From Acidimicrobiia bacterium (GTDB taxonomy: Bacteria; Actinomycetota; Acidimicrobiia; Acidimicrobiales; CATQHL01): a stretch of 64,000 nt of DNA. This document shows, piece by piece, positions 1 through 64,000 of this stretch (its first letter is position 1; every line of letters begins with the position of its first letter). Position numbers and translations under genes: made by a program. The notes under the pieces are model-generated. The model saw nothing but the letters and a program-made list of their open reading frames with translations. It was not told the DNA's origin and ran no database searches. The DNA is taken from positions 1 through 64,000 of the forward strand of contig VXXM01000038.1 of the NCBI GenBank assembly GCA_009835395.1, given 5' to 3'.

Positions 1-198
1 TTGCTGGACGACGCCGGTCGCCGGGGTCACCGGCGGCGGGGGAGCGAGCGTGACGACGGTGTTGCTGCCGGCGCCACCGGTGTCGGTGGTGGGACCCTCG
101 GTGTCGTCACCGGTATCGAAGCAGGCGGTGAGCGTGATGACCAGCACGGCCGAAAGGCCGGCCAGGGTTATGCGCCCGAGATGAGTGGCGCGTGCCAT
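1..198 (-). CDS. Secreted lipoprotein, 3' end cut by window edge
   Basis: Sixty-six codons are visible and the reading frame is still open at base 1, so this is the N-terminal part only. It has a short basic start, a hydrophobic stretch and a lipobox (LTAC, Cys at about residue 26). An acidic Thr/Gly-rich and then Pro-rich linker follows, the usual layout of an actinobacterial lipoprotein tethered outside the membrane. The ORF track shows only a shadow on the other strand. The next gene in the same direction is a LysM lipoprotein with the same architecture, so a shared cell-envelope role is possible; the function of this one cannot be read. A TAGGTT box lies 7 bases before the ATG, so the mRNA may be leaderless. 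Confidence 0.7.
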   Translation of the reverse strand, partial: MARATHLGRITLAGLSAVLVITLTACFDTGDDTEGPTTDTGGAGSNTVVTLAPPPPVTPATGVVQQ

Positions 199-205
199 GT
201 TCACG

Positions 206-211
206 AACCTA
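206..211 (-). promoter_or_regulatory. Candidate -10 box of a leaderless lipoprotein gene
   Basis: TAGGTT fits the TAnnnT -10 pattern and ends 7 bases before the ATG at 198. No ribosome binding site fits in that gap. No clear -35 is seen. Confidence 0.4.
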
Positions 212-274
212 GCCGATCTGGATCCATTTGAAGAAACCGACCCCGTCGGCTGCAACGGCAGAACCCGTCAGTCC

Positions 275-295
275 CCGCGATCTGTCCTGTCGCGG
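275..295 (-). terminator. Weak hairpin after LysM lipoprotein gene
   Basis: CCGCGA and TCGCGG form a 6-bp stem around a 9-nt loop, a few bases after the stop codon of the leftward LysM gene. There is no U-tract, so this is a possible terminator only. Confidence 0.25.
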
Positions 296-302
296 CGGCG
301 GG

Positions 303-758
303 TCAGCCGGCCGGTGGGATGGTCAGCGTGTCGCCCTCGAAGATGACGTCAGGATTGCTGATGTTGTTGGCCTCGATGACGTCGTCGAGGCTGACGCCGA
401 ACCGCTGGGCGATGCTGAACAGGGTGTCGCCGGCCTGCACCGTATAGAGGAGGATTCCGTTTTCGTCCACCACCGGCTGGGTTGTTGGCGGCGTCGGCTC
501 CACAGCGATCACCTCCGCCGTTGTCGGCGGCGTCGGCTCCACAGCGATCACCTCCGCCGTTGTCGGCGGCGTCGGCTCCACAGCGATCACCTCCGCCGCC
601 GTCGTCGGCGGCTCTGTCGGAGGTGGTGGGGCCGCCGGCTGCTGGGTCGTCGTTGTCGTGTCGGGCTCGTCGTCGCCGAAACACGAAGTGACCACCAGCG
701 CCAGGACAACGGTGAGTGCGATCAGAGCGATTCGCCTGCGAGGACGCGCATGAGACAT
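303..758 (-). CDS. LysM-domain lipoprotein with 13-residue tandem repeats
   Basis: A 151-residue protein likely bound to the outer face of the membrane and to peptidoglycan. Seen: basic N-terminus, hydrophobic segment, lipobox VTSC (Cys26), a Thr/Pro linker with three copies of AEVIAVEPTPPTT, then one C-terminal LysM domain (about residues 105-149; YTVQAGDTLFSIAQRFGVS is a classic LysM start). LysM domains bind N-acetylglucosamine-containing glycans. The ORF track extends this frame to 1277, but the signal peptide begins at the ATG at 758. A TAGGCT box sits 7 bases upstream of that ATG, which supports the start and suggests a leaderless mRNA. Confidence is high for the domains; the exact role in the wall is unknown. 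Confidence 0.88.
   Translation of the reverse strand: MSHARPRRRIALIALTVVLALVVTSCFGDDEPDTTTTTQQPAAPPPPTEPPTTAAEVIAVEPTPPTTAEVIAVEPTPPTTAEVIAVEPTPPTTQPVVDENGILLYTVQAGDTLFSIAQRFGVSLDDVIEANNISNPDVIFEGDTLTIPPAG
481..597 (-). repeat. Three tandem 39-bp in-frame repeats in LysM linker
   Basis: Three consecutive 39-bp units, nearly identical at DNA level, encode AEVIAVEPTPPTT three times. The length is a multiple of three, so copy number can change without breaking the frame. They lengthen the spacer between membrane anchor and LysM domain. Confidence 0.85.
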
Positions 759-765
759 GGCATCA

Positions 766-771
766 AGCCTA
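766..771 (-). promoter_or_regulatory. Candidate -10 box of LysM lipoprotein gene
   Basis: TAGGCT (TAnnnT) ends 7 bases before the ATG at 758, the spacing expected if transcription starts at or next to the start codon. Confidence 0.4.
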
Positions 772-843
772 CACCCGCCACCGGGGCAACTCAGGGATGC
801 AATGAGGGGTGTACAAATCCCCCGGTCGGGCGCGTCGTGACAG

Positions 844-849
844 TACGTT
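844..849 (+). promoter_or_regulatory. Candidate -10 box of DUF3499-like gene
   Basis: TACGTT (TAnnnT) ends 6 bases before the ATG at 856, again at leaderless spacing. The promoter is divergent from that of the LysM gene. Confidence 0.4.
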
Positions 850-855
850 TGTTGC

Positions 856-1299
856 ATGGACGGAATCCACCCCGGAGGTGGAGCGGCCGCGATCGCGACC
901 GGGAATGCCGTAGCGCCACCCCACAACGGGGCCCAGGAAGCGGCCGGCTGTGCCCACATGCTGTGCCCCGAATCCGCAACCGCGCTGCTGCTCTTCGACG
1001 CCCGCGTGACCGCGGCCTGGCTCATGGACTTCGAGGGCAGGGCTTGGCGCGGCCTGCCCATGTGCTCGGCGCACGCCAACCGGTTCCGGCCGCCCGTCGG
1101 CTGGGTGCTGTCGGACCAGCGAAGCCCGAGCCGCCCGCGGCGGTCCGCCGGCGAGGGTTCGCCGGCCTCGGAACCGGCGGCGTCCGGCGCCGAATCCGCC
1201 GACGACTCGGGGTCCGGCGACGACGCGCCGGCGCGCGAGCCGGCACCGACGCCGCTCCTCACGCGGGCGTTCCGCACGACTGCTCACTCCGCGATCTGA
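856..1299 (+). CDS. DUF3499-like protein
   Basis: A 147-residue protein. The first half has a Cys pair near residues 32-37, then ESATALLLFDARVTAAWL and a MCSAHANRFRPPVGW segment. That is the pattern I know from actinobacterial DUF3499 proteins, where conserved Cys and His residues suggest metal binding. The second half is Ser/Glu/Ala/Pro-rich and probably disordered. The function of the family is unknown. The start at 856 is favoured over the later ATG at 958 because it keeps the first Cys and has a -10 box exactly 6 bases upstream. The gene is divergent from the LysM gene and upstream of a beta-propeller gene. The family call rests on recall of the motif pattern. Confidence 0.65.
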   Translation: MDGIHPGGGAAAIATGNAVAPPHNGAQEAAGCAHMLCPESATALLLFDARVTAAWLMDFEGRAWRGLPMCSAHANRFRPPVGWVLSDQRSPSRPRRSAGEGSPASEPAASGAESADDSGSGDDAPAREPAPTPLLTRAFRTTAHSAI

Positions 1300-1312
1300 C
1301 GCCGCCGCCTAG

Positions 1313-2974
1313 GTGCGGCACACTCCTGACTCGGTGAACACCTCTTCGCGCGCCCGCGCCGTCCCGGTGCGCGTCACGTTGCTCGGGCTCGCCGCGTTGG
1401 CGGCCCTGGTGCTGCCGGTCCTGCTCGCCGGCACTCCCGAGCGCGCCGGCGAGGTGTCCGCCGGCTCGACGCACGACCCGCCGCCGGCACTTGATCCGGC
1501 ACCGCCGCCGGCGACGCCCCCGCAGCCGCCGGACACCTCGCCGGCTGTTCCTCCGCCGTCGTCGCCCGAGGAATTGCCGGAGGCCGCTACCGAGGAGCCG
1601 GAGACCTGGGTGGACGGCGCATCGTTCGGTCAGCCCCCCGCCAACGCGACACCGGGTGTCCTCACCTTCCGGGGCTCGCCGACTCGCAGCTGGTACGGAA
1701 CGGGCCCGGTGCCGCGGAACCCGATCCTGCTCTGGCGATTCCCGCAGAACGAGAACATGTGCTCCTTCTCCAGCTACCACGGTGAGCAGATCGAGTGGTG
1801 CGGAACCGGCTGGACCGGCCAAGTGGCGGTGTTCGAGCGCGACGGCCGCACGTGGGTGGTCTTCGGGGCTTTCGACAACAACGTGCACTTTCTCGATGCA
1901 GCCACGGGCGAGCGCCTGCTGGCGGACTTCGAGACCGGAGACCTCATCAAGACGTCGGTCGTGATCGATCCCGACGAGCACCCGCTCGCCTACTTCGGCT
2001 CGCGCGACAACTTCTTCCGGATCGTGGCGTTCGACCGCCCCGAACCCACCGAACTGTGGAGTCTGGGGGCGTACGACTACGGACCGGGGCTGTGGAACGA
2101 CGACTGGGACTCGACCCCGCTCGTGTTGAACGACTACCTCTTCCTCGGCGGGGAGAACAGCAGGTTCTTCGTGATCCGCCTGAACCGGGGCTACGGCGCG
2201 GACGGGCTGGTCACGGTGGATCCGGAGGTCGTCTTCCACTGGGCGGGTTGGGACGACCAACTCCTCGCCGATCTCGAGGAATCCGACCAGGGCCACTACA
2301 ACGTCGCCATCGAGTCCTCCCCGGCGATCTGGGAGAACACCCTCTACTACGCCAACTCCGGCGGGCTCGTGACGGGCTGGGACATTTCGGGGCTCGCCGA
2401 GGGGCTCATGCCCGAACAGGTCTTCCGGTTCTGGGCGGGCGACGACATCGACGCCACGCCTGTCGTCGACGAGGAGGGGTACCTGTACGTGGGTGTGGAG
2501 TACGAGGCCCGGGAGACCGCACGCGCCCGCGAGGTGGGCCAACTCGTCAAACTCGACCCGTCTCGCCCCACCGATCCCATCGTGTGGTCGGTGCATGACC
2601 GTTCCGAGGCCGCGCAGCGGGGCGTCTGGAGCACGCCCGTGGTGTGGCGCGACATGGTGTACGCGACGACCCACACGGGCAGGTTCTGGGGCGTCGACCG
2701 GGAGACGGGCAGGATCCGCTGGGAGAAGCGATTCGCCGAACTGCTGTGGAGCAGCCCGATCGTGATCGACGAGACGTTGATTCTGGCGGACGGGGCGGGG
2801 CGGATCACCGCCTACGACGTGAGCGACACGTCGATCGAGCCGCCGATCGTATGGCAACTGCAGGTCGGCAACGAATGGCGCTTCGAGTCCTCCCCGGTCA
2901 TCTGGGACGGCGTGATCTACGTGGGGGGGCGCAGCGGTGCGATGTACGCGGTCGGCGATGCCGGCCGCCGGTAG
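1313..2974 (+). CDS. Membrane-anchored PQQ-like beta-propeller protein
   Basis: A 553-residue protein with an N-terminal hydrophobic segment (about residues 19-40), a Pro-rich linker and a large propeller domain. The propeller shows repeated blade signatures such as WSTPVVWRDMVYATTHTGRFW, SSPIVIDETLILADGAG and SSPVIWDGVIYVGG. These are typical of PQQ-type and BamB-like quinoprotein folds; I cannot see whether PQQ is bound. The protein probably sits outside the cell, held by its N-terminal helix. The start is GTG at 1313; a second GTG at 1334 would remove only seven residues. Its stop lies a few bases before the next gene. Substrate unknown. Confidence 0.75.
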   Translation: MRHTPDSVNTSSRARAVPVRVTLLGLAALAALVLPVLLAGTPERAGEVSAGSTHDPPPALDPAPPPATPPQPPDTSPAVPPPSSPEELPEAATEEPETWVDGASFGQPPANATPGVLTFRGSPTRSWYGTGPVPRNPILLWRFPQNENMCSFSSYHGEQIEWCGTGWTGQVAVFERDGRTWVVFGAFDNNVHFLDAATGERLLADFETGDLIKTSVVIDPDEHPLAYFGSRDNFFRIVAFDRPEPTELWSLGAYDYGPGLWNDDWDSTPLVLNDYLFLGGENSRFFVIRLNRGYGADGLVTVDPEVVFHWAGWDDQLLADLEESDQGHYNVAIESSPAIWENTLYYANSGGLVTGWDISGLAEGLMPEQVFRFWAGDDIDATPVVDEEGYLYVGVEYEARETARAREVGQLVKLDPSRPTDPIVWSVHDRSEAAQRGVWSTPVVWRDMVYATTHTGRFWGVDRETGRIRWEKRFAELLWSSPIVIDETLILADGAGRITAYDVSDTSIEPPIVWQLQVGNEWRFESSPVIWDGVIYVGGRSGAMYAVGDAGRR

Positions 2975-2977
2975 CGT
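2972..2977 (+). promoter_or_regulatory. Candidate -10 box overlapping stop codon
   Basis: TAGCGT includes the TAG stop of the propeller gene and lies 9 bases before ATG 2987 (3 bases before the in-frame GTG 2981). Possible separate promoter for the PLP-enzyme pair. Confidence 0.25.
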
Positions 2978-2986
2978 GTGGTGCCT

Positions 2987-4513
<1,527 letters not shown>

Positions 4514-4532
4514 GAGAACCCAGGGTCGGCCG

Positions 4533-5762
4533 ATGAAGCGTCTCACCGCCGAGGGCGGCTGGTTGGGATCGCCGGCCGGTCCTCGCTTCGACGTGGACGA
4601 CGGCAGCGGCAACCCTTTCGTGCGGTATCGGCGCCTGCTCTGGGCCTACCGCCGGTTCGCCGAGTCGGGCCGCTCCGACGGCGACTTCGTGGCGGCGGTG
4701 GAGCGGCTCGACCGCCGGGTCGCCGAGATCGGCGGGAGGGGATTCCGGGTGACGCCCAGCGCGCCCGCGCCCGAGTTGAGCAAGCGTCTCGGTGTGGACC
4801 TCTGGGTGAAGGACGAGACGGGCAACGTCACCGGCACGCACAAGGCGCGCCATCTCATGGGCCTGGCGCTGCACCTCGAGGCGGATGCCGAGGCCCCTCA
4901 GCGCCGGTTGGCCATTGCCTCCTGCGGGAATGCGGCCCTGGCGGCGGCCACCGTGGCCCGGGCCGCTGACCGTCCCCTCGACGTGTTCATCCCGCCGTGG
5001 GCCGACGCCTACATCGTGGCTGCCCTCGAGGCTCTGGGCGCCGATATCGAGGTCTGCCCGCGGCGGCCCGGCGAGCTGGGCGATCCCTGCTTCAGCCGCT
5101 TCCGCGAGGCCACGGCGGCCGGCTCGCTGCCGTTCTGTTCCGTCGCCGTCGAGAATCTCTGGACCATCGACGGCGGCCGCACGCTGGCGTTCGAGATGAT
5201 CGAGTCGCTCGCCGGAGCACGGGATCTGGACGCGCTGTTCGTGCAGGTGGGGGGTGGAGCCCTGGCGTCCAGCGTGGTGCAGGGTTTCGTCGAGGCCGCC
5301 GACGCGGGTGTCGTCGGCCGCCTCCCTGCCTTGTACGCGGTCCAGGCCGAGGGATGCGCGCCGCTGCAGCACGCCTGGAACCGGCTGGCGTCGCTGGGTG
5401 CGGAGTCGGGAATGGAGACCGCCTTGGATGCGGCTGCCGCCGATCCCTACCGCTTCATGCAGCCCTGGGCACCTCCGGAGGGCGACAGCCCCCAGAGCAT
5501 CGCCACCGGGATCCTCGACGACATCACCTACGACTGGCTGCCGATCGTCTGGGGTGTGGCGGCGACCGGTGGCGACGTGGTGGTGGCGCCGGAAGACCTG
5601 GTGGCCGAGGCCCATGCGCTGGCTCGGCGCTGGACCGATGTGCCGGTGGATCCGACCGGAACGGCGGGCCTGGCCGGCCTGCTGGCGGCGCGCCGTGCGG
5701 GGCTGGTGGCCGAGGGCGCACGGGTGGGCGTGCTGTTCACCGGAGTCGATCGCGGCACCTGA
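4533..5762 (+). CDS. PLP-dependent enzyme, threonine-synthase-like
   Basis: A 409-residue fold-type II PLP enzyme. VKDETGNVTGTHKARHLMG contains the probable PLP Lys (TGTHKAR resembles the TGSFKxR of threonine synthase and serine dehydratase). ASCGNAALAAATVARAA is the Ser-x-Gly-Asn phosphate loop region, and FVQVGGGALASSVVQGF is the Gly-rich loop. It directly follows another PLP enzyme of the same superfamily, with different sequence and length, so a heteromeric or sequential pathway function is plausible. It is not necessarily threonine synthase: hom and thrB are not in the window. No strong Shine-Dalgarno is seen. Confidence 0.72.
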   Translation: MKRLTAEGGWLGSPAGPRFDVDDGSGNPFVRYRRLLWAYRRFAESGRSDGDFVAAVERLDRRVAEIGGRGFRVTPSAPAPELSKRLGVDLWVKDETGNVTGTHKARHLMGLALHLEADAEAPQRRLAIASCGNAALAAATVARAADRPLDVFIPPWADAYIVAALEALGADIEVCPRRPGELGDPCFSRFREATAAGSLPFCSVAVENLWTIDGGRTLAFEMIESLAGARDLDALFVQVGGGALASSVVQGFVEAADAGVVGRLPALYAVQAEGCAPLQHAWNRLASLGAESGMETALDAAAADPYRFMQPWAPPEGDSPQSIATGILDDITYDWLPIVWGVAATGGDVVVAPEDLVAEAHALARRWTDVPVDPTGTAGLAGLLAARRAGLVAEGARVGVLFTGVDRGT

Positions 5763-5970
5763 TTCCTGCCTGGGAGCCGATGAAGAGTCGCCGAATCGAT
5801 AGAGAGCGGCTAATTCATCGAGCGAATCTTTCGTTTCTTCGCGCCGGTGGATCGGCGCCGTGGTCTGCTTGACTGGATCCCAGCAACAACCGACGAGAGC
5901 GCCAACATCTCGTGACGCTCCTTGGGGGGGCCGCCCGGCGGGGCGGAACCCGCAGCAGGGAGGTGAAGGC
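5763..5970. other. Intergenic stretch without recognised gene
   Basis: About 208 bases between the PLP pair and the DM13 protein. The short ORFs here look like chance frames. It ends with a good Shine-Dalgarno (GGGAGGTGA) for the ATG at 5971. I see no clear promoter or terminator. Confidence 0.5.
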
Positions 5971-6930
5971 ATGGAACCATCACCCGCCACATCGAGTTCT
6001 CTGATCAGGCGCCTGTGGGGCTGGGCCCGGCGGCACTGGATCATCACCTCGATCGGCGTCGCCGCGGCCATCGGCTTGGGCATCTGGCTGATCTTTTTCT
6101 TCTTCGCCGTGCAGACGCTGTTCATCGACGAGGAGGTGGACGAGGCGCTGCCGTTCGGTGAGTCTGCGGTTCCCGCGGAGGCCCCGGCACCAGCGCCCGC
6201 TACCGAGCCGGCTCCTCCCGCGCCGGCATCCGCCGGGGAGGCGCCCGCCTCTGCCACCGACCCGGCGGCTCCCACAGCGCCCGCGCCGGCCCCGGCGGAA
6301 GGCGCTGCGCCCGCCCCCGCACCTCCGGCCGCTGAGGACCCCGCTCCCGCACCTGCGGGGGAGGCCGTCCCCGAGACGCCGGTTCCGGCCCCGGATCCCC
6401 CCGCCGAGACCGACGCGGCGCCCGCGCCGGCCCCGGCTGGAGGGGAGCTGGTGGCCGGACCGGGTGCCTCGGGAATGCCCGGCGATGAGATCACCCCGGA
6501 GATGGCCGACGAGACGAACGAGGCCATCGCCTCGGGGGCGATGCCGCGTGAGGTCATCATGAGCGAGGAACGGCCCATGCCGGTGGCGCCGCAGATCGTC
6601 ACGCTCGTCTCCGGCGAGTTCATGAGCCGCAGCCATCCCACGTCGGGCCGGGTGCTCGTGCTGAACGACGGCTCCGAGCAGCGCTTCCTGCGCTTCGAGG
6701 ACTTCCGCACCGACAACGGTCCCGACCTCAACGTGTGGTTGTCCTCGGCACCGCCCGACGCGCCGGTCAGGGATTTCCTGAACGACTGGATCGATCTCGG
6801 CGACCTGAAGGGCAACGTGGGCGCCCAGAACTACGAGATCCCGCCGAGCGTCGACCTGGATCGCTACTCCACGGTGCTGGTCTGGTGCGTGCGCTTCAGC
6901 GTGGCCTTCGGATCGGCTCCCCTGGCCTGA
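5971..6930 (+). CDS. DM13-domain membrane protein with Pro/Ala linker
   Basis: A 319-residue protein. A transmembrane helix lies at about residues 24-50 (ITSIGVAAAIGLGIWLIFFF), then about 110 residues rich in Pro, Ala and Glu, then a C-terminal DM13 domain (about 210-319) with GEFMSRSHPTSGRVLVLNDGS, LRFEDFRTDNGPDLNVWLS and VLVWCVRFSVAFGSAPL. DM13 domains are proposed electron-transfer modules with a conserved Cys (here VWCVRFSV). The topology suggests one membrane anchor with the domain outside. The ORF track starts at 5860, but the ATG at 5971 has a strong Shine-Dalgarno and begins the natural N-terminus. Redox partner unknown. Confidence 0.83.
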   Translation: MEPSPATSSSLIRRLWGWARRHWIITSIGVAAAIGLGIWLIFFFFAVQTLFIDEEVDEALPFGESAVPAEAPAPAPATEPAPPAPASAGEAPASATDPAAPTAPAPAPAEGAAPAPAPPAAEDPAPAPAGEAVPETPVPAPDPPAETDAAPAPAPAGGELVAGPGASGMPGDEITPEMADETNEAIASGAMPREVIMSEERPMPVAPQIVTLVSGEFMSRSHPTSGRVLVLNDGSEQRFLRFEDFRTDNGPDLNVWLSSAPPDAPVRDFLNDWIDLGDLKGNVGAQNYEIPPSVDLDRYSTVLVWCVRFSVAFGSAPLA

Positions 6931-6951
6931 ACCAGGGCCTGCCGGCGGCGT

Positions 6952-8412
6952 TCAGCCGGAAGGCACCCTCGGCCAGGTGTGCGGCACCTCGATGCCGGCG
7001 CGGCGCAGCAGGTCCCGCTGCGCCGTCGCCGCGGTGAGGCGGAGTTCGTCGACGTCGAGGGTCGTGCAGCGCCCGTCACGCACCACGGGTCGCCCCCCGA
7101 CGAACACGTCGCGCACGTCTCGCCCGTCGCTTCCCCACACCAGTTGCAACGCCACGTCGCCACGGGGCGTCAAGGCTGACGCCTCGCAGTCGAAGACCAC
7201 CACGTCGGCCAGCTTGCCCACCTCCAGCGAACCGATCTCGGCGCCCTTGCCGATGGCCTCGGCTCCCCGGATGGTCGCCAACTCGAACGCGTCGTGCGCC
7301 CCGAACCCCTCGGGATCCACCGGCATGTCCCGGGCCAGTCCGGCCGCCAGCGCGGCCGCCCGGAGCACGTCGGGCAGGTCGCCGGCGTTGCCGGCATCGC
7401 ATCCCAGCGCCAGGCGGCCGCCCCGGCGCGCCAACTCGAGGTGTCGCCCGGCCGCCGTGACACCCTGCCCCAACCGCAGATAGGCCCATGGGCAGTAGGC
7501 GATAGCGGTCTCGCTGCCCAGCACCAGTTCCACCTCGGTGTCGTCCAGCCACACGCCGTGGGCCAGCAGGAGATGGCGACCCAGGATTCCCAGCCGGTCG
7601 AAGTGCACCAGCGGCCGGACGCCGCGCCGGCGCAGGTAGCTCTCGGGGTCCGAGGACGTCGGCGAGATGTGCATCGTCATGCCGCAGCCGGCGCCGCGTG
7701 CCAGGTCAGCGGCCCCCACCAGCAACTCGTCGGAGGCCAGGTCATGGCCTACCAGCGTCACCCAGCCTTCCACCAGCCCGCCCGGCGGGTGCGCCGCCAG
7801 GACCTGCCGCTGGCGGTCCAGCACCTCGTCCGGCGGCGCCGCGAACGGGGCGTCGTCGATGTCCCACCCCCAGGTGCCGACGGTGCCGCGCACCCCGACG
7901 GCCGCCATTCCCGCCGCCACTCGGCCGGGGTTCGCCACGGTGCCCGCCTCCACGAGCGTGGTGACGCCGCAGAGCGCGCTCTGCGCGGCCGTGAGTGTGG
8001 CCGACAGTTCGTCGTCGTCGGGCGTGTGCTCAGCATGCAGCGGCACCGACCACGAGAAGATGGACTCACCGGACGTCAGCAGGTCGGGGATGCAGCTGCG
8101 CACCAGAGGGTCGCCGGTGAGGTGCTGGTGCGCGTTGATCAGCCCTGGCGTCACGATGCATCCGGATGCGTCCAACTCGGCTGCATCCGGGTAGGCCGAC
8201 CGGAGTGCCGGCGTCGAGCCGACCGCCAAGATGCGGTCGCCCGCGATCACGACGGTGCCGCCCACCAGCACTTCCCGGCGGGCGTTCATCGTCACCACGT
8301 CACCGCCGGTGATCAGCAGCGCGGCCGGGAGGGCCTCCCCGCCCCGGCCGTCACCGGGAGCGTTCTTGCGGTCGGTCCGCGCCGAGGAGTCGGGTTGTGG
8401 TGCACCCGCCAT
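6952..8412 (-). CDS. Atz/Trz-family amidohydrolase (deaminase-like)
   Basis: A 486-residue metal-dependent hydrolase of the cytosolic deaminase group. VTPGLINAHQHLTGDPLV holds the HxH metal ligands. Later His residues are in MTMHISPTSSD and LLLAHGVWLDD, and the Asp ligand is in LALGCDAGNAGDL. The C-terminus returns to the small beta domain (SLEVGKLADVVVFD). Relatives deaminate guanine, 8-oxoguanine, S-adenosylhomocysteine or dechlorinate triazines; the substrate here is open. Other purine-type genes lie at the far right of the window but are not linked to this one. A TACCCT box lies 8 bases before the ATG. Confidence 0.82.
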   Translation of the reverse strand: MAGAPQPDSSARTDRKNAPGDGRGGEALPAALLITGGDVVTMNARREVLVGGTVVIAGDRILAVGSTPALRSAYPDAAELDASGCIVTPGLINAHQHLTGDPLVRSCIPDLLTSGESIFSWSVPLHAEHTPDDDELSATLTAAQSALCGVTTLVEAGTVANPGRVAAGMAAVGVRGTVGTWGWDIDDAPFAAPPDEVLDRQRQVLAAHPPGGLVEGWVTLVGHDLASDELLVGAADLARGAGCGMTMHISPTSSDPESYLRRRGVRPLVHFDRLGILGRHLLLAHGVWLDDTEVELVLGSETAIAYCPWAYLRLGQGVTAAGRHLELARRGGRLALGCDAGNAGDLPDVLRAAALAAGLARDMPVDPEGFGAHDAFELATIRGAEAIGKGAEIGSLEVGKLADVVVFDCEASALTPRGDVALQLVWGSDGRDVRDVFVGGRPVVRDGRCTTLDVDELRLTAATAQRDLLRRAGIEVPHTWPRVPSG

Positions 8413-8420
8413 TCAACGGC

Positions 8421-8426
8421 AGGGTA
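8421..8426 (-). promoter_or_regulatory. Candidate -10 box of amidohydrolase gene
   Basis: TACCCT on the minus strand ends 8 bases before ATG 8412, near-leaderless spacing. Confidence 0.35.
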
Positions 8427-8483
8427 GTTGAGTCCGCAGCGAGCCCCGGGGCCGCGGGTATCTGCTCGCCCAGGCGGCGTCGC

Positions 8484-8489
8484 TACCCT
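8484..8489 (+). promoter_or_regulatory. Candidate -10 box of SDR gene
   Basis: TACCCT ends 6 bases before the ATG at 8496. No Shine-Dalgarno fits between them, so the mRNA is probably leaderless. Confidence 0.4.
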
Positions 8490-8495
8490 CTCGGC

Positions 8496-9242
8496 ATGGA
8501 TCTGGGGCTCGCGGGTCGGCGGGCGGCCGTGGCGGCTTCCTCAGCCGGTTTGGGTCTTGCGGTGGCTGAGGCCCTGGCCGGTGAGGGTTGCACGGTCGTG
8601 ATCTCCGGGCGAGACCCCGAGCGCCTCAGCCGAGCAGCCGAGGGGATTCCCGGCACCATTCCGGTCGTCGCCGACGTGTCCGACGCAGCCGGCGCCGAGG
8701 CGTTCGTGCGCGACGCCCGCGACGCCCTCGGCGGCATCGACATCCTGGTCATCAACGCCGGCGGCCCGCCCGATGGCGGCTTCGGGTCCTTTGAGCCGGC
8801 GGACTACCTTGAGGCGGTTCATCTGAACCTGATGTCGGTGGTGGCCATGTGCTACGCCGTCACTCCTGAGATGCGGGATCGGCGCTGGGGCCGGATCCTT
8901 GCCATCACCTCGGTGACGGTGCGTCACCCGCTACCCGGCCTGATCCTCTCCAACACGGCGCGCGCCGGTGCCACAGGATTCCTGAAGACGCTGGCGACCG
9001 AACTCGCCGCCGACGGCGTCACCGTCAACTCCATCCAACCCGGCCTGCACGACACCGCCAGGCTGCACTCGGTGTGGGGTGAGGATCTCCCGGCGGTGGT
9101 CGCCCGGAGGGTGCCGGCCGGCCGGCTCGGCGACGCCGGCGATTTCGGGCGCGTCGCCGCCCTGCTGTGCTCGGAATGGGCCGGCTACGTCACCGGCGCG
9201 GCCGTCCCCGTCGACGGCGGCCTCGCCCAGGGACTCCAGTAG
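8496..9242 (+). CDS. SDR-family protein lacking the usual Tyr/Lys pair
   Basis: A 248-residue Rossmann protein of the short-chain dehydrogenase family. The nucleotide loop is [17 protein letters not shown], the NAG motif is [11 protein letters not shown], and the C-terminus [13 protein letters not shown] is typical. The catalytic Ser is present (ITSVTV), but at the +13 and +17 positions where YxxxK should be there is S and R ([10 protein letters not shown]). Some FabG-like clades carry this S/R variant, so it need not be dead, but it cannot be called a standard dehydrogenase. The ORF track begins at 8397; ATG 8496 fits the domain start and the -10 box. It is followed by glyA after 86 bases. 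Confidence 0.8.
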
Positions 9243-9328
9243 CGCCCCCGATCGAAGCCCGCCGCCCGCTGCGGGCCAAGGGGCGGCATACTGCCCCGAC
9301 GTCCGCGGAGCATGCAAAGGAGCAGGCG

Positions 9329-10567
9329 ATGCCGTGGCCCGCCATTCACGATGACCCGCTGTTCGGCCACATCACCGCCGAGGTCGAGCGCCAGAACACC
9401 ACCCTGCAGCTGATCGCCTCGGAGAACTTCGCCTCCCCGGCCGTGCTGGCGGCCACCGGCTCGGTGCTCACCAACAAGTACGCCGAGGGCTATCCGGGCC
9501 GGCGCTACTACGGCGGCAACCAGGTCATCGACGAGGTGGAGGAACTGGCACGTATCCGTTGCCGGGAGCTGTTCGGCGCCGAGCACGCCAACGTCCAGCC
9601 CCATTCGGGGGCCAACGCCAACATGGCCGTCTACCAGGCCCTGCTGAAGCCCGGCGACGTCGTGCTGGGCATGGCCCTGGACCAGGGCGGTCACCTCACC
9701 CACGGGTCGCCGGTCAACGCCAGCGGGATCCTGTACCGGTTCGTGGCCTACGGCACCGATGCGGGGGAGCGCATCGACTTCGATGAGGTCCGCGAGGTTG
9801 CGCTGGAGCACCGGCCCCGGCTCATCGTGGCCGGCGCAACGGCCTATCCCCGTCTGATCCCCCCCGAGCCGCTGCGTGCCATCGCCGACGAGGTGGACGC
9901 GTTGCTGCTGTTCGACGCGGCACACATCGCCGGGCTCATCGCCGGCGGGGTGCATCCCGATCCGGTACCACATGCCGACGTCGTCACCTTCACCACCCAC
10001 AAGACCCTGCGCGGCCCCCGTGGCGGCTGCATCGTCTGCAAGGAGCCCTATGCCCGTGCCATCGATCGGGCCGTCTTCCCGGGCAGCCAGGGCGGCCCTC
10101 TCGAGCACGTGATCGCCGCCAAGGCCGTGGCCTTCGCCGAGGCCGCCAGCCCGGCCTTCGCCGACTACGCGGCCGGTATTGTCGCCAACGCCAGGGCGCT
10201 GGCCGCGGCGCTGGCGCAGGAGGGGTTTCGCCTGGTCTCCGGCGGGACCGACAACCACCTGATGCTGGTGGACCTGCGGAGCTTCGATGCGGAACTCACC
10301 GGCGCCGAGGCGCAAACGACCCTGGACAGGGCCGGGATCACCCTCAACAAGAACACCATCCCCGGCGACGAGCGCTCCCCGTTCGTCACCAGCGGCTTGC
10401 GCATCGGCACCGCCGCCACCACGACCCAGGGGATGGGTCCCGAAGAGATGGCGCAGATCGCCTCACTGATCGGCCGAACCCTGCGCCGCCGCGCCGACGA
10501 ATCCACAATCACGGAGGTGCGCCGCGAGGTGCACTCGCTCTGCGGCCGCTTCACGCCCTATCTCTGA
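9329..10567 (+). CDS. glyA: Serine hydroxymethyltransferase
   Basis: A 412-residue cytoplasmic PLP enzyme that interconverts serine plus tetrahydrofolate with glycine plus methylene-tetrahydrofolate. Seen: [48 protein letters not shown], and the PLP lysine motif [14 protein letters not shown]. Length is normal for the family (about 415-430). ATG 9329 has a clear Shine-Dalgarno (AAAGGAG) and is preferred over the track start at 9167. The gene sits just ahead of the ATP synthase operon. The next 120 bases hold a weak inverted repeat, so it may be a separate transcript. Confidence 0.97.
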
Positions 10568-10579
10568 GGTCCACTCGCT

Positions 10580-10609
10580 GGTTCACAGGCTGCACGCGGG
10601 TTGTGAGCC
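10580..10609 (+). terminator. Weak inverted repeat after glyA
   Basis: GGTTCACA and TGTGAGCC pair with one G-U over a 14-nt loop, shortly after the glyA stop. No U-tract. Possible terminator before the atp operon. Confidence 0.25.
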
Positions 10610-10623
10610 GAACCGTGCGCCGA

Positions 10624-10629
10624 TAGCTT
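10624..10629 (+). promoter_or_regulatory. Candidate -10 box of ATP synthase operon
   Basis: TAGCTT (TAnnnT) lies about 60 bases before the first atp-operon gene. No convincing -35 is seen. Confidence 0.25.
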
Positions 10630-10689
10630 GCGCGTGGTTTCACAAGCTGCCGCGCAGGCCGCGCGCGGCAGATGGGCGAAGAGGCGAGC

Positions 10690-10965
10690 ATGGACCAGGG
10701 CGATCCGCGGAAGCACGGCGCGCACGTGAGGCCGCACGGCGCCGGTGACGCGCTGTCCAGTGCCTTCGAGATGATCGCCACACCCGCACTGTTCGCCTTC
10801 TTCGGTCTGCTGCTCGACAGGGGCGTCGGCACGACGCCGCTCTTCACGCTGCTGTTCATGTCGATCGTGCTGGCCTATGTCACCTGGAAGGTGTTCAGGC
10901 GCTACGAGCAGCGGATGCAGACCTTTGAGAGCAGGCTGCCGGGACGGCGAGGCGCCGATGCCTGA
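10690..10965 (+). CDS. AtpZ/AtpI-like small membrane protein
   Basis: A 91-residue protein with two hydrophobic helices (ATPALFAFFGLLLDRGVG and TLLFMSIVLAYVTWKVF) and a short basic tail. It is the first gene of the ATP synthase operon, where AtpZ/AtpI-type assembly or Mg-related proteins normally sit. The track start at 10672 is possible, but ATG 10690 has a better-placed GAGG. Its stop overlaps the next start by 8 bases, so translation is probably coupled. The family is known by position and the two-helix pattern rather than strong sequence motifs. Confidence 0.7.
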   Translation: MDQGDPRKHGAHVRPHGAGDALSSAFEMIATPALFAFFGLLLDRGVGTTPLFTLLFMSIVLAYVTWKVFRRYEQRMQTFESRLPGRRGADA

Positions 10966-11493
10966 GCAGACCCCCGCACCCGCAGCCGGTCAGGCGTCCG
11001 AGGCTCCCGAGCGGAGGGTCGCCGGGGACATTGCCCGCAGGGGCCTGCTGGCAGGCCCGCCGCTGGTGCTGTTCTGCGCACTCGGCTGGGGGCTCGACGG
11101 CCTCTGGTCGACTCTGCTGGCACTGGGCCTCGTTCTCTTCAACTTCATCGCCGGGGCAGCCATCATCGGGCTGTGTGCCCGCATCTCCCCGGCGGTGCTG
11201 ATGGCCGGCGTGCTCGTCGGCTATTTCCTGCGCCTCGGGATCATCACCGCAGTCGTCGTGCCGATCCGCAATGAGGCGTGGTTCGACGCGGTGCCGTTCG
11301 CCATCGTGCTGCTGGTGCTGCACATCGGCCTGCTGATCTGGGAACTGCGCCACGTGGCGGCCTCGCTGGCCCACCCCGGCCTGCACCCCGGCACAGGCCT
11401 GTTCCGGACCGGCGCACGCAAGCGTCCCCGCCGGGGGCGTCGCGCGGGTCCGGACGCCCAGACCGCTCCGAGGTGTGACGCGAGCGTGACGGT

Positions 11494-11497
<4 letters not shown>
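10958..11497 (+). CDS. ATP synthase subunit I-like membrane protein
   Basis: A 179-residue protein with four predicted membrane helices (about residues 28-47, 48-70, 73-95 and 105-125) and a basic C-terminal tail. It lies between the AtpZ-like gene and atpB, where the atpI gene usually is. AtpI-type proteins help assemble the c-ring, and this one probably does the same. ATG 10958 overlaps the previous stop, and its own stop overlaps the atpB start (ATGA). Sequence divergence is high, as usual for this family, so the call depends on topology and position. Confidence 0.65.
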
Positions 11498-12602
<1,105 letters not shown>

Positions 12603-12618
12603 CCGGCGAGGACGCGCC

Positions 12619-13413
12619 ATGACAGCACGCATCCAAGACGGCGGGCGGGCGAGGCGCCCGTCGCGGCTGCGACGGCGAGCATTCGCCGGCGCGCTGATAC
12701 TCCTCGCAGCTTTGTGGTTCGGCGCCTCTCCGGTCGCTGCCGCCGGCGAGACGCCCGGTGCCTGCGTCGCCGAAAAGGTCGAAGCGCTGAACTTCGGCGG
12801 TCGCCACGGCGGAGAGGCCTTGGCGATCCTCAAGGAGACCGCTGCCACCGGTGTGGACGTCGGTGCGGAGGACAAGCTCAAGTCCTTCGAGAAGAAGCTC
12901 GAGGGATGCCTCGAGGCTCCGAACCCGATCATCCCGGAGGTGACCGAGATCATCTGGGGCGGCATCGCCTTCGTCGTACTGTTCGCCTTGATGCAGTGGA
13001 AGCTGTTCCCCGCCGTGAAACGCGGCATGGACCGGCGCGCCGAGAAGATCCGCGACGACCTCGATGCTGCCGAGACGGCGCGTACCGAGGCGTTGGAGGT
13101 GAAGGCGGGATACGAGGCCGAACTGGCCGACGCCCGCGCCGAGGCCGGCCGCATCGTCGACGCGGCCCGTGCCGACGCCGAGCAGGTTCGTGCCGAGTTG
13201 ATCGCCCGCGCCGAGACCGAGGCGGACGAACTGCGGCAGCGCTCGGACCTCGATGTCGAGGCGGCGAAACGGCAGGCTCTCGCCGACTTGCAGAGCGAGG
13301 TCGAAGCGATTGTCATCGGCGCGGCCGAGACGGTCATCGGACGGAACCTCGACCACGACACGCAGGTGCAGCTCATCGAGAGCTACATCGACGACGTCGG
13401 GTCGCAGAACTAG
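12619..13413 (+). CDS. atpF: ATP synthase F0 subunit b with extra N-terminal domain
   Basis: A 264-residue b subunit, about 100 residues longer than E. coli b. Its normal part starts near residue 105: a membrane helix (EIIWGGIAFVVLFALMQW), then a long charged Ala/Glu coiled coil and a typical end (AAETVIGRNLDHDTQVQLIESYIDDV). Before it there is a basic N-terminus, a hydrophobic segment (about residues 21-42, signal-like) and about 60 residues with two Cys (about 49 and 97) that would lie outside. Shape and position make the b subunit call firm; the role of the extension is unknown. Confidence 0.93.
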   Translation: MTARIQDGGRARRPSRLRRRAFAGALILLAALWFGASPVAAAGETPGACVAEKVEALNFGGRHGGEALAILKETAATGVDVGAEDKLKSFEKKLEGCLEAPNPIIPEVTEIIWGGIAFVVLFALMQWKLFPAVKRGMDRRAEKIRDDLDAAETARTEALEVKAGYEAELADARAEAGRIVDAARADAEQVRAELIARAETEADELRQRSDLDVEAAKRQALADLQSEVEAIVIGAAETVIGRNLDHDTQVQLIESYIDDVGSQN

Positions 13414-13450
13414 CCCGCCGCAGCGTCAGTCAGCCAGGAAGGTCGTCGAG

Positions 13451-13978
13451 ATGTCTGCCGAGGTGGTCAGCAGCTACGCCGAGGCGCTGGTCGCCGTGGT
13501 GCAGGCCGAGGGCGACCTGGCCGCCACCGAGGACGAGTTGTTCGCGGTGGCACAGGCGCTGGCCGGCTCGGACGAGTTGCGGGAGGTGCTCGCCGACCGG
13601 CGCATCCCCGCCGCCCGCCGGCAGCAGATCGTCGAGGATCTGCTCGAGGGTCAGGCTGCCGAAGCCACCGTGGCGCTCGTGTCGATGGTGGTGGGTGCGG
13701 GTCGCGGCGGCGATCTCGTGCGGATCATCGAAGCGGCCGTCGAGCGCAGCGCCGGCCTGCGCAACAAGGCGGTGGCGGAGGTCCGTTCGGCCATCGCGCT
13801 CAGCGATGACCAGCAGCGACGCCTCGCCGAGGCGCTGCAGCAGGCCACTGGCAAGGACGTCACGGTCAAGGTGATCGTGGATCCCACCGTGATGGGCGGC
13901 CTCGTCACCCGCATCGGCGACGAGGTCATCGACGGCAGCGTCCGAACCCGCATCAACCAACTGCGTGAAGCGTTCTAG
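13451..13978 (+). CDS. atpH: ATP synthase F1 subunit delta
   Basis: A 175-residue delta (OSCP) subunit linking b to the alpha/beta head. [15 protein letters not shown] is the N-terminal helical domain, and the C-terminal part has [36 protein letters not shown], diagnostic for the family. ATG 13451 is used; the track start at 13253 lies inside atpF. The gene order b-delta-alpha is standard. Ends 7 bases before atpA. Confidence 0.95.
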
Positions 13979-13985
13979 GAGACAC

Positions 13986-15620
13986 ATGGCAACCTTCACA
14001 CTCGACACCGGCGACATCACCGCTGCGATCCGTCGAAACCTCGAAGGCTTCTCCCCCGAGATCAGCCAGACCCAGGTCGGGCGCATCGTCGAGGTGGGTG
14101 ATGGCATCGCCCGCATCAGCGGCCTGCCCGGCGCGGCGGTCAACGAGATGCTCGAGTTCGAGGACGGGACCGTCGGGCTTGCGCTGAACCTGGACGAGGA
14201 CACCGTGGGTGCGGTGGTGCTCGGCGAGGTCGACGACATCGAGGAGGGCCAGGCCGTGCGGGCCACCGGCGACATCCTGTCCATCCCAGTCGGTGACGCC
14301 CTGCTGGGCAGGGTGGTGAACGCCCTCGGAGAGCCCATCGACGGGAAGGGCCCCCTCGGGGCGTCCCAGACCCGCCGCATGGAGGTTCAGGCCCCCGGCA
14401 TCACCGGGCGCAAGCCGGTACACGAGCCGATGCAGACGGGCATCAAGGCCATCGACTCGCTCATTCCCATCGGCCGCGGCCAGCGTGAGCTCATCATCGG
14501 CGACCGCAAGACGGGCAAGACGACCATCGCCGTGGACACCATCCTGAACCAGCGCGGCCAGGATGTGCACTGCATCTACGTGGCCATCGGCCAGAAGGCC
14601 TCCACAGTCGCCCAGACCGTGGCGACGTTCGCCGAACACGGGGCGATGGACTACACGGTCGTCGTGGTGGCCCCCGCCTCGGACCCCGCGCCGTTCAAGT
14701 ACCTGGCGCCCTATGCGGGTTGCGCCCTGGGCCAGCACTGGATGGACAACGGCGGCCACGCCCTCGTGGTCTACGACGACCTCTCCAAGCAGGCCGAGGC
14801 CTACCGCCAGATGGCGCTGCTGCTGCGCCGCCCGCCGGGCCGCGAGGCCTACCCCGGCGATGTCTTCTACCTGCACAGCCGGCTCTTGGAGCGCGCCGCC
14901 AAGCTGAGCGACGACCGGGGGGCCGGATCGCTCACGGCGCTGCCGATCATCGAGACCAAGGCCGGCGACGTGTCGGCCTACATCCCGACCAACGTCATCT
15001 CCATCACCGACGGCCAGATCTACCTGCAGGACGACCTCTTCAAGTCGGGTATCCGCCCGGCGGTGGACGTCGGCATCTCGGTCTCCCGGGTGGGTTCGGC
15101 GGCGCAGATCAAGGCCATGAAGACCGCCGTGGGCACGCTGAAGGCCGACCTGCAGCAGTTCCGGGAGCTGGAGGCCTTCGCCGCCTTCGGCTCCGACCTC
15201 GACGCCGTGTCGCAGGCCCAGCTGGAGCGCGGCTACCGCCTGACCGAGCTGCTGAAGCAGGGCATCAACAGCCCCATGCCCGTGGAGGAGCAGGTGGTCT
15301 CCATCTTCGCCGGGACCAGCGGCCGTCTCGACGCCGTCCCCACCGACGACGTGCCTCGCTTCGAGGCCGGACTCCTGGAGTTCGCCCGCAGCCGCCATGG
15401 CGATCTGCTGCGCACCATCGCCGAGACGGGCGCGGTCGACGCGGCGGCCATCGAGGCCGTGGTGACGGCCTTCGCCGATCAGTTCCAGGCGAGCGTCGCC
15501 GAGGGCGGTACCGAACCGGAGGCCGCTGAGCAGGCCGACGCCTCGAGCAGCATGGTCGACTCGGACCGCACGCTGCCCGAGGAGGAGATCGACCGCCCCG
15601 AACTCGAAGAACCCTCCTAG
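13986..15620 (+). CDS. atpA: ATP synthase F1 subunit alpha
   Basis: A 544-residue alpha subunit with Walker [24 protein letters not shown] before it, and [38 protein letters not shown] in the C-domain. It extends about 30 residues beyond the usual bacterial end, with an acidic tail ([18 protein letters not shown] and on). Mycobacterial alpha also has a C-terminal extension that suppresses ATP hydrolysis; whether this acidic tail does the same is open. ATG 13986 is chosen over the track start 13965. Confidence 0.97.
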
Positions 15621-15632
15621 GCGGGACGGGTC

Positions 15633-16532
15633 ATGCCGGGCGGCGAGGAACGGATCCTCCGGCGACGGATCTCTTCGGTCCAGTCCACGAAGAAGATCAC
15701 GCGGGCGATGGAGTTGATCGCCGCCACGCGGGTCGTCAAGGCCCAGCAACGCGCCCACGCCGCCCGCCCCTACGCCAACCGCATCACGAGCGTCATCGAG
15801 GACCTCGCCGCCGCCGGCGCGGCCACCGAGCACGCCCTACTCCGCCAGAGCGAGGAGATCCGCCGGGTCGGCTACGTCGTGATCACCTCCGACCGCGGTC
15901 TGGCCGGGCCGTACAACTCCTCGGTGATCCGGGCGGCCGAGCGGGAGATCATGGCCGGCACCCGCGAGGGCCGCGACTACTCGCTGATCCTCGTCGGGCG
16001 GAAGGGTCGGGACTACTTCAGGTTCCGCAACTACCGCATCGACGCCTCCTTCGAGGGCATGAGCGACACCCCGCGCTACGCCGACGCCCGGAGACTGTCC
16101 GAGGAGGTGTCCGGCCGCTTCATCTCCGGAGAAGTCGACCAGGTGATCCTCGTGTACATGGAGTTCATCTCGCTCGGCTCGCAGAAGGTGGCGGTGCGCC
16201 GCTTCCTGCCGCTCGCCACGATCGAGGAGATCGCCGCGTTGGGCGGCGGCAGCGCCGAGGCGCGCGCCGCGTTCGAGTTCGAGCCGTCGCCGTCGGGGGT
16301 GCTGGAGGTGCTGCTGCCGCGCTACGTGGAGAGCCGGCTCTTCTCGGCGCTGCTGGACGCCGCCGCCTCCGAGCACGCCAACCGGCAGCGGGCGATGAAG
16401 GCGGCGACCGACAACGCCGAGGAACTGATCGTGAAGCTGACCCGGATGATGAACCGGGCCCGACAGGACGCCATCACAACCGAGATCATGGAGATCGTGG
16501 GTGGGGCCGAGGCCCTGCGCAGCGCCGGCTAG
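15633..16532 (+). CDS. atpG: ATP synthase F1 subunit gamma
   Basis: A 299-residue central-stalk subunit. The N-terminal helix is ILRRRISSVQSTKKITRAMELIAATRV and the C-terminal helix is MKAATDNAEELIVKLTRMMNRARQDAITTEIMEIVGG, the two that form the rotating coiled coil. The middle VVITSDRGLAGPYNSSVIR is also typical. Length and operon position are normal. Confidence 0.97.
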   Translation: MPGGEERILRRRISSVQSTKKITRAMELIAATRVVKAQQRAHAARPYANRITSVIEDLAAAGAATEHALLRQSEEIRRVGYVVITSDRGLAGPYNSSVIRAAEREIMAGTREGRDYSLILVGRKGRDYFRFRNYRIDASFEGMSDTPRYADARRLSEEVSGRFISGEVDQVILVYMEFISLGSQKVAVRRFLPLATIEEIAALGGGSAEARAAFEFEPSPSGVLEVLLPRYVESRLFSALLDAAASEHANRQRAMKAATDNAEELIVKLTRMMNRARQDAITTEIMEIVGGAEALRSAG

Positions 16533-18020
<1,488 letters not shown>

Positions 18021-18021
18021 C

Positions 18022-18420
18022 GTGTCCTTGCAGGTCGAGTTGGTGTCGCCCGAGGAGGTCGTCCTCACGACGACCGCCTCGATGGTGCTGGTACGCACCA
18101 CCGACGGCGACATCGCCTTCCAGCCGGGTCACGTGCCGTTCGTTGGCGTGCTGCTGCCCGAGCGGGTGCGGATCTACGGCGACGACGGCGACACACAGCT
18201 CATCGCGGTGCACAGCGGCTTCGTGGAGGTCTCCGGCGACAAGGTGGCGATCCTGTCCGACGTGGCCGAACTGGCGGGCGACATCGACACCGATCGCGCC
18301 ACCGCTGCCGCCGAGCGGGCGAGGGCCGCGCTTGTTGAGGATCCCGACGACACCGAGGCGGCCGCGGCTCTCAAGCGCGCCGAGGTGCGCTTGACCGTTG
18401 CCGCGGGGACGGCGATCTAG
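18022..18420 (+). CDS. atpC: ATP synthase F1 subunit epsilon
   Basis: A 132-residue epsilon subunit: N-terminal beta-sandwich (LQVELVSPEEVVLTTTASMV, GDIAFQPGHVPFVGVL) and C-terminal helices (DRATAAAERARAALVEDPDD). GTG 18022 is used, immediately after the atpD stop; the track start at 17800 lies inside atpD. Last gene of the operon. Confidence 0.95.
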   Translation: MSLQVELVSPEEVVLTTTASMVLVRTTDGDIAFQPGHVPFVGVLLPERVRIYGDDGDTQLIAVHSGFVEVSGDKVAILSDVAELAGDIDTDRATAAAERARAALVEDPDDTEAAAALKRAEVRLTVAAGTAI

Positions 18421-18483
18421 CCGGACTCGACCGGGCGGCTTGTGCTTGGAACGGCCGGCTGCGGCATCGTGATCGCGACCGCG

Positions 18484-18489
18484 TAGCCT
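18484..18489 (+). promoter_or_regulatory. Candidate -10 box upstream of SDR gene
   Basis: TAGCCT lies 56 bases before ATG 18546, in the gap after the atp operon, and could start a separate transcript. Confidence 0.25.
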
Positions 18490-18545
18490 GCTGAAGATTC
18501 CCTGACGGCCGAGGGGGCCGGCGTCCCCGCCGAGGAGATCACCGG

Positions 18546-19340
18546 ATGAAGCGAATCACGTGGGACCGGGCGCTGGTGACGGGGGCCTCGGCAGGTATCG
18601 GCAAGGCCATGGTCCAGGAGTTGGCCCGCCAAGGGACCGCGCTGGTCCTGGTGGCGCGCAACGCCGACCGTCTCGAGAGGATCGCCGGTTCGCTGGACGT
18701 GGCTGCCGAGGTGCTGCCTGCCGATCTCACCGACCCTGCGCAAGTCGAGATTGTGGCTCGCCGTTGCGCCGCCACCTCCGAACCGATCGACCTGCTCGTC
18801 AACAACGCCGGAATCTGGAGCTTCGGTGCCCTCACCGGTCCCGCTGGCGACGTCGCCGAGGAGATGGTGGCGCTCAACGTGGCGGCCGTGGTGTCGCTGA
18901 GCCGGGCCGCCGCCGGCCAGATGGTCTCCAAGGGTCGCGGATCCATCCTCAACGTCTCCTCCATCGCCGGGTCGCAGCCGCTGCCCTATGAGGTCGTCTA
19001 CGCCGCCTCGAAGGTGTTCGTCACCTACTTCGGGCAGGGACTCCACGAAGAACTCCGAGATACCGGCGTCACGGTCACCACCGTGGCGCCGGGCCTGACC
19101 CGCAGCGAACTGCACGCCCGAGCCGGCCAGCATCGTCAGATCAGCAAGGCCCCCGGCTGGCTATGGATGGAGGCCGAGCAGGTCGCCCACCTGGCGCTCC
19201 GCGCCGCCTCGCGCCAGCGGATCGTCTACACGCCGGGCCTCGGCTACAAGATCGCCTCCAGCCTCGCCGAGGTCATGCCCCGCACTTTCAACCGCAGGAT
19301 CGCCGCGGCGATCAACAGGGGTCGAGCCCGCCTCACCTGA
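18546..19340 (+). CDS. Short-chain dehydrogenase/reductase
   Basis: A 264-residue classical SDR with NAD(P)-binding VTGASAGIGKAMVQELARQG, NNAG (LLVNNAGIWSFG), catalytic Ser in NVSSIAG and YAASK. The C-terminal part is basic with a possible membrane-associated end, similar to SDRs acting on lipids or retinol-like substrates (inference). The gene stands alone after the atp operon, so substrate cannot be inferred from neighbours. Confidence 0.88.
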   Translation: MKRITWDRALVTGASAGIGKAMVQELARQGTALVLVARNADRLERIAGSLDVAAEVLPADLTDPAQVEIVARRCAATSEPIDLLVNNAGIWSFGALTGPAGDVAEEMVALNVAAVVSLSRAAAGQMVSKGRGSILNVSSIAGSQPLPYEVVYAASKVFVTYFGQGLHEELRDTGVTVTTVAPGLTRSELHARAGQHRQISKAPGWLWMEAEQVAHLALRAASRQRIVYTPGLGYKIASSLAEVMPRTFNRRIAAAINRGRARLT

Positions 19341-19430
19341 GAGCCCGGGCCGTCCCCCGTCCGTGGGTCGATTCGCTATATCGTGAGTTGACCCGCCGGC
19401 ATCTCGAAATCAGCGAGTGTCAAGTGTCGC

Positions 19431-19733
19431 ATGAGTCTCCAGATGCCGATGGTGAGGAGAAAGGGGCTCCCTGTGCACGATCCCGGCATCTACGGGCAGG
19501 TGTTCGACAACCGCGAGGTCTATGAGGCAAAGTACCGCCACGAGTTGGAGCGGACCGATCTCGGTCGCGTGGCCCTCATGCATGATGGGGAGGTCGTCGA
19601 CATTTTCGATGACGATTACACAGCCTCGAGAGCGGGATTCGACAGATTCTCTCCGGGTGAATTCTCCACACACCCCATCGGGCATCCGCCGTTGCAGGTA
19701 GGTAGCCTCGGCATGTTCCTTCTGCCCGCGTAG
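19431..19733 (+). CDS. Small DUF5678-like protein
   Basis: A 100-residue protein. The region YEAKYRHELERTDLGRVALMHDGEVVDIFDDDYTASRAG resembles the DUF5678 pattern (a helix ending in YRGK-like, then VA..dGeVVD). The C-terminus is HPIGHPPLQVGSLGM. ATG 19431 and GTG 19473 are both possible; GTG has AAGGGG upstream and starts at VHDPGIYGQVF. It is followed 6 bases later by a retropepsin-like gene. Function unknown; the pairing suggests the two act together. The family assignment is by pattern only. Confidence 0.6.
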   Translation: MSLQMPMVRRKGLPVHDPGIYGQVFDNREVYEAKYRHELERTDLGRVALMHDGEVVDIFDDDYTASRAGFDRFSPGEFSTHPIGHPPLQVGSLGMFLLPA

Positions 19734-19739
19734 TCAGCG

Positions 19740-20129
19740 GTGGCCAACGGCTCAGTTGGCGTTGGGAGCGAGGAGAACCGGCCGCTCATCGTCGCCACGG
19801 CGGCTCTCACCTTCATTCCCAACGGCGAGAAGCTCAGATTCGACGCACTGGTGGACACGGGCGCACAGCGCACAGCCGTAACCACTGCCGTTGTTTCCCG
19901 CCTCAAGACCGTGGTTTCCGGCTCTGGAACGCTTGTAGCAGGCGTTGACGGGACCAGGGTGCCCATCGGCACGCTCTGGCTGCGGATCGGAGTTCCCCCG
20001 CTTCCGTCGAAGGAACTCCGCGTTGCTGTGCTTCCGTGGCAACCCGAGAACCATGACATCGTGCTGGGAATGGACTATCTGGCGGACCACGACTTCGCGA
20101 TACGACGAGGTGTGTTCGAGATCATCTGA
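19740..20129 (+). CDS. Retropepsin-like aspartic protease domain protein
   Basis: A 129-residue protein with the single-domain aspartic protease signature: ALVDTGAQRTAVTTAVVSRL (DTGA motif and flap-side residues) and DIVLGMDYLADHDFAI (the second conserved hydrophobic-Gly-Met/Asp region). Retropepsin-like proteins act as dimers. There is no signal peptide, so it is probably cytoplasmic. Start is GTG 19740, just after the DUF5678-like gene. Whether it cleaves its partner, itself or something else is not known. Confidence 0.75.
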   Translation: MANGSVGVGSEENRPLIVATAALTFIPNGEKLRFDALVDTGAQRTAVTTAVVSRLKTVVSGSGTLVAGVDGTRVPIGTLWLRIGVPPLPSKELRVAVLPWQPENHDIVLGMDYLADHDFAIRRGVFEII

Positions 20130-20283
20130 GCTGCGCAGTTGATCAACCTCCGCGCCGTGCCCGTGGGCGTTCCCTGGGAGGCGTCCCGCGGAGCGGTGGC
20201 TTTCGGGGTTGAGCCTCCCGTTCCAAACCGGCGACTCGCGGCAGCGGTGAGGCGCCCGCGTGCCCGTAGCGCTTAGCAGCGCC

Positions 20284-20301
20284 CCCTCGTCGCTGCGAGG
20301 G
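20284..20301 (+). terminator. Small hairpin between protease gene and E1 operon
   Basis: CCCTCG and CGAGGG form a 6-bp stem with a 6-nt loop. It could end the upstream module or sit in the promoter region of the next operon. No U-tract. Confidence 0.25.
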
Positions 20302-20308
20302 CGCGGAT

Positions 20309-20314
20309 TACTAT
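20309..20314 (+). promoter_or_regulatory. Candidate -10 box of E1/GS-like operon
   Basis: TACTAT (TAnnnT) in a locally AT-richer stretch, 37 bases before ATG 20352. No clear -35. Confidence 0.3.
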
Positions 20315-20351
20315 CCTTTCGACCGGTTGCCGGACGTCCTGGGTTGGCCGC

Positions 20352-21296
20352 ATGCTCACGCCCCGCCAGTTGTACGAGACCGTGCTTCGCATGCGTCTTC
20401 TCGAGGAGGGTGTCGGAGTAGCGGTCCAAACCGGCGAGATCCATGGTGAAATGCATCTCGGCATCGGCCAGGAGATGGTCTCGGCCGTGATGGGTCAGTA
20501 CCTGCAGCCCCGCGACGCGCTCGTGTCCACCCACCGTCCCCATCTCCATGCGCTCGTCAAAGGTGTCGATCCGGTTCAGATGCTTGCCGAGTTGCTGGAG
20601 CGGGACGGCCTGAATCACGGCAAGGGTGGCCACATGCACCTCTTCGATCCCGTGGCGAGCTTCATGTGCACCGGCATCGTCGGCTCCGGAGCGCCGATCG
20701 CCGCGGGCTACGCCCTGCATCGGAAACTCGTCGCCCAAGGTGGGCTGACCGTTGCCGTCGTCGGTGAGGGAGCGATGAATCAGGGCGCTGTCTTCGAGAC
20801 CATGAACCTGGCGGCTGTCCTGTCCCTGCCGATGGTCTTCTTGTGCGAGAACAACGACTACGGCATCAGCGTCCCGCGCCGGCTCTCCACAGCCGGACAA
20901 CTCGTCGAACGAGGCGCGGGCTTCGGTATCAACGGATGGGAGTGCGACGGCGTCGACCAGCGGGCCTTGGACGAGGCGTTCTCGGCGGCTTTCGCCGATA
21001 CGCGCAAGCACTCACGCCCGACACTGATCGTGGCACACGTCTACCGGTTCAGGGGACACTACGAGGGTGACACTGACCACTACCGGCCTGCTGAGGAGAA
21101 GGAGACCGCGTTCCGCGACCGCGACCCGCTCCTGGTGGCGCGGCGCGACCTGGTCGGCGCCGGTTGGTCGGATGAACGGATCGTCGCACTCGACGGCGAG
21201 ATCGGGCGCGAGGTGTCCGACTGGTTCGAGGCGGCGCGCTCATTGCCGTTCCCGGATCCGTCCGAGGCGCGCCGGGGGACTTTCGTCGATGTGTGA
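20352..21296 (+). CDS. 2-oxoacid (pyruvate/acetoin) dehydrogenase E1 alpha subunit
   Basis: A 314-residue thiamine-diphosphate enzyme subunit. Seen: THRPHLHALVKGVDP, KGGHMHLFD, and the TPP/Mg motif VVGEGAMNQGAVFETMN through CENNDYGIS. The end YRFRGHYEGDTDHYRP matches E1-alpha phosphorylation-loop regions. It decarboxylates a 2-oxoacid or acetoin together with the beta subunit. The stop overlaps the beta start by 8 bases. No E2 or E3 gene is in the operon, so the acyl acceptor is encoded elsewhere or differs. Confidence 0.92.
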   Translation: MLTPRQLYETVLRMRLLEEGVGVAVQTGEIHGEMHLGIGQEMVSAVMGQYLQPRDALVSTHRPHLHALVKGVDPVQMLAELLERDGLNHGKGGHMHLFDPVASFMCTGIVGSGAPIAAGYALHRKLVAQGGLTVAVVGEGAMNQGAVFETMNLAAVLSLPMVFLCENNDYGISVPRRLSTAGQLVERGAGFGINGWECDGVDQRALDEAFSAAFADTRKHSRPTLIVAHVYRFRGHYEGDTDHYRPAEEKETAFRDRDPLLVARRDLVGAGWSDERIVALDGEIGREVSDWFEAARSLPFPDPSEARRGTFVDV

Positions 21297-22302
21297 ATCT
21301 GCGGGCGCGTCCGATCGACGCACCGGCGCGCATCTGGTGGCCGCCGTGCTGATGGAAGAGATGCGGCGCGATGAGGGGATCGTCGTCTTCGGCGAGGATG
21401 TCGGTGCTCTCGGAGGTGTGTTCGGTGCCACGCGGCGATTGCAGCGTGAGTTCGGCGACACCCGCGTGTTCGACACACCCATTTCGGAGACGGCGTTCGT
21501 CGGCATGGCGATCGGGGCGGCGCAGGCGGGGCTGCGGCCGATCGTCGAGATCATGTTCGTCGACTTCATCGGCGTGTGCTTCGATCAGGTGCTCAACCAG
21601 ATGGCGAAGAACCACTACATGTCCGGTGGCCGGGTCAGGGTGCCGCTGGTCATGCGTACCGCGGTCGGCAGCATCGGTTCGGCGGCCCAGCACTCCCAGG
21701 TCCTGTCCGCCACCTTCGCCCACATCCCCGGGATCAAGGTGCTCTTCCCCGCGACGCCAGGGGATCTCCGGGGTCTCCTCGTCGCCGCGATCCGGTCGGA
21801 CGATCCCGTCGTCTTCCTCGAGCACAAGTGGTTGCTGAAGTCACGGCTGGTCGAACTCCCGTTCAACGACGCCGACTCGCCGGACTCGCCGGTCGAGCCT
21901 GCGGCGGTCGGCAAGGTGCGCAGGATCCGCGACGGGTCGGATGTGACGATCATCGCCAGCGGTTGGATGGTGCAGCAGGCCGTGGTTGCAGCCCGGGAGC
22001 TCGAAACGGCGGACATCTCGGCAGGGATCGTGGATATCAGGTCGCTCGTCCCCCTCGATCGAGAGGGGCTGGCGAGCGAGGCTCTGAGGGCGCCTTGTGC
22101 GCTGATCGTGGATGAGGATTTCGCCGGCTTCGGCACCACCGGCGAGGTGATGGCATCCATCGCAGAGCGAATCCCCGGCGAGGTGCGCATGGCGCGGCAC
22201 GCTCTGGACGTGTCCCAGCCGGCGGCGCTGGTGCTGGAGGAGCAGGTCGTCCCGTCGGCTCGATCCATCGCCCTGCAGGCCAAGCGACTGCTGCGGGCCT
22301 GA
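21289..22302 (+). CDS. 2-oxoacid (pyruvate/acetoin) dehydrogenase E1 beta subunit
   Basis: A 337-residue E1 beta subunit. EEMRRDEGIVVFGEDVGALGGVF, FDTPISETAFVGMAIGAAQAGLRPIVEIMFVDF and GKVRRIRDGSDVTIIASG are classic. ATG 21289 overlaps the E1 alpha stop; the track start at 21067 is inside E1 alpha. Three bases separate it from the next gene. Substrate specificity (pyruvate, branched chain or acetoin) cannot be read from the sequence alone. Confidence 0.92.
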   Translation: MCESAGASDRRTGAHLVAAVLMEEMRRDEGIVVFGEDVGALGGVFGATRRLQREFGDTRVFDTPISETAFVGMAIGAAQAGLRPIVEIMFVDFIGVCFDQVLNQMAKNHYMSGGRVRVPLVMRTAVGSIGSAAQHSQVLSATFAHIPGIKVLFPATPGDLRGLLVAAIRSDDPVVFLEHKWLLKSRLVELPFNDADSPDSPVEPAAVGKVRRIRDGSDVTIIASGWMVQQAVVAARELETADISAGIVDIRSLVPLDREGLASEALRAPCALIVDEDFAGFGTTGEVMASIAERIPGEVRMARHALDVSQPAALVLEEQVVPSARSIALQAKRLLRA

Positions 22303-22305
22303 CAC

Positions 22306-22779
22306 ATGTCACAGGTCGTCGCGTTCAATCACTTCAACGTCACCGTGAGCGACATGGATCGCTCGCTCGCCTTCTGGCGGGACCTGCTGGGTCTCGACCT
22401 GCTCGGCAGGGGGATCGTCGAGTACCCCCATCTGGATGAGATCGTGGGGCTTCCGAACACCCGCATCGAGTGGGCCGAACTGGCGCTCCCGGGCGGGGGG
22501 ATGATCGAGGTGTTCCGGTATCAGCGTCCCGCCGGCAGCGCGGTGCGCCCCCAGATCCCCGATCCGGGCTGCACGCACGTCTGCCTGGAGGTCGAGGGGT
22601 TGGACCGGCTGGTCGAGCGACTCCGGGAGGCCGGTGTCAACACCCGGTCGCGGCGGGCGGTGCGGATCCCGTTCGGCGACTGGAAGGACGTGAAGTCGAT
22701 CTACGTCCAGGATCCCGACGGTGTCACGGTGGAACTGATCGAGAAGCCGCTCGGGCCGCCGGAGCGCTCGGGGGGATGA
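22306..22779 (+). CDS. VOC-family (glyoxalase-like) protein
   Basis: A 157-residue single VOC-fold protein. FNHFNVTVSDMDRSLAFWRDLLGLDL gives the first His ligand, CTHVCLEVEGLDRLV a second His, and VYVQDPDGVTVELIEKP-type ending the Glu. Such proteins are isomerases, lyases or dioxygenases that bind a divalent metal. In an operon with E1 subunits and an SDR it likely processes a hydroxy- or keto-acid (inference). It overlaps the next gene. Confidence 0.8.
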   Translation: MSQVVAFNHFNVTVSDMDRSLAFWRDLLGLDLLGRGIVEYPHLDEIVGLPNTRIEWAELALPGGGMIEVFRYQRPAGSAVRPQIPDPGCTHVCLEVEGLDRLVERLREAGVNTRSRRAVRIPFGDWKDVKSIYVQDPDGVTVELIEKPLGPPERSGG

Positions 22780-23501
22780 TGTCGACGGGTCTCGACGGGC
22801 ACCACGCCGTCGTCAGTGGCGCTGCGGGAACTCTCGGGCGGTCGATCTGCGACGAGTTCGAACGCCGCGGCGCCGTGGTCACGCCTCTGGACATCGAGGG
22901 GACGGCGCGGGAACACCTCTGCGACGTCACCGACGAATCCTCCGTGGCGCGGACCCTCGAGGTTGCGTCGGCACGGGCGCCCGTCACCGACGTCGTCCAC
23001 GCAGCAGGTGCTCTGTCCGTCGGCCCCGTCCTCGAACTGGACGCGGCAGAGATCCGACGCATCCTCGATGTCAACCTCCTCGGCGCCTTCCTCGTGGCCA
23101 AGCAGTCCGCGACCTTCCTGGCCGACGGGGGGACGATCACCCTGGTCTCCTCACAGGCCGGCGTGCGGTCGGGCGCGTACTGGTCCCTCTACTCGGCATC
23201 GAAGGCGGGCGTGCTGAGGCTCGTGGAGTCACTGGCCGTGGAACTCGGCCCGCGAGGCATACGCGTCAACGCGGTGTGCCCCGGATCGGTCGACACGCCG
23301 ATGATGCGGGAGTCCGTCACAGAGCTCTCTCGGCACACCGGCACCCCTAAGGCGTCGATCAGCGAGAACTACCGGGCCGGGATTCCCCTAGGACGGCTCG
23401 CGCAGCCGGCGGAAATCGCCACCGTCTGCGCATTCTTGGCCTCGGAGGACGCCTCCTTCGTCAACGGAACCGCCATCGAGGTGGACGGCGGGGAGCTGTG
23501 A
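22776..23501 (+). CDS. Short-chain dehydrogenase/reductase
   Basis: A 241-residue classical SDR: VVSGAAGTLGRSICDEFERRG, VVHAAGALSVG, catalytic SSQAGVRSGAYWSLYSASKAG (Ser, Tyr, Lys present) and SFVNGTAIEVDGGEL at the end. Two adjacent ATGs (22776 and 22779); the first overlaps the VOC stop. The track start at 22470 is a shadow extension. The stop overlaps the next GTG start (GTGA), so translation is probably coupled. Confidence 0.88.
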   Translation: MMSTGLDGHHAVVSGAAGTLGRSICDEFERRGAVVTPLDIEGTAREHLCDVTDESSVARTLEVASARAPVTDVVHAAGALSVGPVLELDAAEIRRILDVNLLGAFLVAKQSATFLADGGTITLVSSQAGVRSGAYWSLYSASKAGVLRLVESLAVELGPRGIRVNAVCPGSVDTPMMRESVTELSRHTGTPKASISENYRAGIPLGRLAQPAEIATVCAFLASEDASFVNGTAIEVDGGEL

Positions 23502-24820
23502 CGACCGTCGCCGAACTGCCATCGTCCGCGAGGACCGTCGCGGTGGCTGTGCCGAACTACGCCGGCCGCCTGATCGGCAAGCGCCTACCCGTGGCGCGGT
23601 GGCCCTCTGTGGTTGAGTCGGGCATGGCCATGCCCGACTTCCACCTCGTCTCCGCGGTGGACAACTTCCCCGTGCCAAACATGGAGGTGACCGGACTCCA
23701 CACCGGGTTCCGCAACGGCGTACTCCGTCCCGACGTGGCGACCCTTACACCGCTCCCGTGGGAGCCAGGCACCGCAGTCGTCCTGTGTGACACATTCGAC
23801 AGCGCGGGCGAGCCGGTTGACGAGGCGCCTCGCAGCATCCTGCGCCGGCAGGTTGAGTGCCTTGCGGAGAGAGGGCTTGAGGCAACGGTGGTCTCGGAGC
23901 TGGAGTTCTACCTGTTCCGCACGAGCTATGAGAAGGCGCACAGGTCCGCCTACAGCCGCGTCGAGCCGAGTTACCACCGCCATCCCGACAACGACATCCT
24001 GATTGCAGGCTACGACGAGCCGTTCCTCGAAGCGCTGCGCGAGAACCTCGCCGGCATGGGAATCCCGGTCTGGGCCTCCCAGGGCGAGGGCGGGCAGGGC
24101 CAGCACGAGTTGAATCTGCGCCATTCCAACCCGCTGGGGGCCGCCGACGCCCACGTGCTGTACAAGCTGGCGGTCAAGGCCACTGCTCAGAGCCTGAACC
24201 GCTCGGTGACGTTCATGGCCAAGCCCTCGAGCGACGTGGGTTCGGGCTGCCACATCCACCTGTCGGTTCTCGGCGACGGGTGCAACGTTCTCGGTGCACC
24301 GGACGGATCCCTCAGCCACACCGGCGAGCGATTCCTCGCGGGTCTGGTGGGATTCGCCGGCGACTTCACGGCGCTTCACGCTCCCTACGCCAACTCCTAC
24401 CGGCGCCTCCGTCCCGGCTCGTGGGCGCCGGTGAACGCGACCTGGGGTCTTGACAACCGAACCTGCCTGGTCCGGGTGGTCGGGCGAGGCCGGGACCTCC
24501 GCTTCGAGTTCCGTCTTCCCGGCGCCGATGTCAATCCGTACCTGGCGTCCGCGGCGTTGCTCGCCTCTGGCCTTGCCGGGCTCGACGGGGAACTCGGGCC
24601 ACCGCCACCTGTGGCGGGAAACGCCTACGAATCCGATGCTCCAGGGCTTCCCGCCGATCTCACGGAGGCTGTTCAACGATTCGGAGACTCCGAGGCGGCG
24701 AGGACGGCGTTCGGCCCGCGCGTGCACGCTCACTTGCTCGGCATGCTCCGCAACGAGCGCGACGAGGCGCGGGCGGCGGTGACCGACTGGGATCTCCAGC
24801 GCGGCTTCGAGAACGCCTGA
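23498..24820 (+). CDS. Glutamine-synthetase-like ligase (glutamylpolyamine synthetase type)
   Basis: A 440-residue protein of the GS type I fold. VVSELEFYLF holds the metal Glu, GQGQHELNLRHSNPL and GSGCHIHLSV the active site, FMAKPS is the usual KP motif, and SWAPVNATWGLDNRTCLVRVV the Arg/ATP region. It resembles PuuA-type gamma-glutamylpolyamine ligases and other amine ligases more than GlnA: it is shorter and lacks the adenylylation-site tail. The polyamine-type ABC operon converging from the right supports an amine substrate. Start is GTG 23498. Confidence 0.82.
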   Translation: MTTVAELPSSARTVAVAVPNYAGRLIGKRLPVARWPSVVESGMAMPDFHLVSAVDNFPVPNMEVTGLHTGFRNGVLRPDVATLTPLPWEPGTAVVLCDTFDSAGEPVDEAPRSILRRQVECLAERGLEATVVSELEFYLFRTSYEKAHRSAYSRVEPSYHRHPDNDILIAGYDEPFLEALRENLAGMGIPVWASQGEGGQGQHELNLRHSNPLGAADAHVLYKLAVKATAQSLNRSVTFMAKPSSDVGSGCHIHLSVLGDGCNVLGAPDGSLSHTGERFLAGLVGFAGDFTALHAPYANSYRRLRPGSWAPVNATWGLDNRTCLVRVVGRGRDLRFEFRLPGADVNPYLASAALLASGLAGLDGELGPPPPVAGNAYESDAPGLPADLTEAVQRFGDSEAARTAFGPRVHAHLLGMLRNERDEARAAVTDWDLQRGFENA

Positions 24821-24835
24821 GCACCTGCGGCAGCG

Positions 24836-25879
24836 CTACTGCTGGAGGGGCAGCACGCGCGCCGGGTTCTCGGTCATCATCTGGAGGACCACCGACTCCG
24901 GGACTCCTTCGAGCACGAATCTGGGCAGGATGTTCTGGAGGAGATGCGCGTACCCGTATCCCCCCCAAGTGCGGAGTTGGATCTTGAAGCAGCAGTCGTG
25001 GGAGAGCAGGATCTGCGACTCGTAGCCCTCGGCGACCAGGCGGCTCACGGCTTTCGTCTTGGCATAGTCCCCCGGGCAGATGAAGTCGTTCTCGCTCTCG
25101 AAGAGTTCGTGGCCGAACAGGTCGAACTCCACGTAGCACCCCAGGTCCAGCACCCGGCGGTGGTAGTCGGGGCGGTGCAGCGTGGTGTCCATGTGGCCCA
25201 TGATCACTCGCGATAGGTCCGCTCCTTCCTCACCGAGGATGTCGGCTGCCCGGAGCGCGGAATCCATCTCGACTGCGTGCGCTGCCGTGTGCACGGATAT
25301 GGCGGCACCGGTCTCCAATGAGGCACGAGCCGCGGCCCTGAGGGAGCGCTCCTCGACAGGCGTCAGCGGGTGGGACATGCCGATCTCCCCGATCACGCCG
25401 GCGCGGATACCCGTGCCGCCGACGCCCTCGGTGAGGTCCCGGATGATGTGCTCGGCGAGTTGCTCGACACTTGCCGCGCGGATGTCGTCGCTGAGGCTGG
25501 CGTCGACGTAGAAGCCCGAGCCGAGCACGAGATTCAGACCGGTGCGGCGCGAGACGACCGCCAACTGCTCCGGCTGCCCGCCGAGACCGACACAGCTCAG
25601 GTCGACGACCGTCCGACCACCCAGCCTTGCGTAGGCGTCGAGTTCACGGACCGCGATGTCGACGTCGTCCAGATAGAGGAGGAACCGGTTGGAGTTCGGG
25701 TGCTGGCGCATCCACCACAGGTTCTCAAGTGTCGGCTCGGCGTCGGCGAGCAGCGCCCCTTCGGGGTCGGTCGGTTCGGAGAACCATGCGGAACTGTCGC
25801 ACAGCACGTGCTCGTGCGGCAGCGTGATACCCATTTCAGCCGGATCCACGTCTCCCAGAACGGTGCGTAACATCGGCAT
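24836..25879 (-). CDS. Phosphotriesterase-family metal hydrolase
   Basis: A 347-residue TIM-barrel hydrolase. LPHEHVLCDSSAWF has the HxH metal ligands, AISVHTAAH and VIMGHMDTTLH the other His residues, and ILLSHDCCF the Asp. The bridging residue appears to be Glu (GVIGEIGMSHP) instead of carboxylated Lys, as in PHP-like relatives, so lactone or ester hydrolysis is as likely as phosphotriester cleavage. The 671-aa track ORF is an artefact of an open frame upstream. The start is ATG 25879 or 25873; GGAG fits the second better. Last gene of the polyamine-type transporter operon. Confidence 0.85.
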   Translation of the reverse strand: MPMLRTVLGDVDPAEMGITLPHEHVLCDSSAWFSEPTDPEGALLADAEPTLENLWWMRQHPNSNRFLLYLDDVDIAVRELDAYARLGGRTVVDLSCVGLGGQPEQLAVVSRRTGLNLVLGSGFYVDASLSDDIRAASVEQLAEHIIRDLTEGVGGTGIRAGVIGEIGMSHPLTPVEERSLRAAARASLETGAAISVHTAAHAVEMDSALRAADILGEEGADLSRVIMGHMDTTLHRPDYHRRVLDLGCYVEFDLFGHELFESENDFICPGDYAKTKAVSRLVAEGYESQILLSHDCCFKIQLRTWGGYGYAHLLQNILPRFVLEGVPESVVLQMMTENPARVLPLQQ

Positions 25880-25914
25880 CTCTCCTTCTCCGATCGTCTT
25901 CGCCCTCTCGACCC

Positions 25915-27704
25915 TTATGCGAACGGGAGCCCCTTCTCGACTTCCTCCTCGCCGAGGGCTCTGTCCATTCCCGCATCGGGCCTCCGCTGGGTCCGACGCG
26001 TCAGCGTCATGTACACCACCGCCGCGATGAGTGGCACGACCATCAGGATGGAGGCCACCGCGTTCACTGTCGGCGGGATCCCGCGACGGTTCATGATGCT
26101 CCAGATGACCGGCGGAAGCGTCGGGTCCGTCCCGACGATGAAGTTGGTCACCACGAACTCGTCCATCGAGATGGCGAAGACGATGAGTGCCGTGCCGGCG
26201 ATGATGGGAAGCAGGATCCGCAGGGTCACCCGTCTCAGCGCTCCCCAGTAGGTACATCCCAGATCCCTCGCCGCCTCCTCGACGTTGCGGTTGAAGTTCT
26301 GCAGCGCCGCCATCACGATGAGGACCACGAATGGGAGGACGAGGGTCACCTGGCCGAGCACGATGGATCGCATCGACGGGATCCACTCCAGGAATCGGAA
26401 CATCGCCAGAATCGAGAACCCCACGACGACACCCGGCAGGGCGATCGGGAGAACGACCGCTCCCATGAGGGCGGGCTTGGTGACGAACCTTCGACGGGTC
26501 ACCGCGAACGCGGTCGGGAGTCCGATCGCCAATCCGATGGCGACGACCAGGCCGGCCACCTTGAGGCTCGTCCCGAACCCACCGCGGATCGTCTGGTCGG
26601 TGAAGATCTCCCTGTACCAGTCGAGGGTCCAGCCGGTGATCGGCAGGGAGGCGATCGGCAGCTGGTTGAACGACAGGATCAGCACCAGGATCAACGGCAC
26701 CCACAGGAACAACAGGAGCAGGAGCAGGTACGTGTGCCCCCACGGCAGCCGCCTGACCCATGCCGGCCACACCACGCGCAGCCGGCGGGAGCGGGTGGTC
26801 GTGACGGCTGCGCCGAAGCGACGCGCGCCTCCGGTGAGCACCCGGACGCATAGCAGGACGCCGACGATGAACGCAGCCGCCGCGACGATCAGGGAGAAGG
26901 ACAGGGCTGATGCCAGGGCGTAGTTGCCGGTGATCCCGAACTGGTCGAAGATCACACGGCCGATCATCAGGCTTCCCTTGCCCCCGACGAGCTGAGGCGT
27001 CACGTAGTCGCCGACCGCCAGCACGAAGGTCAGGACGAACGCCGTCAGGACGCCTCTGGCGGTGAGTGGGAGTGTGACTCTCAGGAACGTCTCGACCGGC
27101 CCGGCGCCCAGATCCCGGCTGGCACGGATCAGGTCGGGATTGACCGACTCCATGGCACCGGCGATCGGGAGCATCGCGATGGGGACGAGGATGTGGGTCA
27201 AGGCGATGGTCACGCCCGGCCGGCCGAGCAACGTGAGGGGCTCGCTGATCAGGCCGAGCGAGTCGAGGGCGGAGTTCAGGATCCCGGCGGGGGTCAGGAT
27301 CGCCTTCCAGGCGTAGATCCGTACGAGGTATGACGCCAGAGCCGAAGCCACGATGAGGAAGAGGATGATCCGGCGACCTCGCGAGATGATGAATCGCAAG
27401 ACGTAGGCACCGAGATAGGCCACCGGGAGAACCACTGCGGAGACCGTCAGCCCCAGCAACAGTGTCCGCAGGATGAGGCCGTAGTAGAGATCGTCGGTGA
27501 CGACCTCGCGATACTGGTCCAGGGACCAGGTTCGGATGAGGGTGAAGACTCCCGTCTCCCAGAAACTGAACAGGAAGAACACGCTGACGGGGATGAGCAG
27601 GCCGGCGAGCAGCCAGCCGATGCTCGGATAGGTTGCGACGGGCGGCAGGTAGCTCCGGCGCTGGGACCGGTTGAGGAGACTGAGGGCCCGCAGGTTCGGC
27701 GGCA

Positions 27705-27705
<1 letters not shown>
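25915..27705 (-). CDS. ABC permease, PotB and PotC fused in one chain
   Basis: A 596-residue inner-membrane protein with two complete permease halves. The first has SLGLISEPLT and an EAA loop ASRDLGAGPVETFLRVTLP. The second starts near residue 305 and has WTLDWYREIF and AARDLGCTYWGALRRVTLRILLP. Each half matches one subunit of spermidine/putrescine-type importers (PotB-like first, PotC-like second), which are usually two genes. ATG 27705 overlaps the ATPase stop (TGATG); the track start at 27741 is less likely. Substrate is probably a polyamine or similar cation (inference). Confidence 0.87.
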
Positions 27706-28823
<1,118 letters not shown>

Positions 28824-28838
28824 ACTGTACGAGGACGT

Positions 28839-28872
28839 GCCCGGGGGCGGCGCTGCGATGCCGACCCCGGGC
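28839..28872 (-). terminator. GC hairpin between binding-protein and ATPase genes
   Basis: GCCCGGGG pairs with CCCCGGGC (8 bp) across an 18-nt loop between potD-like and potA-like genes. Such hairpins often stop part of the transcription or protect the binding-protein mRNA, giving more binding protein than ATPase. Confidence 0.45.
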
Positions 28873-28885
28873 GGTCACGACGTCT

Positions 28886-30085
28886 CTACGCGCCGGCCTT
28901 GAAATCCTGCCAGCGCTTCAGCCACGTGTCGTAGGTCGCGTACTGGTCGGACTCGACCGGCGGCCACTCCACCGGCGGCGCCGCCTCGAACACGGCCGCG
29001 CGGTCCTCGTAGACGGCCCACTCGAACCCCATCGGGACGAGCCGTGCCATTGCCGCCGGATGGGTGACTGCCCAGCCGAGCATCTCTCCCTGTGCGAACT
29101 GCGTCGACTCGCTGATGGCGTCGTTCAACGCCTCGTACATGGCGTCGGTGGGTTCCACGTCGGAGGCGATGAACAGCGCATCGATCCAGGACCAGCCCAC
29201 CCCGGGCGGGAAGTGAACCTCCACGGGGATGTCGGCCTCGCGGGCCCTCAGAGCTGTCGGCGCGTTGTCCGGCCAGGCGGCGATGATCTCGCCTCGCGTG
29301 TAGGCGCCGGCGTATTCGGCATAGGGGTTCGCCAGGATGCCGAAGGAGGCGTCCCTGAACTCCTCCAGCTTCTCGAAGACCTGGTCGAGTTCATCCTCGG
29401 TCAGCAACCCCGGCGTGTCCCCGCCGAGCCCGAGCAGTCGGGCGACCATGATGATCACCGTGTTGCCGTCGTCGCCGATGGCGAACTTGCCTTCGTACTT
29501 CGGTTCGAGCAGTGACTCGAGGGACTCAGGTGGTCCGGTGCCGTCGTCGACGTAGGTCAAGCCCATGCTCGCCCAGGCGATCGGAACACCGATCACCCCG
29601 TCGTCCGTGTTGATGAGCGGCTCGTCGCGGAGTTCGGCGGGCAACTGCTCCCAGTTCGGGATCCGGCTGACGTCCAGCGGCTGCATCACCCCCGCGGCCT
29701 GAAGGGTCGGGAAGATGTTCTCGATGCCGACGCTGATGTCGTAGGTGCCCTTCTTGTTGATCGGGTCCTCGTTCGCCACCATGTAAGTCGCTTCGATCTC
29801 ATAGGTGGCGGGTTCGGGATCGCGCACCTCGTAGCCCTCCCACACCAGGAAGCGCACCGTTTCCTTCTCGGCCGCGGCCGGCGGCGCCGGCTCCGGTGGA
29901 GGAGGCGGCTCCGGGGCGGGTGCTGCCGGAGCAGGCGCCGGTGCCTCGCTGGTGTCCTCGTCGTCGCCGCAGGATGCTGCGATCAGCGTGAGGACCAAGA
30001 GCGATATTCCGAGTCGGAGAAGACCTCGCCTCCTGCCGACCGGACGCCGACGCTCGTGTCTGGATGTGATGGATCGCGCGTGCAT
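28886..30085 (-). CDS. Polyamine-type ABC substrate-binding lipoprotein, PotD-like
   Basis: A 399-residue lipoprotein: twin-Arg-like basic start, hydrophobic segment, lipobox IAASC, a Pro/Ala/Glu linker, then a binding domain with VRFLVWEGYEV, YDISVGIENIFPTLQAAGVMQPLDVSRIPNWEQ and a C-terminal YATYDTWLKRWQDF. This is the layout of spermidine/putrescine-binding proteins. ATG 30085 follows a strong Shine-Dalgarno (AAGGAGGGAG); the track start at 30202 is wrong. First gene of the leftward operon with ATPase, permease and hydrolase. Confidence 0.88.
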   Translation of the reverse strand: MHARSITSRHERRRPVGRRRGLLRLGISLLVLTLIAASCGDDEDTSEAPAPAPAAPAPEPPPPPEPAPPAAAEKETVRFLVWEGYEVRDPEPATYEIEATYMVANEDPINKKGTYDISVGIENIFPTLQAAGVMQPLDVSRIPNWEQLPAELRDEPLINTDDGVIGVPIAWASMGLTYVDDGTGPPESLESLLEPKYEGKFAIGDDGNTVIIMVARLLGLGGDTPGLLTEDELDQVFEKLEEFRDASFGILANPYAEYAGAYTRGEIIAAWPDNAPTALRAREADIPVEVHFPPGVGWSWIDALFIASDVEPTDAMYEALNDAISESTQFAQGEMLGWAVTHPAAMARLVPMGFEWAVYEDRAAVFEAAPPVEWPPVESDQYATYDTWLKRWQDFKAGA

Positions 30086-30242
30086 GATCTCCCTCCTTGA
30101 TCTCCGGCCCCCCGGGAGTCCCCGTGCCCTGGCGGACGCTCCGGCCCGGGCTGCGCACCTCGGACTGTAGTTCACACGGGGGTCCGGAGCGGCGGGCCGC
30201 AACGTGGCGCTCGACTGGCGGTCTCGCCCTCGAGCGCGCAGA

Positions 30243-30280
30243 GGGGCCGCCGGCGAAGCTCGGCTCCGGCCGGCGGCCCC
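30243..30280 (-). terminator. Strong terminator hairpin after ABC binding-protein gene
   Basis: GGGGCCGCCGGC and GCCGGCGGCCCC form a perfect 12-bp GC stem with a 14-nt loop, starting about 10 bases after the stop of the leftward gene at 30291. No U-tract, as is common in high-GC actinobacteria. Confidence 0.7.
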
Positions 30281-30290
30281 GGAGTCACGC

Positions 30291-31922
30291 TCAGTTCATC
30301 GAGGCCCAGATGAGTTCGTTGCCCTCGTACAGCTTCGGGACGAGGGTGGCGTCGAGCATCGCCAACCAGTCGGGCTTGGTCTCGTAGACGCCCAGGTCGA
30401 CCAGGTTCTCGATCTCCTCGCCCAGCCGTGCCACGTTCATCTGGCCGATCACCAGACCGTCGGGGGTCACGTCTTCGATGATCTTCTGGTCGGTCGTCCA
30501 GCGATACAGCTCGTGCTCGCGGGCCAGGAACATCTGGTTGCCGGCCGCCTCGATCCGCTCGAAGGCCAGGTTGATGGCCTCCTCCGGGTTGTCCGCGGCG
30601 AAGTAGTAGCCGCGCAGGCCGGCCCGCACGAAGTCCTCCACGACCGTCGGGTGCTCCTCGTAGAACGATCGTGTCGTCATGTAGATGGCGAAGCTTGCCG
30701 GCACCCCGTAGTCCAGCGGGTCGAAGGTGACGTAGTCGATGCCCGCCAGGTCCAGCCAGCGCGGCTCGTTCGAGCGGTACACCGGCAGGGCCTCGATGCC
30801 CAGCGCGAAGTGCTCGACGGGGTTGAAGCCCTCCAGGAGCAGCTCTTCGAAGGTCCCGCGCTGGAGGCCGGCTTCGGCGATCATGGCCTGGATGGCGATG
30901 GGGATGTCACCCTTGATTCCCATCGTCATGCCCTCCAGGTCGGTCAGGTCCGTGACGCCCGAAGCCGGGTCGATGAGCAACTGGGAGATCGCGGTATGCC
31001 CCAACTGGGCGAAGCCCATCAGGTCGGCGTCGCCCCGGATGTTCGTCGTGACCAACTCGCCGAAGGTGGCGGTGACGCCCAGCTGCACGGTGCCGGCGGC
31101 CAGCGCCGCGCTGTTGCCCGGCGCGAAGCCGGGCTGGATCGTCACGTCGAGGCACATGTCGTCGAAGTAGCCCTTGTCCGCGGCCACGACCACCTCGATG
31201 ATGCCGGCGGCGGCCGCCAGGTCGAAGCCGGTCATGAAGGTCAGCGGCCCGGCGGCGCGGTTGGCCTCGCAGCGTTCCGGCGTCCCGAAGCGGGGCAACC
31301 CGTCGGGACCGATCGCCGCTTGCGCGGCCACCTCTGCCGCCACGGCCTCCGCCGCCTCGGCGGCAGCGGCTGCCGCCTCCTCGGCCTGCGAAATCAACTC
31401 CTCCGCCTCGGCCTGTGCAGCGGCGGCCTCGGCCTGTGCGGCCGCGGCCTCGTCCTGAGCACTGGAGGCTTCGGCCTGCGCGGCGGCTGCCGCTTCCTGT
31501 GCCGCCGCGAGCGCGGCTTCTGCGGCCTCCAGATCGGCCTGGTTGCCTTCGGCCGCTGCCCTGGCGACGTCGGCGGCAGCGATCGCTTCGGCGGCCTGCG
31601 CGGCCGCGGCGGCGGCATCGGCCGCGGCGGCTTCGGCCGCGGCGGTCGCCGCTGAGGCGGCGGCATCGGCCGCCGAGGCTTCGGCGCGCGCTGCCTGAGC
31701 TTCGCTCATTGCGGCACCTGCGTCGCTTTGAGCCGCGGCCGCGTCACTCTGGGCGGCGGCTGCGCCGCTCTGCGCGGCCGCTGCCGCGCCGGCGGCCGCG
31801 TCGACGGCAGCCATCGTGTCGCTGTCGTCGTCCTCGGCACATGAGGCGGCGACAAGAGCGAGGACAGAGACCAATGCAACAGATGTCCACCGGACACCAT
31901 GTCGTATAGAGCGATTCAACAT
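30291..31922 (-). CDS. NMT1/SsuA-type ABC binding lipoprotein with Ala-rich coiled coil
   Basis: A 543-residue lipoprotein. Signal and lipobox VAASC (Cys28) are followed by about 170 residues made almost only of Ala with Glu, Gln, Asp and Ser (about 34-203), predicted helical coiled coil. The remaining 330 residues form a normal NMT1-type binding domain (LTFMTGFDLAAAAGIIEVVVAADKGYFDD, DLEGMTMGIKGDIP). The ordinary family has no such spacer; it may hold the binding domain away from the membrane. ATG 31922 has AAGGGGG upstream. Last gene of the ATPase-permease-SBP operon. Ligand unknown. Confidence 0.85.
   Translation of the reverse strand: MLNRSIRHGVRWTSVALVSVLALVAASCAEDDDSDTMAAVDAAAGAAAAAQSGAAAAQSDAAAAQSDAGAAMSEAQAARAEASAADAAASAATAAAEAAAADAAAAAAQAAEAIAAADVARAAAEGNQADLEAAEAALAAAQEAAAAAQAEASSAQDEAAAAQAEAAAAQAEAEELISQAEEAAAAAAEAAEAVAAEVAAQAAIGPDGLPRFGTPERCEANRAAGPLTFMTGFDLAAAAGIIEVVVAADKGYFDDMCLDVTIQPGFAPGNSAALAAGTVQLGVTATFGELVTTNIRGDADLMGFAQLGHTAISQLLIDPASGVTDLTDLEGMTMGIKGDIPIAIQAMIAEAGLQRGTFEELLLEGFNPVEHFALGIEALPVYRSNEPRWLDLAGIDYVTFDPLDYGVPASFAIYMTTRSFYEEHPTVVEDFVRAGLRGYYFAADNPEEAINLAFERIEAAGNQMFLAREHELYRWTTDQKIIEDVTPDGLVIGQMNVARLGEEIENLVDLGVYETKPDWLAMLDATLVPKLYEGNELIWASMN
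31314..31817 (-). repeat. Low-complexity Ala-rich coding segment
   Basis: About 500 bases of GCN-rich, degenerate repeats encoding the alanine/glutamate coiled coil of the binding protein, with recurring units of the AAAAQAEA and AAAAQSD kind. It stays in frame throughout, so it is translated. Confidence 0.8.
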
Positions 31923-31997
31923 TGTTCGGCATCCCCCTTGTGTTGTCACCGATCGAACTGCCACCGAAGCCTGCCACAATTCCGGAGCGTTCGCCGC

Positions 31998-32858
31998 TCA
32001 GAGGGCCGCCGCCGACCCCCCTGGCAGATCCTGGGAGCTGTGCCAGCGCAGGACCCGAGTCTCGACGGCCGCGAGCAGCAGGTTGCCGATCACGCCGATG
32101 AACGCGAGCACGAAGATCGACCCCCACAGCTGGTCGATCAGCAGCCGCACCTGGCCCACGCGTGCGGTGTTGCCGAGACCCTCGGTGGAACCCCCGAACA
32201 TCTCGCCGATTACCGCTCCCACGAGGGCCAGGCCGACGCAGAGGCGCCCGGCGGAGAACAGGTACGGAAGCGATTGGGGGAATCGCAGCTTCCAGAAGAT
32301 CTCCGTCCTGCTGGCCGACACCGAGCGCAGAAGCTCGTAGGCGTTCGGGTCGACCGACCGCAACCCGGTGAACTCGTTGATCGTGAACGGGATGTAGCAG
32401 AACACCGCCGCGACCAGAACCTTGGGCCAGTAGCCGAACCCGAACCAGATCAGGAAGACCGGCGCCAGAACCGCCACCGGCGTGCTCTGCAGCAGGACGA
32501 TGACGGGCATCGAAGAGCGTTCCACGAAGCGAGAGTGCGCCATGAACGTGGCCACGATGAGCGACGCGCCCAGAGCGAGTCCGTATCCCCAGGCCGCTTC
32601 GAGCAGCGTCACCTGGGCGTGGCGCCAGTAGAAGCCCGGCTCTTCACGGAGATGCACGAGGATGCTCCAGGGCGTCGGGAGAGTCAGGGGCGAGACGTTG
32701 AACACCCGCACGTAGAGCTCCCAGATCGCGAACACGACGACGAGGCCCACGATCGGCGCCACGGTCATCGCCGAGCGACGCACGTGCTGCGGGCGCTGCG
32801 GGGGCGGCTGCTTGGTGCCGGTGCCCGGTGCGCTCTGCTGGGTGGCTTCCGTGGTCAT
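31998..32858 (-). CDS. ABC transporter permease, SsuC/ThiX-like
   Basis: A 286-residue permease with six predicted helices. The EAA loop region is YELLRSVSASRTEIFWKLRFPQSLPYLFSAGR, typical of the nitrate/sulfonate/taurine/NMT1 class. The N-terminal 30 residues are cytoplasmic and Pro/Gln-rich. The start ATG overlaps the ATPase stop by 4 bases. It works with the binding protein at 30291 and the ATPase at 32855. Confidence 0.9.
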   Translation of the reverse strand: MTTEATQQSAPGTGTKQPPPQRPQHVRRSAMTVAPIVGLVVVFAIWELYVRVFNVSPLTLPTPWSILVHLREEPGFYWRHAQVTLLEAAWGYGLALGASLIVATFMAHSRFVERSSMPVIVLLQSTPVAVLAPVFLIWFGFGYWPKVLVAAVFCYIPFTINEFTGLRSVDPNAYELLRSVSASRTEIFWKLRFPQSLPYLFSAGRLCVGLALVGAVIGEMFGGSTEGLGNTARVGQVRLLIDQLWGSIFVLAFIGVIGNLLLAAVETRVLRWHSSQDLPGGSAAAL

Positions 32859-33742
32859 CGGGCCGAGACCTCGCCGAGGGAGCGGCGCACGTTGCGCATG
32901 TGCACCAGGTAGCGCTCGTCGTCCTCCATCTGCACCGAGCGGGGACGGGGCAGCGTGATCGTCTCGGCGTGCACGACGCGGCCCGGCTTGGTGGCCATCA
33001 CCAGGACCCGGTCGGAGAGGATCACCGCCTCGGGAATGCTGTGGGTCACGAAGACGACCGTGTGCCCGGTGCGCTCCCAGAGGTCCAGCAGGAGGTAGCG
33101 CATCTCGTTGCGGGTGATCTCGTCGAGGGCCGAGAAGGGCTCGTCCATCAGCAGCACGGGCGCGCCCAGCGCGAAGCAGCGCACCAGCGAGACCCGCTGC
33201 TGCATGCCGCCGGACAGCTCCTTCGGGAGCCGGTCCAGGAAGTCCCCCAGACCGACGGTCTCCAGCAGTTCCAGGATCTCGGACTCGCTGAGAGGCGGGT
33301 GGATGGCTCCCCGCCGGTTCACCTCGGCGAGCAGGGTGACGTTACGGCGCACGGTCCGCCAACCCAGCAGCGACGGCGTCTGCGGGGCGAAGCCGATCTG
33401 CTTGGTGTCCCGCGCCTGCGCCGGGCTGTTGCCGTCGACGGTGACGGTGCCGAGCTCGTAGGGCAGCAGGCCGCCCACGACGCGCAACAGGGTCGACTTG
33501 CCGCAGCCGCTCGGGCCGATCAGGCTGACGAACTCGCCCGGCTCGATCTCGATGTCGATCTCATCGAGTGCGTGCAGGAAACTGCGACCGGTCGGGAACC
33601 ACTTCGAGACTCCGCTGATGGAGACCGGGGCGCCGATGCTGCGTGCGGAGGATCCGGCAGCGCTCGGCGCCGCCGTGCGGCTCCCGCCGGAGGTCGGGCT
33701 TGGCACGGCGCCATCGTAAGCGGCGCGACACGGGCCCGTCAT
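32855..33742 (-). CDS. ABC transporter ATPase, SsuB/TauB-like
   Basis: A 295-residue ATPase. Walker A GPSGCGKST, signature LSGGMQQRVSLVRC, Walker B VLLMDEPFSALDEITR and H-loop VTHSIPEA define the family of nitrate/sulfonate/taurine importers. ATG 33742 is chosen; the track start at 33775 and a GTG at 33703 are alternatives, and the N-terminus is not conserved enough to decide. First gene of a leftward operon, divergent from the catabolic cluster at 33898. Confidence 0.9.
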   Translation of the reverse strand: MTGPCRAAYDGAVPSPTSGGSRTAAPSAAGSSARSIGAPVSISGVSKWFPTGRSFLHALDEIDIEIEPGEFVSLIGPSGCGKSTLLRVVGGLLPYELGTVTVDGNSPAQARDTKQIGFAPQTPSLLGWRTVRRNVTLLAEVNRRGAIHPPLSESEILELLETVGLGDFLDRLPKELSGGMQQRVSLVRCFALGAPVLLMDEPFSALDEITRNEMRYLLLDLWERTGHTVVFVTHSIPEAVILSDRVLVMATKPGRVVHAETITLPRPRSVQMEDDERYLVHMRNVRRSLGEVSAR

Positions 33743-33783
33743 GGCCGGCTGCAGCCCCTGGATTCGCCCGCGCATGGCTGGGC

Positions 33784-33789
33784 TACGGT
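33784..33789 (+). promoter_or_regulatory. Candidate -10 box ahead of catabolic cluster
   Basis: TACGGT (TAnnnT) in the divergent gap between the ABC operon and the catabolic cluster, about 110 bases before GTG 33898. Weak evidence. Confidence 0.2.
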
Positions 33790-33897
33790 TGCCGCCACCG
33801 CTCGGGCACGCGACCGCACACCGGCAACCGAGCGCCGTGCCGGCGTCCGGCGGGCGATCCGGATGGCCCGCCCCCGGCGGCGGAGGAAGGAGGCCTC

Positions 33898-34890
33898 GTG
33901 TCCGCCGGATTGATCGACGTTCATTCGCACCACTATCCCGGCAGCTACCTCGACGCCTGCCGCCGCAGCGACAGCGGCCTGGAGCACTACGTCCGTGAGG
34001 ACGGCCGCCTCGTCGTGCTGCAGGACGGGGCCGTGGCCGCCGCCATCCCGCAACCGCTGCCGTCGATGGACCACCGCGTCGCGATGATGGACGAGGTGGA
34101 CGTGGACGTCCAGGTGATGTCCGTGTCGGCGCCGAACGTATTCCGGCTGCCGCGCGACCTGCGCGTGCCGCTCACGCGCGACCTCAACGACGAGTTCGGC
34201 GACCTGGTGTCCGGTGGCGGCGGGCGCCTGCGGTTCTTCGCCAGCCTCCCGCTTCCCGACGTCGACGCCTCGCTGGCAGAGTTGGATCGTGTCCTGGACG
34301 CCCCGGGCGTGGTGGGCGTCATGCTCTGCACCACCGTGGACCGGCGCACCCTCGACGACGATGACTTCGCGCCGTTGTGGGAGGAACTCTCCCGGCGTCG
34401 GGCCGTGGCGTTCGTCCACCCCACTACCGCCTGTAGCACCGAGGGCCTGCGCGAGTTCGCGCTGTCGCTGGCACTCGACTTCCTGGCTGAGACGACGAAC
34501 GCCATCGGCAGGTTGACCTACTCGGGCACCTTCGAGCGGTACCCGGACATCCGCTGGATCTTCAGCCACCTCGGCGGGACCGTGCCCTTCGTCCACCACC
34601 GCTTCGACAACTACGCGGGGCAGTTCCCCGAGTGCCGCCGTCACACCACCCGCCGCCCGTCGGAGCAACTGAGGGATCTCTACTTCGACACCGTCAGCAC
34701 GCATCCCGCCGCCATGCGCTGCGCCTTCGAGACGTTCGACATCTCGCAGTTCCTCTTCGGAACCGACTACCCGCACGTGCCGGGCGGGCTGCGCGCTTTC
34801 GTGGAGACCCTCGAGGCCGCCGGACTGCCCGCGGAGGATCTCGCCAGGGTGCGCCGCCACAACGCCGCAGCGTTACTCGGAATCGAATGA
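33898..34890 (+). CDS. ACMSD-type amidohydrolase
   Basis: A 330-residue amidohydrolase_2 protein. IDVHSHHYPGSYL gives the metal-binding HxH; AVAFVHPT, IFSHLGGTVPFVHHR and FLFGTDYPHV give further His and Asp ligands. Relatives are decarboxylases (such as 2-amino-3-carboxymuconate semialdehyde decarboxylase, 5-carboxyvanillate or resorcylate decarboxylases) and some hydrolases. GTG 33898 with a strong AAGGAGG is chosen; the track start at 33643 is wrong. First gene of the rightward catabolic cluster. Confidence 0.85.
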   Translation: MSAGLIDVHSHHYPGSYLDACRRSDSGLEHYVREDGRLVVLQDGAVAAAIPQPLPSMDHRVAMMDEVDVDVQVMSVSAPNVFRLPRDLRVPLTRDLNDEFGDLVSGGGGRLRFFASLPLPDVDASLAELDRVLDAPGVVGVMLCTTVDRRTLDDDDFAPLWEELSRRRAVAFVHPTTACSTEGLREFALSLALDFLAETTNAIGRLTYSGTFERYPDIRWIFSHLGGTVPFVHHRFDNYAGQFPECRRHTTRRPSEQLRDLYFDTVSTHPAAMRCAFETFDISQFLFGTDYPHVPGGLRAFVETLEAAGLPAEDLARVRRHNAAALLGIE

Positions 34891-34971
34891 CACTCCGATG
34901 GCCGGTCTCGGAGTCGTGATGGTAATTTTTCCGGTCGTGCGGAGAACCACGTAACGGCGCCGGGGGGACTC

Positions 34972-35673
34972 ATGCCGCAACCCACCGAGGTATCCGACTT
35001 CGTCAAGGAGCGATTGGCGCGGATTCGCGGCGGCTTGCGGCTCTACAAGGATCTTCAGCCCGGCGACACCGCCTTCGTGGTCATCGACATGCAGAACGCC
35101 TTCGTCGCCGAGGGGGGCGTCATCGAGGTTCCCGCCAGCCGCGAGATCATCCCCGTGATCAACCGCATGGCCGCCGCATGCCGGGAGATCGGCGTCCCGG
35201 TGATCTGGATCCGCTCCCATCACCCCAAGGGCGGCTCCGACTGGCGCCACTTCTTCGATCACTTCGTGCGCCCCGAGCGGCGCGAAGCCGCCGCGGCCGC
35301 CCTCTCCGACGATGCGCCGACTTCGCGTTTCCATCCCGACATGGACATACGCGACGAGGACTACATCGTCTTCAAGAACCGCTACTCGTGCATGATCCCC
35401 GGTTCATCGTCCCTGGAGCGGCTCGTGCGCAGCCTCGGCCGCGACACCCTCCTGCTGGCGGGCACCAAGACCAACATCTGCGTCGAGTCGACGGCGCGGG
35501 ACGCCATGATGCTGGACTTCAGGGTGGTGGTCCTCAGCGACGCCACCGCCGCGCTCACCGACGAGGAGCACCAGGCCTCCCTCAACGTCCTGATCCAGGA
35601 GTTCGCCGACATCCTCGTCACCGACGAGGTGGTCGAGGAGTTGCGTGCCAACGCCGGAGGTGCCGACCGATGA
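34972..35673 (+). CDS. Isochorismatase-fold cysteine hydrolase
   Basis: A 233-residue hydrolase with the triad seen as Asp in DTAFVVIDMQNAFV, Lys in VFKNRYSCM and Cys in LLLAGTKTNICVESTARDAM. Relatives cleave amides such as N-carbamoylsarcosine, ureidoacrylate, maleamate and nicotinamide. It lies directly before HyuB and HyuA homologues; in creatinine degradation a member of this fold acts after an ATP-dependent N-methylhydantoinase, so an N-carbamoyl amide is one plausible substrate (inference). The stop overlaps the hyuB start. Confidence 0.88.
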   Translation: MPQPTEVSDFVKERLARIRGGLRLYKDLQPGDTAFVVIDMQNAFVAEGGVIEVPASREIIPVINRMAAACREIGVPVIWIRSHHPKGGSDWRHFFDHFVRPERREAAAAALSDDAPTSRFHPDMDIRDEDYIVFKNRYSCMIPGSSSLERLVRSLGRDTLLLAGTKTNICVESTARDAMMLDFRVVVLSDATAALTDEEHQASLNVLIQEFADILVTDEVVEELRANAGGADR

Positions 35674-37586
35674 CCGACACTCTCGCCCCCGAAGACCTCA
35701 TCGGCGGCGGCAACGGCAGCCTCGACCCGGTCACCTTCGAGATCCTCCGGTCGCGCCTGTCGGCCATCAACGACGAGGCGGCCATGACGATGCGCCTCGT
35801 GTCGGGCTCGCCGGTGGCCAACGAGGCCTACGACATGAACGTGGGCCTCATGGACGCCGACGGCGACTGCTTCGCCATCGGCATGTACATCACCATCCAC
35901 GCGCTCGCTCTGAGCTCCACGGTCAAGGACATCAGGCAGCGCTTCGCCGCCGACGACGTCGGTCCCGGCGACGTGTTCATGTCCAACGACCCCTACGTCG
36001 GGGCCTGTCACCAGATGGACGTGGCGGTCGTGGCCCCGATCTTCGCCGGCGGCCGGCTGGTGGCGTGGACCGGCTCCACGGTGCACCAGATCGACCTCGG
36101 CGGCCCGGTCGAGGGTCAGGTGCAGCTCGGCGCCACGTCCATCTGGAGTGAGCAGCCGCTGTTCCCGCCCATCAAGATCGTCGACGCCGGGGAGCTTCGC
36201 CCCGACGTGGAGCGGGGCTACCTCCGCCGCACCCGCCTGCCCCATCTCGTGGACCTGGACCTGAAGGCCATGATCGCCGGCTGCAACGTCGGGGTGGCAC
36301 GGGTCCAGGATCTGACCGAGCGCTACGGAATCGACGTCGTCCTGGCCGCCATCGAGGGGATCAACGTGGCCACCGCCGCCCGGTTCCGGGCCCGGCTGGC
36401 GGAGCTGCCCGACGGCACCTGGTCGCACCGGGGCTACATCGAGTACGACGAGGTGTACCCGGTCGTTGTGGAGATGACCAAGAGCGGCGACTCGCTCACG
36501 TTCGACTACACGAAGAGCGCCGATCAGGCCGGCGCCGTCATCAACTGCACCCGCCCGGCCTGCGTGGGCGCCGTCGTTGCCGCCGTCCTCCCGTACCTCT
36601 GCTACGACATGGCGTGGTCGCCCGCCGGGCTGCAGCGGGCCATCGACGTGCGCACCCGCGAGGGCACCGTCGTCCACGCGGCCTGGCCGGCCGGCACCTC
36701 CAAAGCAACCACCACCGGCAGCTTCATGGCGACGATCTCCGCGGGTGTCTGCCTGTCGAAGTTGCTGGCGGCGAGCGAGGGGCATCTCCGCCAGTTCATG
36801 TCCACCTGGATGGGCGGGCTCTACGTGGAGGACATGTTCGGGGTGGATCAGCGGGGCGAGTTCTTCGGCGCGGCGATCCTCGACGCCATGGCGGGGGGAT
36901 CGGGGGCCCGAGCCTTCGCCGACGGGCTGGACGCCGGCGGCTTCCTGGACTCGCCATCGGCGATCATCGCCAACATCGAGGACATCGAGTACAGCTACCC
37001 GGTTCTCTACCTGTCGCGGCGGATCCAGGCCGACACCGGGGGCGCCGGCAAGTATCGCGGCGGCAACACGCTCGCCATGACATACATCACCCACGACGTC
37101 GAGCGGTTGCCGACGAAGATCCTTCACGCCATCGGCACCTTCCAGCCGGGCTCCATCGGCGTGGCCGGCGGGTACCCGTCGAACACCAACCAGTTCGTCA
37201 TCAAGCGCGACACCAACGTCCGTGACCTGCTCGCCGGCGGTGCGGTGCCCGACGACATCGGCGCCCTCGACGGCGAACTCGAGATCTTCGCCGACCCCAT
37301 CGTCAAGACCTCCCAGGGGCCCGACGACGTCCACCGTTACGTCGCCATGGGCGGGGGCGGATACCTCGACCCCCTGGACCGCGAGCCCGAACTGGTTCTG
37401 GCCGACTACGTCGTCGGTGCCGTGACGGTGGCGCACGCTCGCGACGCCTACGGCGTGGTGATCGACGTCGACGGGATGTGCGTGGACGAGGCCGCCACCG
37501 ACCGGCGACGCCGCCAGATCCGCGACGAGCGCCGCGGCTCGGCAGCGGTTCCAGGCGCAGCGACGCGGCAGCGGGGATCGACCTGA
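35670..37586 (+). CDS. Hydantoinase B / acetone carboxylase subunit-like
   Basis: A 638-residue HyuB-family protein. DPVTFEILRSRLSAINDEAAMTM is the classic start, FMSNDPYVGACHQMDVAVVAPIF and YPVLYLSRRIQADTGGAGKYRGG are family hallmarks. It forms a complex with the HyuA protein downstream. ATG 35670 overlaps the stop of the isochorismatase gene; the track start at 35178 is wrong. It ends with a basic tail. Function as ATP-dependent hydantoinase or carboxylase is discussed under findings. Confidence 0.9.
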   Translation: MTDTLAPEDLIGGGNGSLDPVTFEILRSRLSAINDEAAMTMRLVSGSPVANEAYDMNVGLMDADGDCFAIGMYITIHALALSSTVKDIRQRFAADDVGPGDVFMSNDPYVGACHQMDVAVVAPIFAGGRLVAWTGSTVHQIDLGGPVEGQVQLGATSIWSEQPLFPPIKIVDAGELRPDVERGYLRRTRLPHLVDLDLKAMIAGCNVGVARVQDLTERYGIDVVLAAIEGINVATAARFRARLAELPDGTWSHRGYIEYDEVYPVVVEMTKSGDSLTFDYTKSADQAGAVINCTRPACVGAVVAAVLPYLCYDMAWSPAGLQRAIDVRTREGTVVHAAWPAGTSKATTTGSFMATISAGVCLSKLLAASEGHLRQFMSTWMGGLYVEDMFGVDQRGEFFGAAILDAMAGGSGARAFADGLDAGGFLDSPSAIIANIEDIEYSYPVLYLSRRIQADTGGAGKYRGGNTLAMTYITHDVERLPTKILHAIGTFQPGSIGVAGGYPSNTNQFVIKRDTNVRDLLAGGAVPDDIGALDGELEIFADPIVKTSQGPDDVHRYVAMGGGGYLDPLDREPELVLADYVVGAVTVAHARDAYGVVIDVDGMCVDEAATDRRRRQIRDERRGSAAVPGAATRQRGST

Positions 37587-37591
37587 TCAGC

Positions 37592-39694
37592 GTGGACCGC
37601 CTCGTCGCCGTCGACAGCGGCGGCACGTTCACCGACTGCGTCACGCTCGACGCCGCGGGCCGCATCGGATCTGCCAAGGCGCCGTCGACGCCGTCGGACT
37701 TCTCCGAGGGGGTCGTGCAGTCGGTGGCGCGCGCCGCCGCCAGTGAGGACCTCGGTCTCGACGATCTCCTGGCGCGCACCGGCTTGTTCTGCCACGGGAC
37801 CACGGTCGCCACCAACGCCCTGCTGACGCGGTCGGGCTCGGCGGTCGGCCTCGTCACGACCAGGGGACACGAGGACGCCATCATCGTCGGACGGACGATC
37901 CAGAAGGCCGCCGGCGTCGCCGAGTCGGAACTCTCGAACCTGGCACACCTCGAGAAGGCGATCCCCATCGTGCCGCGGCCCCTCATCAAGGGAGTGACCG
38001 AGCGAATCGACTACCGGGGCTCCGTCGTCGTGCCGATCGATCTCGACGAAGCCGCGGGGGCCGTCGACGAACTCGTCACCGCCGGCGTCGAAGCGATCGC
38101 CGTGTGCTTCCTGTGGAGTTTCCTGAACCCCGAACACGAGCGAGTGGTCGCCGATCTCATCAGGTCTGACCATCCCGAGCTCTTCGTGACGGTCAGCCAC
38201 GAGGTGGCGCCGGTCATCAAGGAGTACGAGCGCTGCGCCACGACCGTGCTCAACGGCTACCTCAGCAGGACCACGCACACGTACATATCGAGGCTGCAGC
38301 AACGACTGGCCGACGGCGGCCTGGCCAACGATCCGGTCATCATGCAGTCCATCGGCGGTCTGACCCGGGCCGAGGTCGGCAAGGGACGTGCCGTGACCCT
38401 CCTGGGATCCGGGCCGACCGGCGGCGTGTTCGGGGCGGCCTCGCTCGGCCGGCTGATCGGCGCGGAGAACATCGTGACGACGGACGTGGGCGGCACCAGC
38501 TTCGATGTCGGCCTCGTCGTCGACGGCGAGCCCCTCGTCGTCGGCACGCCGGTGTTCGACAAGTACCACACCGTCCTCCCGGTGATCGACGTGGTCTCGA
38601 TCGGCGCCGGCGAGGGGAGTCTCGCCTGGATCGAGCCCGGCACCGGACTGGTGAAGGTGGGGCCGCAGAGTGCGGGCGCGGTGCCGGGCCCGGCGTGCTA
38701 CGGCGCCGGCGGGACGCGCCCGACGGTCACCGACGCCAACCTGGTGCTGGGACGGCTCGACCCCGACTACTTCCTCGGCGGCGAGCGCCGGCTGCACGTC
38801 GAGGGGGCGAGCGAGGCGATCGAGACACACGTCGCGGCGCCGACCGGGCTCTCCGTCACCGAGGCGGCGATGGCGATCGTGGACATCCTGGACGCCCGCA
38901 TGGCCGACCTGGTCCGCATGAGCACCATCGGTCGGGGCTACGACCCCCGCGAGTTCGCGCTGTTCGCGTTCGGCGGCGCCGGGCCTCTCCACGTCGGGGC
39001 GTACGCGGCGGACGTCGGCACCAGGCTCACCGTCGTGCCGACGAACTCGGCGGTGTTCTCGGCCTTCGGGATAGCCGCCTCCGATCCCGTCTCGGTCATC
39101 CAGGCCAGTGACCCGATGGTCGCACCCTTCGACCCCGAACGGCTGAGCGCGCTCTACGCCGCGCTCGCCGAGCGGGCGGTGGCGGAACTCACGGCGAACG
39201 GCGTGGCCCGGGAGAACATCACGACCGGCCGCGAGGTCGAGATGCGCTACCGCGGCCAGGTGCACGAGGTGCGCGTGCCCGTTCCCGAGGGCCCGCTCGG
39301 CCCGGAGAGCCTGGCCGTGGTGATGGAGGAGTTCCGGCGCCGCTACAACCGCCGCTACGGCTCGGGCGCAGCCGCCGACGCCGCCATCGAGGCGCGAACC
39401 TTCGTGGTGCGTGGCGTGGGACGGCAGGCGAAGCCCGAGTTGCATCCTGAGGCCCTCGGGTCCGAGGACCCCGCCGGCGCGCTCGTCTCGGAGCGCCAGG
39501 TCTATTTCCGGCCCCTCGAGGGATTCGTCCCCACGCCCATCTACCGGCGCGAGCTGCTCCGGCCCGGAAACTCCGTGCCGGGCCACGCCGTGATCGAGGC
39601 GGTCGACACGACGATGGTGGTCCACCCCGGCCAGCGCGCCGACGTGGACGCCTGGGGCAACATATTGCTCGACACGACGGGGGGTAGACGATGA
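37592..39694 (+). CDS. Hydantoinase A / acetone carboxylase subunit-like
   Basis: A 700-residue ATP-binding subunit. LVAVDSGGTFTDCVTLD is the ASKHA phosphate loop, CHGTTVATNALLTRSG and TTDVGGTSFDVGLVVDG further ATP-binding loops, and FGGAGPLHVGAYA a late motif. It cleaves ATP to activate the carbonyl of a cyclic amide or ketone. GTG 37592 lies 5 bases after the hyuB stop; the track start at 37478 is inside hyuB. Stop overlaps the next ATG (ATGA). Confidence 0.9.
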   Translation: MDRLVAVDSGGTFTDCVTLDAAGRIGSAKAPSTPSDFSEGVVQSVARAAASEDLGLDDLLARTGLFCHGTTVATNALLTRSGSAVGLVTTRGHEDAIIVGRTIQKAAGVAESELSNLAHLEKAIPIVPRPLIKGVTERIDYRGSVVVPIDLDEAAGAVDELVTAGVEAIAVCFLWSFLNPEHERVVADLIRSDHPELFVTVSHEVAPVIKEYERCATTVLNGYLSRTTHTYISRLQQRLADGGLANDPVIMQSIGGLTRAEVGKGRAVTLLGSGPTGGVFGAASLGRLIGAENIVTTDVGGTSFDVGLVVDGEPLVVGTPVFDKYHTVLPVIDVVSIGAGEGSLAWIEPGTGLVKVGPQSAGAVPGPACYGAGGTRPTVTDANLVLGRLDPDYFLGGERRLHVEGASEAIETHVAAPTGLSVTEAAMAIVDILDARMADLVRMSTIGRGYDPREFALFAFGGAGPLHVGAYAADVGTRLTVVPTNSAVFSAFGIAASDPVSVIQASDPMVAPFDPERLSALYAALAERAVAELTANGVARENITTGREVEMRYRGQVHEVRVPVPEGPLGPESLAVVMEEFRRRYNRRYGSGAAADAAIEARTFVVRGVGRQAKPELHPEALGSEDPAGALVSERQVYFRPLEGFVPTPIYRRELLRPGNSVPGHAVIEAVDTTMVVHPGQRADVDAWGNILLDTTGGRR

Positions 39695-41001
39695 CCGCGG
39701 CGCCCAGCAGGCCCACGCCCGAGCACTACGAGGCGGCGCTGGCCGCCATCGACACCGAGGAGCTCGTCGACCTGTCGCTGGAGCTGGCGCAGATCGACAG
39801 CCCGCCCGGCCAGGAGCAGCCCGTGTCGGACCGCGTCCTGGAGTGGCTGGACGACAACGGGTTCGAGGCTTCGCAGGTGGGAATGTTCGCCGATCGCACG
39901 AACGTCGTGGGCCGCCTGCGGGGCTCCGGCGGGGGCAACACGGTGATCTTCAACGCCCACATGGACGTGGCCTGGGGTCCCGAGGAGCGGCGCTGGATGC
40001 ACGATCCCGACAACCCCATCTACTACTCCGCCTGGCGGGAGGGCGACACGCTCGTGGGCAACGGCCTCATCAACGACAAGGGCCCGCTGGCGTGCACGCT
40101 GATCGCGGCCAAGGCGGTGAAGGCCTCGGGCGCTCCGCTCGCCGGCGACCTTATCGTCACCGGGGTCGCCGGCGAGATCGGCCAGGAGCCCGTCGACGAG
40201 TTCACCGCACCGGGCTACCTCTCCAAGGAGGTCGGCGCCCGCTACCTCATCACCCACGGCATCATCGGCGACTACGCCGTGGTGGCTGAGGCCACGAGCT
40301 TCGGCGTCACCTGGGTGGAGGCCGGCAAGGCGTTCTTCAAGGTGACCGTCCTCGGCGGCAGCTCCCGCTACACGCCCTACGTCACCCATCCCGAGCGCCT
40401 CGCCGACCACGGCAACGCCCTGGTGCGCGTCGCGCCGGTGATCGAGGCCCTGACCGACTGGGGGCGGCGCTACGAGGTGGAGCACGAGTACCGCTTCGAC
40501 GGCGGTCGCTGCGTGCCGAAGGTGAACATCGGCGCCATTCGAGGGGGGCAGCCGTTCCTCACGATCGTCAGCGCCGAGCATTGCTATCTCTATCTCGACG
40601 TGCGCCTCACCCCGGCGCAGACGGCCATGGACGTCCAGGCCGAACTGACCGAGGTGCTGGGCGCCCTCGACGTGCCCACCAAACTCGAGTGCACGCTCTA
40701 CCGCCGCGGCTACGAGGCCGTCGGCGTCGACGAGCTGCTGGACGCCACCGCCATCGCCCACCGGGCCGAGTTCGGCACCGAGCCGGGCGAGGCGGAGCCG
40801 CAGATGTCGAGCATGTGGCGCGACACGAACCCGTTCATCGAGATGGGCATCCCGGCGATCACGTACGGGCCCACGGGCAGTGTCGGCGGAGGTCGCTACT
40901 CGGCCGAGATCGCCGACTTCGTCGCCGTCACGAGGATCTACGCCCGGCTGGCGCTGGACCTCTGCAACCGCCCGCGCACCAGGCGCGGCATACCGGCATG
41001 A
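39691..41001 (+). CDS. M20-family metallopeptidase/deacylase
   Basis: A 436-residue zinc hydrolase of the ArgE/DapE/carboxypeptidase G2 group. VIFNAHMDVAWG has the first His/Asp, VGNGLINDKGPLACTL the bridging Asp, VTGVAGEIGQEP the general-base Glu region, and SSMWRDTNPFIEMGIPAITYGP the last ligand region. Likely hydrolyses an N-acyl or N-carbamoyl amino acid in this pathway (inference from neighbours). Overlaps both adjacent genes. Confidence 0.88.
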   Translation: MTAAPSRPTPEHYEAALAAIDTEELVDLSLELAQIDSPPGQEQPVSDRVLEWLDDNGFEASQVGMFADRTNVVGRLRGSGGGNTVIFNAHMDVAWGPEERRWMHDPDNPIYYSAWREGDTLVGNGLINDKGPLACTLIAAKAVKASGAPLAGDLIVTGVAGEIGQEPVDEFTAPGYLSKEVGARYLITHGIIGDYAVVAEATSFGVTWVEAGKAFFKVTVLGGSSRYTPYVTHPERLADHGNALVRVAPVIEALTDWGRRYEVEHEYRFDGGRCVPKVNIGAIRGGQPFLTIVSAEHCYLYLDVRLTPAQTAMDVQAELTEVLGALDVPTKLECTLYRRGYEAVGVDELLDATAIAHRAEFGTEPGEAEPQMSSMWRDTNPFIEMGIPAITYGPTGSVGGGRYSAEIADFVAVTRIYARLALDLCNRPRTRRGIPA

Positions 41002-41915
41002 GGATCACCCATCTGCGCGGCGTCGAGTTGACCGACCCGGCGCCGGAGGACGTCGCCGGGTTCTACGAGCAGATCTGGGGGCTGCAGCGCGTTGCGACGG
41101 GAGGGGAGTCGGTCTACCTGCGTGGTACCGGGCCGGAGCATCACATCCTGTCGATCCACCCGGGCACCCAGACCACGGTGCGCGGCTACCGCCTGGGCCT
41201 GGCCGACCGCGCCGGGGTGGGCGAGGCGGCGGAGGAACTGGGAGCCCGGGCGGACACCCGCATCGTCGCCGGCCCGGGGCCCCTCGAGAGTCCCGGGGGT
41301 GGCTACGGGTTGCGGATCACCGATCCCGACGGGCGGGAGATCGAACTGTCGGCTGGAGCGGCGCCGGCCGGTGATCCCGACGCTGCACCGGGTGGGCCGC
41401 CGATCCGGCCCACGAAGGTGAGCCACGTGGTGCTGAACTCGCCCAACGCCGACGCCTACCTGCAACTCCTCATCGAGGTGCTCGGCTTCCGGGTGGCGGA
41501 CGAGACCGAGCACATGGTCTTCCTGAAGTGCAACCTGGACCATCACAGCGTGGCGATCGCCCGGGCCCCGCACGCCTCCCTCAACCACGTGGCCTTCGAG
41601 GTCCTGACCGTCGAGGACGTATTGGCCGGTGTCGAGCACATGCGCGCCCACGGCTTCGAAACCATCTGGGGTCCCGGCCGCCACCCCCAGGGGATGAACG
41701 CCTTCGGCTACTTCCTGGCTCCCAACGGCCAGGTCGTGGAGTACACCGCCGAGGTGGAGCAGATTCCCGACGACGAACTGGCCCCGCGGTTCTGGGTGCC
41801 CGAGGACTACGAGGTGTACGACGACTGGGCCGACGTCTCCTCGCTGCGTCCCACGCCCGCGACCCGGACTCTGATGCGTGGCGTGCCGGAAGCAGCCCGG
41901 CATGGAGCGTCGTGA
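40998..41915 (+). CDS. Two-domain VOC protein, extradiol-dioxygenase-like
   Basis: A 305-residue protein with two VOC repeats. The C-terminal one (about 137-260) has KVSHVVLNSPNADAYLQLLIEVLGFRV, HASLNHVAFEVLTVEDV and GQVVEYTAE, giving the His, His and Glu ligands of ring-cleavage dioxygenases. The N-terminal repeat has ITHLRGVELTDPAPEDVAGFYEQIWGL without all ligands, as in type I extradiol enzymes. This suggests opening of a diol ring. ATG 40998 overlaps the M20 stop. Confidence 0.82.
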   Translation: MRITHLRGVELTDPAPEDVAGFYEQIWGLQRVATGGESVYLRGTGPEHHILSIHPGTQTTVRGYRLGLADRAGVGEAAEELGARADTRIVAGPGPLESPGGGYGLRITDPDGREIELSAGAAPAGDPDAAPGGPPIRPTKVSHVVLNSPNADAYLQLLIEVLGFRVADETEHMVFLKCNLDHHSVAIARAPHASLNHVAFEVLTVEDVLAGVEHMRAHGFETIWGPGRHPQGMNAFGYFLAPNGQVVEYTAEVEQIPDDELAPRFWVPEDYEVYDDWADVSSLRPTPATRTLMRGVPEAARHGAS

Positions 41916-42211
41916 CGATGCCACGCCTGAACGAGCAGATCGAGATCGTGGGGCGCGGCCCGAATGCGGTCGCCGTGTGCCGTTGCGGCTACGAGATCGG
42001 CCCCGCCGCCGACAACTACAAGCTGCATCTTCTGATGCGCGAGGGTCCGGTGCAGAACGCCGGCCCATGGGTCGACCCCAACGGCATCGGCGGTGAACGC
42101 TTCGTGTGCCGGGAGTTCTTCTGCCCCGGGTGCGTCACCCTGCTGGACGTCGAGATCGCCCAGAGCCACGAGCCGATCCTCTGGGACGTGCGTCTGGCTG
42201 TTCCCGAGTGA
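41912..42211 (+). CDS. Acetone carboxylase gamma-subunit-like protein
   Basis: A 99-residue protein with a small metal-binding layout: CRCGYEIGPAADNYKLHLLM and CREFFCPGCVTLLDVEI. The Cys pairs, the NYKLH segment and the REF-CPGC-TLLDVE block match the gamma subunit of acetone carboxylase (AcxC type) and related carboxylases. GTG 41912 overlaps the VOC stop; ATG 41918 is also possible. HyuA and HyuB homologues are the alpha and beta counterparts in this cluster, so a three-subunit ATP-dependent complex is likely. Confidence 0.72.
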   Translation: MTMPRLNEQIEIVGRGPNAVAVCRCGYEIGPAADNYKLHLLMREGPVQNAGPWVDPNGIGGERFVCREFFCPGCVTLLDVEIAQSHEPILWDVRLAVPE

Positions 42212-42265
42212 TGCCGATGCCGTCTGAACCGCCATTCGTCCGTCATTGCGGCGCCTCACTTCGTC

Positions 42266-42285
42266 ATTCCGGCGAAGGCCGGAAT
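42266..42285. repeat. REP-like palindrome
   Basis: ATTCCGGC-GAAG-GCCGGAAT: perfect 8-bp stem and 4-nt loop inside CGTCATTCCGGCGAAGGCCGGAATCC, a form common in dispersed palindromic repeats of many bacteria. It lies between two genes of the same operon and could act as an mRNA-stabilising or terminating hairpin. Confidence 0.6.
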
Positions 42286-42332
42286 CCATTGGCCGCCGAT
42301 CCGGTCGACGCCACAGCGGAGTCGCTCTCCAG

Positions 42333-43343
42333 ATGCTGACGGTCGCCGACATCAGCGGCGTCTACGTTCTGCCGCCGACGCCTTGCCTGCCCGACGCCGG
42401 AGGCTGGGAGGCCGTCGACTCGGTGGACCTCGACGAGACGGCGCGCATGACCGACTGGCTCATCAAGCCGGGGGTCACCGGGCTCGGATTGTTCGGCACG
42501 ACCGGCGAGGGTCACTCACTGCTGTGGACCGAGAAGCTGCGCTGCGCCGAGACCGTCGTGGAGGCCGCCGCGGGCCGGGTCCAGATCTTCGGCGGCGTCA
42601 CCGCCCTAGGCACCCGTGAGGTGATCCACCAGATGCGGGGCCTGCGCGACGTCGGTGTCGAGGGTGCCCTGGTCGGGCTCCCGCTCTGGCAGACGCCGAC
42701 CATCGAGAACGCCGTCGGGTTCTTCGCCGACCTTTCGGCGGCGGTGCCGGACATGGCCGTGATGGTTTATTCCAACTCCTGGTACTTCAAGTTCGACTTC
42801 CCGCTGGAGTTCTGGTCCGGTCTCGTGGACAGTGCGCCGACGGTCGTCGCCGCCAAGGTCACGCACGGGTTCCGGAACTACCGGGAGGAGGTCGAGGCCA
42901 CCGCCGGGTGGATCAACATGATCCCCGGCGACCCGGGGATCTTCATCGCCTGGGGTCTCATCGGCAGTGCCATCGATGCAGTCTGGTCCACGCAGGCCGC
43001 TCTGGGGCCCGAACCGGTCGTTGCCCTGCTGGCGGCCATCCGGTCCGGCGACGCTGAACTGGTAGAGGAGATCATCGCCGACTTCCGGGCGGTGCCGTCT
43101 TACTTCCCGCCAGGTGCCATGGCCAACCGCGATCACACCGACGACTTCGCCCGCTACAACACGCAGGTGGCCAAGTGGCGGCTGAACGCCTCGGGCCTCA
43201 TCGCCGCCGGCCCCGTGCGGCCGCCGTACACCGACCTGCCCGAGTCCTGGAAGCGCCAGGTGGAGTTGGAGGTGGAGGGCTTCGCCGCGCTGCGGGCCAA
43301 GTACGCAGCCGACGCCGTCGAGCCGGTCGGGCTGCGAGACTAG
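42333..43343 (+). CDS. DapA-family hydratase-aldolase (NahE/PhdJ-like)
   Basis: A 336-residue class I aldolase of the DHDPS superfamily. LGLFGTTGEGHSLLWTEK is the pyruvate-carboxylate-binding loop, AVMVYSNSWYFKFDFPLEFW holds the Tyr, and VVAAKVTHGF the Schiff-base Lys. The DETARMTDWLI and PLEFW segments are closer to trans-o-hydroxybenzylidenepyruvate and related hydratase-aldolases of aromatic degradation than to DapA. It would release pyruvate from a ring-cleavage product. ATG 42333 is preferred to the track start at 42246, which runs through the palindrome. Confidence 0.82.
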   Translation: MLTVADISGVYVLPPTPCLPDAGGWEAVDSVDLDETARMTDWLIKPGVTGLGLFGTTGEGHSLLWTEKLRCAETVVEAAAGRVQIFGGVTALGTREVIHQMRGLRDVGVEGALVGLPLWQTPTIENAVGFFADLSAAVPDMAVMVYSNSWYFKFDFPLEFWSGLVDSAPTVVAAKVTHGFRNYREEVEATAGWINMIPGDPGIFIAWGLIGSAIDAVWSTQAALGPEPVVALLAAIRSGDAELVEEIIADFRAVPSYFPPGAMANRDHTDDFARYNTQVAKWRLNASGLIAAGPVRPPYTDLPESWKRQVELEVEGFAALRAKYAADAVEPVGLRD

Positions 43344-43361
43344 GAAGGGAGCAGGGGGCAC

Positions 43362-44792
43362 ATGGGGATCCGTACCGGCGAGGAGTACCTGAAAGGCGTC
43401 CGCGATGGCCGGAGCGTCTGGCTGGACGGTGAGTTGGTGGACGACGTGACGGCGCATCCCGCTCTGGCCGGCTGCGCGCAGACGCTGGCCGACGTCTACG
43501 ACCTGCAGCACGATCCCACCTTCGGAGACCTGCTGACCATGCAGTCGCCGTCCAGCGGCGACCAGGTCAGCCTCAGCTACATCCTCCCGCAGTCACTGGA
43601 GGACCTGCGCCGCCGCCGCACCATGATCGAGTTCCTGGCGCGCCGCTCGGGCGGGACCCTGGGGCGCCTGCCGGAGTACATGGCGTCGATCATCGTGGGC
43701 CTCTACGACGTGCGGGCCACGCTCGCCGAGGTCGAGCCCGCCTACGCCGACAACATCGCCGCCTACATGGAGTTCTGCCGCGAGAACGACGTGGCGCTGA
43801 CGCACAGCTTCGCCGACGCACCCAAGGACATGCGGATCCCGCGGGAGCGCTTCGAGAACCTGCGCCTCACCGAGCATCGCAGCGACGGCATCGTGGTGCA
43901 CGGCGTGAAGTCCGTGGCCACGCTGGCGCCGTTCGCGGACGAGTACGTGGCGCTGGCGCCCAACCGCCCCGGGCTGGCAGACGACGAGATCGTCTACTTC
44001 GCGGTGCCGATGGACACGCCCGGCCTGCGGGTCTTCTGCCGCCCATCACTGGTGCCGCCGGCCGTCCCGGATCGCCGGCTGGCCGCCGCCTTCGACGAGA
44101 TGGACTGCTGGGTCGTCTTCGACAACGTCTTCGTGCCCGCCGAGCGGGTCTTCTACCGCCAGGCCACCCACGTGCACCTGGGCCTGCTGGGCCAGATCCT
44201 GCCGTGGGCCTTCTACCACATCCTCATCAGGATGACCTGCAAGGCCGAGGTGCTGGCCGGCATCTGCGCCCAGGTCACCGAGTACCTCGGCAAGGACAAC
44301 CAGCAGCACCTGCAACTCCAGTTGTGTGAGATGTACGGCTACGTCGAGACGCTGCGGGCGTTCCTCACCGCCGCCGAGGAGCAGCACCTGCGGACCCCCG
44401 ACGGCAACCTGATCCCCAATCCCACCCAGGTCACCCTCGGGCGGATCCACGCCGTCGAGCACCATCCCCGCATCCTGCAGATCGTGCGCGAGATGTGCGG
44501 GTCGGGCATCCTCATGGCTCCCGGCACCGCCGACCTGGCCAACGCCTCTGTGGAGGATGACGTCATGCGCTACCTCGTGGGGCCCGACGAGAACGCCCTG
44601 GACCGCTTCCGGCTGCTGAAGCTGGCCTGGGAGTACGGCTGCGACTCGTTCGGGTCGCGCCAGTTGCTGTTCGAGATGCACAACGCGGGCTCGCACCTGA
44701 CGACCCGCCAGCGCCTCGGCATGTCCTACGACGCCGACCCCTTGAAGGCGCTCGCCAGGCAACTGGCCGGCATCGACGACACGAACGGTTGA
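43362..44792 (+). CDS. HpaB-type FADH2-dependent hydroxylase
   Basis: A 476-residue protein of the 4-hydroxyphenylacetate 3-monooxygenase family. MGIRTGEEYLKGVRDGRSVWLDGELVDDVTAHPA is the characteristic start, and MCGSGILMAPGTAD and FELNAGS-like regions (LLFEMHNAGSHLTTRQRLG) mark the C-terminal domain. It needs a separate flavin reductase, not seen nearby. It hydroxylates phenolic or heteroaromatic rings, or in some relatives acts as a ring-cleaving dehydratase. Shine-Dalgarno AAGGGAGCAGGGGG is present. Confidence 0.9.
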   Translation: MGIRTGEEYLKGVRDGRSVWLDGELVDDVTAHPALAGCAQTLADVYDLQHDPTFGDLLTMQSPSSGDQVSLSYILPQSLEDLRRRRTMIEFLARRSGGTLGRLPEYMASIIVGLYDVRATLAEVEPAYADNIAAYMEFCRENDVALTHSFADAPKDMRIPRERFENLRLTEHRSDGIVVHGVKSVATLAPFADEYVALAPNRPGLADDEIVYFAVPMDTPGLRVFCRPSLVPPAVPDRRLAAAFDEMDCWVVFDNVFVPAERVFYRQATHVHLGLLGQILPWAFYHILIRMTCKAEVLAGICAQVTEYLGKDNQQHLQLQLCEMYGYVETLRAFLTAAEEQHLRTPDGNLIPNPTQVTLGRIHAVEHHPRILQIVREMCGSGILMAPGTADLANASVEDDVMRYLVGPDENALDRFRLLKLAWEYGCDSFGSRQLLFEMHNAGSHLTTRQRLGMSYDADPLKALARQLAGIDDTNG

Positions 44793-44809
44793 GAGAAGGG
44801 AGCGTGCCC

Positions 44810-45817
44810 ATGAAGACAATCACCGAGATCGGCGGCCCGACGTCCTGGATGGGCCCCGACCTGCAGGACCGCGACGAGTGGATCCTGGACTTGACCGGGT
44901 CGCACCGGCAGGAGTTGCTCGACGCCTTGAAGGGCGTCGAGGACGCCGGCCTGGACTTCCTGGAGATCACCCGGGAGAACTTCCCCCTGCCCACCGTCGG
45001 CCCGCTGCTGCTGTCGATGCTGGACGACCTGCTGGAGGGGCGCGGCTTCGTGCTGCTGCGCGGCGTGCCGATCGAGGGGCTCAGCGAGCGCCAGATCGAG
45101 CTCATGTACTGGGGGATGGGCCTCTACGTCGGCATCTGCCTCCCGCAGGGCGCCGAGGGCACCGATCTGTTCGCCCACGTCCGTGACGAGGGCGTGGACC
45201 GCCACGCCAACTACGGGGGCGGACTGCTGAACCGGCACTCCGGGGCGTTGCCGTTCCACACCGACACCAGCGACATCGTGGGCCTCCTGTGCATCCGCCC
45301 GGCCATGCGCGGCGGCACCAGCACCATCGTCAGCGCCGTGGCCGTGCACGACGAGATCGTGCGCCGGCGCCCTGATCTGGCGGCGGTGATGTACGAGCCG
45401 TGGTGGTTCGACCGCAAGCGCGGCGACGGTCCCGACAGCTTCGCCCAGTGCCCCATGTACGCCGTCAACGATTCGGGGAAGCTGTTCGCCTTCTACGGCC
45501 CGGACCTCTACAAGACGGCCCAGCGCGGCGAGCACGTCCCCAACCTGCGCGACGAGCAGTGGGAGGCCATGGCGCTGATCGACGAGATCAACGGCAGCCG
45601 GGAGTACCAACTCCACATGGACTTCCAGCCCGGCGAGATCCAGTTCATCAACAACTACCTGGTGATGCACTCCCGGACCGCCTACGAGGACTATCCGAAC
45701 CCCGACCAGCGGCGCGACCTCATCCGGCTGTGGCTCACCCTGGACCAGGACCTCGACATCCCCGAGGAGTTCAACGAGCGCGGCCTCAAGACCCGCTCCA
45801 GCGCCTTCGCCACTTAG
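44810..45817 (+). CDS. TauD/TfdA-type 2-oxoglutarate Fe(II) oxygenase
   Basis: A 335-residue protein with the HxD...H facial triad: [14 protein letters not shown] (His, Asp) and [17 protein letters not shown] (distal His). RRDLIRLWL has the 2-oxoglutarate-binding Arg. Relatives hydroxylate and so cleave taurine, 2,4-D or gamma-butyrobetaine-like substrates. ATG 44810 with AAGGGAG upstream is preferred over the TTG 44789 of the track. Last gene of the catabolic cluster. Confidence 0.87.
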
Positions 45818-45863
45818 CCGCCCCGACCAGGGCGAGTGCCACCGCGAGCGGGGGGCGCTGTGC

Positions 45864-45869
45864 AATGCT
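45864..45869 (+). promoter_or_regulatory. Candidate -10 box of AIM24-like gene
   Basis: AATGCT (within CAATGCT) ends 6 bases before ATG 45876, matching the leaderless spacing seen for other genes here. Confidence 0.3.
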
Positions 45870-45875
45870 GCGGTC

Positions 45876-46664
45876 ATGGCACAGAGTCACGAAATCGAGT
45901 ACCGAGTCGGCGGCGACGACCTGCAGTTCGTGGAGGTCTGGCTGGACCCCCAGGAGACGGTGATCGGCGAGGCCGGCGCCATGATGTACATGAACCCCGG
46001 CATCACCTTCGAGGCCAAGATGGGCGACGGGGCCGACCCCGACGAGGGCACGTGGAGCAAGCTCAAGTCCGCCGGCAAGCGGGCGCTCGCCCAGGAGTCC
46101 ATCTTCCTCACGCACTTCACGAACCAGGGGGGCGGCAAGTCCAGCGTGGCGTTCGCCGCCGAGTTCCCCGGCAAGATCGTCCCGGTGGACCTCACCCAGC
46201 ACGGCGGACGCATCATCTGCCAGAAGGACGCCTTCCTGTGCGCGGCCCTGGGCACGAGGATCGACATCGCCTTCCAGCGCAAGATCGGCACCGGGCTGTT
46301 CGGCGGCGAGGGCTTCATCCTGCAGACCCTCAGCGGCGACGGCCTGGCGTTCCTGTCGGCGGGTGGCACCGTCATCCGGCGCCAGCTCAAGGGAGAGCAA
46401 CTGCGCGTCGACACCGGCTGCATCGTGGGGTTCGAGCAGGGGATCGACTACGGCATCGAGCGCGCCGGCAACCTCAAGTCCAGCATCTTCGGCGGCGAGG
46501 GCCTGTTCCTGGCCACCCTTTCGGGCCACGGCGCGGTCTGGCTGCAGTCGCTGCCGTTCTCCCGCCTCGCCGACCGCATCCTCGCGGCCGCCGCCCCCGT
46601 CCCCGGTGCCTCCAAGGGCGAGGGCTCGGTGATCGGAGACTTCGCAAGGGCCTTCGAACGCTGA
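45876..46664 (+). CDS. AIM24/TIGR00266-family protein
   Basis: A 262-residue protein of the AIM24 beta-roll family. [28 protein letters not shown] is the usual start, and [28 protein letters not shown] with repeated FGGEG motifs ([18 protein letters not shown]) is diagnostic. Molecular function of the family is unknown. No signal peptide, so cytoplasmic. The -10 box 6 bases upstream suggests its own leaderless promoter after the catabolic cluster. Confidence 0.88.
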
Positions 46665-46718
46665 CCGCCCGCTGCCGGGCTCAGCGCCAGGCAGCAGGCA
46701 CTTCAACCCGCGGGTGGC

Positions 46719-46955
46719 TTACGGTGCTGCAGCCTCTCGTTGCTCGCCGGCACCCCGGATGCCGATTCCGAGGTAACCCTCAATGCGGGCCACGCTCACC
46801 TTGAGATCGGTAACGTCCTCGCTCAGGCCGTCGAACTTCTCGTCCACCTTCGCGTCCAAGCGTCGCAACTCGCGGTGCAGGAACCCGAAGGCGGCTAGGA
46901 CGGTGCCGATGATCGACACCAAAGTGATGATGAGGTCCAGGTTGCCGGTTTCCAT
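46719..46955 (-). CDS. Small membrane/coiled-coil protein, paralogue A
   Basis: A 78-residue protein: N-terminal membrane helix (LDLIITLVSIIGTVLAAFGFL), then a charged heptad-like helix (RELRRLDAKVDEKFDGLSEDV) and a conserved end DLKVSVARIEGYLGIG. Two more paralogues lie at 47668 and 54877; all three share N-terminal ME, the helix pattern and the ARIEGxLGIG end. It is therefore real despite its size. Likely topology: single-pass membrane anchor with a soluble coiled coil. Function unknown. It shares a 5' leader with the others. Confidence 0.8.
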   Translation of the reverse strand: METGNLDLIITLVSIIGTVLAAFGFLHRELRRLDAKVDEKFDGLSEDVTDLKVSVARIEGYLGIGIRGAGEQREAAAP

Positions 46956-47024
46956 TGCGTTGCTTGCCTCCCTGGGCAGGATCTGCCGGATAGTTCATTC
47001 GGGAGGAAGCTTCGGCATAGCGTA
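46956..47024 (-). promoter_or_regulatory. Conserved leader A: -10 box, 5'-UTR hairpin, RBS
   Basis: Minus strand: TACGCT box (47019-47024), then GAATGAACTAT, a hairpin GGCAG-ATC-CTGCC (46975-46987), the AGGGAGG ribosome site, then ATG 46955. The -10 to ATG distance is 63 bases. Shared with paralogues B and C. Confidence 0.6.
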
Positions 47025-47064
47025 CCACCGCCCATCGTCTACGCCCCAGCGCCGCCTGGCCCGG

Positions 47065-47523
47065 TTAGTCCGGGTTGATGGCGACCGTCTCGATCACCAG
47101 TTGCCAGCCCTCCGCCTCTCCCCAGACCCGCCGAGACTCGAGTGGCCGGGTCAGGGACTGCACCGCGAGCATCACGTCCCGCGCCGCGAACACCTCCCCG
47201 TTTACCTCGGTGTCGTCGATCCCGACCCATGCGGCGATGATGTCGTCAGCCTCGGGGCACCGCTCCGAGTACGGGCCATTGCACTCGTGGCCTGCGGCCC
47301 GGGCGACCGCGCGTGCCGCGGGGCCGAGCAGCCCGATCATCGCTTCTGTCGGAACCGACGCGTACGCCAGTCCGTCCGGCGGCCACGTCGGCACCCACGC
47401 GTTGGGGCCGTCGAGCGTGCCGATCGTGGCTTCGGCCCCGGGGCGCTCGAGGCGCACCAGCACCGTCAACCTGATGTGATCGTCGGTAGTGCCGAGATAC
47501 CGAAGCAGTTCATCGTCTGTCAT
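47065..47523 (-). CDS. Hypothetical protein
   Basis: A 152-residue protein I do not recognise. The start is ATG 47523 with AAAGG upstream; the track start at 47592 adds 23 residues of basic, unlikely sequence. It begins MTDDELLRYLGTTDDHIRLTVLVRLERPG, has HECNGPYSERCPEADDIIAAW with two Cys, and ends with a beta-rich part (GWQLVIETVAINPD). No signal peptide or membrane segment. It sits between paralogues A and B of the small membrane protein, same strand, so it could be part of that region's unit. Confidence 0.65.
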   Translation of the reverse strand: MTDDELLRYLGTTDDHIRLTVLVRLERPGAEATIGTLDGPNAWVPTWPPDGLAYASVPTEAMIGLLGPAARAVARAAGHECNGPYSERCPEADDIIAAWVGIDDTEVNGEVFAARDVMLAVQSLTRPLESRRVWGEAEGWQLVIETVAINPD

Positions 47524-47667
47524 CGCAAACCTTTCACGTAGAGCCTTCGAACGAGTAAGCGTGCGGGCGCAGAGCGGCGCCGACGCGGTCACGGATGTCG
47601 CAGTGGCGACGACGGATTCAGCGGCGTCGGGTTGCCGGCCAGCCCCGCGGGGTTGCCGCGCGGCCGG

Positions 47668-47931
47668 TCAGGCGGCGCAGTCGGGACGTTCGCTTGGTTG
47701 CCGCTGCTCGTCGTCGGTGGGGAAACCGATTCCCAGGTGGCCCTCGATGCGAGCGACGCTCACTTTCAAGTCACCGACGTCGGCTCTGAGTTCCTTGATC
47801 TCGGCGTCTTGGCGCTTGAAGCCCTCTCGCATCCCGCGGTGCAGGAACCCGAAGGCGGCGAAGATGGCACCGAGGGTGGTGCCGAGGATCGACACCCAGG
47901 CGATGATGAACTCGAGTTGACTGATCTCCAT
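47668..47931 (-). CDS. Small membrane/coiled-coil protein, paralogue B
   Basis: An 87-residue protein: helix LEFIIAWVSILGTTLGAIFAAFGFL, then HRGMREGFKRQDAEIKELRADV and DLKVSVARIEGHLGIG. It is clearly homologous to A and C, with a 4-residue longer helix. ATG 47931 is used (track start 47973 is upstream of the leader's ribosome site). The tail ends in Asp/Glu/Gln-rich residues. Function unknown. Confidence 0.8.
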   Translation of the reverse strand: MEISQLEFIIAWVSILGTTLGAIFAAFGFLHRGMREGFKRQDAEIKELRADVGDLKVSVARIEGHLGIGFPTDDEQRQPSERPDCAA

Positions 47932-47999
47932 TGAACTACTTGCCTCCCTGGCACGACCTGCCGAATGGTTCATTCAGGGGGAAGTTCCACTGGAGCGTA
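47932..47999 (-). promoter_or_regulatory. Conserved leader B: -10 box, 5'-UTR hairpin, RBS
   Basis: Minus strand: TACGCT (47994-47999), CTGAATGAACCATT, hairpin GGCA-GGTCG-TGCC (47950-47962), CAGGGAGGCAAG ribosome site and ATG 47931. The -10 to ATG distance is 62 bases. Confidence 0.6.
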
Positions 48000-48070
48000 G
48001 CACCGACGGGGGGAATTCACCGGTCCGTGCCGAGTGGCCGGCGCGAGCGTCCCGCTTCTCGGGGTCTGGG

Positions 48071-48076
48071 TAGGCT
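48071..48076 (+). promoter_or_regulatory. Candidate -10 box before short upstream ORF
   Basis: TAGGCT ends 7 bases before the ATG at 48084, leaderless spacing. It probably serves the esterase transcript. Confidence 0.35.
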
Positions 48077-48083
48077 CGCCTGC

Positions 48084-48164
48084 ATGGATGCCGCCGAGGC
48101 GAAGGACATCGTTCGTGTCGAGATCGAACGAACAGCACAGGAGCGTGCAGCGCCATGCCACTGA
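48084..48164 (+). CDS. Possible 26-codon upstream ORF of esterase
   Basis: A 26-residue frame (MDAAEAKDIVRVEIERTAQE and on) starts 7 bases after a -10-like box and overlaps the start of the esterase gene by 10 bases, so its translation could be coupled to it. It may instead be simply the 5'-UTR. No homologue is known to me. Confidence 0.35.
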   Translation: MDAAEAKDIVRVEIERTAQERAAPCH

Positions 48165-48790
48165 CCCAATACCGGATTGACCGCGACGGTGCCGACCGTC
48201 TGCTCTTCCTCATGCACGGTTACACCGCCGAGCAGCACCACCTCGCGTCGTATGTGCCGTTGGTCGACCCGGACGAACGCTTCACTGCGATCGCGCCGCG
48301 GGGACCGATCGACATGCCCGACGGCGACGGCGCGGGCTGGTGGACCATCGATCTCGACACCTTCGAATCCGACCTCTCACAGTTCATGCCGTCGCTCGAG
48401 ATGCTCGAGTCGTTCATCGCGGACGAGGCGGACAAGGCAGGTGTGCCACTCGAGCGTTGCGTCGTGGGCGGGTTCAGCCAAGGCGGCTACCTGTCGCTGG
48501 CGCTCGCCGGCAGACCCGATGCGCCCCGCTACGCCGGCGTGTGGGCCATCTGCTGCGGCCTTCCGGGCGATCCAAGGCTGGACCTCGATCTGACGCACGG
48601 CAACGGTCGACCGGCGCTCTTCCAGTGGGGAACCCGCGACATCGTCATCGGCCCGGACAAGCCCAAGGAGTTGATCGCAGCCCTCGCCGATGGTGGGTGG
48701 GATCTGCGGCATCACGCCTACGACATGGCTCACAGCCAGACCATCGAAATGATGATCGACGCCCGCGAGTGGCTCGCCGGGGTCCTCTGA
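48155..48790 (+). CDS. Phospholipase/carboxylesterase (alpha/beta hydrolase)
   Basis: A 211-residue serine hydrolase of the YpfH/lysophospholipase-carboxylesterase family. LLFLMHGYTAEQHHL is the oxyanion region, VGGFSQGGYLSLALAG the nucleophile elbow, WGTRDIVI the Asp region and DMAHSQTIEMM the catalytic His. No signal peptide. It is probably expressed from the -10 box at 48071; AGGAG lies upstream of the ATG at somewhat long spacing. Confidence 0.85.
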   Translation: MPLTQYRIDRDGADRLLFLMHGYTAEQHHLASYVPLVDPDERFTAIAPRGPIDMPDGDGAGWWTIDLDTFESDLSQFMPSLEMLESFIADEADKAGVPLERCVVGGFSQGGYLSLALAGRPDAPRYAGVWAICCGLPGDPRLDLDLTHGNGRPALFQWGTRDIVIGPDKPKELIAALADGGWDLRHHAYDMAHSQTIEMMIDAREWLAGVL

Positions 48791-48914
48791 CCCCAGCCGG
48801 CCGGCCAGGCGGCTACATCCCCAACAGGCACCGGGATTCCGCCAACGAGGCCGTGCGCGGCAGCGGCGCGGCCCAGGCCGTGGGTCTGAGTCACCAGGCC
48901 ACGTGGCCTGTCAC

Positions 48915-49937
48915 TCAGAGAGCGAGTCTGACGAGGCTTCCGTCGGCCCGCCCGACCAGGAGGCTGTCCTCGTTGACCCACCGGAGTCGACTGGTCGGGG
49001 CATCGGACTCGATCGCAGTCACCGGCGACAGTTCCTCGCCGGCACGGGTCGGGGTCGCCCACACGATGGTGCGGCCATCTCCTCCTCCCGTGGCGACGGA
49101 CCTGCCGGATGGGTCCCAGGCGACCTCCTCGATGTGGTTGTCGTGACCGGTGGCAACCGCCGGCTCGGTGCCGGCGGGTCCCCTTCCGCCGAAGTCCCAG
49201 ACGGTGAGCTCATCGAGGCATGCAACCGCGAGCCATCGGCTGTCGTGGCGGAACCCGAGTCGCTCGATCTTGGACGGATAGCCGGACATCGAGAGGTCCC
49301 GACCGCTCCAGAGCCGCCACAGATGTACGGACGCGTCTTGGGCGCCGGCGCAGGCCCATGAGCCATTGGGAGACATCACCAGCGCAAGCAGCGACCCTTT
49401 CCAATCGAAGCGACGTCGACGGCCGGTCCGTGGTCCAATGACATCGTGCCAACCAATGCCGCCGTATGCGGTTGCACCGACGCGGGTGCCGTCGGTTGAC
49501 CAGGCGACCGACGTCACCGTTGAGGGTTGATCGTCGAAATCGTGGAGAACCGCACCGTCCTGGTCGGTGATGAGAAGGTGCCGGCCGGCCCCGATCGCAA
49601 GCACGGGTGCGGCCGGCGACCAGGCCTGTGCCGTCACCCAGGCCGATGTGGTAACGACTCCCTTAGCGGCTCCGGTGCGGTCATAGATCCGCACGGACCC
49701 GTCCTGACCTCCCACCGCGACGCGGCCGCCGTCGGATGACCAGGCAGCGCTCAATACTCCCATCTCGTGCCGTTCCAGCGCGATGGTCGAGCCGTCGTCG
49801 ATATCGATGAGGGCAGCGTCGCCACCCAGGGACCCGACCACGGCCTGGCCATGGTCGCGATGGACCTCGAGGACCTGCAGGTAGTCGTCGACGTCCACCC
49901 GCCATTGTGGGACGGGTGCTGTCCCGGGGCCGGTCAT
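48915..49937 (-). CDS. WD40 repeat beta-propeller protein
   Basis: A 340-residue protein of WD40-type repeats: [64 protein letters not shown] and [25 protein letters not shown]. The seven or so repeats fill the whole chain, with no signal peptide. ATG 49937 overlaps the CobW stop (ATGA); the track start at 50033 is inside cobW. Its linkage to the CobW GTPase suggests a scaffold or sensor role in metal handling (inference). Confidence 0.85.
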
Positions 49938-50917
49938 ACCAGGCAGGACCTGAAGCCGGCCTCCAGCGATGCTCGATCGAGATTGCGTCCGATGAACACG
50001 AGACGGTTGCGTCGTTCCTCGCCGTCTCCCCACGCCCCTTGGGGCCGGCCGTCGAGCAGCATGTGGACGCCCTGGAACACATAGCGCTCATCCCAGCCGG
50101 CGATCGACAGGATGCCCTTCGAGCGGAAGATGTCGGTCCCCTTCGTGCGCAGGAGATCGCCCAGCCATTCATTCAGCCGGTCGAGATCTAGGTCGCCATC
50201 GATTTCGATCCCAACCGACGTCACGCTGAGGTCATGCTGATGTTCGGCGTCGGGGTCGAGGAACTCGGGATCATCGGCCAGCACACGCTCGAGCGAGAAC
50301 GCACCGACCTCGAGGATGGTGTCAAGGTCGACCTTTCCGTGCTGGGTCTGGATGATGGGCGCGAGTGGGTTGATCTGCCGGATGCGGGACTCCACATCGT
50401 CTAGCTCGCTGGTGTCGGCGAGGTCGATCTTGTTGAGCACGATCCGATCGGCGAACGCCAGTTGCTCGACAGCCTCGTTCTCGACCCCTTCGGGCTTCTC
50501 TTCGTCCAGATGTGGAACCAGGTGCTTGGCGTCAACCACCGTGACGATGGCGTCGAGCCGCAACTGGGCTGCCATCTCATCGTCGACGAAGAACGTCTGG
50601 GCCACCGGTGCAGGGTCAGCCAGCCCTGTCGTCTCGATGAGGATCTGGTCGAAACGGTCCTTGCGCCGCATCAGATTGCCGAGAATGCGGATCAGATCGC
50701 CTCGAACGGTGCAGCAGATGCACCCATTGTTCATCTCGAAGATCTCTTCCTCGGCATCGAGGACGATGGCATCGTCTATGCCGATCTCGCCGAACTCGTA
50801 TTCGATCACCGCAATCCGCTTGCCGTGCTGCTCGGTGAGGATGTGATTCAACAACGTCGTCTTGCCCGCACCGAGAAAGCCGGTGAGCACCGTCACAGGA
50901 ACCCGCTCATCAACCAT
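49934..50917 (-). CDS. CobW-family G3E GTPase (metal chaperone)
   Basis: A 327-residue G3E GTPase. Walker A is [15 protein letters not shown], the metal site is [12 protein letters not shown], Walker B is [13 protein letters not shown], and NKID is in [10 protein letters not shown]. The C-terminal CobW_C domain has [27 protein letters not shown]0523 proteins of this type deliver zinc, cobalt or other metals. ATG 50917 is used; the track start 51022 lies in the promoter region. Divergent from a FecCD importer with operator copies between, and close to a Fur/Zur gene, which favours a zinc role. Confidence 0.92.
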
Positions 50918-50931
50918 GGCATGAATGGTAC

Positions 50932-50949
50932 TGATTCTTATTCCTATTG
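50932..50949 (-). promoter_or_regulatory. Operator copy 1, near CobW gene
   Basis: TGATTCTTATTCCTATTG, 15 of 18 bases identical to the site at 50994-51011. It lies 15 bases before the CobW start. Probable binding site of a Fur/Zur-type repressor. Confidence 0.5.
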
Positions 50950-50985
50950 CCACCGAGGTACTGGTTGGTAAAGCGTCGCTGAACT

Positions 50986-51010
50986 GATAGGAATCATTCT
51001 CATTCCTATC
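50986..51010 (+). promoter_or_regulatory. Perfect palindromic operator, Zur/Fur-like
   Basis: GATAGGAAT-CATTCTC-ATTCCTATC: 9-bp perfect inverted repeat with 7-nt centre, ending 10 bases before ATG 51021. The AATCATT centre resembles actinobacterial Zur boxes as I remember them. It fits the Fur-family gene at 54351. Confidence 0.6.
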
Positions 51011-51020
51011 GAGGTCGGTC

Positions 51021-52076
51021 ATGTCGCTTCCTGAGGCTCGGGATCAACAGCAGTGGAGTCGCCGCTCCACCCTCATTGGCCTCGCGTTGGTGAGCGTCGT
51101 GTCGATGATCGTCGCCATTGGGCTCGGCCCGGTTTGGGTGACGCCTCCAACGGTCTTGCGGATCATCGGTCATCACACGATCGGGGTGCCCGAGATCGTG
51201 AGTTGGGCGAGAACCGACGACGCAATCATCTGGGAGGTGCGCCTGCCGCGGGTGCTGCTCGGCGCGATCGTGGGCACCGCCCTCGGCGTCGCTGGCGTGA
51301 CCCTCCAGGCTCTGGTTCGCAACCCGCTGGCCGAGCCGTACATCCTCGGCGTGAGTTCGGGGGGTTCCACCGGCGCGGCCGCGGCGATCCTGTTCGGGGT
51401 TGGCTCCGGGTTGGGGCCGGAGTCGGTGTCTCTCATGGCATTCCTGGGTGCCCTCGGCGCCCTTGCTCTTGTGCTGGCGCTGGCCAGGTCCACCGGTCGG
51501 ATCACGCCCTCGCGGATGATCGTGGCGGGGGTTGCCGTCGGCTACCTGCTGAGCGCCACAACCAGCTTGCTGATCCTCTTCGCCGACAGCGCCGAAGGGG
51601 CCCGAGCAGTCATGTTCTGGCTCCTCGGGTCGCTCGCGAACGCGGACTGGTCGACGCTGCCGATCGGCTACCTCGGCATGGGTGCAGGCATGGTCCTCGT
51701 GTACTGGTGGCGCCGCCGGCTCGACCTGCTCGCGCTCGGCGACGAGACCGCGATGGCGAGCGGCGTCGATCCCGGCCGCACCCGAATGGTGCTCGTGGTC
51801 GTGGTGGCACTGTGCGTCGGCTTCGCCGTATCGCTGTCGGGAGGCATCGGATTCGTCGGTCTCGCAGCCCCCCACATCGCACGCCGAATCGTCGGTCCGA
51901 TCCACCGCCACCTGGTCCCGGCGTCCGCCGCTCTCGGCGCCATCATCCTCGTCTGGGCCGATGTCGCGGCCCGCATGGTCCTGCAGCCCCGCGAGCTCCC
52001 GATCGGCGTCGTCACCGGGGTGCTCGGTGCGCCGGTCCTCGTCGCGCTCGTCCGCAAGCTCCCGCACAACAACTGA
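51021..52076 (+). CDS. FecCD/BtuC-family ABC permease
   Basis: A 351-residue membrane protein with about ten helices. [50 protein letters not shown] is the family hallmark, and [27 protein letters not shown] the coupling region. Such permeases import siderophores, haem, B12 or metal chelates. It starts 10 bases after the palindrome and is followed by its binding protein and ATPase. Confidence 0.93.
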
Positions 52077-52167
52077 GAGCGACCGCGCCCGCGAAACGAA
52101 CCACACGAACCACTCCCCAAGCCCCCCAACCACAAATGAGCGCGACCGCGCTCGCGAAAGGAAAACC
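52075..52167. repeat. Imperfect direct repeat and palindrome between permease and SBP
   Basis: GAGCGACCGCGCCCGCGAAACGA recurs as GAGCGCGACCGCGCTCGCGAAAGGA about 60 bases on. The second copy holds GAGCGCG-AC-CGCGCTC (52138-52153), a 7-bp palindrome. It may be an mRNA hairpin that tunes the next gene. Confidence 0.5.
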
Positions 52168-53232
52168 ATGAAACCGTCACTGTTCAGGCTGCATGCAGTC
52201 GTATTGCTTGTTGTCGTTGGTCTTGTGGCCTCGTCGTGCGGAGGCAGCGACGACTCCTCCGCCTCTGCCACCTCCGCTTCCGAGGAAGCAGACGGCGAGG
52301 CGACGGCAGTAAGTGAGCCTGCCGAAGGCGACCAGGCAGCCACCGACGACGGATTCCCCCTGACCTTCACCAATTGCGACGACGAGTTCACCCTCGACTC
52401 GGCTCCTGAGCGGGTGTTGTTGATGGAGGCCGCCGCGCCATCACTGCTGTTCGCTGCCGGTGCCATGGACCGTGTGGTCGCTCGCATCGAGGACTTCCCC
52501 GAGGAGTACTACACCGCCGACGAGATGGCCGTCCTCCGCGCCATCCCGGCATTGCTGGCCGAGGCCACCGCGACCGGCGGTGTCGAAGTCTCGATCGAGG
52601 AGATCATCGCCCACGAACCCGACATCGTCATCGGCTACGACACCGCAACGCTCACCCACGACACGCTCGGCGACGTCGGAATCCAGCTCTATGTGATGCC
52701 CCCGTTCTGCGACAACCCACCGACACCGTCGTTCGAGAGCATCCTGGAAGAGGTCCGCCTTTACGGGGAGATCTTCGGCACGACGGAGATCGCCAGTGCC
52801 AGCGCCGCCGCGATGGAGGCCGCGGTGGCCACCGCAGCCGATGCGCCCGTCGCCGCGGGCAAGACCGCTGCTGCTCTCTATGTCAGCTCCGACGGCAGCG
52901 CCATCTACGCCTATTCCTCGCTCGGCATGGTGCATCCGCTGATGGAGGCCCTCGGCATGACCAACGTCTTCGCCGAACTCAGCGAGCGGGTGCCCGAGGT
53001 CTCGATCGAAGAGGTCATCGGTCGCAACCCCCAGATCCTGGTCCTGCTCTATGACGACACTGGTCTCACTCCCGAGGAGATAAGCGCGATGGTCACCGGA
53101 CGCCAGGGCGCCGGCAGCATCACCGCGGTAGCCGAAGGCGCTGTCTACCCGCTCCTGTTCAACTACGCCGAGCCGCCAACACCACTCGTGGTGGAGGGAC
53201 TGTCAGTGCTCAGCACCCAGATCGCCCGGTGA
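52168..53232 (+). CDS. Periplasmic-binding-type lipoprotein, FecB/BtuF class
   Basis: A 354-residue lipoprotein with lipobox VASSC and an Asp/Ser/Glu-rich linker, then a TroA/FecB-fold domain: LDSAPERVLLMEAAAPSLLFAAGAMDRVVAR, EVSIEEIIAHEPDIVIGYD and EVSIEEVIGRNPQILVLLYDD. It feeds the FecCD permease. ATG 52168 has GAAAGGA upstream; the track start at 51682 is inside the permease. Ligand probably a metal or metal complex (inference). Confidence 0.9.
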   Translation: MKPSLFRLHAVVLLVVVGLVASSCGGSDDSSASATSASEEADGEATAVSEPAEGDQAATDDGFPLTFTNCDDEFTLDSAPERVLLMEAAAPSLLFAAGAMDRVVARIEDFPEEYYTADEMAVLRAIPALLAEATATGGVEVSIEEIIAHEPDIVIGYDTATLTHDTLGDVGIQLYVMPPFCDNPPTPSFESILEEVRLYGEIFGTTEIASASAAAMEAAVATAADAPVAAGKTAAALYVSSDGSAIYAYSSLGMVHPLMEALGMTNVFAELSERVPEVSIEEVIGRNPQILVLLYDDTGLTPEEISAMVTGRQGAGSITAVAEGAVYPLLFNYAEPPTPLVVEGLSVLSTQIAR

Positions 53233-53239
53233 CGATCCG

Positions 53240-54004
53240 ATGATCGCGGCCACTGGCATCGACCTGCGGCTCGGCGCGAGCGATGTCCTGTCCGGGGCGC
53301 GGCTCTGCACACGCCCCGGACAGGTCGTCGGTCTCATCGGGCCCAATGGCAGCGGCAAGTCATCGTTGCTGCGCTGCCTGTATGGGATGCTCCGCCCGAA
53401 CCGAGGCGCCGTTCTCATCGACGACAAGGCGATCGAGTCGATGTCGCAACGCTCGATTGCACGTGCGATCGCGGTCGTGGCCCAGGACGCCTCTGCCGAC
53501 GGGATCGACATCACGGTCGGCGAGTTCGTGCTGCTGGGTCGCCACGTTCATCGTGGCGACCATGAGGGTTTCACCGACGACGACTGCAAGGTCGCTCTCG
53601 ACGGACTGGAAATGGTGGACCTGTCGGGCTTCGCCGAGCGGCACCTCCACGAGATGTCAGGCGGAGAACGCCAGCGGGTGATGATCGCCCGGTGCATCGC
53701 TCAACAGAGCCCGGTCATCCTGCTCGACGAGCCCACCAATCATCTCGATGTCCGCTACCAGCATGAGGTGCTCACGCTGGTTCGGCAGCTCAAGAACGAC
53801 ACCATCGTGGTGCTCCACGACCTCAACCTCGCCGGCCGCTACTGCGACCATCTCGCCCTCCTCGACCGAGGCAGCGTCGTGTATCAGGGTCAGCCCGACG
53901 ATGTTCTGCGAAGCGATGTGCTGGAACCCGTCTACGGCATCGAGGTGCGACGACTTGCCGATGGGCAGCACCCCTACCTCGCGTTCGGCCCTCTCGCGCG
54001 GTGA
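53240..54004 (+). CDS. FecE/BtuD-type ABC ATPase
   Basis: A 254-residue ATPase. Walker A is GPNGSGKS, the signature MSGGERQRVMIARC, Walker B VILLDEPTNHLD and the H-loop VVLHDLNLAGR. Genes for permease, binding protein and ATPase run in order with no gaps over 100 bases, so it energises the FecCD importer. Start ATG 53240. Confidence 0.93.
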   Translation: MIAATGIDLRLGASDVLSGARLCTRPGQVVGLIGPNGSGKSSLLRCLYGMLRPNRGAVLIDDKAIESMSQRSIARAIAVVAQDASADGIDITVGEFVLLGRHVHRGDHEGFTDDDCKVALDGLEMVDLSGFAERHLHEMSGGERQRVMIARCIAQQSPVILLDEPTNHLDVRYQHEVLTLVRQLKNDTIVVLHDLNLAGRYCDHLALLDRGSVVYQGQPDDVLRSDVLEPVYGIEVRRLADGQHPYLAFGPLAR

Positions 54005-54017
54005 TCGGCGGCGAGCT

Positions 54018-54386
54018 ATGACCGAGGCGCAATGCGCCCTTGACTCCGGGACCGGCATACGGGTCCTGATCTGTCGCGGCTGTTGCTGCGGCACCGAGCG
54101 AAAGCACCCCGAGGTCGACCACGACGGGCAGATCGTCGCGATCTCGGCGCGGGCGCGGGCTCGTGTCGTCGATTGCGTCGGCGAGTGCGCCCACTCCAAT
54201 GTCGTGATCGTCCGCTCGGGCGACGGGTCATCGGTGTGGCTCGGAGGCATCAACAACCCCGCGATCACCGCTGCCCTGTGCGAGTGGCTCGGCGCCGGCG
54301 CTCCGCAACCGCCGCCCCAGGTTCTTCAGTCGAGGGTCTTCGTTCGGCGATCAGAGACAGTCGGGGCAGGTGCCGAACACGTCTAA
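54018..54386 (+). CDS. Thioredoxin-like 2Fe-2S ferredoxin protein
   Basis: A 122-residue protein with VLICRGCCCGTERKHPEVDHDGQ and ARVVDCVGECAHSNVVIVR. The paired Cys groups match a thioredoxin-fold [2Fe-2S] ferredoxin of the kind linked with metal-uptake genes. No signal peptide. ATG 54018 is used; the track ORF at 53748 is a shadow. It may reduce or release the imported metal (inference). Its 3' end overlaps the convergent fur gene by 36 bases. Confidence 0.7.
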   Translation: MTEAQCALDSGTGIRVLICRGCCCGTERKHPEVDHDGQIVAISARARARVVDCVGECAHSNVVIVRSGDGSSVWLGGINNPAITAALCEWLGAGAPQPPPQVLQSRVFVRRSETVGAGAEHV

Positions 54387-54794
54387 CCGGTGGGCGCTCG
54401 GTTGGAACCCGCTCGTGGCGAGCGCCTTGTCCAGCGATGTCTCGAGAGTGCGTTCGGCCGCAGCAGTCATGAAGAAATCATCGACCACCCCACACACGGC
54501 GCAGATGGTGTGGTGGTGATGGCCGATGATGTCCACCGAGAACTCGTAGCGAGTCGGGTCACTCGCCCCGACGACTCGCCGCACGACGCCCACGCTCTCG
54601 AGGTCGGCCATGTTGCGGTAGAGCGAGCTTTGCGTCAGGCCGGGACGCATCTCGAGCACCTCAGGGATGCTCGCTGGGCGAGCGGCGCGAACAAGGAGTT
54701 CCACGAGTTCCCGCCGGCCCTTGGTGTAGATCTGGCCGGCTTCACGCAGGCGGGCCGATACCAAGTCATGCGTTTCGACGGGTCGCAGGCCCAT
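54351..54794 (-). CDS. Fur-family metalloregulator, probably Zur
   Basis: A 147-residue repressor. The winged-helix part is IYTKGRRELVELLVRAARPASIPEV to LTQSSLYRNMADLESVGVVRRV; the dimer/metal part has IIGHHHHTICAVCGVVDDF and ends VFGTCPDCL, with CxxC pairs for structural zinc. Given CobW and a palindromic site nearby, zinc sensing is more likely than iron, but sequence alone cannot decide. A TAGGAT box 6 bases before the ATG suggests leaderless expression. Confidence 0.88.
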   Translation of the reverse strand: MGLRPVETHDLVSARLREAGQIYTKGRRELVELLVRAARPASIPEVLEMRPGLTQSSLYRNMADLESVGVVRRVVGASDPTRYEFSVDIIGHHHHTICAVCGVVDDFFMTAAAERTLETSLDKALATSGFQPSAHRLDVFGTCPDCL

Positions 54795-54800
54795 GACCAG

Positions 54801-54806
54801 ATCCTA
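54801..54806 (-). promoter_or_regulatory. Candidate -10 box of Fur-family gene
   Basis: TAGGAT on the minus strand ends 6 bases before ATG 54794. No Shine-Dalgarno fits in the gap. Confidence 0.4.
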
Positions 54807-54876
54807 CTGAACGGCCTGGGGATCGTCGGCCTGACTCGGCCGCAGCCCTCATTGGCGCCGGGGGAGTTGTTCCCGG

Positions 54877-55137
54877 TTAGGCAGCGCGCCCGGGGGGTTC
54901 GTCACCCGCCCGCTGATCTCCGGTCGCCGGGAAGCCGATCCCCAGATGTCCCTCGATACGGGCCACGGCGATCCGCAGATCCGTGATCTGCTCGAGCTTC
55001 TCATCTTGGCGATCCATCCGGGCTTCGTGGCGGTCGAAGCCCCGGCGCATCTCGCGGAGCAGGAACCCGAAAGCAGCGAGAACTACGCCGAGGATCGATA
55101 CCCAGGCGATGATGAACTCGAGTTGACCGACTTCCAC
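54877..55137 (-). CDS. Small membrane/coiled-coil protein, paralogue C
   Basis: An 86-residue protein with helix LEFIIAWVSILGVVLAAFGFLL, then charged REMRRGFDRHEARMDRQDEKLEQI and DLRIAVARIEGHLGIG. It starts with GTG 55137, unlike A and B (ATG), but the same leader precedes it, which supports the start. Homologous to A and B; function unknown. Confidence 0.8.
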   Translation of the reverse strand: MEVGQLEFIIAWVSILGVVLAAFGFLLREMRRGFDRHEARMDRQDEKLEQITDLRIAVARIEGHLGIGFPATGDQRAGDEPPGRAA

Positions 55138-55206
55138 TGCGCTGCTCCCTCCCCCGGGCGGGATTGCCCGGATGGTTCATTCAGGGGGAAGCTTCGACGG
55201 AGCGTA
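55138..55206 (-). promoter_or_regulatory. Conserved leader C: -10 box, 5'-UTR hairpin, RBS
   Basis: Minus strand: TACGCT (55201-55206), CTGAATGAACCATC, hairpin CCGGGC-AATCCC-GCCCGG (55154-55171), GGGGGAGGGAG ribosome site and GTG 55137. The -10 to start distance is 63 bases. The stem has base changes relative to A and B but still pairs. Confidence 0.6.
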
Positions 55207-55323
55207 CCACCAGCCGCCGTCTGCGCTGCCCACGGAGAGACACACCCACACCAATCCGAACTCCCTCGACATCTGCACTCAGAAGTGGGTTCCTCTCAGC
55301 GGCATGTCCGTGTCAGTTCGGGA

Positions 55324-56691
55324 TCAGCGCGTACTGCGGCGGGAGATCGGCAACAGCCCTCTGATGAGCAAACCTCGCACGAGTTGTCGCCTGAACCGAG
55401 CCGACCCGCGAATGTCGTCGATGGGACGGCACTCCGCCTGGACTGTGCGTCCGGCCTCGCGCAGGAGTTCGGCGCTGAGCGGCGCCGATGTCAACACCGC
55501 CTCGGTCTCTGCCGCCCTGATGATGGTCGGCGCGACCGCGCCCAAGGCGATGCGAACGTCGTTCAGGCGACCGTTCTCGAGCCACCCGTCGCACGTCACT
55601 GAGGCGACGGCGATCGTCTGCATCCGGCGCGGCCCGTGCTTCTCGAAGAAGCAGACGCGCTTGGCGCCGGATCGGACTCGCTTGGGCACGACGATCTCGG
55701 TGATCAGCTCGTCGCCCGCCAATGTGGTCTCGCCGGGGCCGGTTGCAACCTCTTCGACCGGGATCACTCGCTCCCCTGCGACCGACCGGATGAGCACCGA
55801 TGCCCCCAAGGCCACAAGGGCCGGAGTGCCGTCGGCCGCCGGTGAGGCGTTTGCAATGTTGCCGCCCAGCGTTCCCAGGTTCTGGATCTGCTCCGCACCG
55901 ACCTCTCGTGACGCCATCACGAGCACTTGGCACCACTCGTTGACGGCGGGCGAGGCAATCACGTCGCTGTAGGGGGTGGCGGCACCGATCACGACGCTGT
56001 CGTCGTCCTCCCGCACGAAGTTCATGGCATCGACTGCGGTGAGGTCGATGAACCGGTGCTCCTTGAGTCGATGCTCGAACTGGACTCCTATGTCGGTGCT
56101 GCCGCAGACCAACGTCGATGCCTCGGGCTCGGCCAGCAGGCTCAGGACCTCTTCAACCGTGGTGGGCCTCCTGAAGACATCGCCGGCCAGGGAGCGGTCA
56201 CTCGTCGGTCCGGCCGGACACGCGCGGGCGGCGCCGGCGCACTCCGCGGCTGCGACGATGGCGTCGATGATCTTGGTGTATCCGGTGCAGCGGCAGAGGT
56301 TGCCGGCAACGGCCCGGCGCGCCGCGCCACGGTCCGGTGCCGGATCACAGTCGAGAAGGTGACGAGCGGTCAGCACGAACCCCGGGGTGCAGAAGCCGCA
56401 TTGCACGGCGCCCGTCTCGGCAAAGGCCTCGACGAGGGCCCGCCCGACGGCATCACTCTCGATTCCTTCGATCGTCGTGACCCGCTGCCCGTTGACCTGG
56501 CCCGCCATGGTGAGGCACGAGGTCACCGGGCGACCCTCCACCAAAACGGTGCAGGAACCGCACTCACCCTCGCCGCACCCGTACTTGGTGCCGCGCAGTC
56601 CGAGGTCGTCGCGGAGCACCGACAGCAGCGTGTCCCGGGGGTCGACGTCCACCGACGTCGGCGCGCTATTGACCTCGAACCGGAGGCGCAT
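55324..56691 (-). CDS. Molybdenum hydroxylase, fused 2Fe-2S and FAD subunits
   Basis: A 455-residue protein joining two usually separate xanthine-dehydrogenase-type subunits. Residues about 1-150 are the iron-sulfur part: YGCGEGECGSCTVLVEG, VQCGFCTPGFVL and NLCRCTGYTK for two [2Fe-2S] clusters. The rest is the FAD part (ASTLVCGSTDIGV, NLGTLGGNIANASPAADG). It passes electrons from the molybdenum subunit whose gene overlaps it by 26 bases upstream. Substrate is a purine, nicotinate-like or other N-heterocycle, or an aldehyde; not determined. Confidence 0.92.
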   Translation of the reverse strand: MRLRFEVNSAPTSVDVDPRDTLLSVLRDDLGLRGTKYGCGEGECGSCTVLVEGRPVTSCLTMAGQVNGQRVTTIEGIESDAVGRALVEAFAETGAVQCGFCTPGFVLTARHLLDCDPAPDRGAARRAVAGNLCRCTGYTKIIDAIVAAAECAGAARACPAGPTSDRSLAGDVFRRPTTVEEVLSLLAEPEASTLVCGSTDIGVQFEHRLKEHRFIDLTAVDAMNFVREDDDSVVIGAATPYSDVIASPAVNEWCQVLVMASREVGAEQIQNLGTLGGNIANASPAADGTPALVALGASVLIRSVAGERVIPVEEVATGPGETTLAGDELITEIVVPKRVRSGAKRVCFFEKHGPRRMQTIAVASVTCDGWLENGRLNDVRIALGAVAPTIIRAAETEAVLTSAPLSAELLREAGRTVQAECRPIDDIRGSARFRRQLVRGLLIRGLLPISRRSTR

Positions 56692-58936
56692 CGGCCAACC
56701 TCGCCAGCACCCGTTCCGCCGTCAGGGGCAACTCGGTGAAACGCACCCCGGTGGCGTTGCGGACCGCGTTCAGGATGGCGGGAGGCGTCGGGATCATGAC
56801 CACCTCCGCGATCCCCTTGGCACCGTAGGGCGTCTGGGGGTCCCCGCATTCGACCGCAACGGTGTCGATGAGGTCGGGCACATCGGAGGGGTACGGCACG
56901 ATGTAGGTCGACAATCCGTTGTTGAGGATGTGCCCGTCGACGGAGATGCAGTCCTCGCTCAGCGTGTAGCCGATGCTCTGCGTGATGCCTCCCTCCGACT
57001 GGCCCTCGAATCCCTGCAGATTGACCACCTTGCCGGCATCGACCGCGCTGAAGACCTGCAGCACGTCGACTCGCCCGGTCAGCAGGTCGACCTCGACGAG
57101 CACGGCCTGCGCGGCGTAGGTGAACACCCACTTGTCGTAGTCGTCGGTGTTGTCGCCTTCGTCCTCCTGGTAGATCCGGATCGCACCGCGCCCGACGCGC
57201 GGCCCCAGAGCCCCGAGCGGGACGGCGTTGCCCGACTGCTGCTCCACCGCGGCGTCGCCGGAGATTGCGACGTCCTCGAGGGCGGAGTCGAGCTTCTCGG
57301 CCACGGCCGCCCGGATCTGGCCCGAGAGGTCCTTCACGGCCTTGACGAGCGACGCGGCCATCACGTACATCGTGCGAACCGAATCGCAGGAGCCCGAGTC
57401 GGGTCCGGCCGAGTCGCCGACGACGACATCGACCATGTCGACAGGGCAATTCAACTCCTTCGCCGCGATCTGGGCGAAGGCGGTGGCGTTGCCCTGGCCC
57501 ATGTCGACCCCACCCATCCGGACCAGATAGGTGCCGCCATCGGTCAGTTCGACGACCGCCTCGCTCGAATCGGCCACTCCGTGGCCGTAGCCGACGCCCA
57601 TCCAACCGGCGGCCATGCCGACACCTCGCGCCTTCCACAGCGCATCGTCGGTGGTGAGCCGTGTCAACTCCGTCCGGTTCCGCCAGAGCTCGCAGTTCTC
57701 GACCTCGGTCAGGACCTGCTGGAGACTGCTCTCATCGGAGTTGAAGTCGATGCCGCTCGGTCCGATCCGGCCGGGCTCGAGAGCGTTGATCCGGCGGATC
57801 CGGATGGGATCGATGCCGAGTTCCAGCGCCATTTCGTCCATCAGGCACTCGATGCCGACCGCACCCTGGAGGCCGCCGAAACCTCGGAAGGCGCCCGAGA
57901 CGCAGTTGTTCGTGTACACGCAGTAGGCGTCCAGCTGCACGTTCGGGATGAAGTAGGGCCCGAGGCACGTCTCGGTGGAGACGTACAGCACCAACTCGCC
58001 CCAACTGGCGTGCGCGCCGGTGTCGGCCACCATCTCCAGCGTTGCGGCCGAAAGCCTCCCGTCGCCGTCGCACGCGATCCGGTAGGAGTTGAAGTACGGG
58101 TGCCGCTTGGGCGTGGCGGCGATGCTCTCGCTGCGGTCCAGCATGATGAAGCACGGCCGCTTGGTGAGGTGGGCCGCAAGGGCGAGCTGGCATTGAACCG
58201 TGAAGTCGTCCTTGCCCCCGAAGGAACCGCCGACCATCGGTGTGAGCACCCTGACTTGGCGCTCTTCGACGCCGAGCACCGCAGCGATCTGCTGCGCGTC
58301 GCGGTGCGGGTACTGGCCCCCATGGCGCACCGTCAGGACACCGTCCTCGTAGAAGGCCACACCGGCTTCGGTCTCCATCGGGATGTGCTCCTGGCGGCCG
58401 GTGCGGAACTCACCCTCGACGACGTGTTCCGCGCCGGCGAACGCGGCCTCGACGTTGCCCGCCGAGTGGTGGATCTCCGATAGGACGTTGCCTCCCTCGT
58501 GCACGCGTGGAGAGCCGGATGACATCGCCTCGCGCGGGTCGGTGACGACCGGCAGGGGCTCGTACGACACGTCGATCAGGGCGTACGCAGCGCGGGCCTG
58601 CTCGTCACTCTCGGCGACCACGATTGCCAGGACGTCGCCGGTGCATCTCACGAGACCGTCCACGAGCACGGGGCCGTCGCGACGTACCACGCCCACCGCG
58701 TTCGTGCCGGGAATGTCCTCGGCGGTGAAGACGCCGGCAACGCCTTCGGCGGCCCTGGCCGCCGAGGTGTCGATGCCATCGATGCGGGCGTGCGCGTACT
58801 CGGATCGCAGGAGGCGGACCCGGAGCATTCCCTCGACGTGATAGTCCGACGGGTAGACCTGCGTGCCCCGGGCCTTGTCGATGCCGTCGATCCGAGGAAC
58901 GGGATCACCGATGTGTGGCGCGATCGTCTCGGTCAT
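56666..58936 (-). CDS. Molybdenum hydroxylase, Mo-cofactor subunit
   Basis: A 756-residue catalytic subunit. VGGSFGGKDDFTVQCQLALAA, SGAFRGFGGLQGAVGIECLMDEMA and MGQGNATAFAQIAAKEL bind molybdopterin-cytosine dinucleotide; PYGAKGIAEVVMIPTPPAI contains the catalytic Glu. ATG 58936 has GGGAG 8 bases upstream (58942 is also possible); the track start at 59029 is wrong. It pairs with the fused 2Fe-2S/FAD subunit that overlaps its 3' end. Confidence 0.92.
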   Translation of the reverse strand: MTETIAPHIGDPVPRIDGIDKARGTQVYPSDYHVEGMLRVRLLRSEYAHARIDGIDTSAARAAEGVAGVFTAEDIPGTNAVGVVRRDGPVLVDGLVRCTGDVLAIVVAESDEQARAAYALIDVSYEPLPVVTDPREAMSSGSPRVHEGGNVLSEIHHSAGNVEAAFAGAEHVVEGEFRTGRQEHIPMETEAGVAFYEDGVLTVRHGGQYPHRDAQQIAAVLGVEERQVRVLTPMVGGSFGGKDDFTVQCQLALAAHLTKRPCFIMLDRSESIAATPKRHPYFNSYRIACDGDGRLSAATLEMVADTGAHASWGELVLYVSTETCLGPYFIPNVQLDAYCVYTNNCVSGAFRGFGGLQGAVGIECLMDEMALELGIDPIRIRRINALEPGRIGPSGIDFNSDESSLQQVLTEVENCELWRNRTELTRLTTDDALWKARGVGMAAGWMGVGYGHGVADSSEAVVELTDGGTYLVRMGGVDMGQGNATAFAQIAAKELNCPVDMVDVVVGDSAGPDSGSCDSVRTMYVMAASLVKAVKDLSGQIRAAVAEKLDSALEDVAISGDAAVEQQSGNAVPLGALGPRVGRGAIRIYQEDEGDNTDDYDKWVFTYAAQAVLVEVDLLTGRVDVLQVFSAVDAGKVVNLQGFEGQSEGGITQSIGYTLSEDCISVDGHILNNGLSTYIVPYPSDVPDLIDTVAVECGDPQTPYGAKGIAEVVMIPTPPAILNAVRNATGVRFTELPLTAERVLARLADAPPVRGQ

Positions 58937-58942
58937 GGGCAT

Positions 58943-59262
58943 CTGCTCCCGGCCGGAGGCCGTCCACCGCTGAGCGTGGCCGCGATCCCGGGTCTCTCCG
59001 ATTGTCCCTTGCAGTCTGACATATGTCAAGGACGAGCATCACAGCTATTGCATATGGATTACTTATGACCGATGGCTGTGTTCTCCACCGGGCACGGAGA
59101 GGAGGCAGGGGCGACGCGGCAGGTAGAGGCGGCCTCACCCCTGAGGGCCGCAGATCCGGTCCCAGCGCGGTACCATCGCCGCGGCCGGGTTCATGGGCGG
59201 CAACCATCAGCGAGGCGCCACCCCCCAACACGATGGGACGTCCCCACCAAGGGAGAATGCGG
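58943..59262. other. Divergent intergenic region, about 320 bases
   Basis: No gene is seen. It holds a good promoter with an overlapping palindrome for the leftward Mo-hydroxylase genes (58999-59027), an AT-richer patch at about 59040-59070 that may serve the rightward MBL gene, and short GC-rich stretches with no clear hairpin. Short ORFs here look like chance. Confidence 0.6.
58999..59027 (-). promoter_or_regulatory. Sigma70-type promoter with palindromic operator
   Basis: Minus strand TTGACA (59022-59027), 17-bp spacer, GACAAT (58999-59004). TGACATATGTCA (59015-59026) is a perfect 12-bp palindrome covering the -35, a likely repressor site (GntR- or MarR-like style). The ATG at 58936 is about 56 bases after the expected start. 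Confidence 0.55.
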
Positions 59263-60159
59263 ATGGATTGGTTCCGTACCAGGAAGCTCTCGGACGGCGT
59301 CTGGCTGGTCGCTGAGCCGGCCCTGGTGAACCTGTGGCTCATCACGGGTACCGAGCGCGCCGTTCTTCTCGACACGGGGTGCGGCATCTCGCCGCTCCGG
59401 CCCGTCATCTCGGCGCTGACCGACCTGCCGGTCACGGTTGTGAACACGCACTATCACTCCGACCACATCGGCGGGAACTGCGAGTTCGACGAGATCGTCA
59501 CCCACGAGGTCGGCGCGGAACTGATATCCAAGCCCCTCGCCGAGGAGTGGCGCACAGGCTTCGCCAGCTACGTGCGGGATCTGCTGGCGTGCGCCGAGGC
59601 GTACCGGGCGATCGATCGGAAGCACTTCCACCTGCTGGAGTCGTTCAACGACATCGGGCCCCTGCCGGCGGGTTTCGACCTCGACTCGTGGGACATCGTG
59701 ACCGGACCGCCGACTTCCACCGTGGTCGACGGCGACCGGATCGATCTCGGCGACCGCTCCCTGATCGTGATGCACACCCCCGGTCACACCCCCGACTCGA
59801 TCTGCCTGTTCGACGAGCGGGACAGCCTGCTGTTCACGGGCGACACGGTGCTGACCGGTGCCAACCTGGCCCAGTTCAACGAAGCGCACATCGACACCTA
59901 TGCGGCGTCGACCCGGCGGCTCGCGGACATGGCCGGCGACGTGAGCCTGGTCGTCCCCCACCACTACGGCAGGACGACGATCGACCCGGGGTTCCTGGTC
60001 GAGGTGGCCAACGGCATGGAAGAGGTGGCGGCCGGTGAGGCCACGCTCGTGCCGGCCATCGACCTGTTCGACAATCAGGTCCTTGCGGCTATGTACGACC
60101 GCTTCAGCATCCTCGTCGCCGACCCCGACCTCGCGCCGCTGCTGGAGTTCACCGAGTAG
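59263..60159 (+). CDS. MBL-fold metallohydrolase
   Basis: A 298-residue metallo-beta-lactamase-fold hydrolase. VVNTHYHSDHIGGN is the HxHxDH motif; IVMHTPGHTPDSICLF, LLFTGDTVLTGAN and LVVPHHYGR carry the other metal ligands. Substrate is open (lactones, thioesters, cyclic phosphates). ATG 59263 with AAGGGAG is chosen; the track start at 59023 is in the intergenic region. Confidence 0.87.
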   Translation: MDWFRTRKLSDGVWLVAEPALVNLWLITGTERAVLLDTGCGISPLRPVISALTDLPVTVVNTHYHSDHIGGNCEFDEIVTHEVGAELISKPLAEEWRTGFASYVRDLLACAEAYRAIDRKHFHLLESFNDIGPLPAGFDLDSWDIVTGPPTSTVVDGDRIDLGDRSLIVMHTPGHTPDSICLFDERDSLLFTGDTVLTGANLAQFNEAHIDTYAASTRRLADMAGDVSLVVPHHYGRTTIDPGFLVEVANGMEEVAAGEATLVPAIDLFDNQVLAAMYDRFSILVADPDLAPLLEFTE

Positions 60160-60200
60160 ACGGCGTCGCCGCCGCGATGTGGCCGCGGCGCCTCGACGGG

Positions 60201-61169
60201 TCAGGTCGTGGCGGCGATCTTGTTGGCGATCCACTCGCCGGCGGGGATCGGCTCGGCGGGTTGCTCGCCGGGTGCGAGGCATGTGGGAACACACTGCACG
60301 AGGGCGTCGAGGCTCGGGTTGAAGAACAGCGGAATCGACAGCCGGTCGGTGCTCGTGTCGGCCGGGCAGACAACCCGGTGCATGCTCGACCGCCAGCGGC
60401 CGTTGCTCCAGAACGTCATCAGGTCGCCGAGGTTCACGACGTAGGTGTCCGGCACGACGGGGACGGGCACCCACGCGCCGTCGGGGGACTGCACCTGCAG
60501 CCCCGACTCGCCGTCGGTGTAGAGCACGGTCACAGCCCCGTAGTCGGTGTGCTGGCCCCGGCGGAACCGACCTGGTTCGGGTTCGGCGAGCGTGGCCGGG
60601 TAGTAGTTGATGAACAGCGAGGAGGCCGGAAACTCGAACTTGTCGGCGAACCAGTCGGCCGGAAGATCGAGCGCCACCGCCAGGATGCGCATCAGCCGGT
60701 GGCCGAGCGCGCTCGTCTCGGCGTAGAAGTTGTCGGCGGCGTCCCGCAGGCCCTCGGTGTCGGGCCAGACGTTGGTGGCGAAGAAGCCGTCGACGTGCTT
60801 CACGTCCCGGCGGGCGTAGTCGGCTCGCTGCTCGGAGGAGAGTTCGGGCCCGAAGCCCAGATACTCCATGAAGTCGGGCGGGGTCTCGATGTCAAGGCTC
60901 GCCGCGGTGGCCATGGTGCCGACTCCCCACCATCCCCGCAGGATGTCGCCGTTGGCCGGGGTGAAGCGCGACTTCTCCTCCGGGGACTGCCCGAAGAAGG
61001 CGCGGCAGGCCCGGTCCATGTCCTCGTTCACCTCCTTGGGGATGCCGTGGCCGGCCACGACGAGGAATCCGTGCTCCTCGCAGGCGTCGTTCACGGCGGC
61101 GATCATGGCGGCCGCGGCCGGGCCACCATTCTCGAACGGCGAGATGTCGATGACGGGAATTGTGATCAT
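60201..61169 (-). CDS. Isopenicillin-N-synthase-like 2OG/Fe(II) oxygenase
   Basis: A 322-residue protein. IPVIDISPFENGG is the usual N-terminal DIOX_N start, and the C-terminal domain has RRGQHTDYGAVTVLYTDGESGLQVQ (HxD), WRSSMHRVVCP (distal His) and RLSIPLFFNP (RxS for 2-oxoglutarate). Such enzymes hydroxylate or desaturate small molecules; one branch acts on purines or pyrimidines in fungi. It lies 66 bases after the Mo-hydroxylase gene at 61236 in the same direction. Shine-Dalgarno AAGGGGG. Confidence 0.88.
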   Translation of the reverse strand: MITIPVIDISPFENGGPAAAAMIAAVNDACEEHGFLVVAGHGIPKEVNEDMDRACRAFFGQSPEEKSRFTPANGDILRGWWGVGTMATAASLDIETPPDFMEYLGFGPELSSEQRADYARRDVKHVDGFFATNVWPDTEGLRDAADNFYAETSALGHRLMRILAVALDLPADWFADKFEFPASSLFINYYPATLAEPEPGRFRRGQHTDYGAVTVLYTDGESGLQVQSPDGAWVPVPVVPDTYVVNLGDLMTFWSNGRWRSSMHRVVCPADTSTDRLSIPLFFNPSLDALVQCVPTCLAPGEQPAEPIPAGEWIANKIAATT

Positions 61170-61235
61170 GCTGACCCCCTTGGCCCAGCGGGCGGTTGGC
61201 CGGGACGGCGAAGACGCCGGATCGAGGCCACGCCG

Positions 61236-63530
61236 TCAACTCCGGGCAGCCACGATGTCCTGCGGCCGCACCGGCACGCGGGGCAGCTCCAGTCCGGTGG
61301 CGGCCCTGATGGCGGCCACGACCGCCGGCGTCGACGGCAGGTTGGATGTCTCGCCGACACCCTTGGCCCCGAACGGCGCCCCCTCCTCGGGGATCTCGAT
61401 GAGAGCGACCTCCATCGGCGGCATGTCGGCGGACGTGGGGATGAGATAGTCGGTGAACGACGGGTTCCGGATCGAGCCGTTCGCCATGACGACCTCCTCC
61501 ATGACCGCCAGACCGATGCCCTGGGAAGTGCTCCCCTCGATCTGGCCGATCACCGAGACCGGGTTGAGCGCCTTGCCGACGTCCTGACCGACCGTGACTT
61601 GCACGACCCGCACGAGGCCCAGGTCGAGATCCACGTCCACGACGGCACGGTGGGCTGCGAAGATCCAGGAGACATCGGCGTCGCCCTGGCCGGTCTCGGG
61701 ATCCAGTGGGGCGGTCGGGCGGTGCTCGTGGCGGACCTCCACCTCGACCGGTCCGTCCGCCGCCTCGGCGACGGATAGATCGATCCAGCCGTCACTGCTC
61801 GTGATCCGACCGTCCTCGACGGCGAGAAGGTCGGCGCTGATGCCGTAGCGGTTGGCCACGGTCTGGCGCACGAGGTGGGCGATCGCCCGGCAGGCCTTCT
61901 CGATTGCGCCACCCGACATGACGGTCTGGCGGCTCGCCGCCGAGGAGCCGGCCGGCCCGATCGTGGCGGTGGAGGGTGTTGCGAGCACGACATCCTCTAC
62001 GCCCAGCGTCGAGCGGGCGATCTGGCCGGCGACCGTGACGAACCCCTGGCCGATCTCCGCCGCGGCGCAGGTGATGGTGACGGCGCCGTCCTCGAGCCGG
62101 CAGCGGGCGCGGGTGTCGTCGTTGTAGCCCTCGGAGTAGGCCATGTTCTTGTAACCGGCGGCGTACCCCACGCCCCGGCGGATGCGCCGGCGGTCGGCGG
62201 TGCGGCCGGCTCCGCCCGGCAGGGCGTAGTCGTTGGCCACCGTCGGGGCCGGGAGCTCGAATGCCTCGGCGGCCTCCAGGCACTCCCGTACCGGCGCGGG
62301 AACGTCGAGGAGCTGGCCGGTCACGAGTTCGTCCCCGGTTCGTAGGGCGTTGCGAAGCCGGATCTCCAGGGGGCTGAGACCGCAGGCCGCCGCCAGCTTG
62401 TCCATCTGGCTCTCGTGGGCGAAGCAGACCTGCACGACGCCGAAGCCGCGCATCGCTCCCGACGGCGGGTTGTTGGTCCGCACCCCGGTGGCCTCGACGG
62501 CGACGTTGGGCACCCGGTAGGGACCGCAGGCGAACCGCGCCGAGCAGGCGACCGTGTACGCGGAGGTGGAGGCGTAGGCGCCCCCGTCGAGCAGGATCCG
62601 TCCCTCGACGGCCACGAGTTCTCCCTCTGCGGTGGCGTGGTGGCGATACCACATCGTTGCGGGGTGCCGGTGGACGTGGCCGACGAAGGATTCATCGCGC
62701 TGGTAGATCATCTTGACGGGGCGGCCGGTGCGCATGGCCAGCATGCAGGCGTGCACGTGCATGGAGAGGTCCTCCCGGGCTCCGAACGCCCCGCCGGTTC
62801 CCGCCAGGTGCAGCCGCACTTCGTCGGGGGTCAGGCCCAGGCACGGTGCCACCTGCACCAGGTCTTGATGCAGTCCCTGCGTGGCCACGTAGAGATCGAC
62901 GCCGCCGGCGCCGTCGGGTACGGCCAGACCCGACTCGGGACCGAGGAACGCCTGGTCCTGGATGCCGACCTCGTAGCGGCCCTCAACCACCACCTCGGCG
63001 GCGCCGTCGATGGCGCCGCGGCGGATGGGCACCGTGTGAATCACGTTGCCGTCGGGGTGGATCGCCGCGGCGGTGGCGGCCAGCTCGGGGTCGGTCACCG
63101 CCGGGAGCGGTTCGTATTCCACGGCGATCGCATCGAGCGCCATCTGGGCGGTCTCGGGATGATCGGCGGCCACCACGGCGACGGGCTCGCCCTCGTACCG
63201 CACGACGTCGTGTGCCAGGACCGGCTGGTCGGGCAGGGTCAACCCGTAGGCGTTGCGCCCGGGAACGTCCTCGGCGGTGAGGACCGCGGCCACCCCGGCA
63301 ATCGTCAGAGCGGCGGAGATGTCGACGGACACGAGGCGGGCGTGTGGGTGGGGCGAGCGCAGGGTGCGTCCCCAGAGCATGGCGTCGGCATGCAGGTCCG
63401 ACGAGAAGGCGAACGCGCCGGTGACCTTCGGGACACCATCCGGTCGCGGCGCCGACTCGCCCACCCGCGAGGCGGGCCGCGGCGGCGCCAGGGTTGCCGA
63501 AGTGTGGTGCGCCCCGGCGGTGGGGCGCAC
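61236..63530 (-). CDS. Molybdenum hydroxylase, Mo-cofactor subunit (second copy)
   Basis: A 764-residue Mo subunit related to the one at 56666. GTGGAFGAREDLSMHVHACMLA, SGAMRGFGVVQVCFAHESQMD, AAEIGQGFVTVAGQIA and PFGAKGVGETSNLPSTPAVVAA mark the cofactor site and the catalytic Glu. GTG 63530 has GAGG upstream and leads into VGESAPRPDGVPKVTG; the track GTG 63635, which overlaps the upstream gene, is the alternative. No 2Fe-2S or FAD partner gene is next to it in the window. Confidence 0.85.
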   Translation of the reverse strand: MRPTAGAHHTSATLAPPRPASRVGESAPRPDGVPKVTGAFAFSSDLHADAMLWGRTLRSPHPHARLVSVDISAALTIAGVAAVLTAEDVPGRNAYGLTLPDQPVLAHDVVRYEGEPVAVVAADHPETAQMALDAIAVEYEPLPAVTDPELAATAAAIHPDGNVIHTVPIRRGAIDGAAEVVVEGRYEVGIQDQAFLGPESGLAVPDGAGGVDLYVATQGLHQDLVQVAPCLGLTPDEVRLHLAGTGGAFGAREDLSMHVHACMLAMRTGRPVKMIYQRDESFVGHVHRHPATMWYRHHATAEGELVAVEGRILLDGGAYASTSAYTVACSARFACGPYRVPNVAVEATGVRTNNPPSGAMRGFGVVQVCFAHESQMDKLAAACGLSPLEIRLRNALRTGDELVTGQLLDVPAPVRECLEAAEAFELPAPTVANDYALPGGAGRTADRRRIRRGVGYAAGYKNMAYSEGYNDDTRARCRLEDGAVTITCAAAEIGQGFVTVAGQIARSTLGVEDVVLATPSTATIGPAGSSAASRQTVMSGGAIEKACRAIAHLVRQTVANRYGISADLLAVEDGRITSSDGWIDLSVAEAADGPVEVEVRHEHRPTAPLDPETGQGDADVSWIFAAHRAVVDVDLDLGLVRVVQVTVGQDVGKALNPVSVIGQIEGSTSQGIGLAVMEEVVMANGSIRNPSFTDYLIPTSADMPPMEVALIEIPEEGAPFGAKGVGETSNLPSTPAVVAAIRAATGLELPRVPVRPQDIVAARS

Positions 63531-63621
63531 CGTCGTTACCTCTGCCTGAACCCTTCGACGGGTGTCAAGCGCGGTCCTCGGCTCGGCGACGTCAGTGGCC
63601 GTCGTTCCTCCCGGCGGCTGA

Positions 63622-64000
63622 TCAGAGATCCACACCCGCGACGTTGGGCATGACCCAGGCCATGGAACTCAGATCCGCGACACTCATTATTTCGCCATCG
63701 GCCAGGATCTGGTTGCCGTGGATGTCCGAAAGTGGGCCGGTGTACACCTGGCGGGCGCCGCTGGTGAGCGCCTCGATCTCGGCTTCCACGATGGCCTTGT
63801 CCTCGTCCGACAGTCCGTCCCACAGCGGACCCCACTCGGTCAGCGTGATGGCGCCGTCGTCCATGCCGACGTAGGAGAACGACGTGTCGAAGTCGTTGTC
63901 GAAGATGGACTGCACGTACGCTTCGATCTGCGGTGCCCAGGTGTATTCGGCAGTCACGAGGTGATACTGCGGGGCGTAGGGGCCCGAGTCGATCTGGACG
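63622..64000 (-). CDS. BMP/PnrA-type nucleoside-binding protein, N-terminus outside window
   Basis: About 126 C-terminal residues of an ABC binding protein; the frame stays open to the right edge (the track start at 63957 is internal). The pattern DDGAITLTEWGPLWDGLSDEDKAIVEAEIEALTSGARQVYTGPLSDIHGNQILADGEIMSVADLSSMAWVMPNVAGVDL matches the end of BMP/PnrA proteins that bind purine nucleosides and related lipoproteins. Together with two Mo-hydroxylases it suggests purine uptake and oxidation. It was first taken for a TRAP-type protein and rejected. Confidence 0.75.
   Translation of the reverse strand, partial: VQIDSGPYAPQYHLVTAEYTWAPQIEAYVQSIFDNDFDTSFSYVGMDDGAITLTEWGPLWDGLSDEDKAIVEAEIEALTSGARQVYTGPLSDIHGNQILADGEIMSVADLSSMAWVMPNVAGVDL

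Follow-up and report, generated by a model that had tools for sequence, protein, structure and literature searches.

A FecCD-type ABC importer preceded by an operator-like inverted repeat, and accompanied by a cobW gene and a Fur-family gene, raises the question of which metal these genes respond to and which protein reads their operators. The window analysed here, a stretch of 64,000 nt, is part of contig 19 of 95 in the 3.16-Mb draft genome (G000) of a marine Acidimicrobiia bacterium, the close relatives of which are Acidimicrobiia MAGs, including Candidatus Poriferisocius. A previous sequence-only reading had proposed a zinc-type regulon at this position. All the genes that it named were present, and their family assignments were firm on the basis of ORF translations, Pfam and NCBIfam. 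The features are as follows.

48915-49943, minus strand: WD40 beta-propeller protein (PF00400), overlapping cobW by 10 nt
49934-50917, minus strand: CobW/COG0523 GTPase (PF02492, 211 bits; PF07683, 93 bits; GCICC motif)
50918-50948: operator B, abutting the start of cobW, in two overlapping registers (50918-50942, minus strand; 50924-50948, plus strand)
50986-51010: operator A, GATAGGAATCATTCTCATTCCTATC; 10 nt separate its end from the annotated start of the permease
51021-52076, plus strand: FecCD-type ABC permease (PF01032, 308.8 bits)
52168-53232, plus strand: substrate-binding lipoprotein (PF01497)
53240-54004, plus strand: ABC ATPase (PF00005, 113.6 bits)
54018-54386, plus strand: small cysteine-rich, ferredoxin-like protein (no Pfam match; fold match)
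54351-54794, minus strand: Fur-family regulator, Zur-like (PF01475, 48.3 bits)

Two details of the earlier layout had to be corrected: a span starting at 50932 misplaces cobW and the WD40 gene, both of which lie to the left of this position, and the Fur gene, described as three genes on, comes fifth when the permease is taken as the first. It is convergent to the ferredoxin-like gene and overlaps the end of the latter. The neighbouring xanthine dehydrogenase genes were not counted as cluster members, since they did not accompany the cluster in relatives. On both flanks of the cluster (47668-47973 and 54877-55137, both minus strand) lie copies from a single family of small proteins with a predicted membrane anchor; the two are 55% identical to each other, and another copy adjoins the cluster in L036 (L036:1290-1583); these copies perhaps represent a dispersed repeat gene or an island border.

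The operator upstream of the FecCD importer follows the pattern GATAGGAAT-N7-ATTCCTATC. Its description as a perfect 25-bp palindrome holds for the two 9-bp arms, which are perfect, but not for the 7-bp centre, which is non-palindromic. Operator A can be read as a hexamer array, AGGAAT-x-ATTCCT-ATTCCT, which we take to be similar to a Fur box. The orthologous loci L040, L047 and L048 reveal the nature of the centre: with GGAATcATTCCTATTCC or GGAATcGTTCCTATTCC, they show an array of one forward hexamer, one base and two reverse hexamers. Since the middle hexamer can take either orientation, the outer arms mimic a palindrome with a random centre. Palindromicity alone is unremarkable: this GC-rich window contains 11 cases of perfect 9-bp arms separated by 3-9 nt. 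The sequence of the site, by contrast, exceeds what chance would produce. Among relatives the hexamers vary (AGGAAT, GGGAAT, CGGAAT and GAGAAT, with GATAAT in L038, where the importer has no called Fur gene next to it), and the arrangement is common to all. The variant site upstream of cobW makes a poor palindrome; its cognates, however, were found directly before cobW in L041, L062, L121 and L126. Conservation thus supports the twin sites as predicted operators.

The proposed genome scan was carried out with up to three mismatches, and gave one match in the window (none in 100 shuffles) and one in the 3.16-Mb genome. Enrichment of the simple pattern TAGGAAT-N7-ATTCCTA (three mismatches) was close to that of the reversed control in most genomes, and the count was therefore replaced by a profile search. 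The profile R1 covers 29 positions and was built from 20 sites, including A and excluding B; the training sites stem from related genomes and are not independent. With a held-out matrix of 18 sites, all from other genera, A scored 35.8 and B 34.7 (28.0 in the other register), compared with 7.5 for the best position elsewhere in the 64 kb. In the whole genomes of relatives carrying the cluster, the best R1 match was located before the importer in all eight (21.2-25.7 bits), and the orthologous loci likewise carry the motif upstream of the importer. The maximum among 16 cluster-free genomes was 17.6 bits, and nine of them were without any match; for lone matches of about 14-17 bits, it is therefore the position alone that lends credibility. 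In the host genome, R1 detected three distinct sites: A (22.5 bits, the best), B (15.3 bits) and C, a further site on another contig:

contig 91, 19305-19329: site C (14.3 bits), about 37 nt upstream of the gene for the binding protein of another FecCD importer

The score of site C falls inside the noise range of the control genomes. A second FecCD importer is located immediately beside the first in L040 and L044.

To which metal this motif is linked can be judged from the genes that follow it in relatives. No site upstream of any azt or zigA gene was included in the R1 training set. An R1 site precedes AztC-AztB in G201, while in G085 one site precedes AztD and another a ZigA-type GTPase (575 of 600 bits with the ZigA model). 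In G159 and G184, R1 sites precede cobW-WD40 on other contigs, separate from the importer. At L053 (Ilumatobacteraceae), an AztC-like gene and a COG0523 gene lie near the importer, with TGAGAGTGATTCTCA between them, and genes for an ArsR regulator and a cation-efflux protein adjoin the cluster at L047. These genomic positions, before AztC/AztB, AztD, a ZigA-type chaperone and cobW-WD40, give good support to the predicted zinc-type regulon. They also bear on a reading as an iron regulon, in which a ferric siderophore importer would be controlled by an iron-sensing Fur-family protein. Importers of the FecCD and PF01497 families are mostly iron-siderophore systems, and NCBIfam Fur models match the window regulator weakly; the identical motif stands, however, upstream of Azt and ZigA zinc genes in relatives, and Actinobacteria usually control iron with DtxR/IdeR, making this reading highly improbable. 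A manganese, nickel or cobalt regulon is also highly improbable. Since the AztC and AztB matches lie under the equivalog cut-offs, and MntC-type models match as well, gene names alone do not separate manganese from zinc, but the Azt models scored highest in each case, the ZigA-type match comes close to its cut-off, no manganese counterpart of AztD was among the matches, and the genes adjoining L047 also speak for zinc.

Two further groups of genes were noted around these sites in relatives. Genes for iron-type or NDMA-dependent alcohol dehydrogenases lie behind motif sites (L046:2809-4994 and L053:10499-11790), and perhaps substitute for zinc alcohol dehydrogenases. Genes for iota carbonic anhydrase, a metal-free enzyme of firm identity (PDB 7c5x, E 2.2e-71), lie beside WD40 or mogA genes (L047:1184-1657 and 8668-9153, L062:2373-2906, and L149). 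The motif was found upstream of only one of 11 genomic copies, that of L154, which lies next to the importer with the site 149 nt away, and iota carbonic anhydrase was accordingly dropped as a general, zinc-sparing member of the regulon.

Next to the metal stands the question of the regulator. The window protein has the Fur-family fold (PF01475, 48.3 bits against a cut-off of 23.1), and its structural zinc site, two CxxC pairs (C98, C101, C143 and C146), is invariant, as are H93-H95. The regulatory site of characterised Zur proteins has Asp, Cys, His and His as ligands. In the window type the His residues are invariant and the Asp and Cys positions differ, a comparison that serves as a lead only. 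PRK11639, the curated Zur model, was not among the matches of the window protein at E 0.01; a second Zur-like protein of the same genome, encoded on contig 65, reached just 29 of 167 bits with this model, which thus seems not to cover the Zur of the host phylum. Operators of Fur-box architecture precede zinc-uptake genes in relatives, and the importer and cobW in the window. We infer the name Zur for the window protein on functional grounds, as some of its regulatory-site residues differ from those of characterised Zur proteins; conservation supports the protein as a putative Zur-like regulator, as previously proposed.

The genome encodes three Fur-family proteins, namely, a PerR-like protein (contig 32), the Zur-like protein beside aztA (contig 65) and the window protein. 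The aztC gene starts at the end of contig 65, and contig 29 carries a fragment of a ZnuA-type gene along with an AztB-like gene. The presence of two Zur-like proteins allows for the same zinc regulon with A and B bound mainly by the contig-65 protein, leaving the local Fur protein another job or a minor share. The contig-65 protein, 34% identical to the window protein, sits with AztA, and the aztC site of its system (TGAATCTCATTCTGA) scored above background with the held-out matrix. In the tree, the window-type Fur proteins formed a tight clade apart from the Azt-linked type. The window type is the sole Fur-family gene of G085 and the sole Zur-like gene of G281, yet the sites are present in both, with TGAGAnT-type boxes at the start codons of their aztC genes, indicating that a cell can rely on the window type as its zinc regulator. 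Conversely, in G056 and G130 (same-genus and same-family genomes that carry only the contig-65 type or its relative), no strong motif matches were detected before zinc genes. Main binding by the contig-65 protein is therefore unlikely. Motif sites followed by an S33 hydrolase gene and then a window-type Fur gene were observed in G184 (L121:9179-10543) and G159 (L120), which suggests autoregulation of Fur in that genus.

Taken together, we consider it probable that the importer and cobW-WD40 form a zinc-starvation regulon of the Zur type, with the local Fur protein as its most likely binder. Computation shows the gene set, the conservation of the operators, their layout as Fur boxes and the placement of the motif ahead of zinc genes in relatives; from these results we infer zinc as co-repressor, repression as the mode of control, the identity of the binder and a zinc chelate as substrate. 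When zinc is replete, a Zur-like protein, most likely the product of 54351-54794, would occupy A and B and repress two divergent transcripts. The distance to the respective start codon is about 10 nt for A and 0 nt for B, which places both in promoter territory; a Fur-family dimer bound there would block the two promoters. When zinc is short, the repressor would leave the DNA and both transcripts would be released. The first, encoding the FecCD-type importer and the ferredoxin-like protein, would serve the uptake of zinc, probably in complexed form, besides AztABC; the second, encoding the COG0523 GTPase and its WD40 partner, would allocate scarce zinc within the cell.

The importer itself is not of the family usual for zinc. 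The permease matched FecCD (PF01032) with 308.8 bits and ABC-3 with 24.6 bits, and the binding protein belongs to PF01497, not to PF01297 (ZnuA), so that the importer is not a ZnuABC or AztABC system. The nearest solved structure to the binding protein was 5cr9 (E 3.8e-58); a structure model of the binding protein was of low confidence (pLDDT 61.8) and was left out of the argument. None of the three subunits exceeded any curated equivalog cut-off (BtuCDF, F420-0 or named siderophore importers). The top NCBIfam matches were those of a putative F420-0 ABC transporter (TIGR03868, TIGR03869 and TIGR03873), all far under their curated cut-offs (90/392, 278/437 and 236/372 bits). BtuC and corrinoid-ATPase models were also among the top matches, in line with a corrinoid importer related to BtuCDF, for which CobW would be a marker of cobalamin metabolism. 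A Paraburkholderia homologue (L071, 46% identical) is preceded by a cobalamin riboswitch and a probable receptor gene. In the window, however, a riboswitch search found none, BtuC (232 of 334 bits) and CobW (216 of 332 bits) both stayed under the cut-off, and the operator ties the importer to zinc genes, leaving the corrinoid importer as a minor, highly improbable reading. The riboswitch of the Paraburkholderia locus is at L071:1416-1571, before the likely receptor gene and the homologous importer, and in the sister locus L058 a COG0523 gene lies nearby.

Returning to zinc, the host genome already encodes AztABC, an ABC-3 system located with the other Zur-like gene. The FecCD importer is thus an addition to it, which suggests uptake of a complexed form of zinc. 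A zinc chelate is thus a plausible substrate, and this idea fits both the separate Azt importer and the surroundings of the nearest outside homologue, that of Kibdelosporangium (L054, 56%). That locus (L054:173-12726, Kibdelosporangium persicum) contains genes for Fur, a PLP-dependent synthase, an ATP-grasp ligase, a DUF364 'heavy-metal chelation' protein, MFS transporters, TauD and a FecCD importer, and looks like a metallophore cluster. An own NRPS metallophore was rejected, as a search of the host genome (a draft, 94% complete) gave no NRPS condensation domain; the chelator, if any, may come from neighbours. In L045, L046 and L053, a SAM-dependent methyltransferase gene is the first gene of the importer operon, behind the operator.

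The proteins outside the transport system were assigned as follows. CobW matched YjiA (1nij, E 1.3e-62) and carries the CxCC motif, as GCICC in its translation, together with PF02492 and PF07683; with the ZigA equivalog it reached 212 of 600 bits and hence is not assigned to ZigA. Given the 10-nt overlap, WD40 is probably translated together with cobW, which it adjoins also in L035, L041, L042, L046, L047 and L062. The WD40 neighbour and the Zur-type site are features of COG0523 subfamily 5, a putative assignment judged by neighbourhood. The ferredoxin-like protein has conserved cysteines (C19, C22-C24, C53 and C57), and its model (pLDDT 72.8) matched the thioredoxin-like ferredoxin 9jn8 (E 3.9e-3). 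This fold match makes the name fair and moderately supported, although no Pfam match was obtained.

Haas et al. (2009, PMC2770081) described COG0523 subfamily 5 in association with WD40, znuABC and Zur sites, and the window is a variant of this published combination of CobW, WD40 and Zur. As in those regulons, a COG0523 GTPase lies beside WD40 and behind a Zur-type site; unlike them, the window has a divergent FecCD importer in place of znuABC, the hexamer AGGAAT and the regulator gene within the cluster. Zinc uptake by AztABCD with Zur is known in Paracoccus (PMC6689063), and shares with the present case the AztABC genes of the host genome and the motif before azt genes in relatives, whereas the importer of the window belongs to FecCD/PF01497 instead of ABC-3/ZnuA and is not located with the azt genes. 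Opine zincophore clusters of actinomycetes (PMC7438024) are known to include FecCD importers, likewise with a FecCD permease, a PF01497 binding protein and an ABC ATPase, there for a zinc complex; unlike those clusters, the window has no biosynthesis genes beside the importer, and the genome lacks an NRPS condensation domain. In Corynebacterium diphtheriae (PMC6711530), several ABC importers of different types and an alcohol dehydrogenase are under the control of Zur; the importer families there are other ones, and the passages considered report no COG0523-WD40 pair. A search of a paper library combining Acidimicrobi- with 'zinc uptake regulator' returned nothing. The locus thus adds a testable zinc regulon, operator included, to Acidimicrobiia. 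A siderophore-family importer under predicted zinc-type control coexists with an ABC-3 importer, making a zinc-complex substrate directly testable. The system also offers two Zur-like paralogues that apparently differ in half-site, as well as a MogA paralogue linked to Zur.

This last gene was found in about five independent relatives, divergent from the importer operon or within it, mostly with its own operator:

L039:313-912, and in L040, L043-L050 and L053: mogA beside the importer, encoding a MogA-type molybdopterin adenylyltransferase

It is a second copy in G159, G184 and G201, 38-39% identical to the MoaB-type housekeeping gene, which was present in all 10 genomes checked; the genome of the window has the housekeeping copy only (G000:C40:10082-10522). 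A literature search returned no paper with mogA, Zur and zinc as its subject. We tentatively raise the possibility, itself doubtful, that two Zur paralogues have diverged in their half-sites, AGGAAT for the window type and GAGAAT for the AztABC-linked type, and that a separate module for zinc complexes, comprising FecCD importers and, in relatives, the second MogA, is under the control of the window type. If true, this would link zinc starvation to molybdenum-cofactor synthesis. Finally, two sites with altered hexamers, CGGAAT and CGGAAC, each with a 7-1-7 inverted repeat, were observed at L045:3836-3882, between mogA-WD40 and the methyltransferase-importer operon, where co-evolution of operator and regulator is possible.
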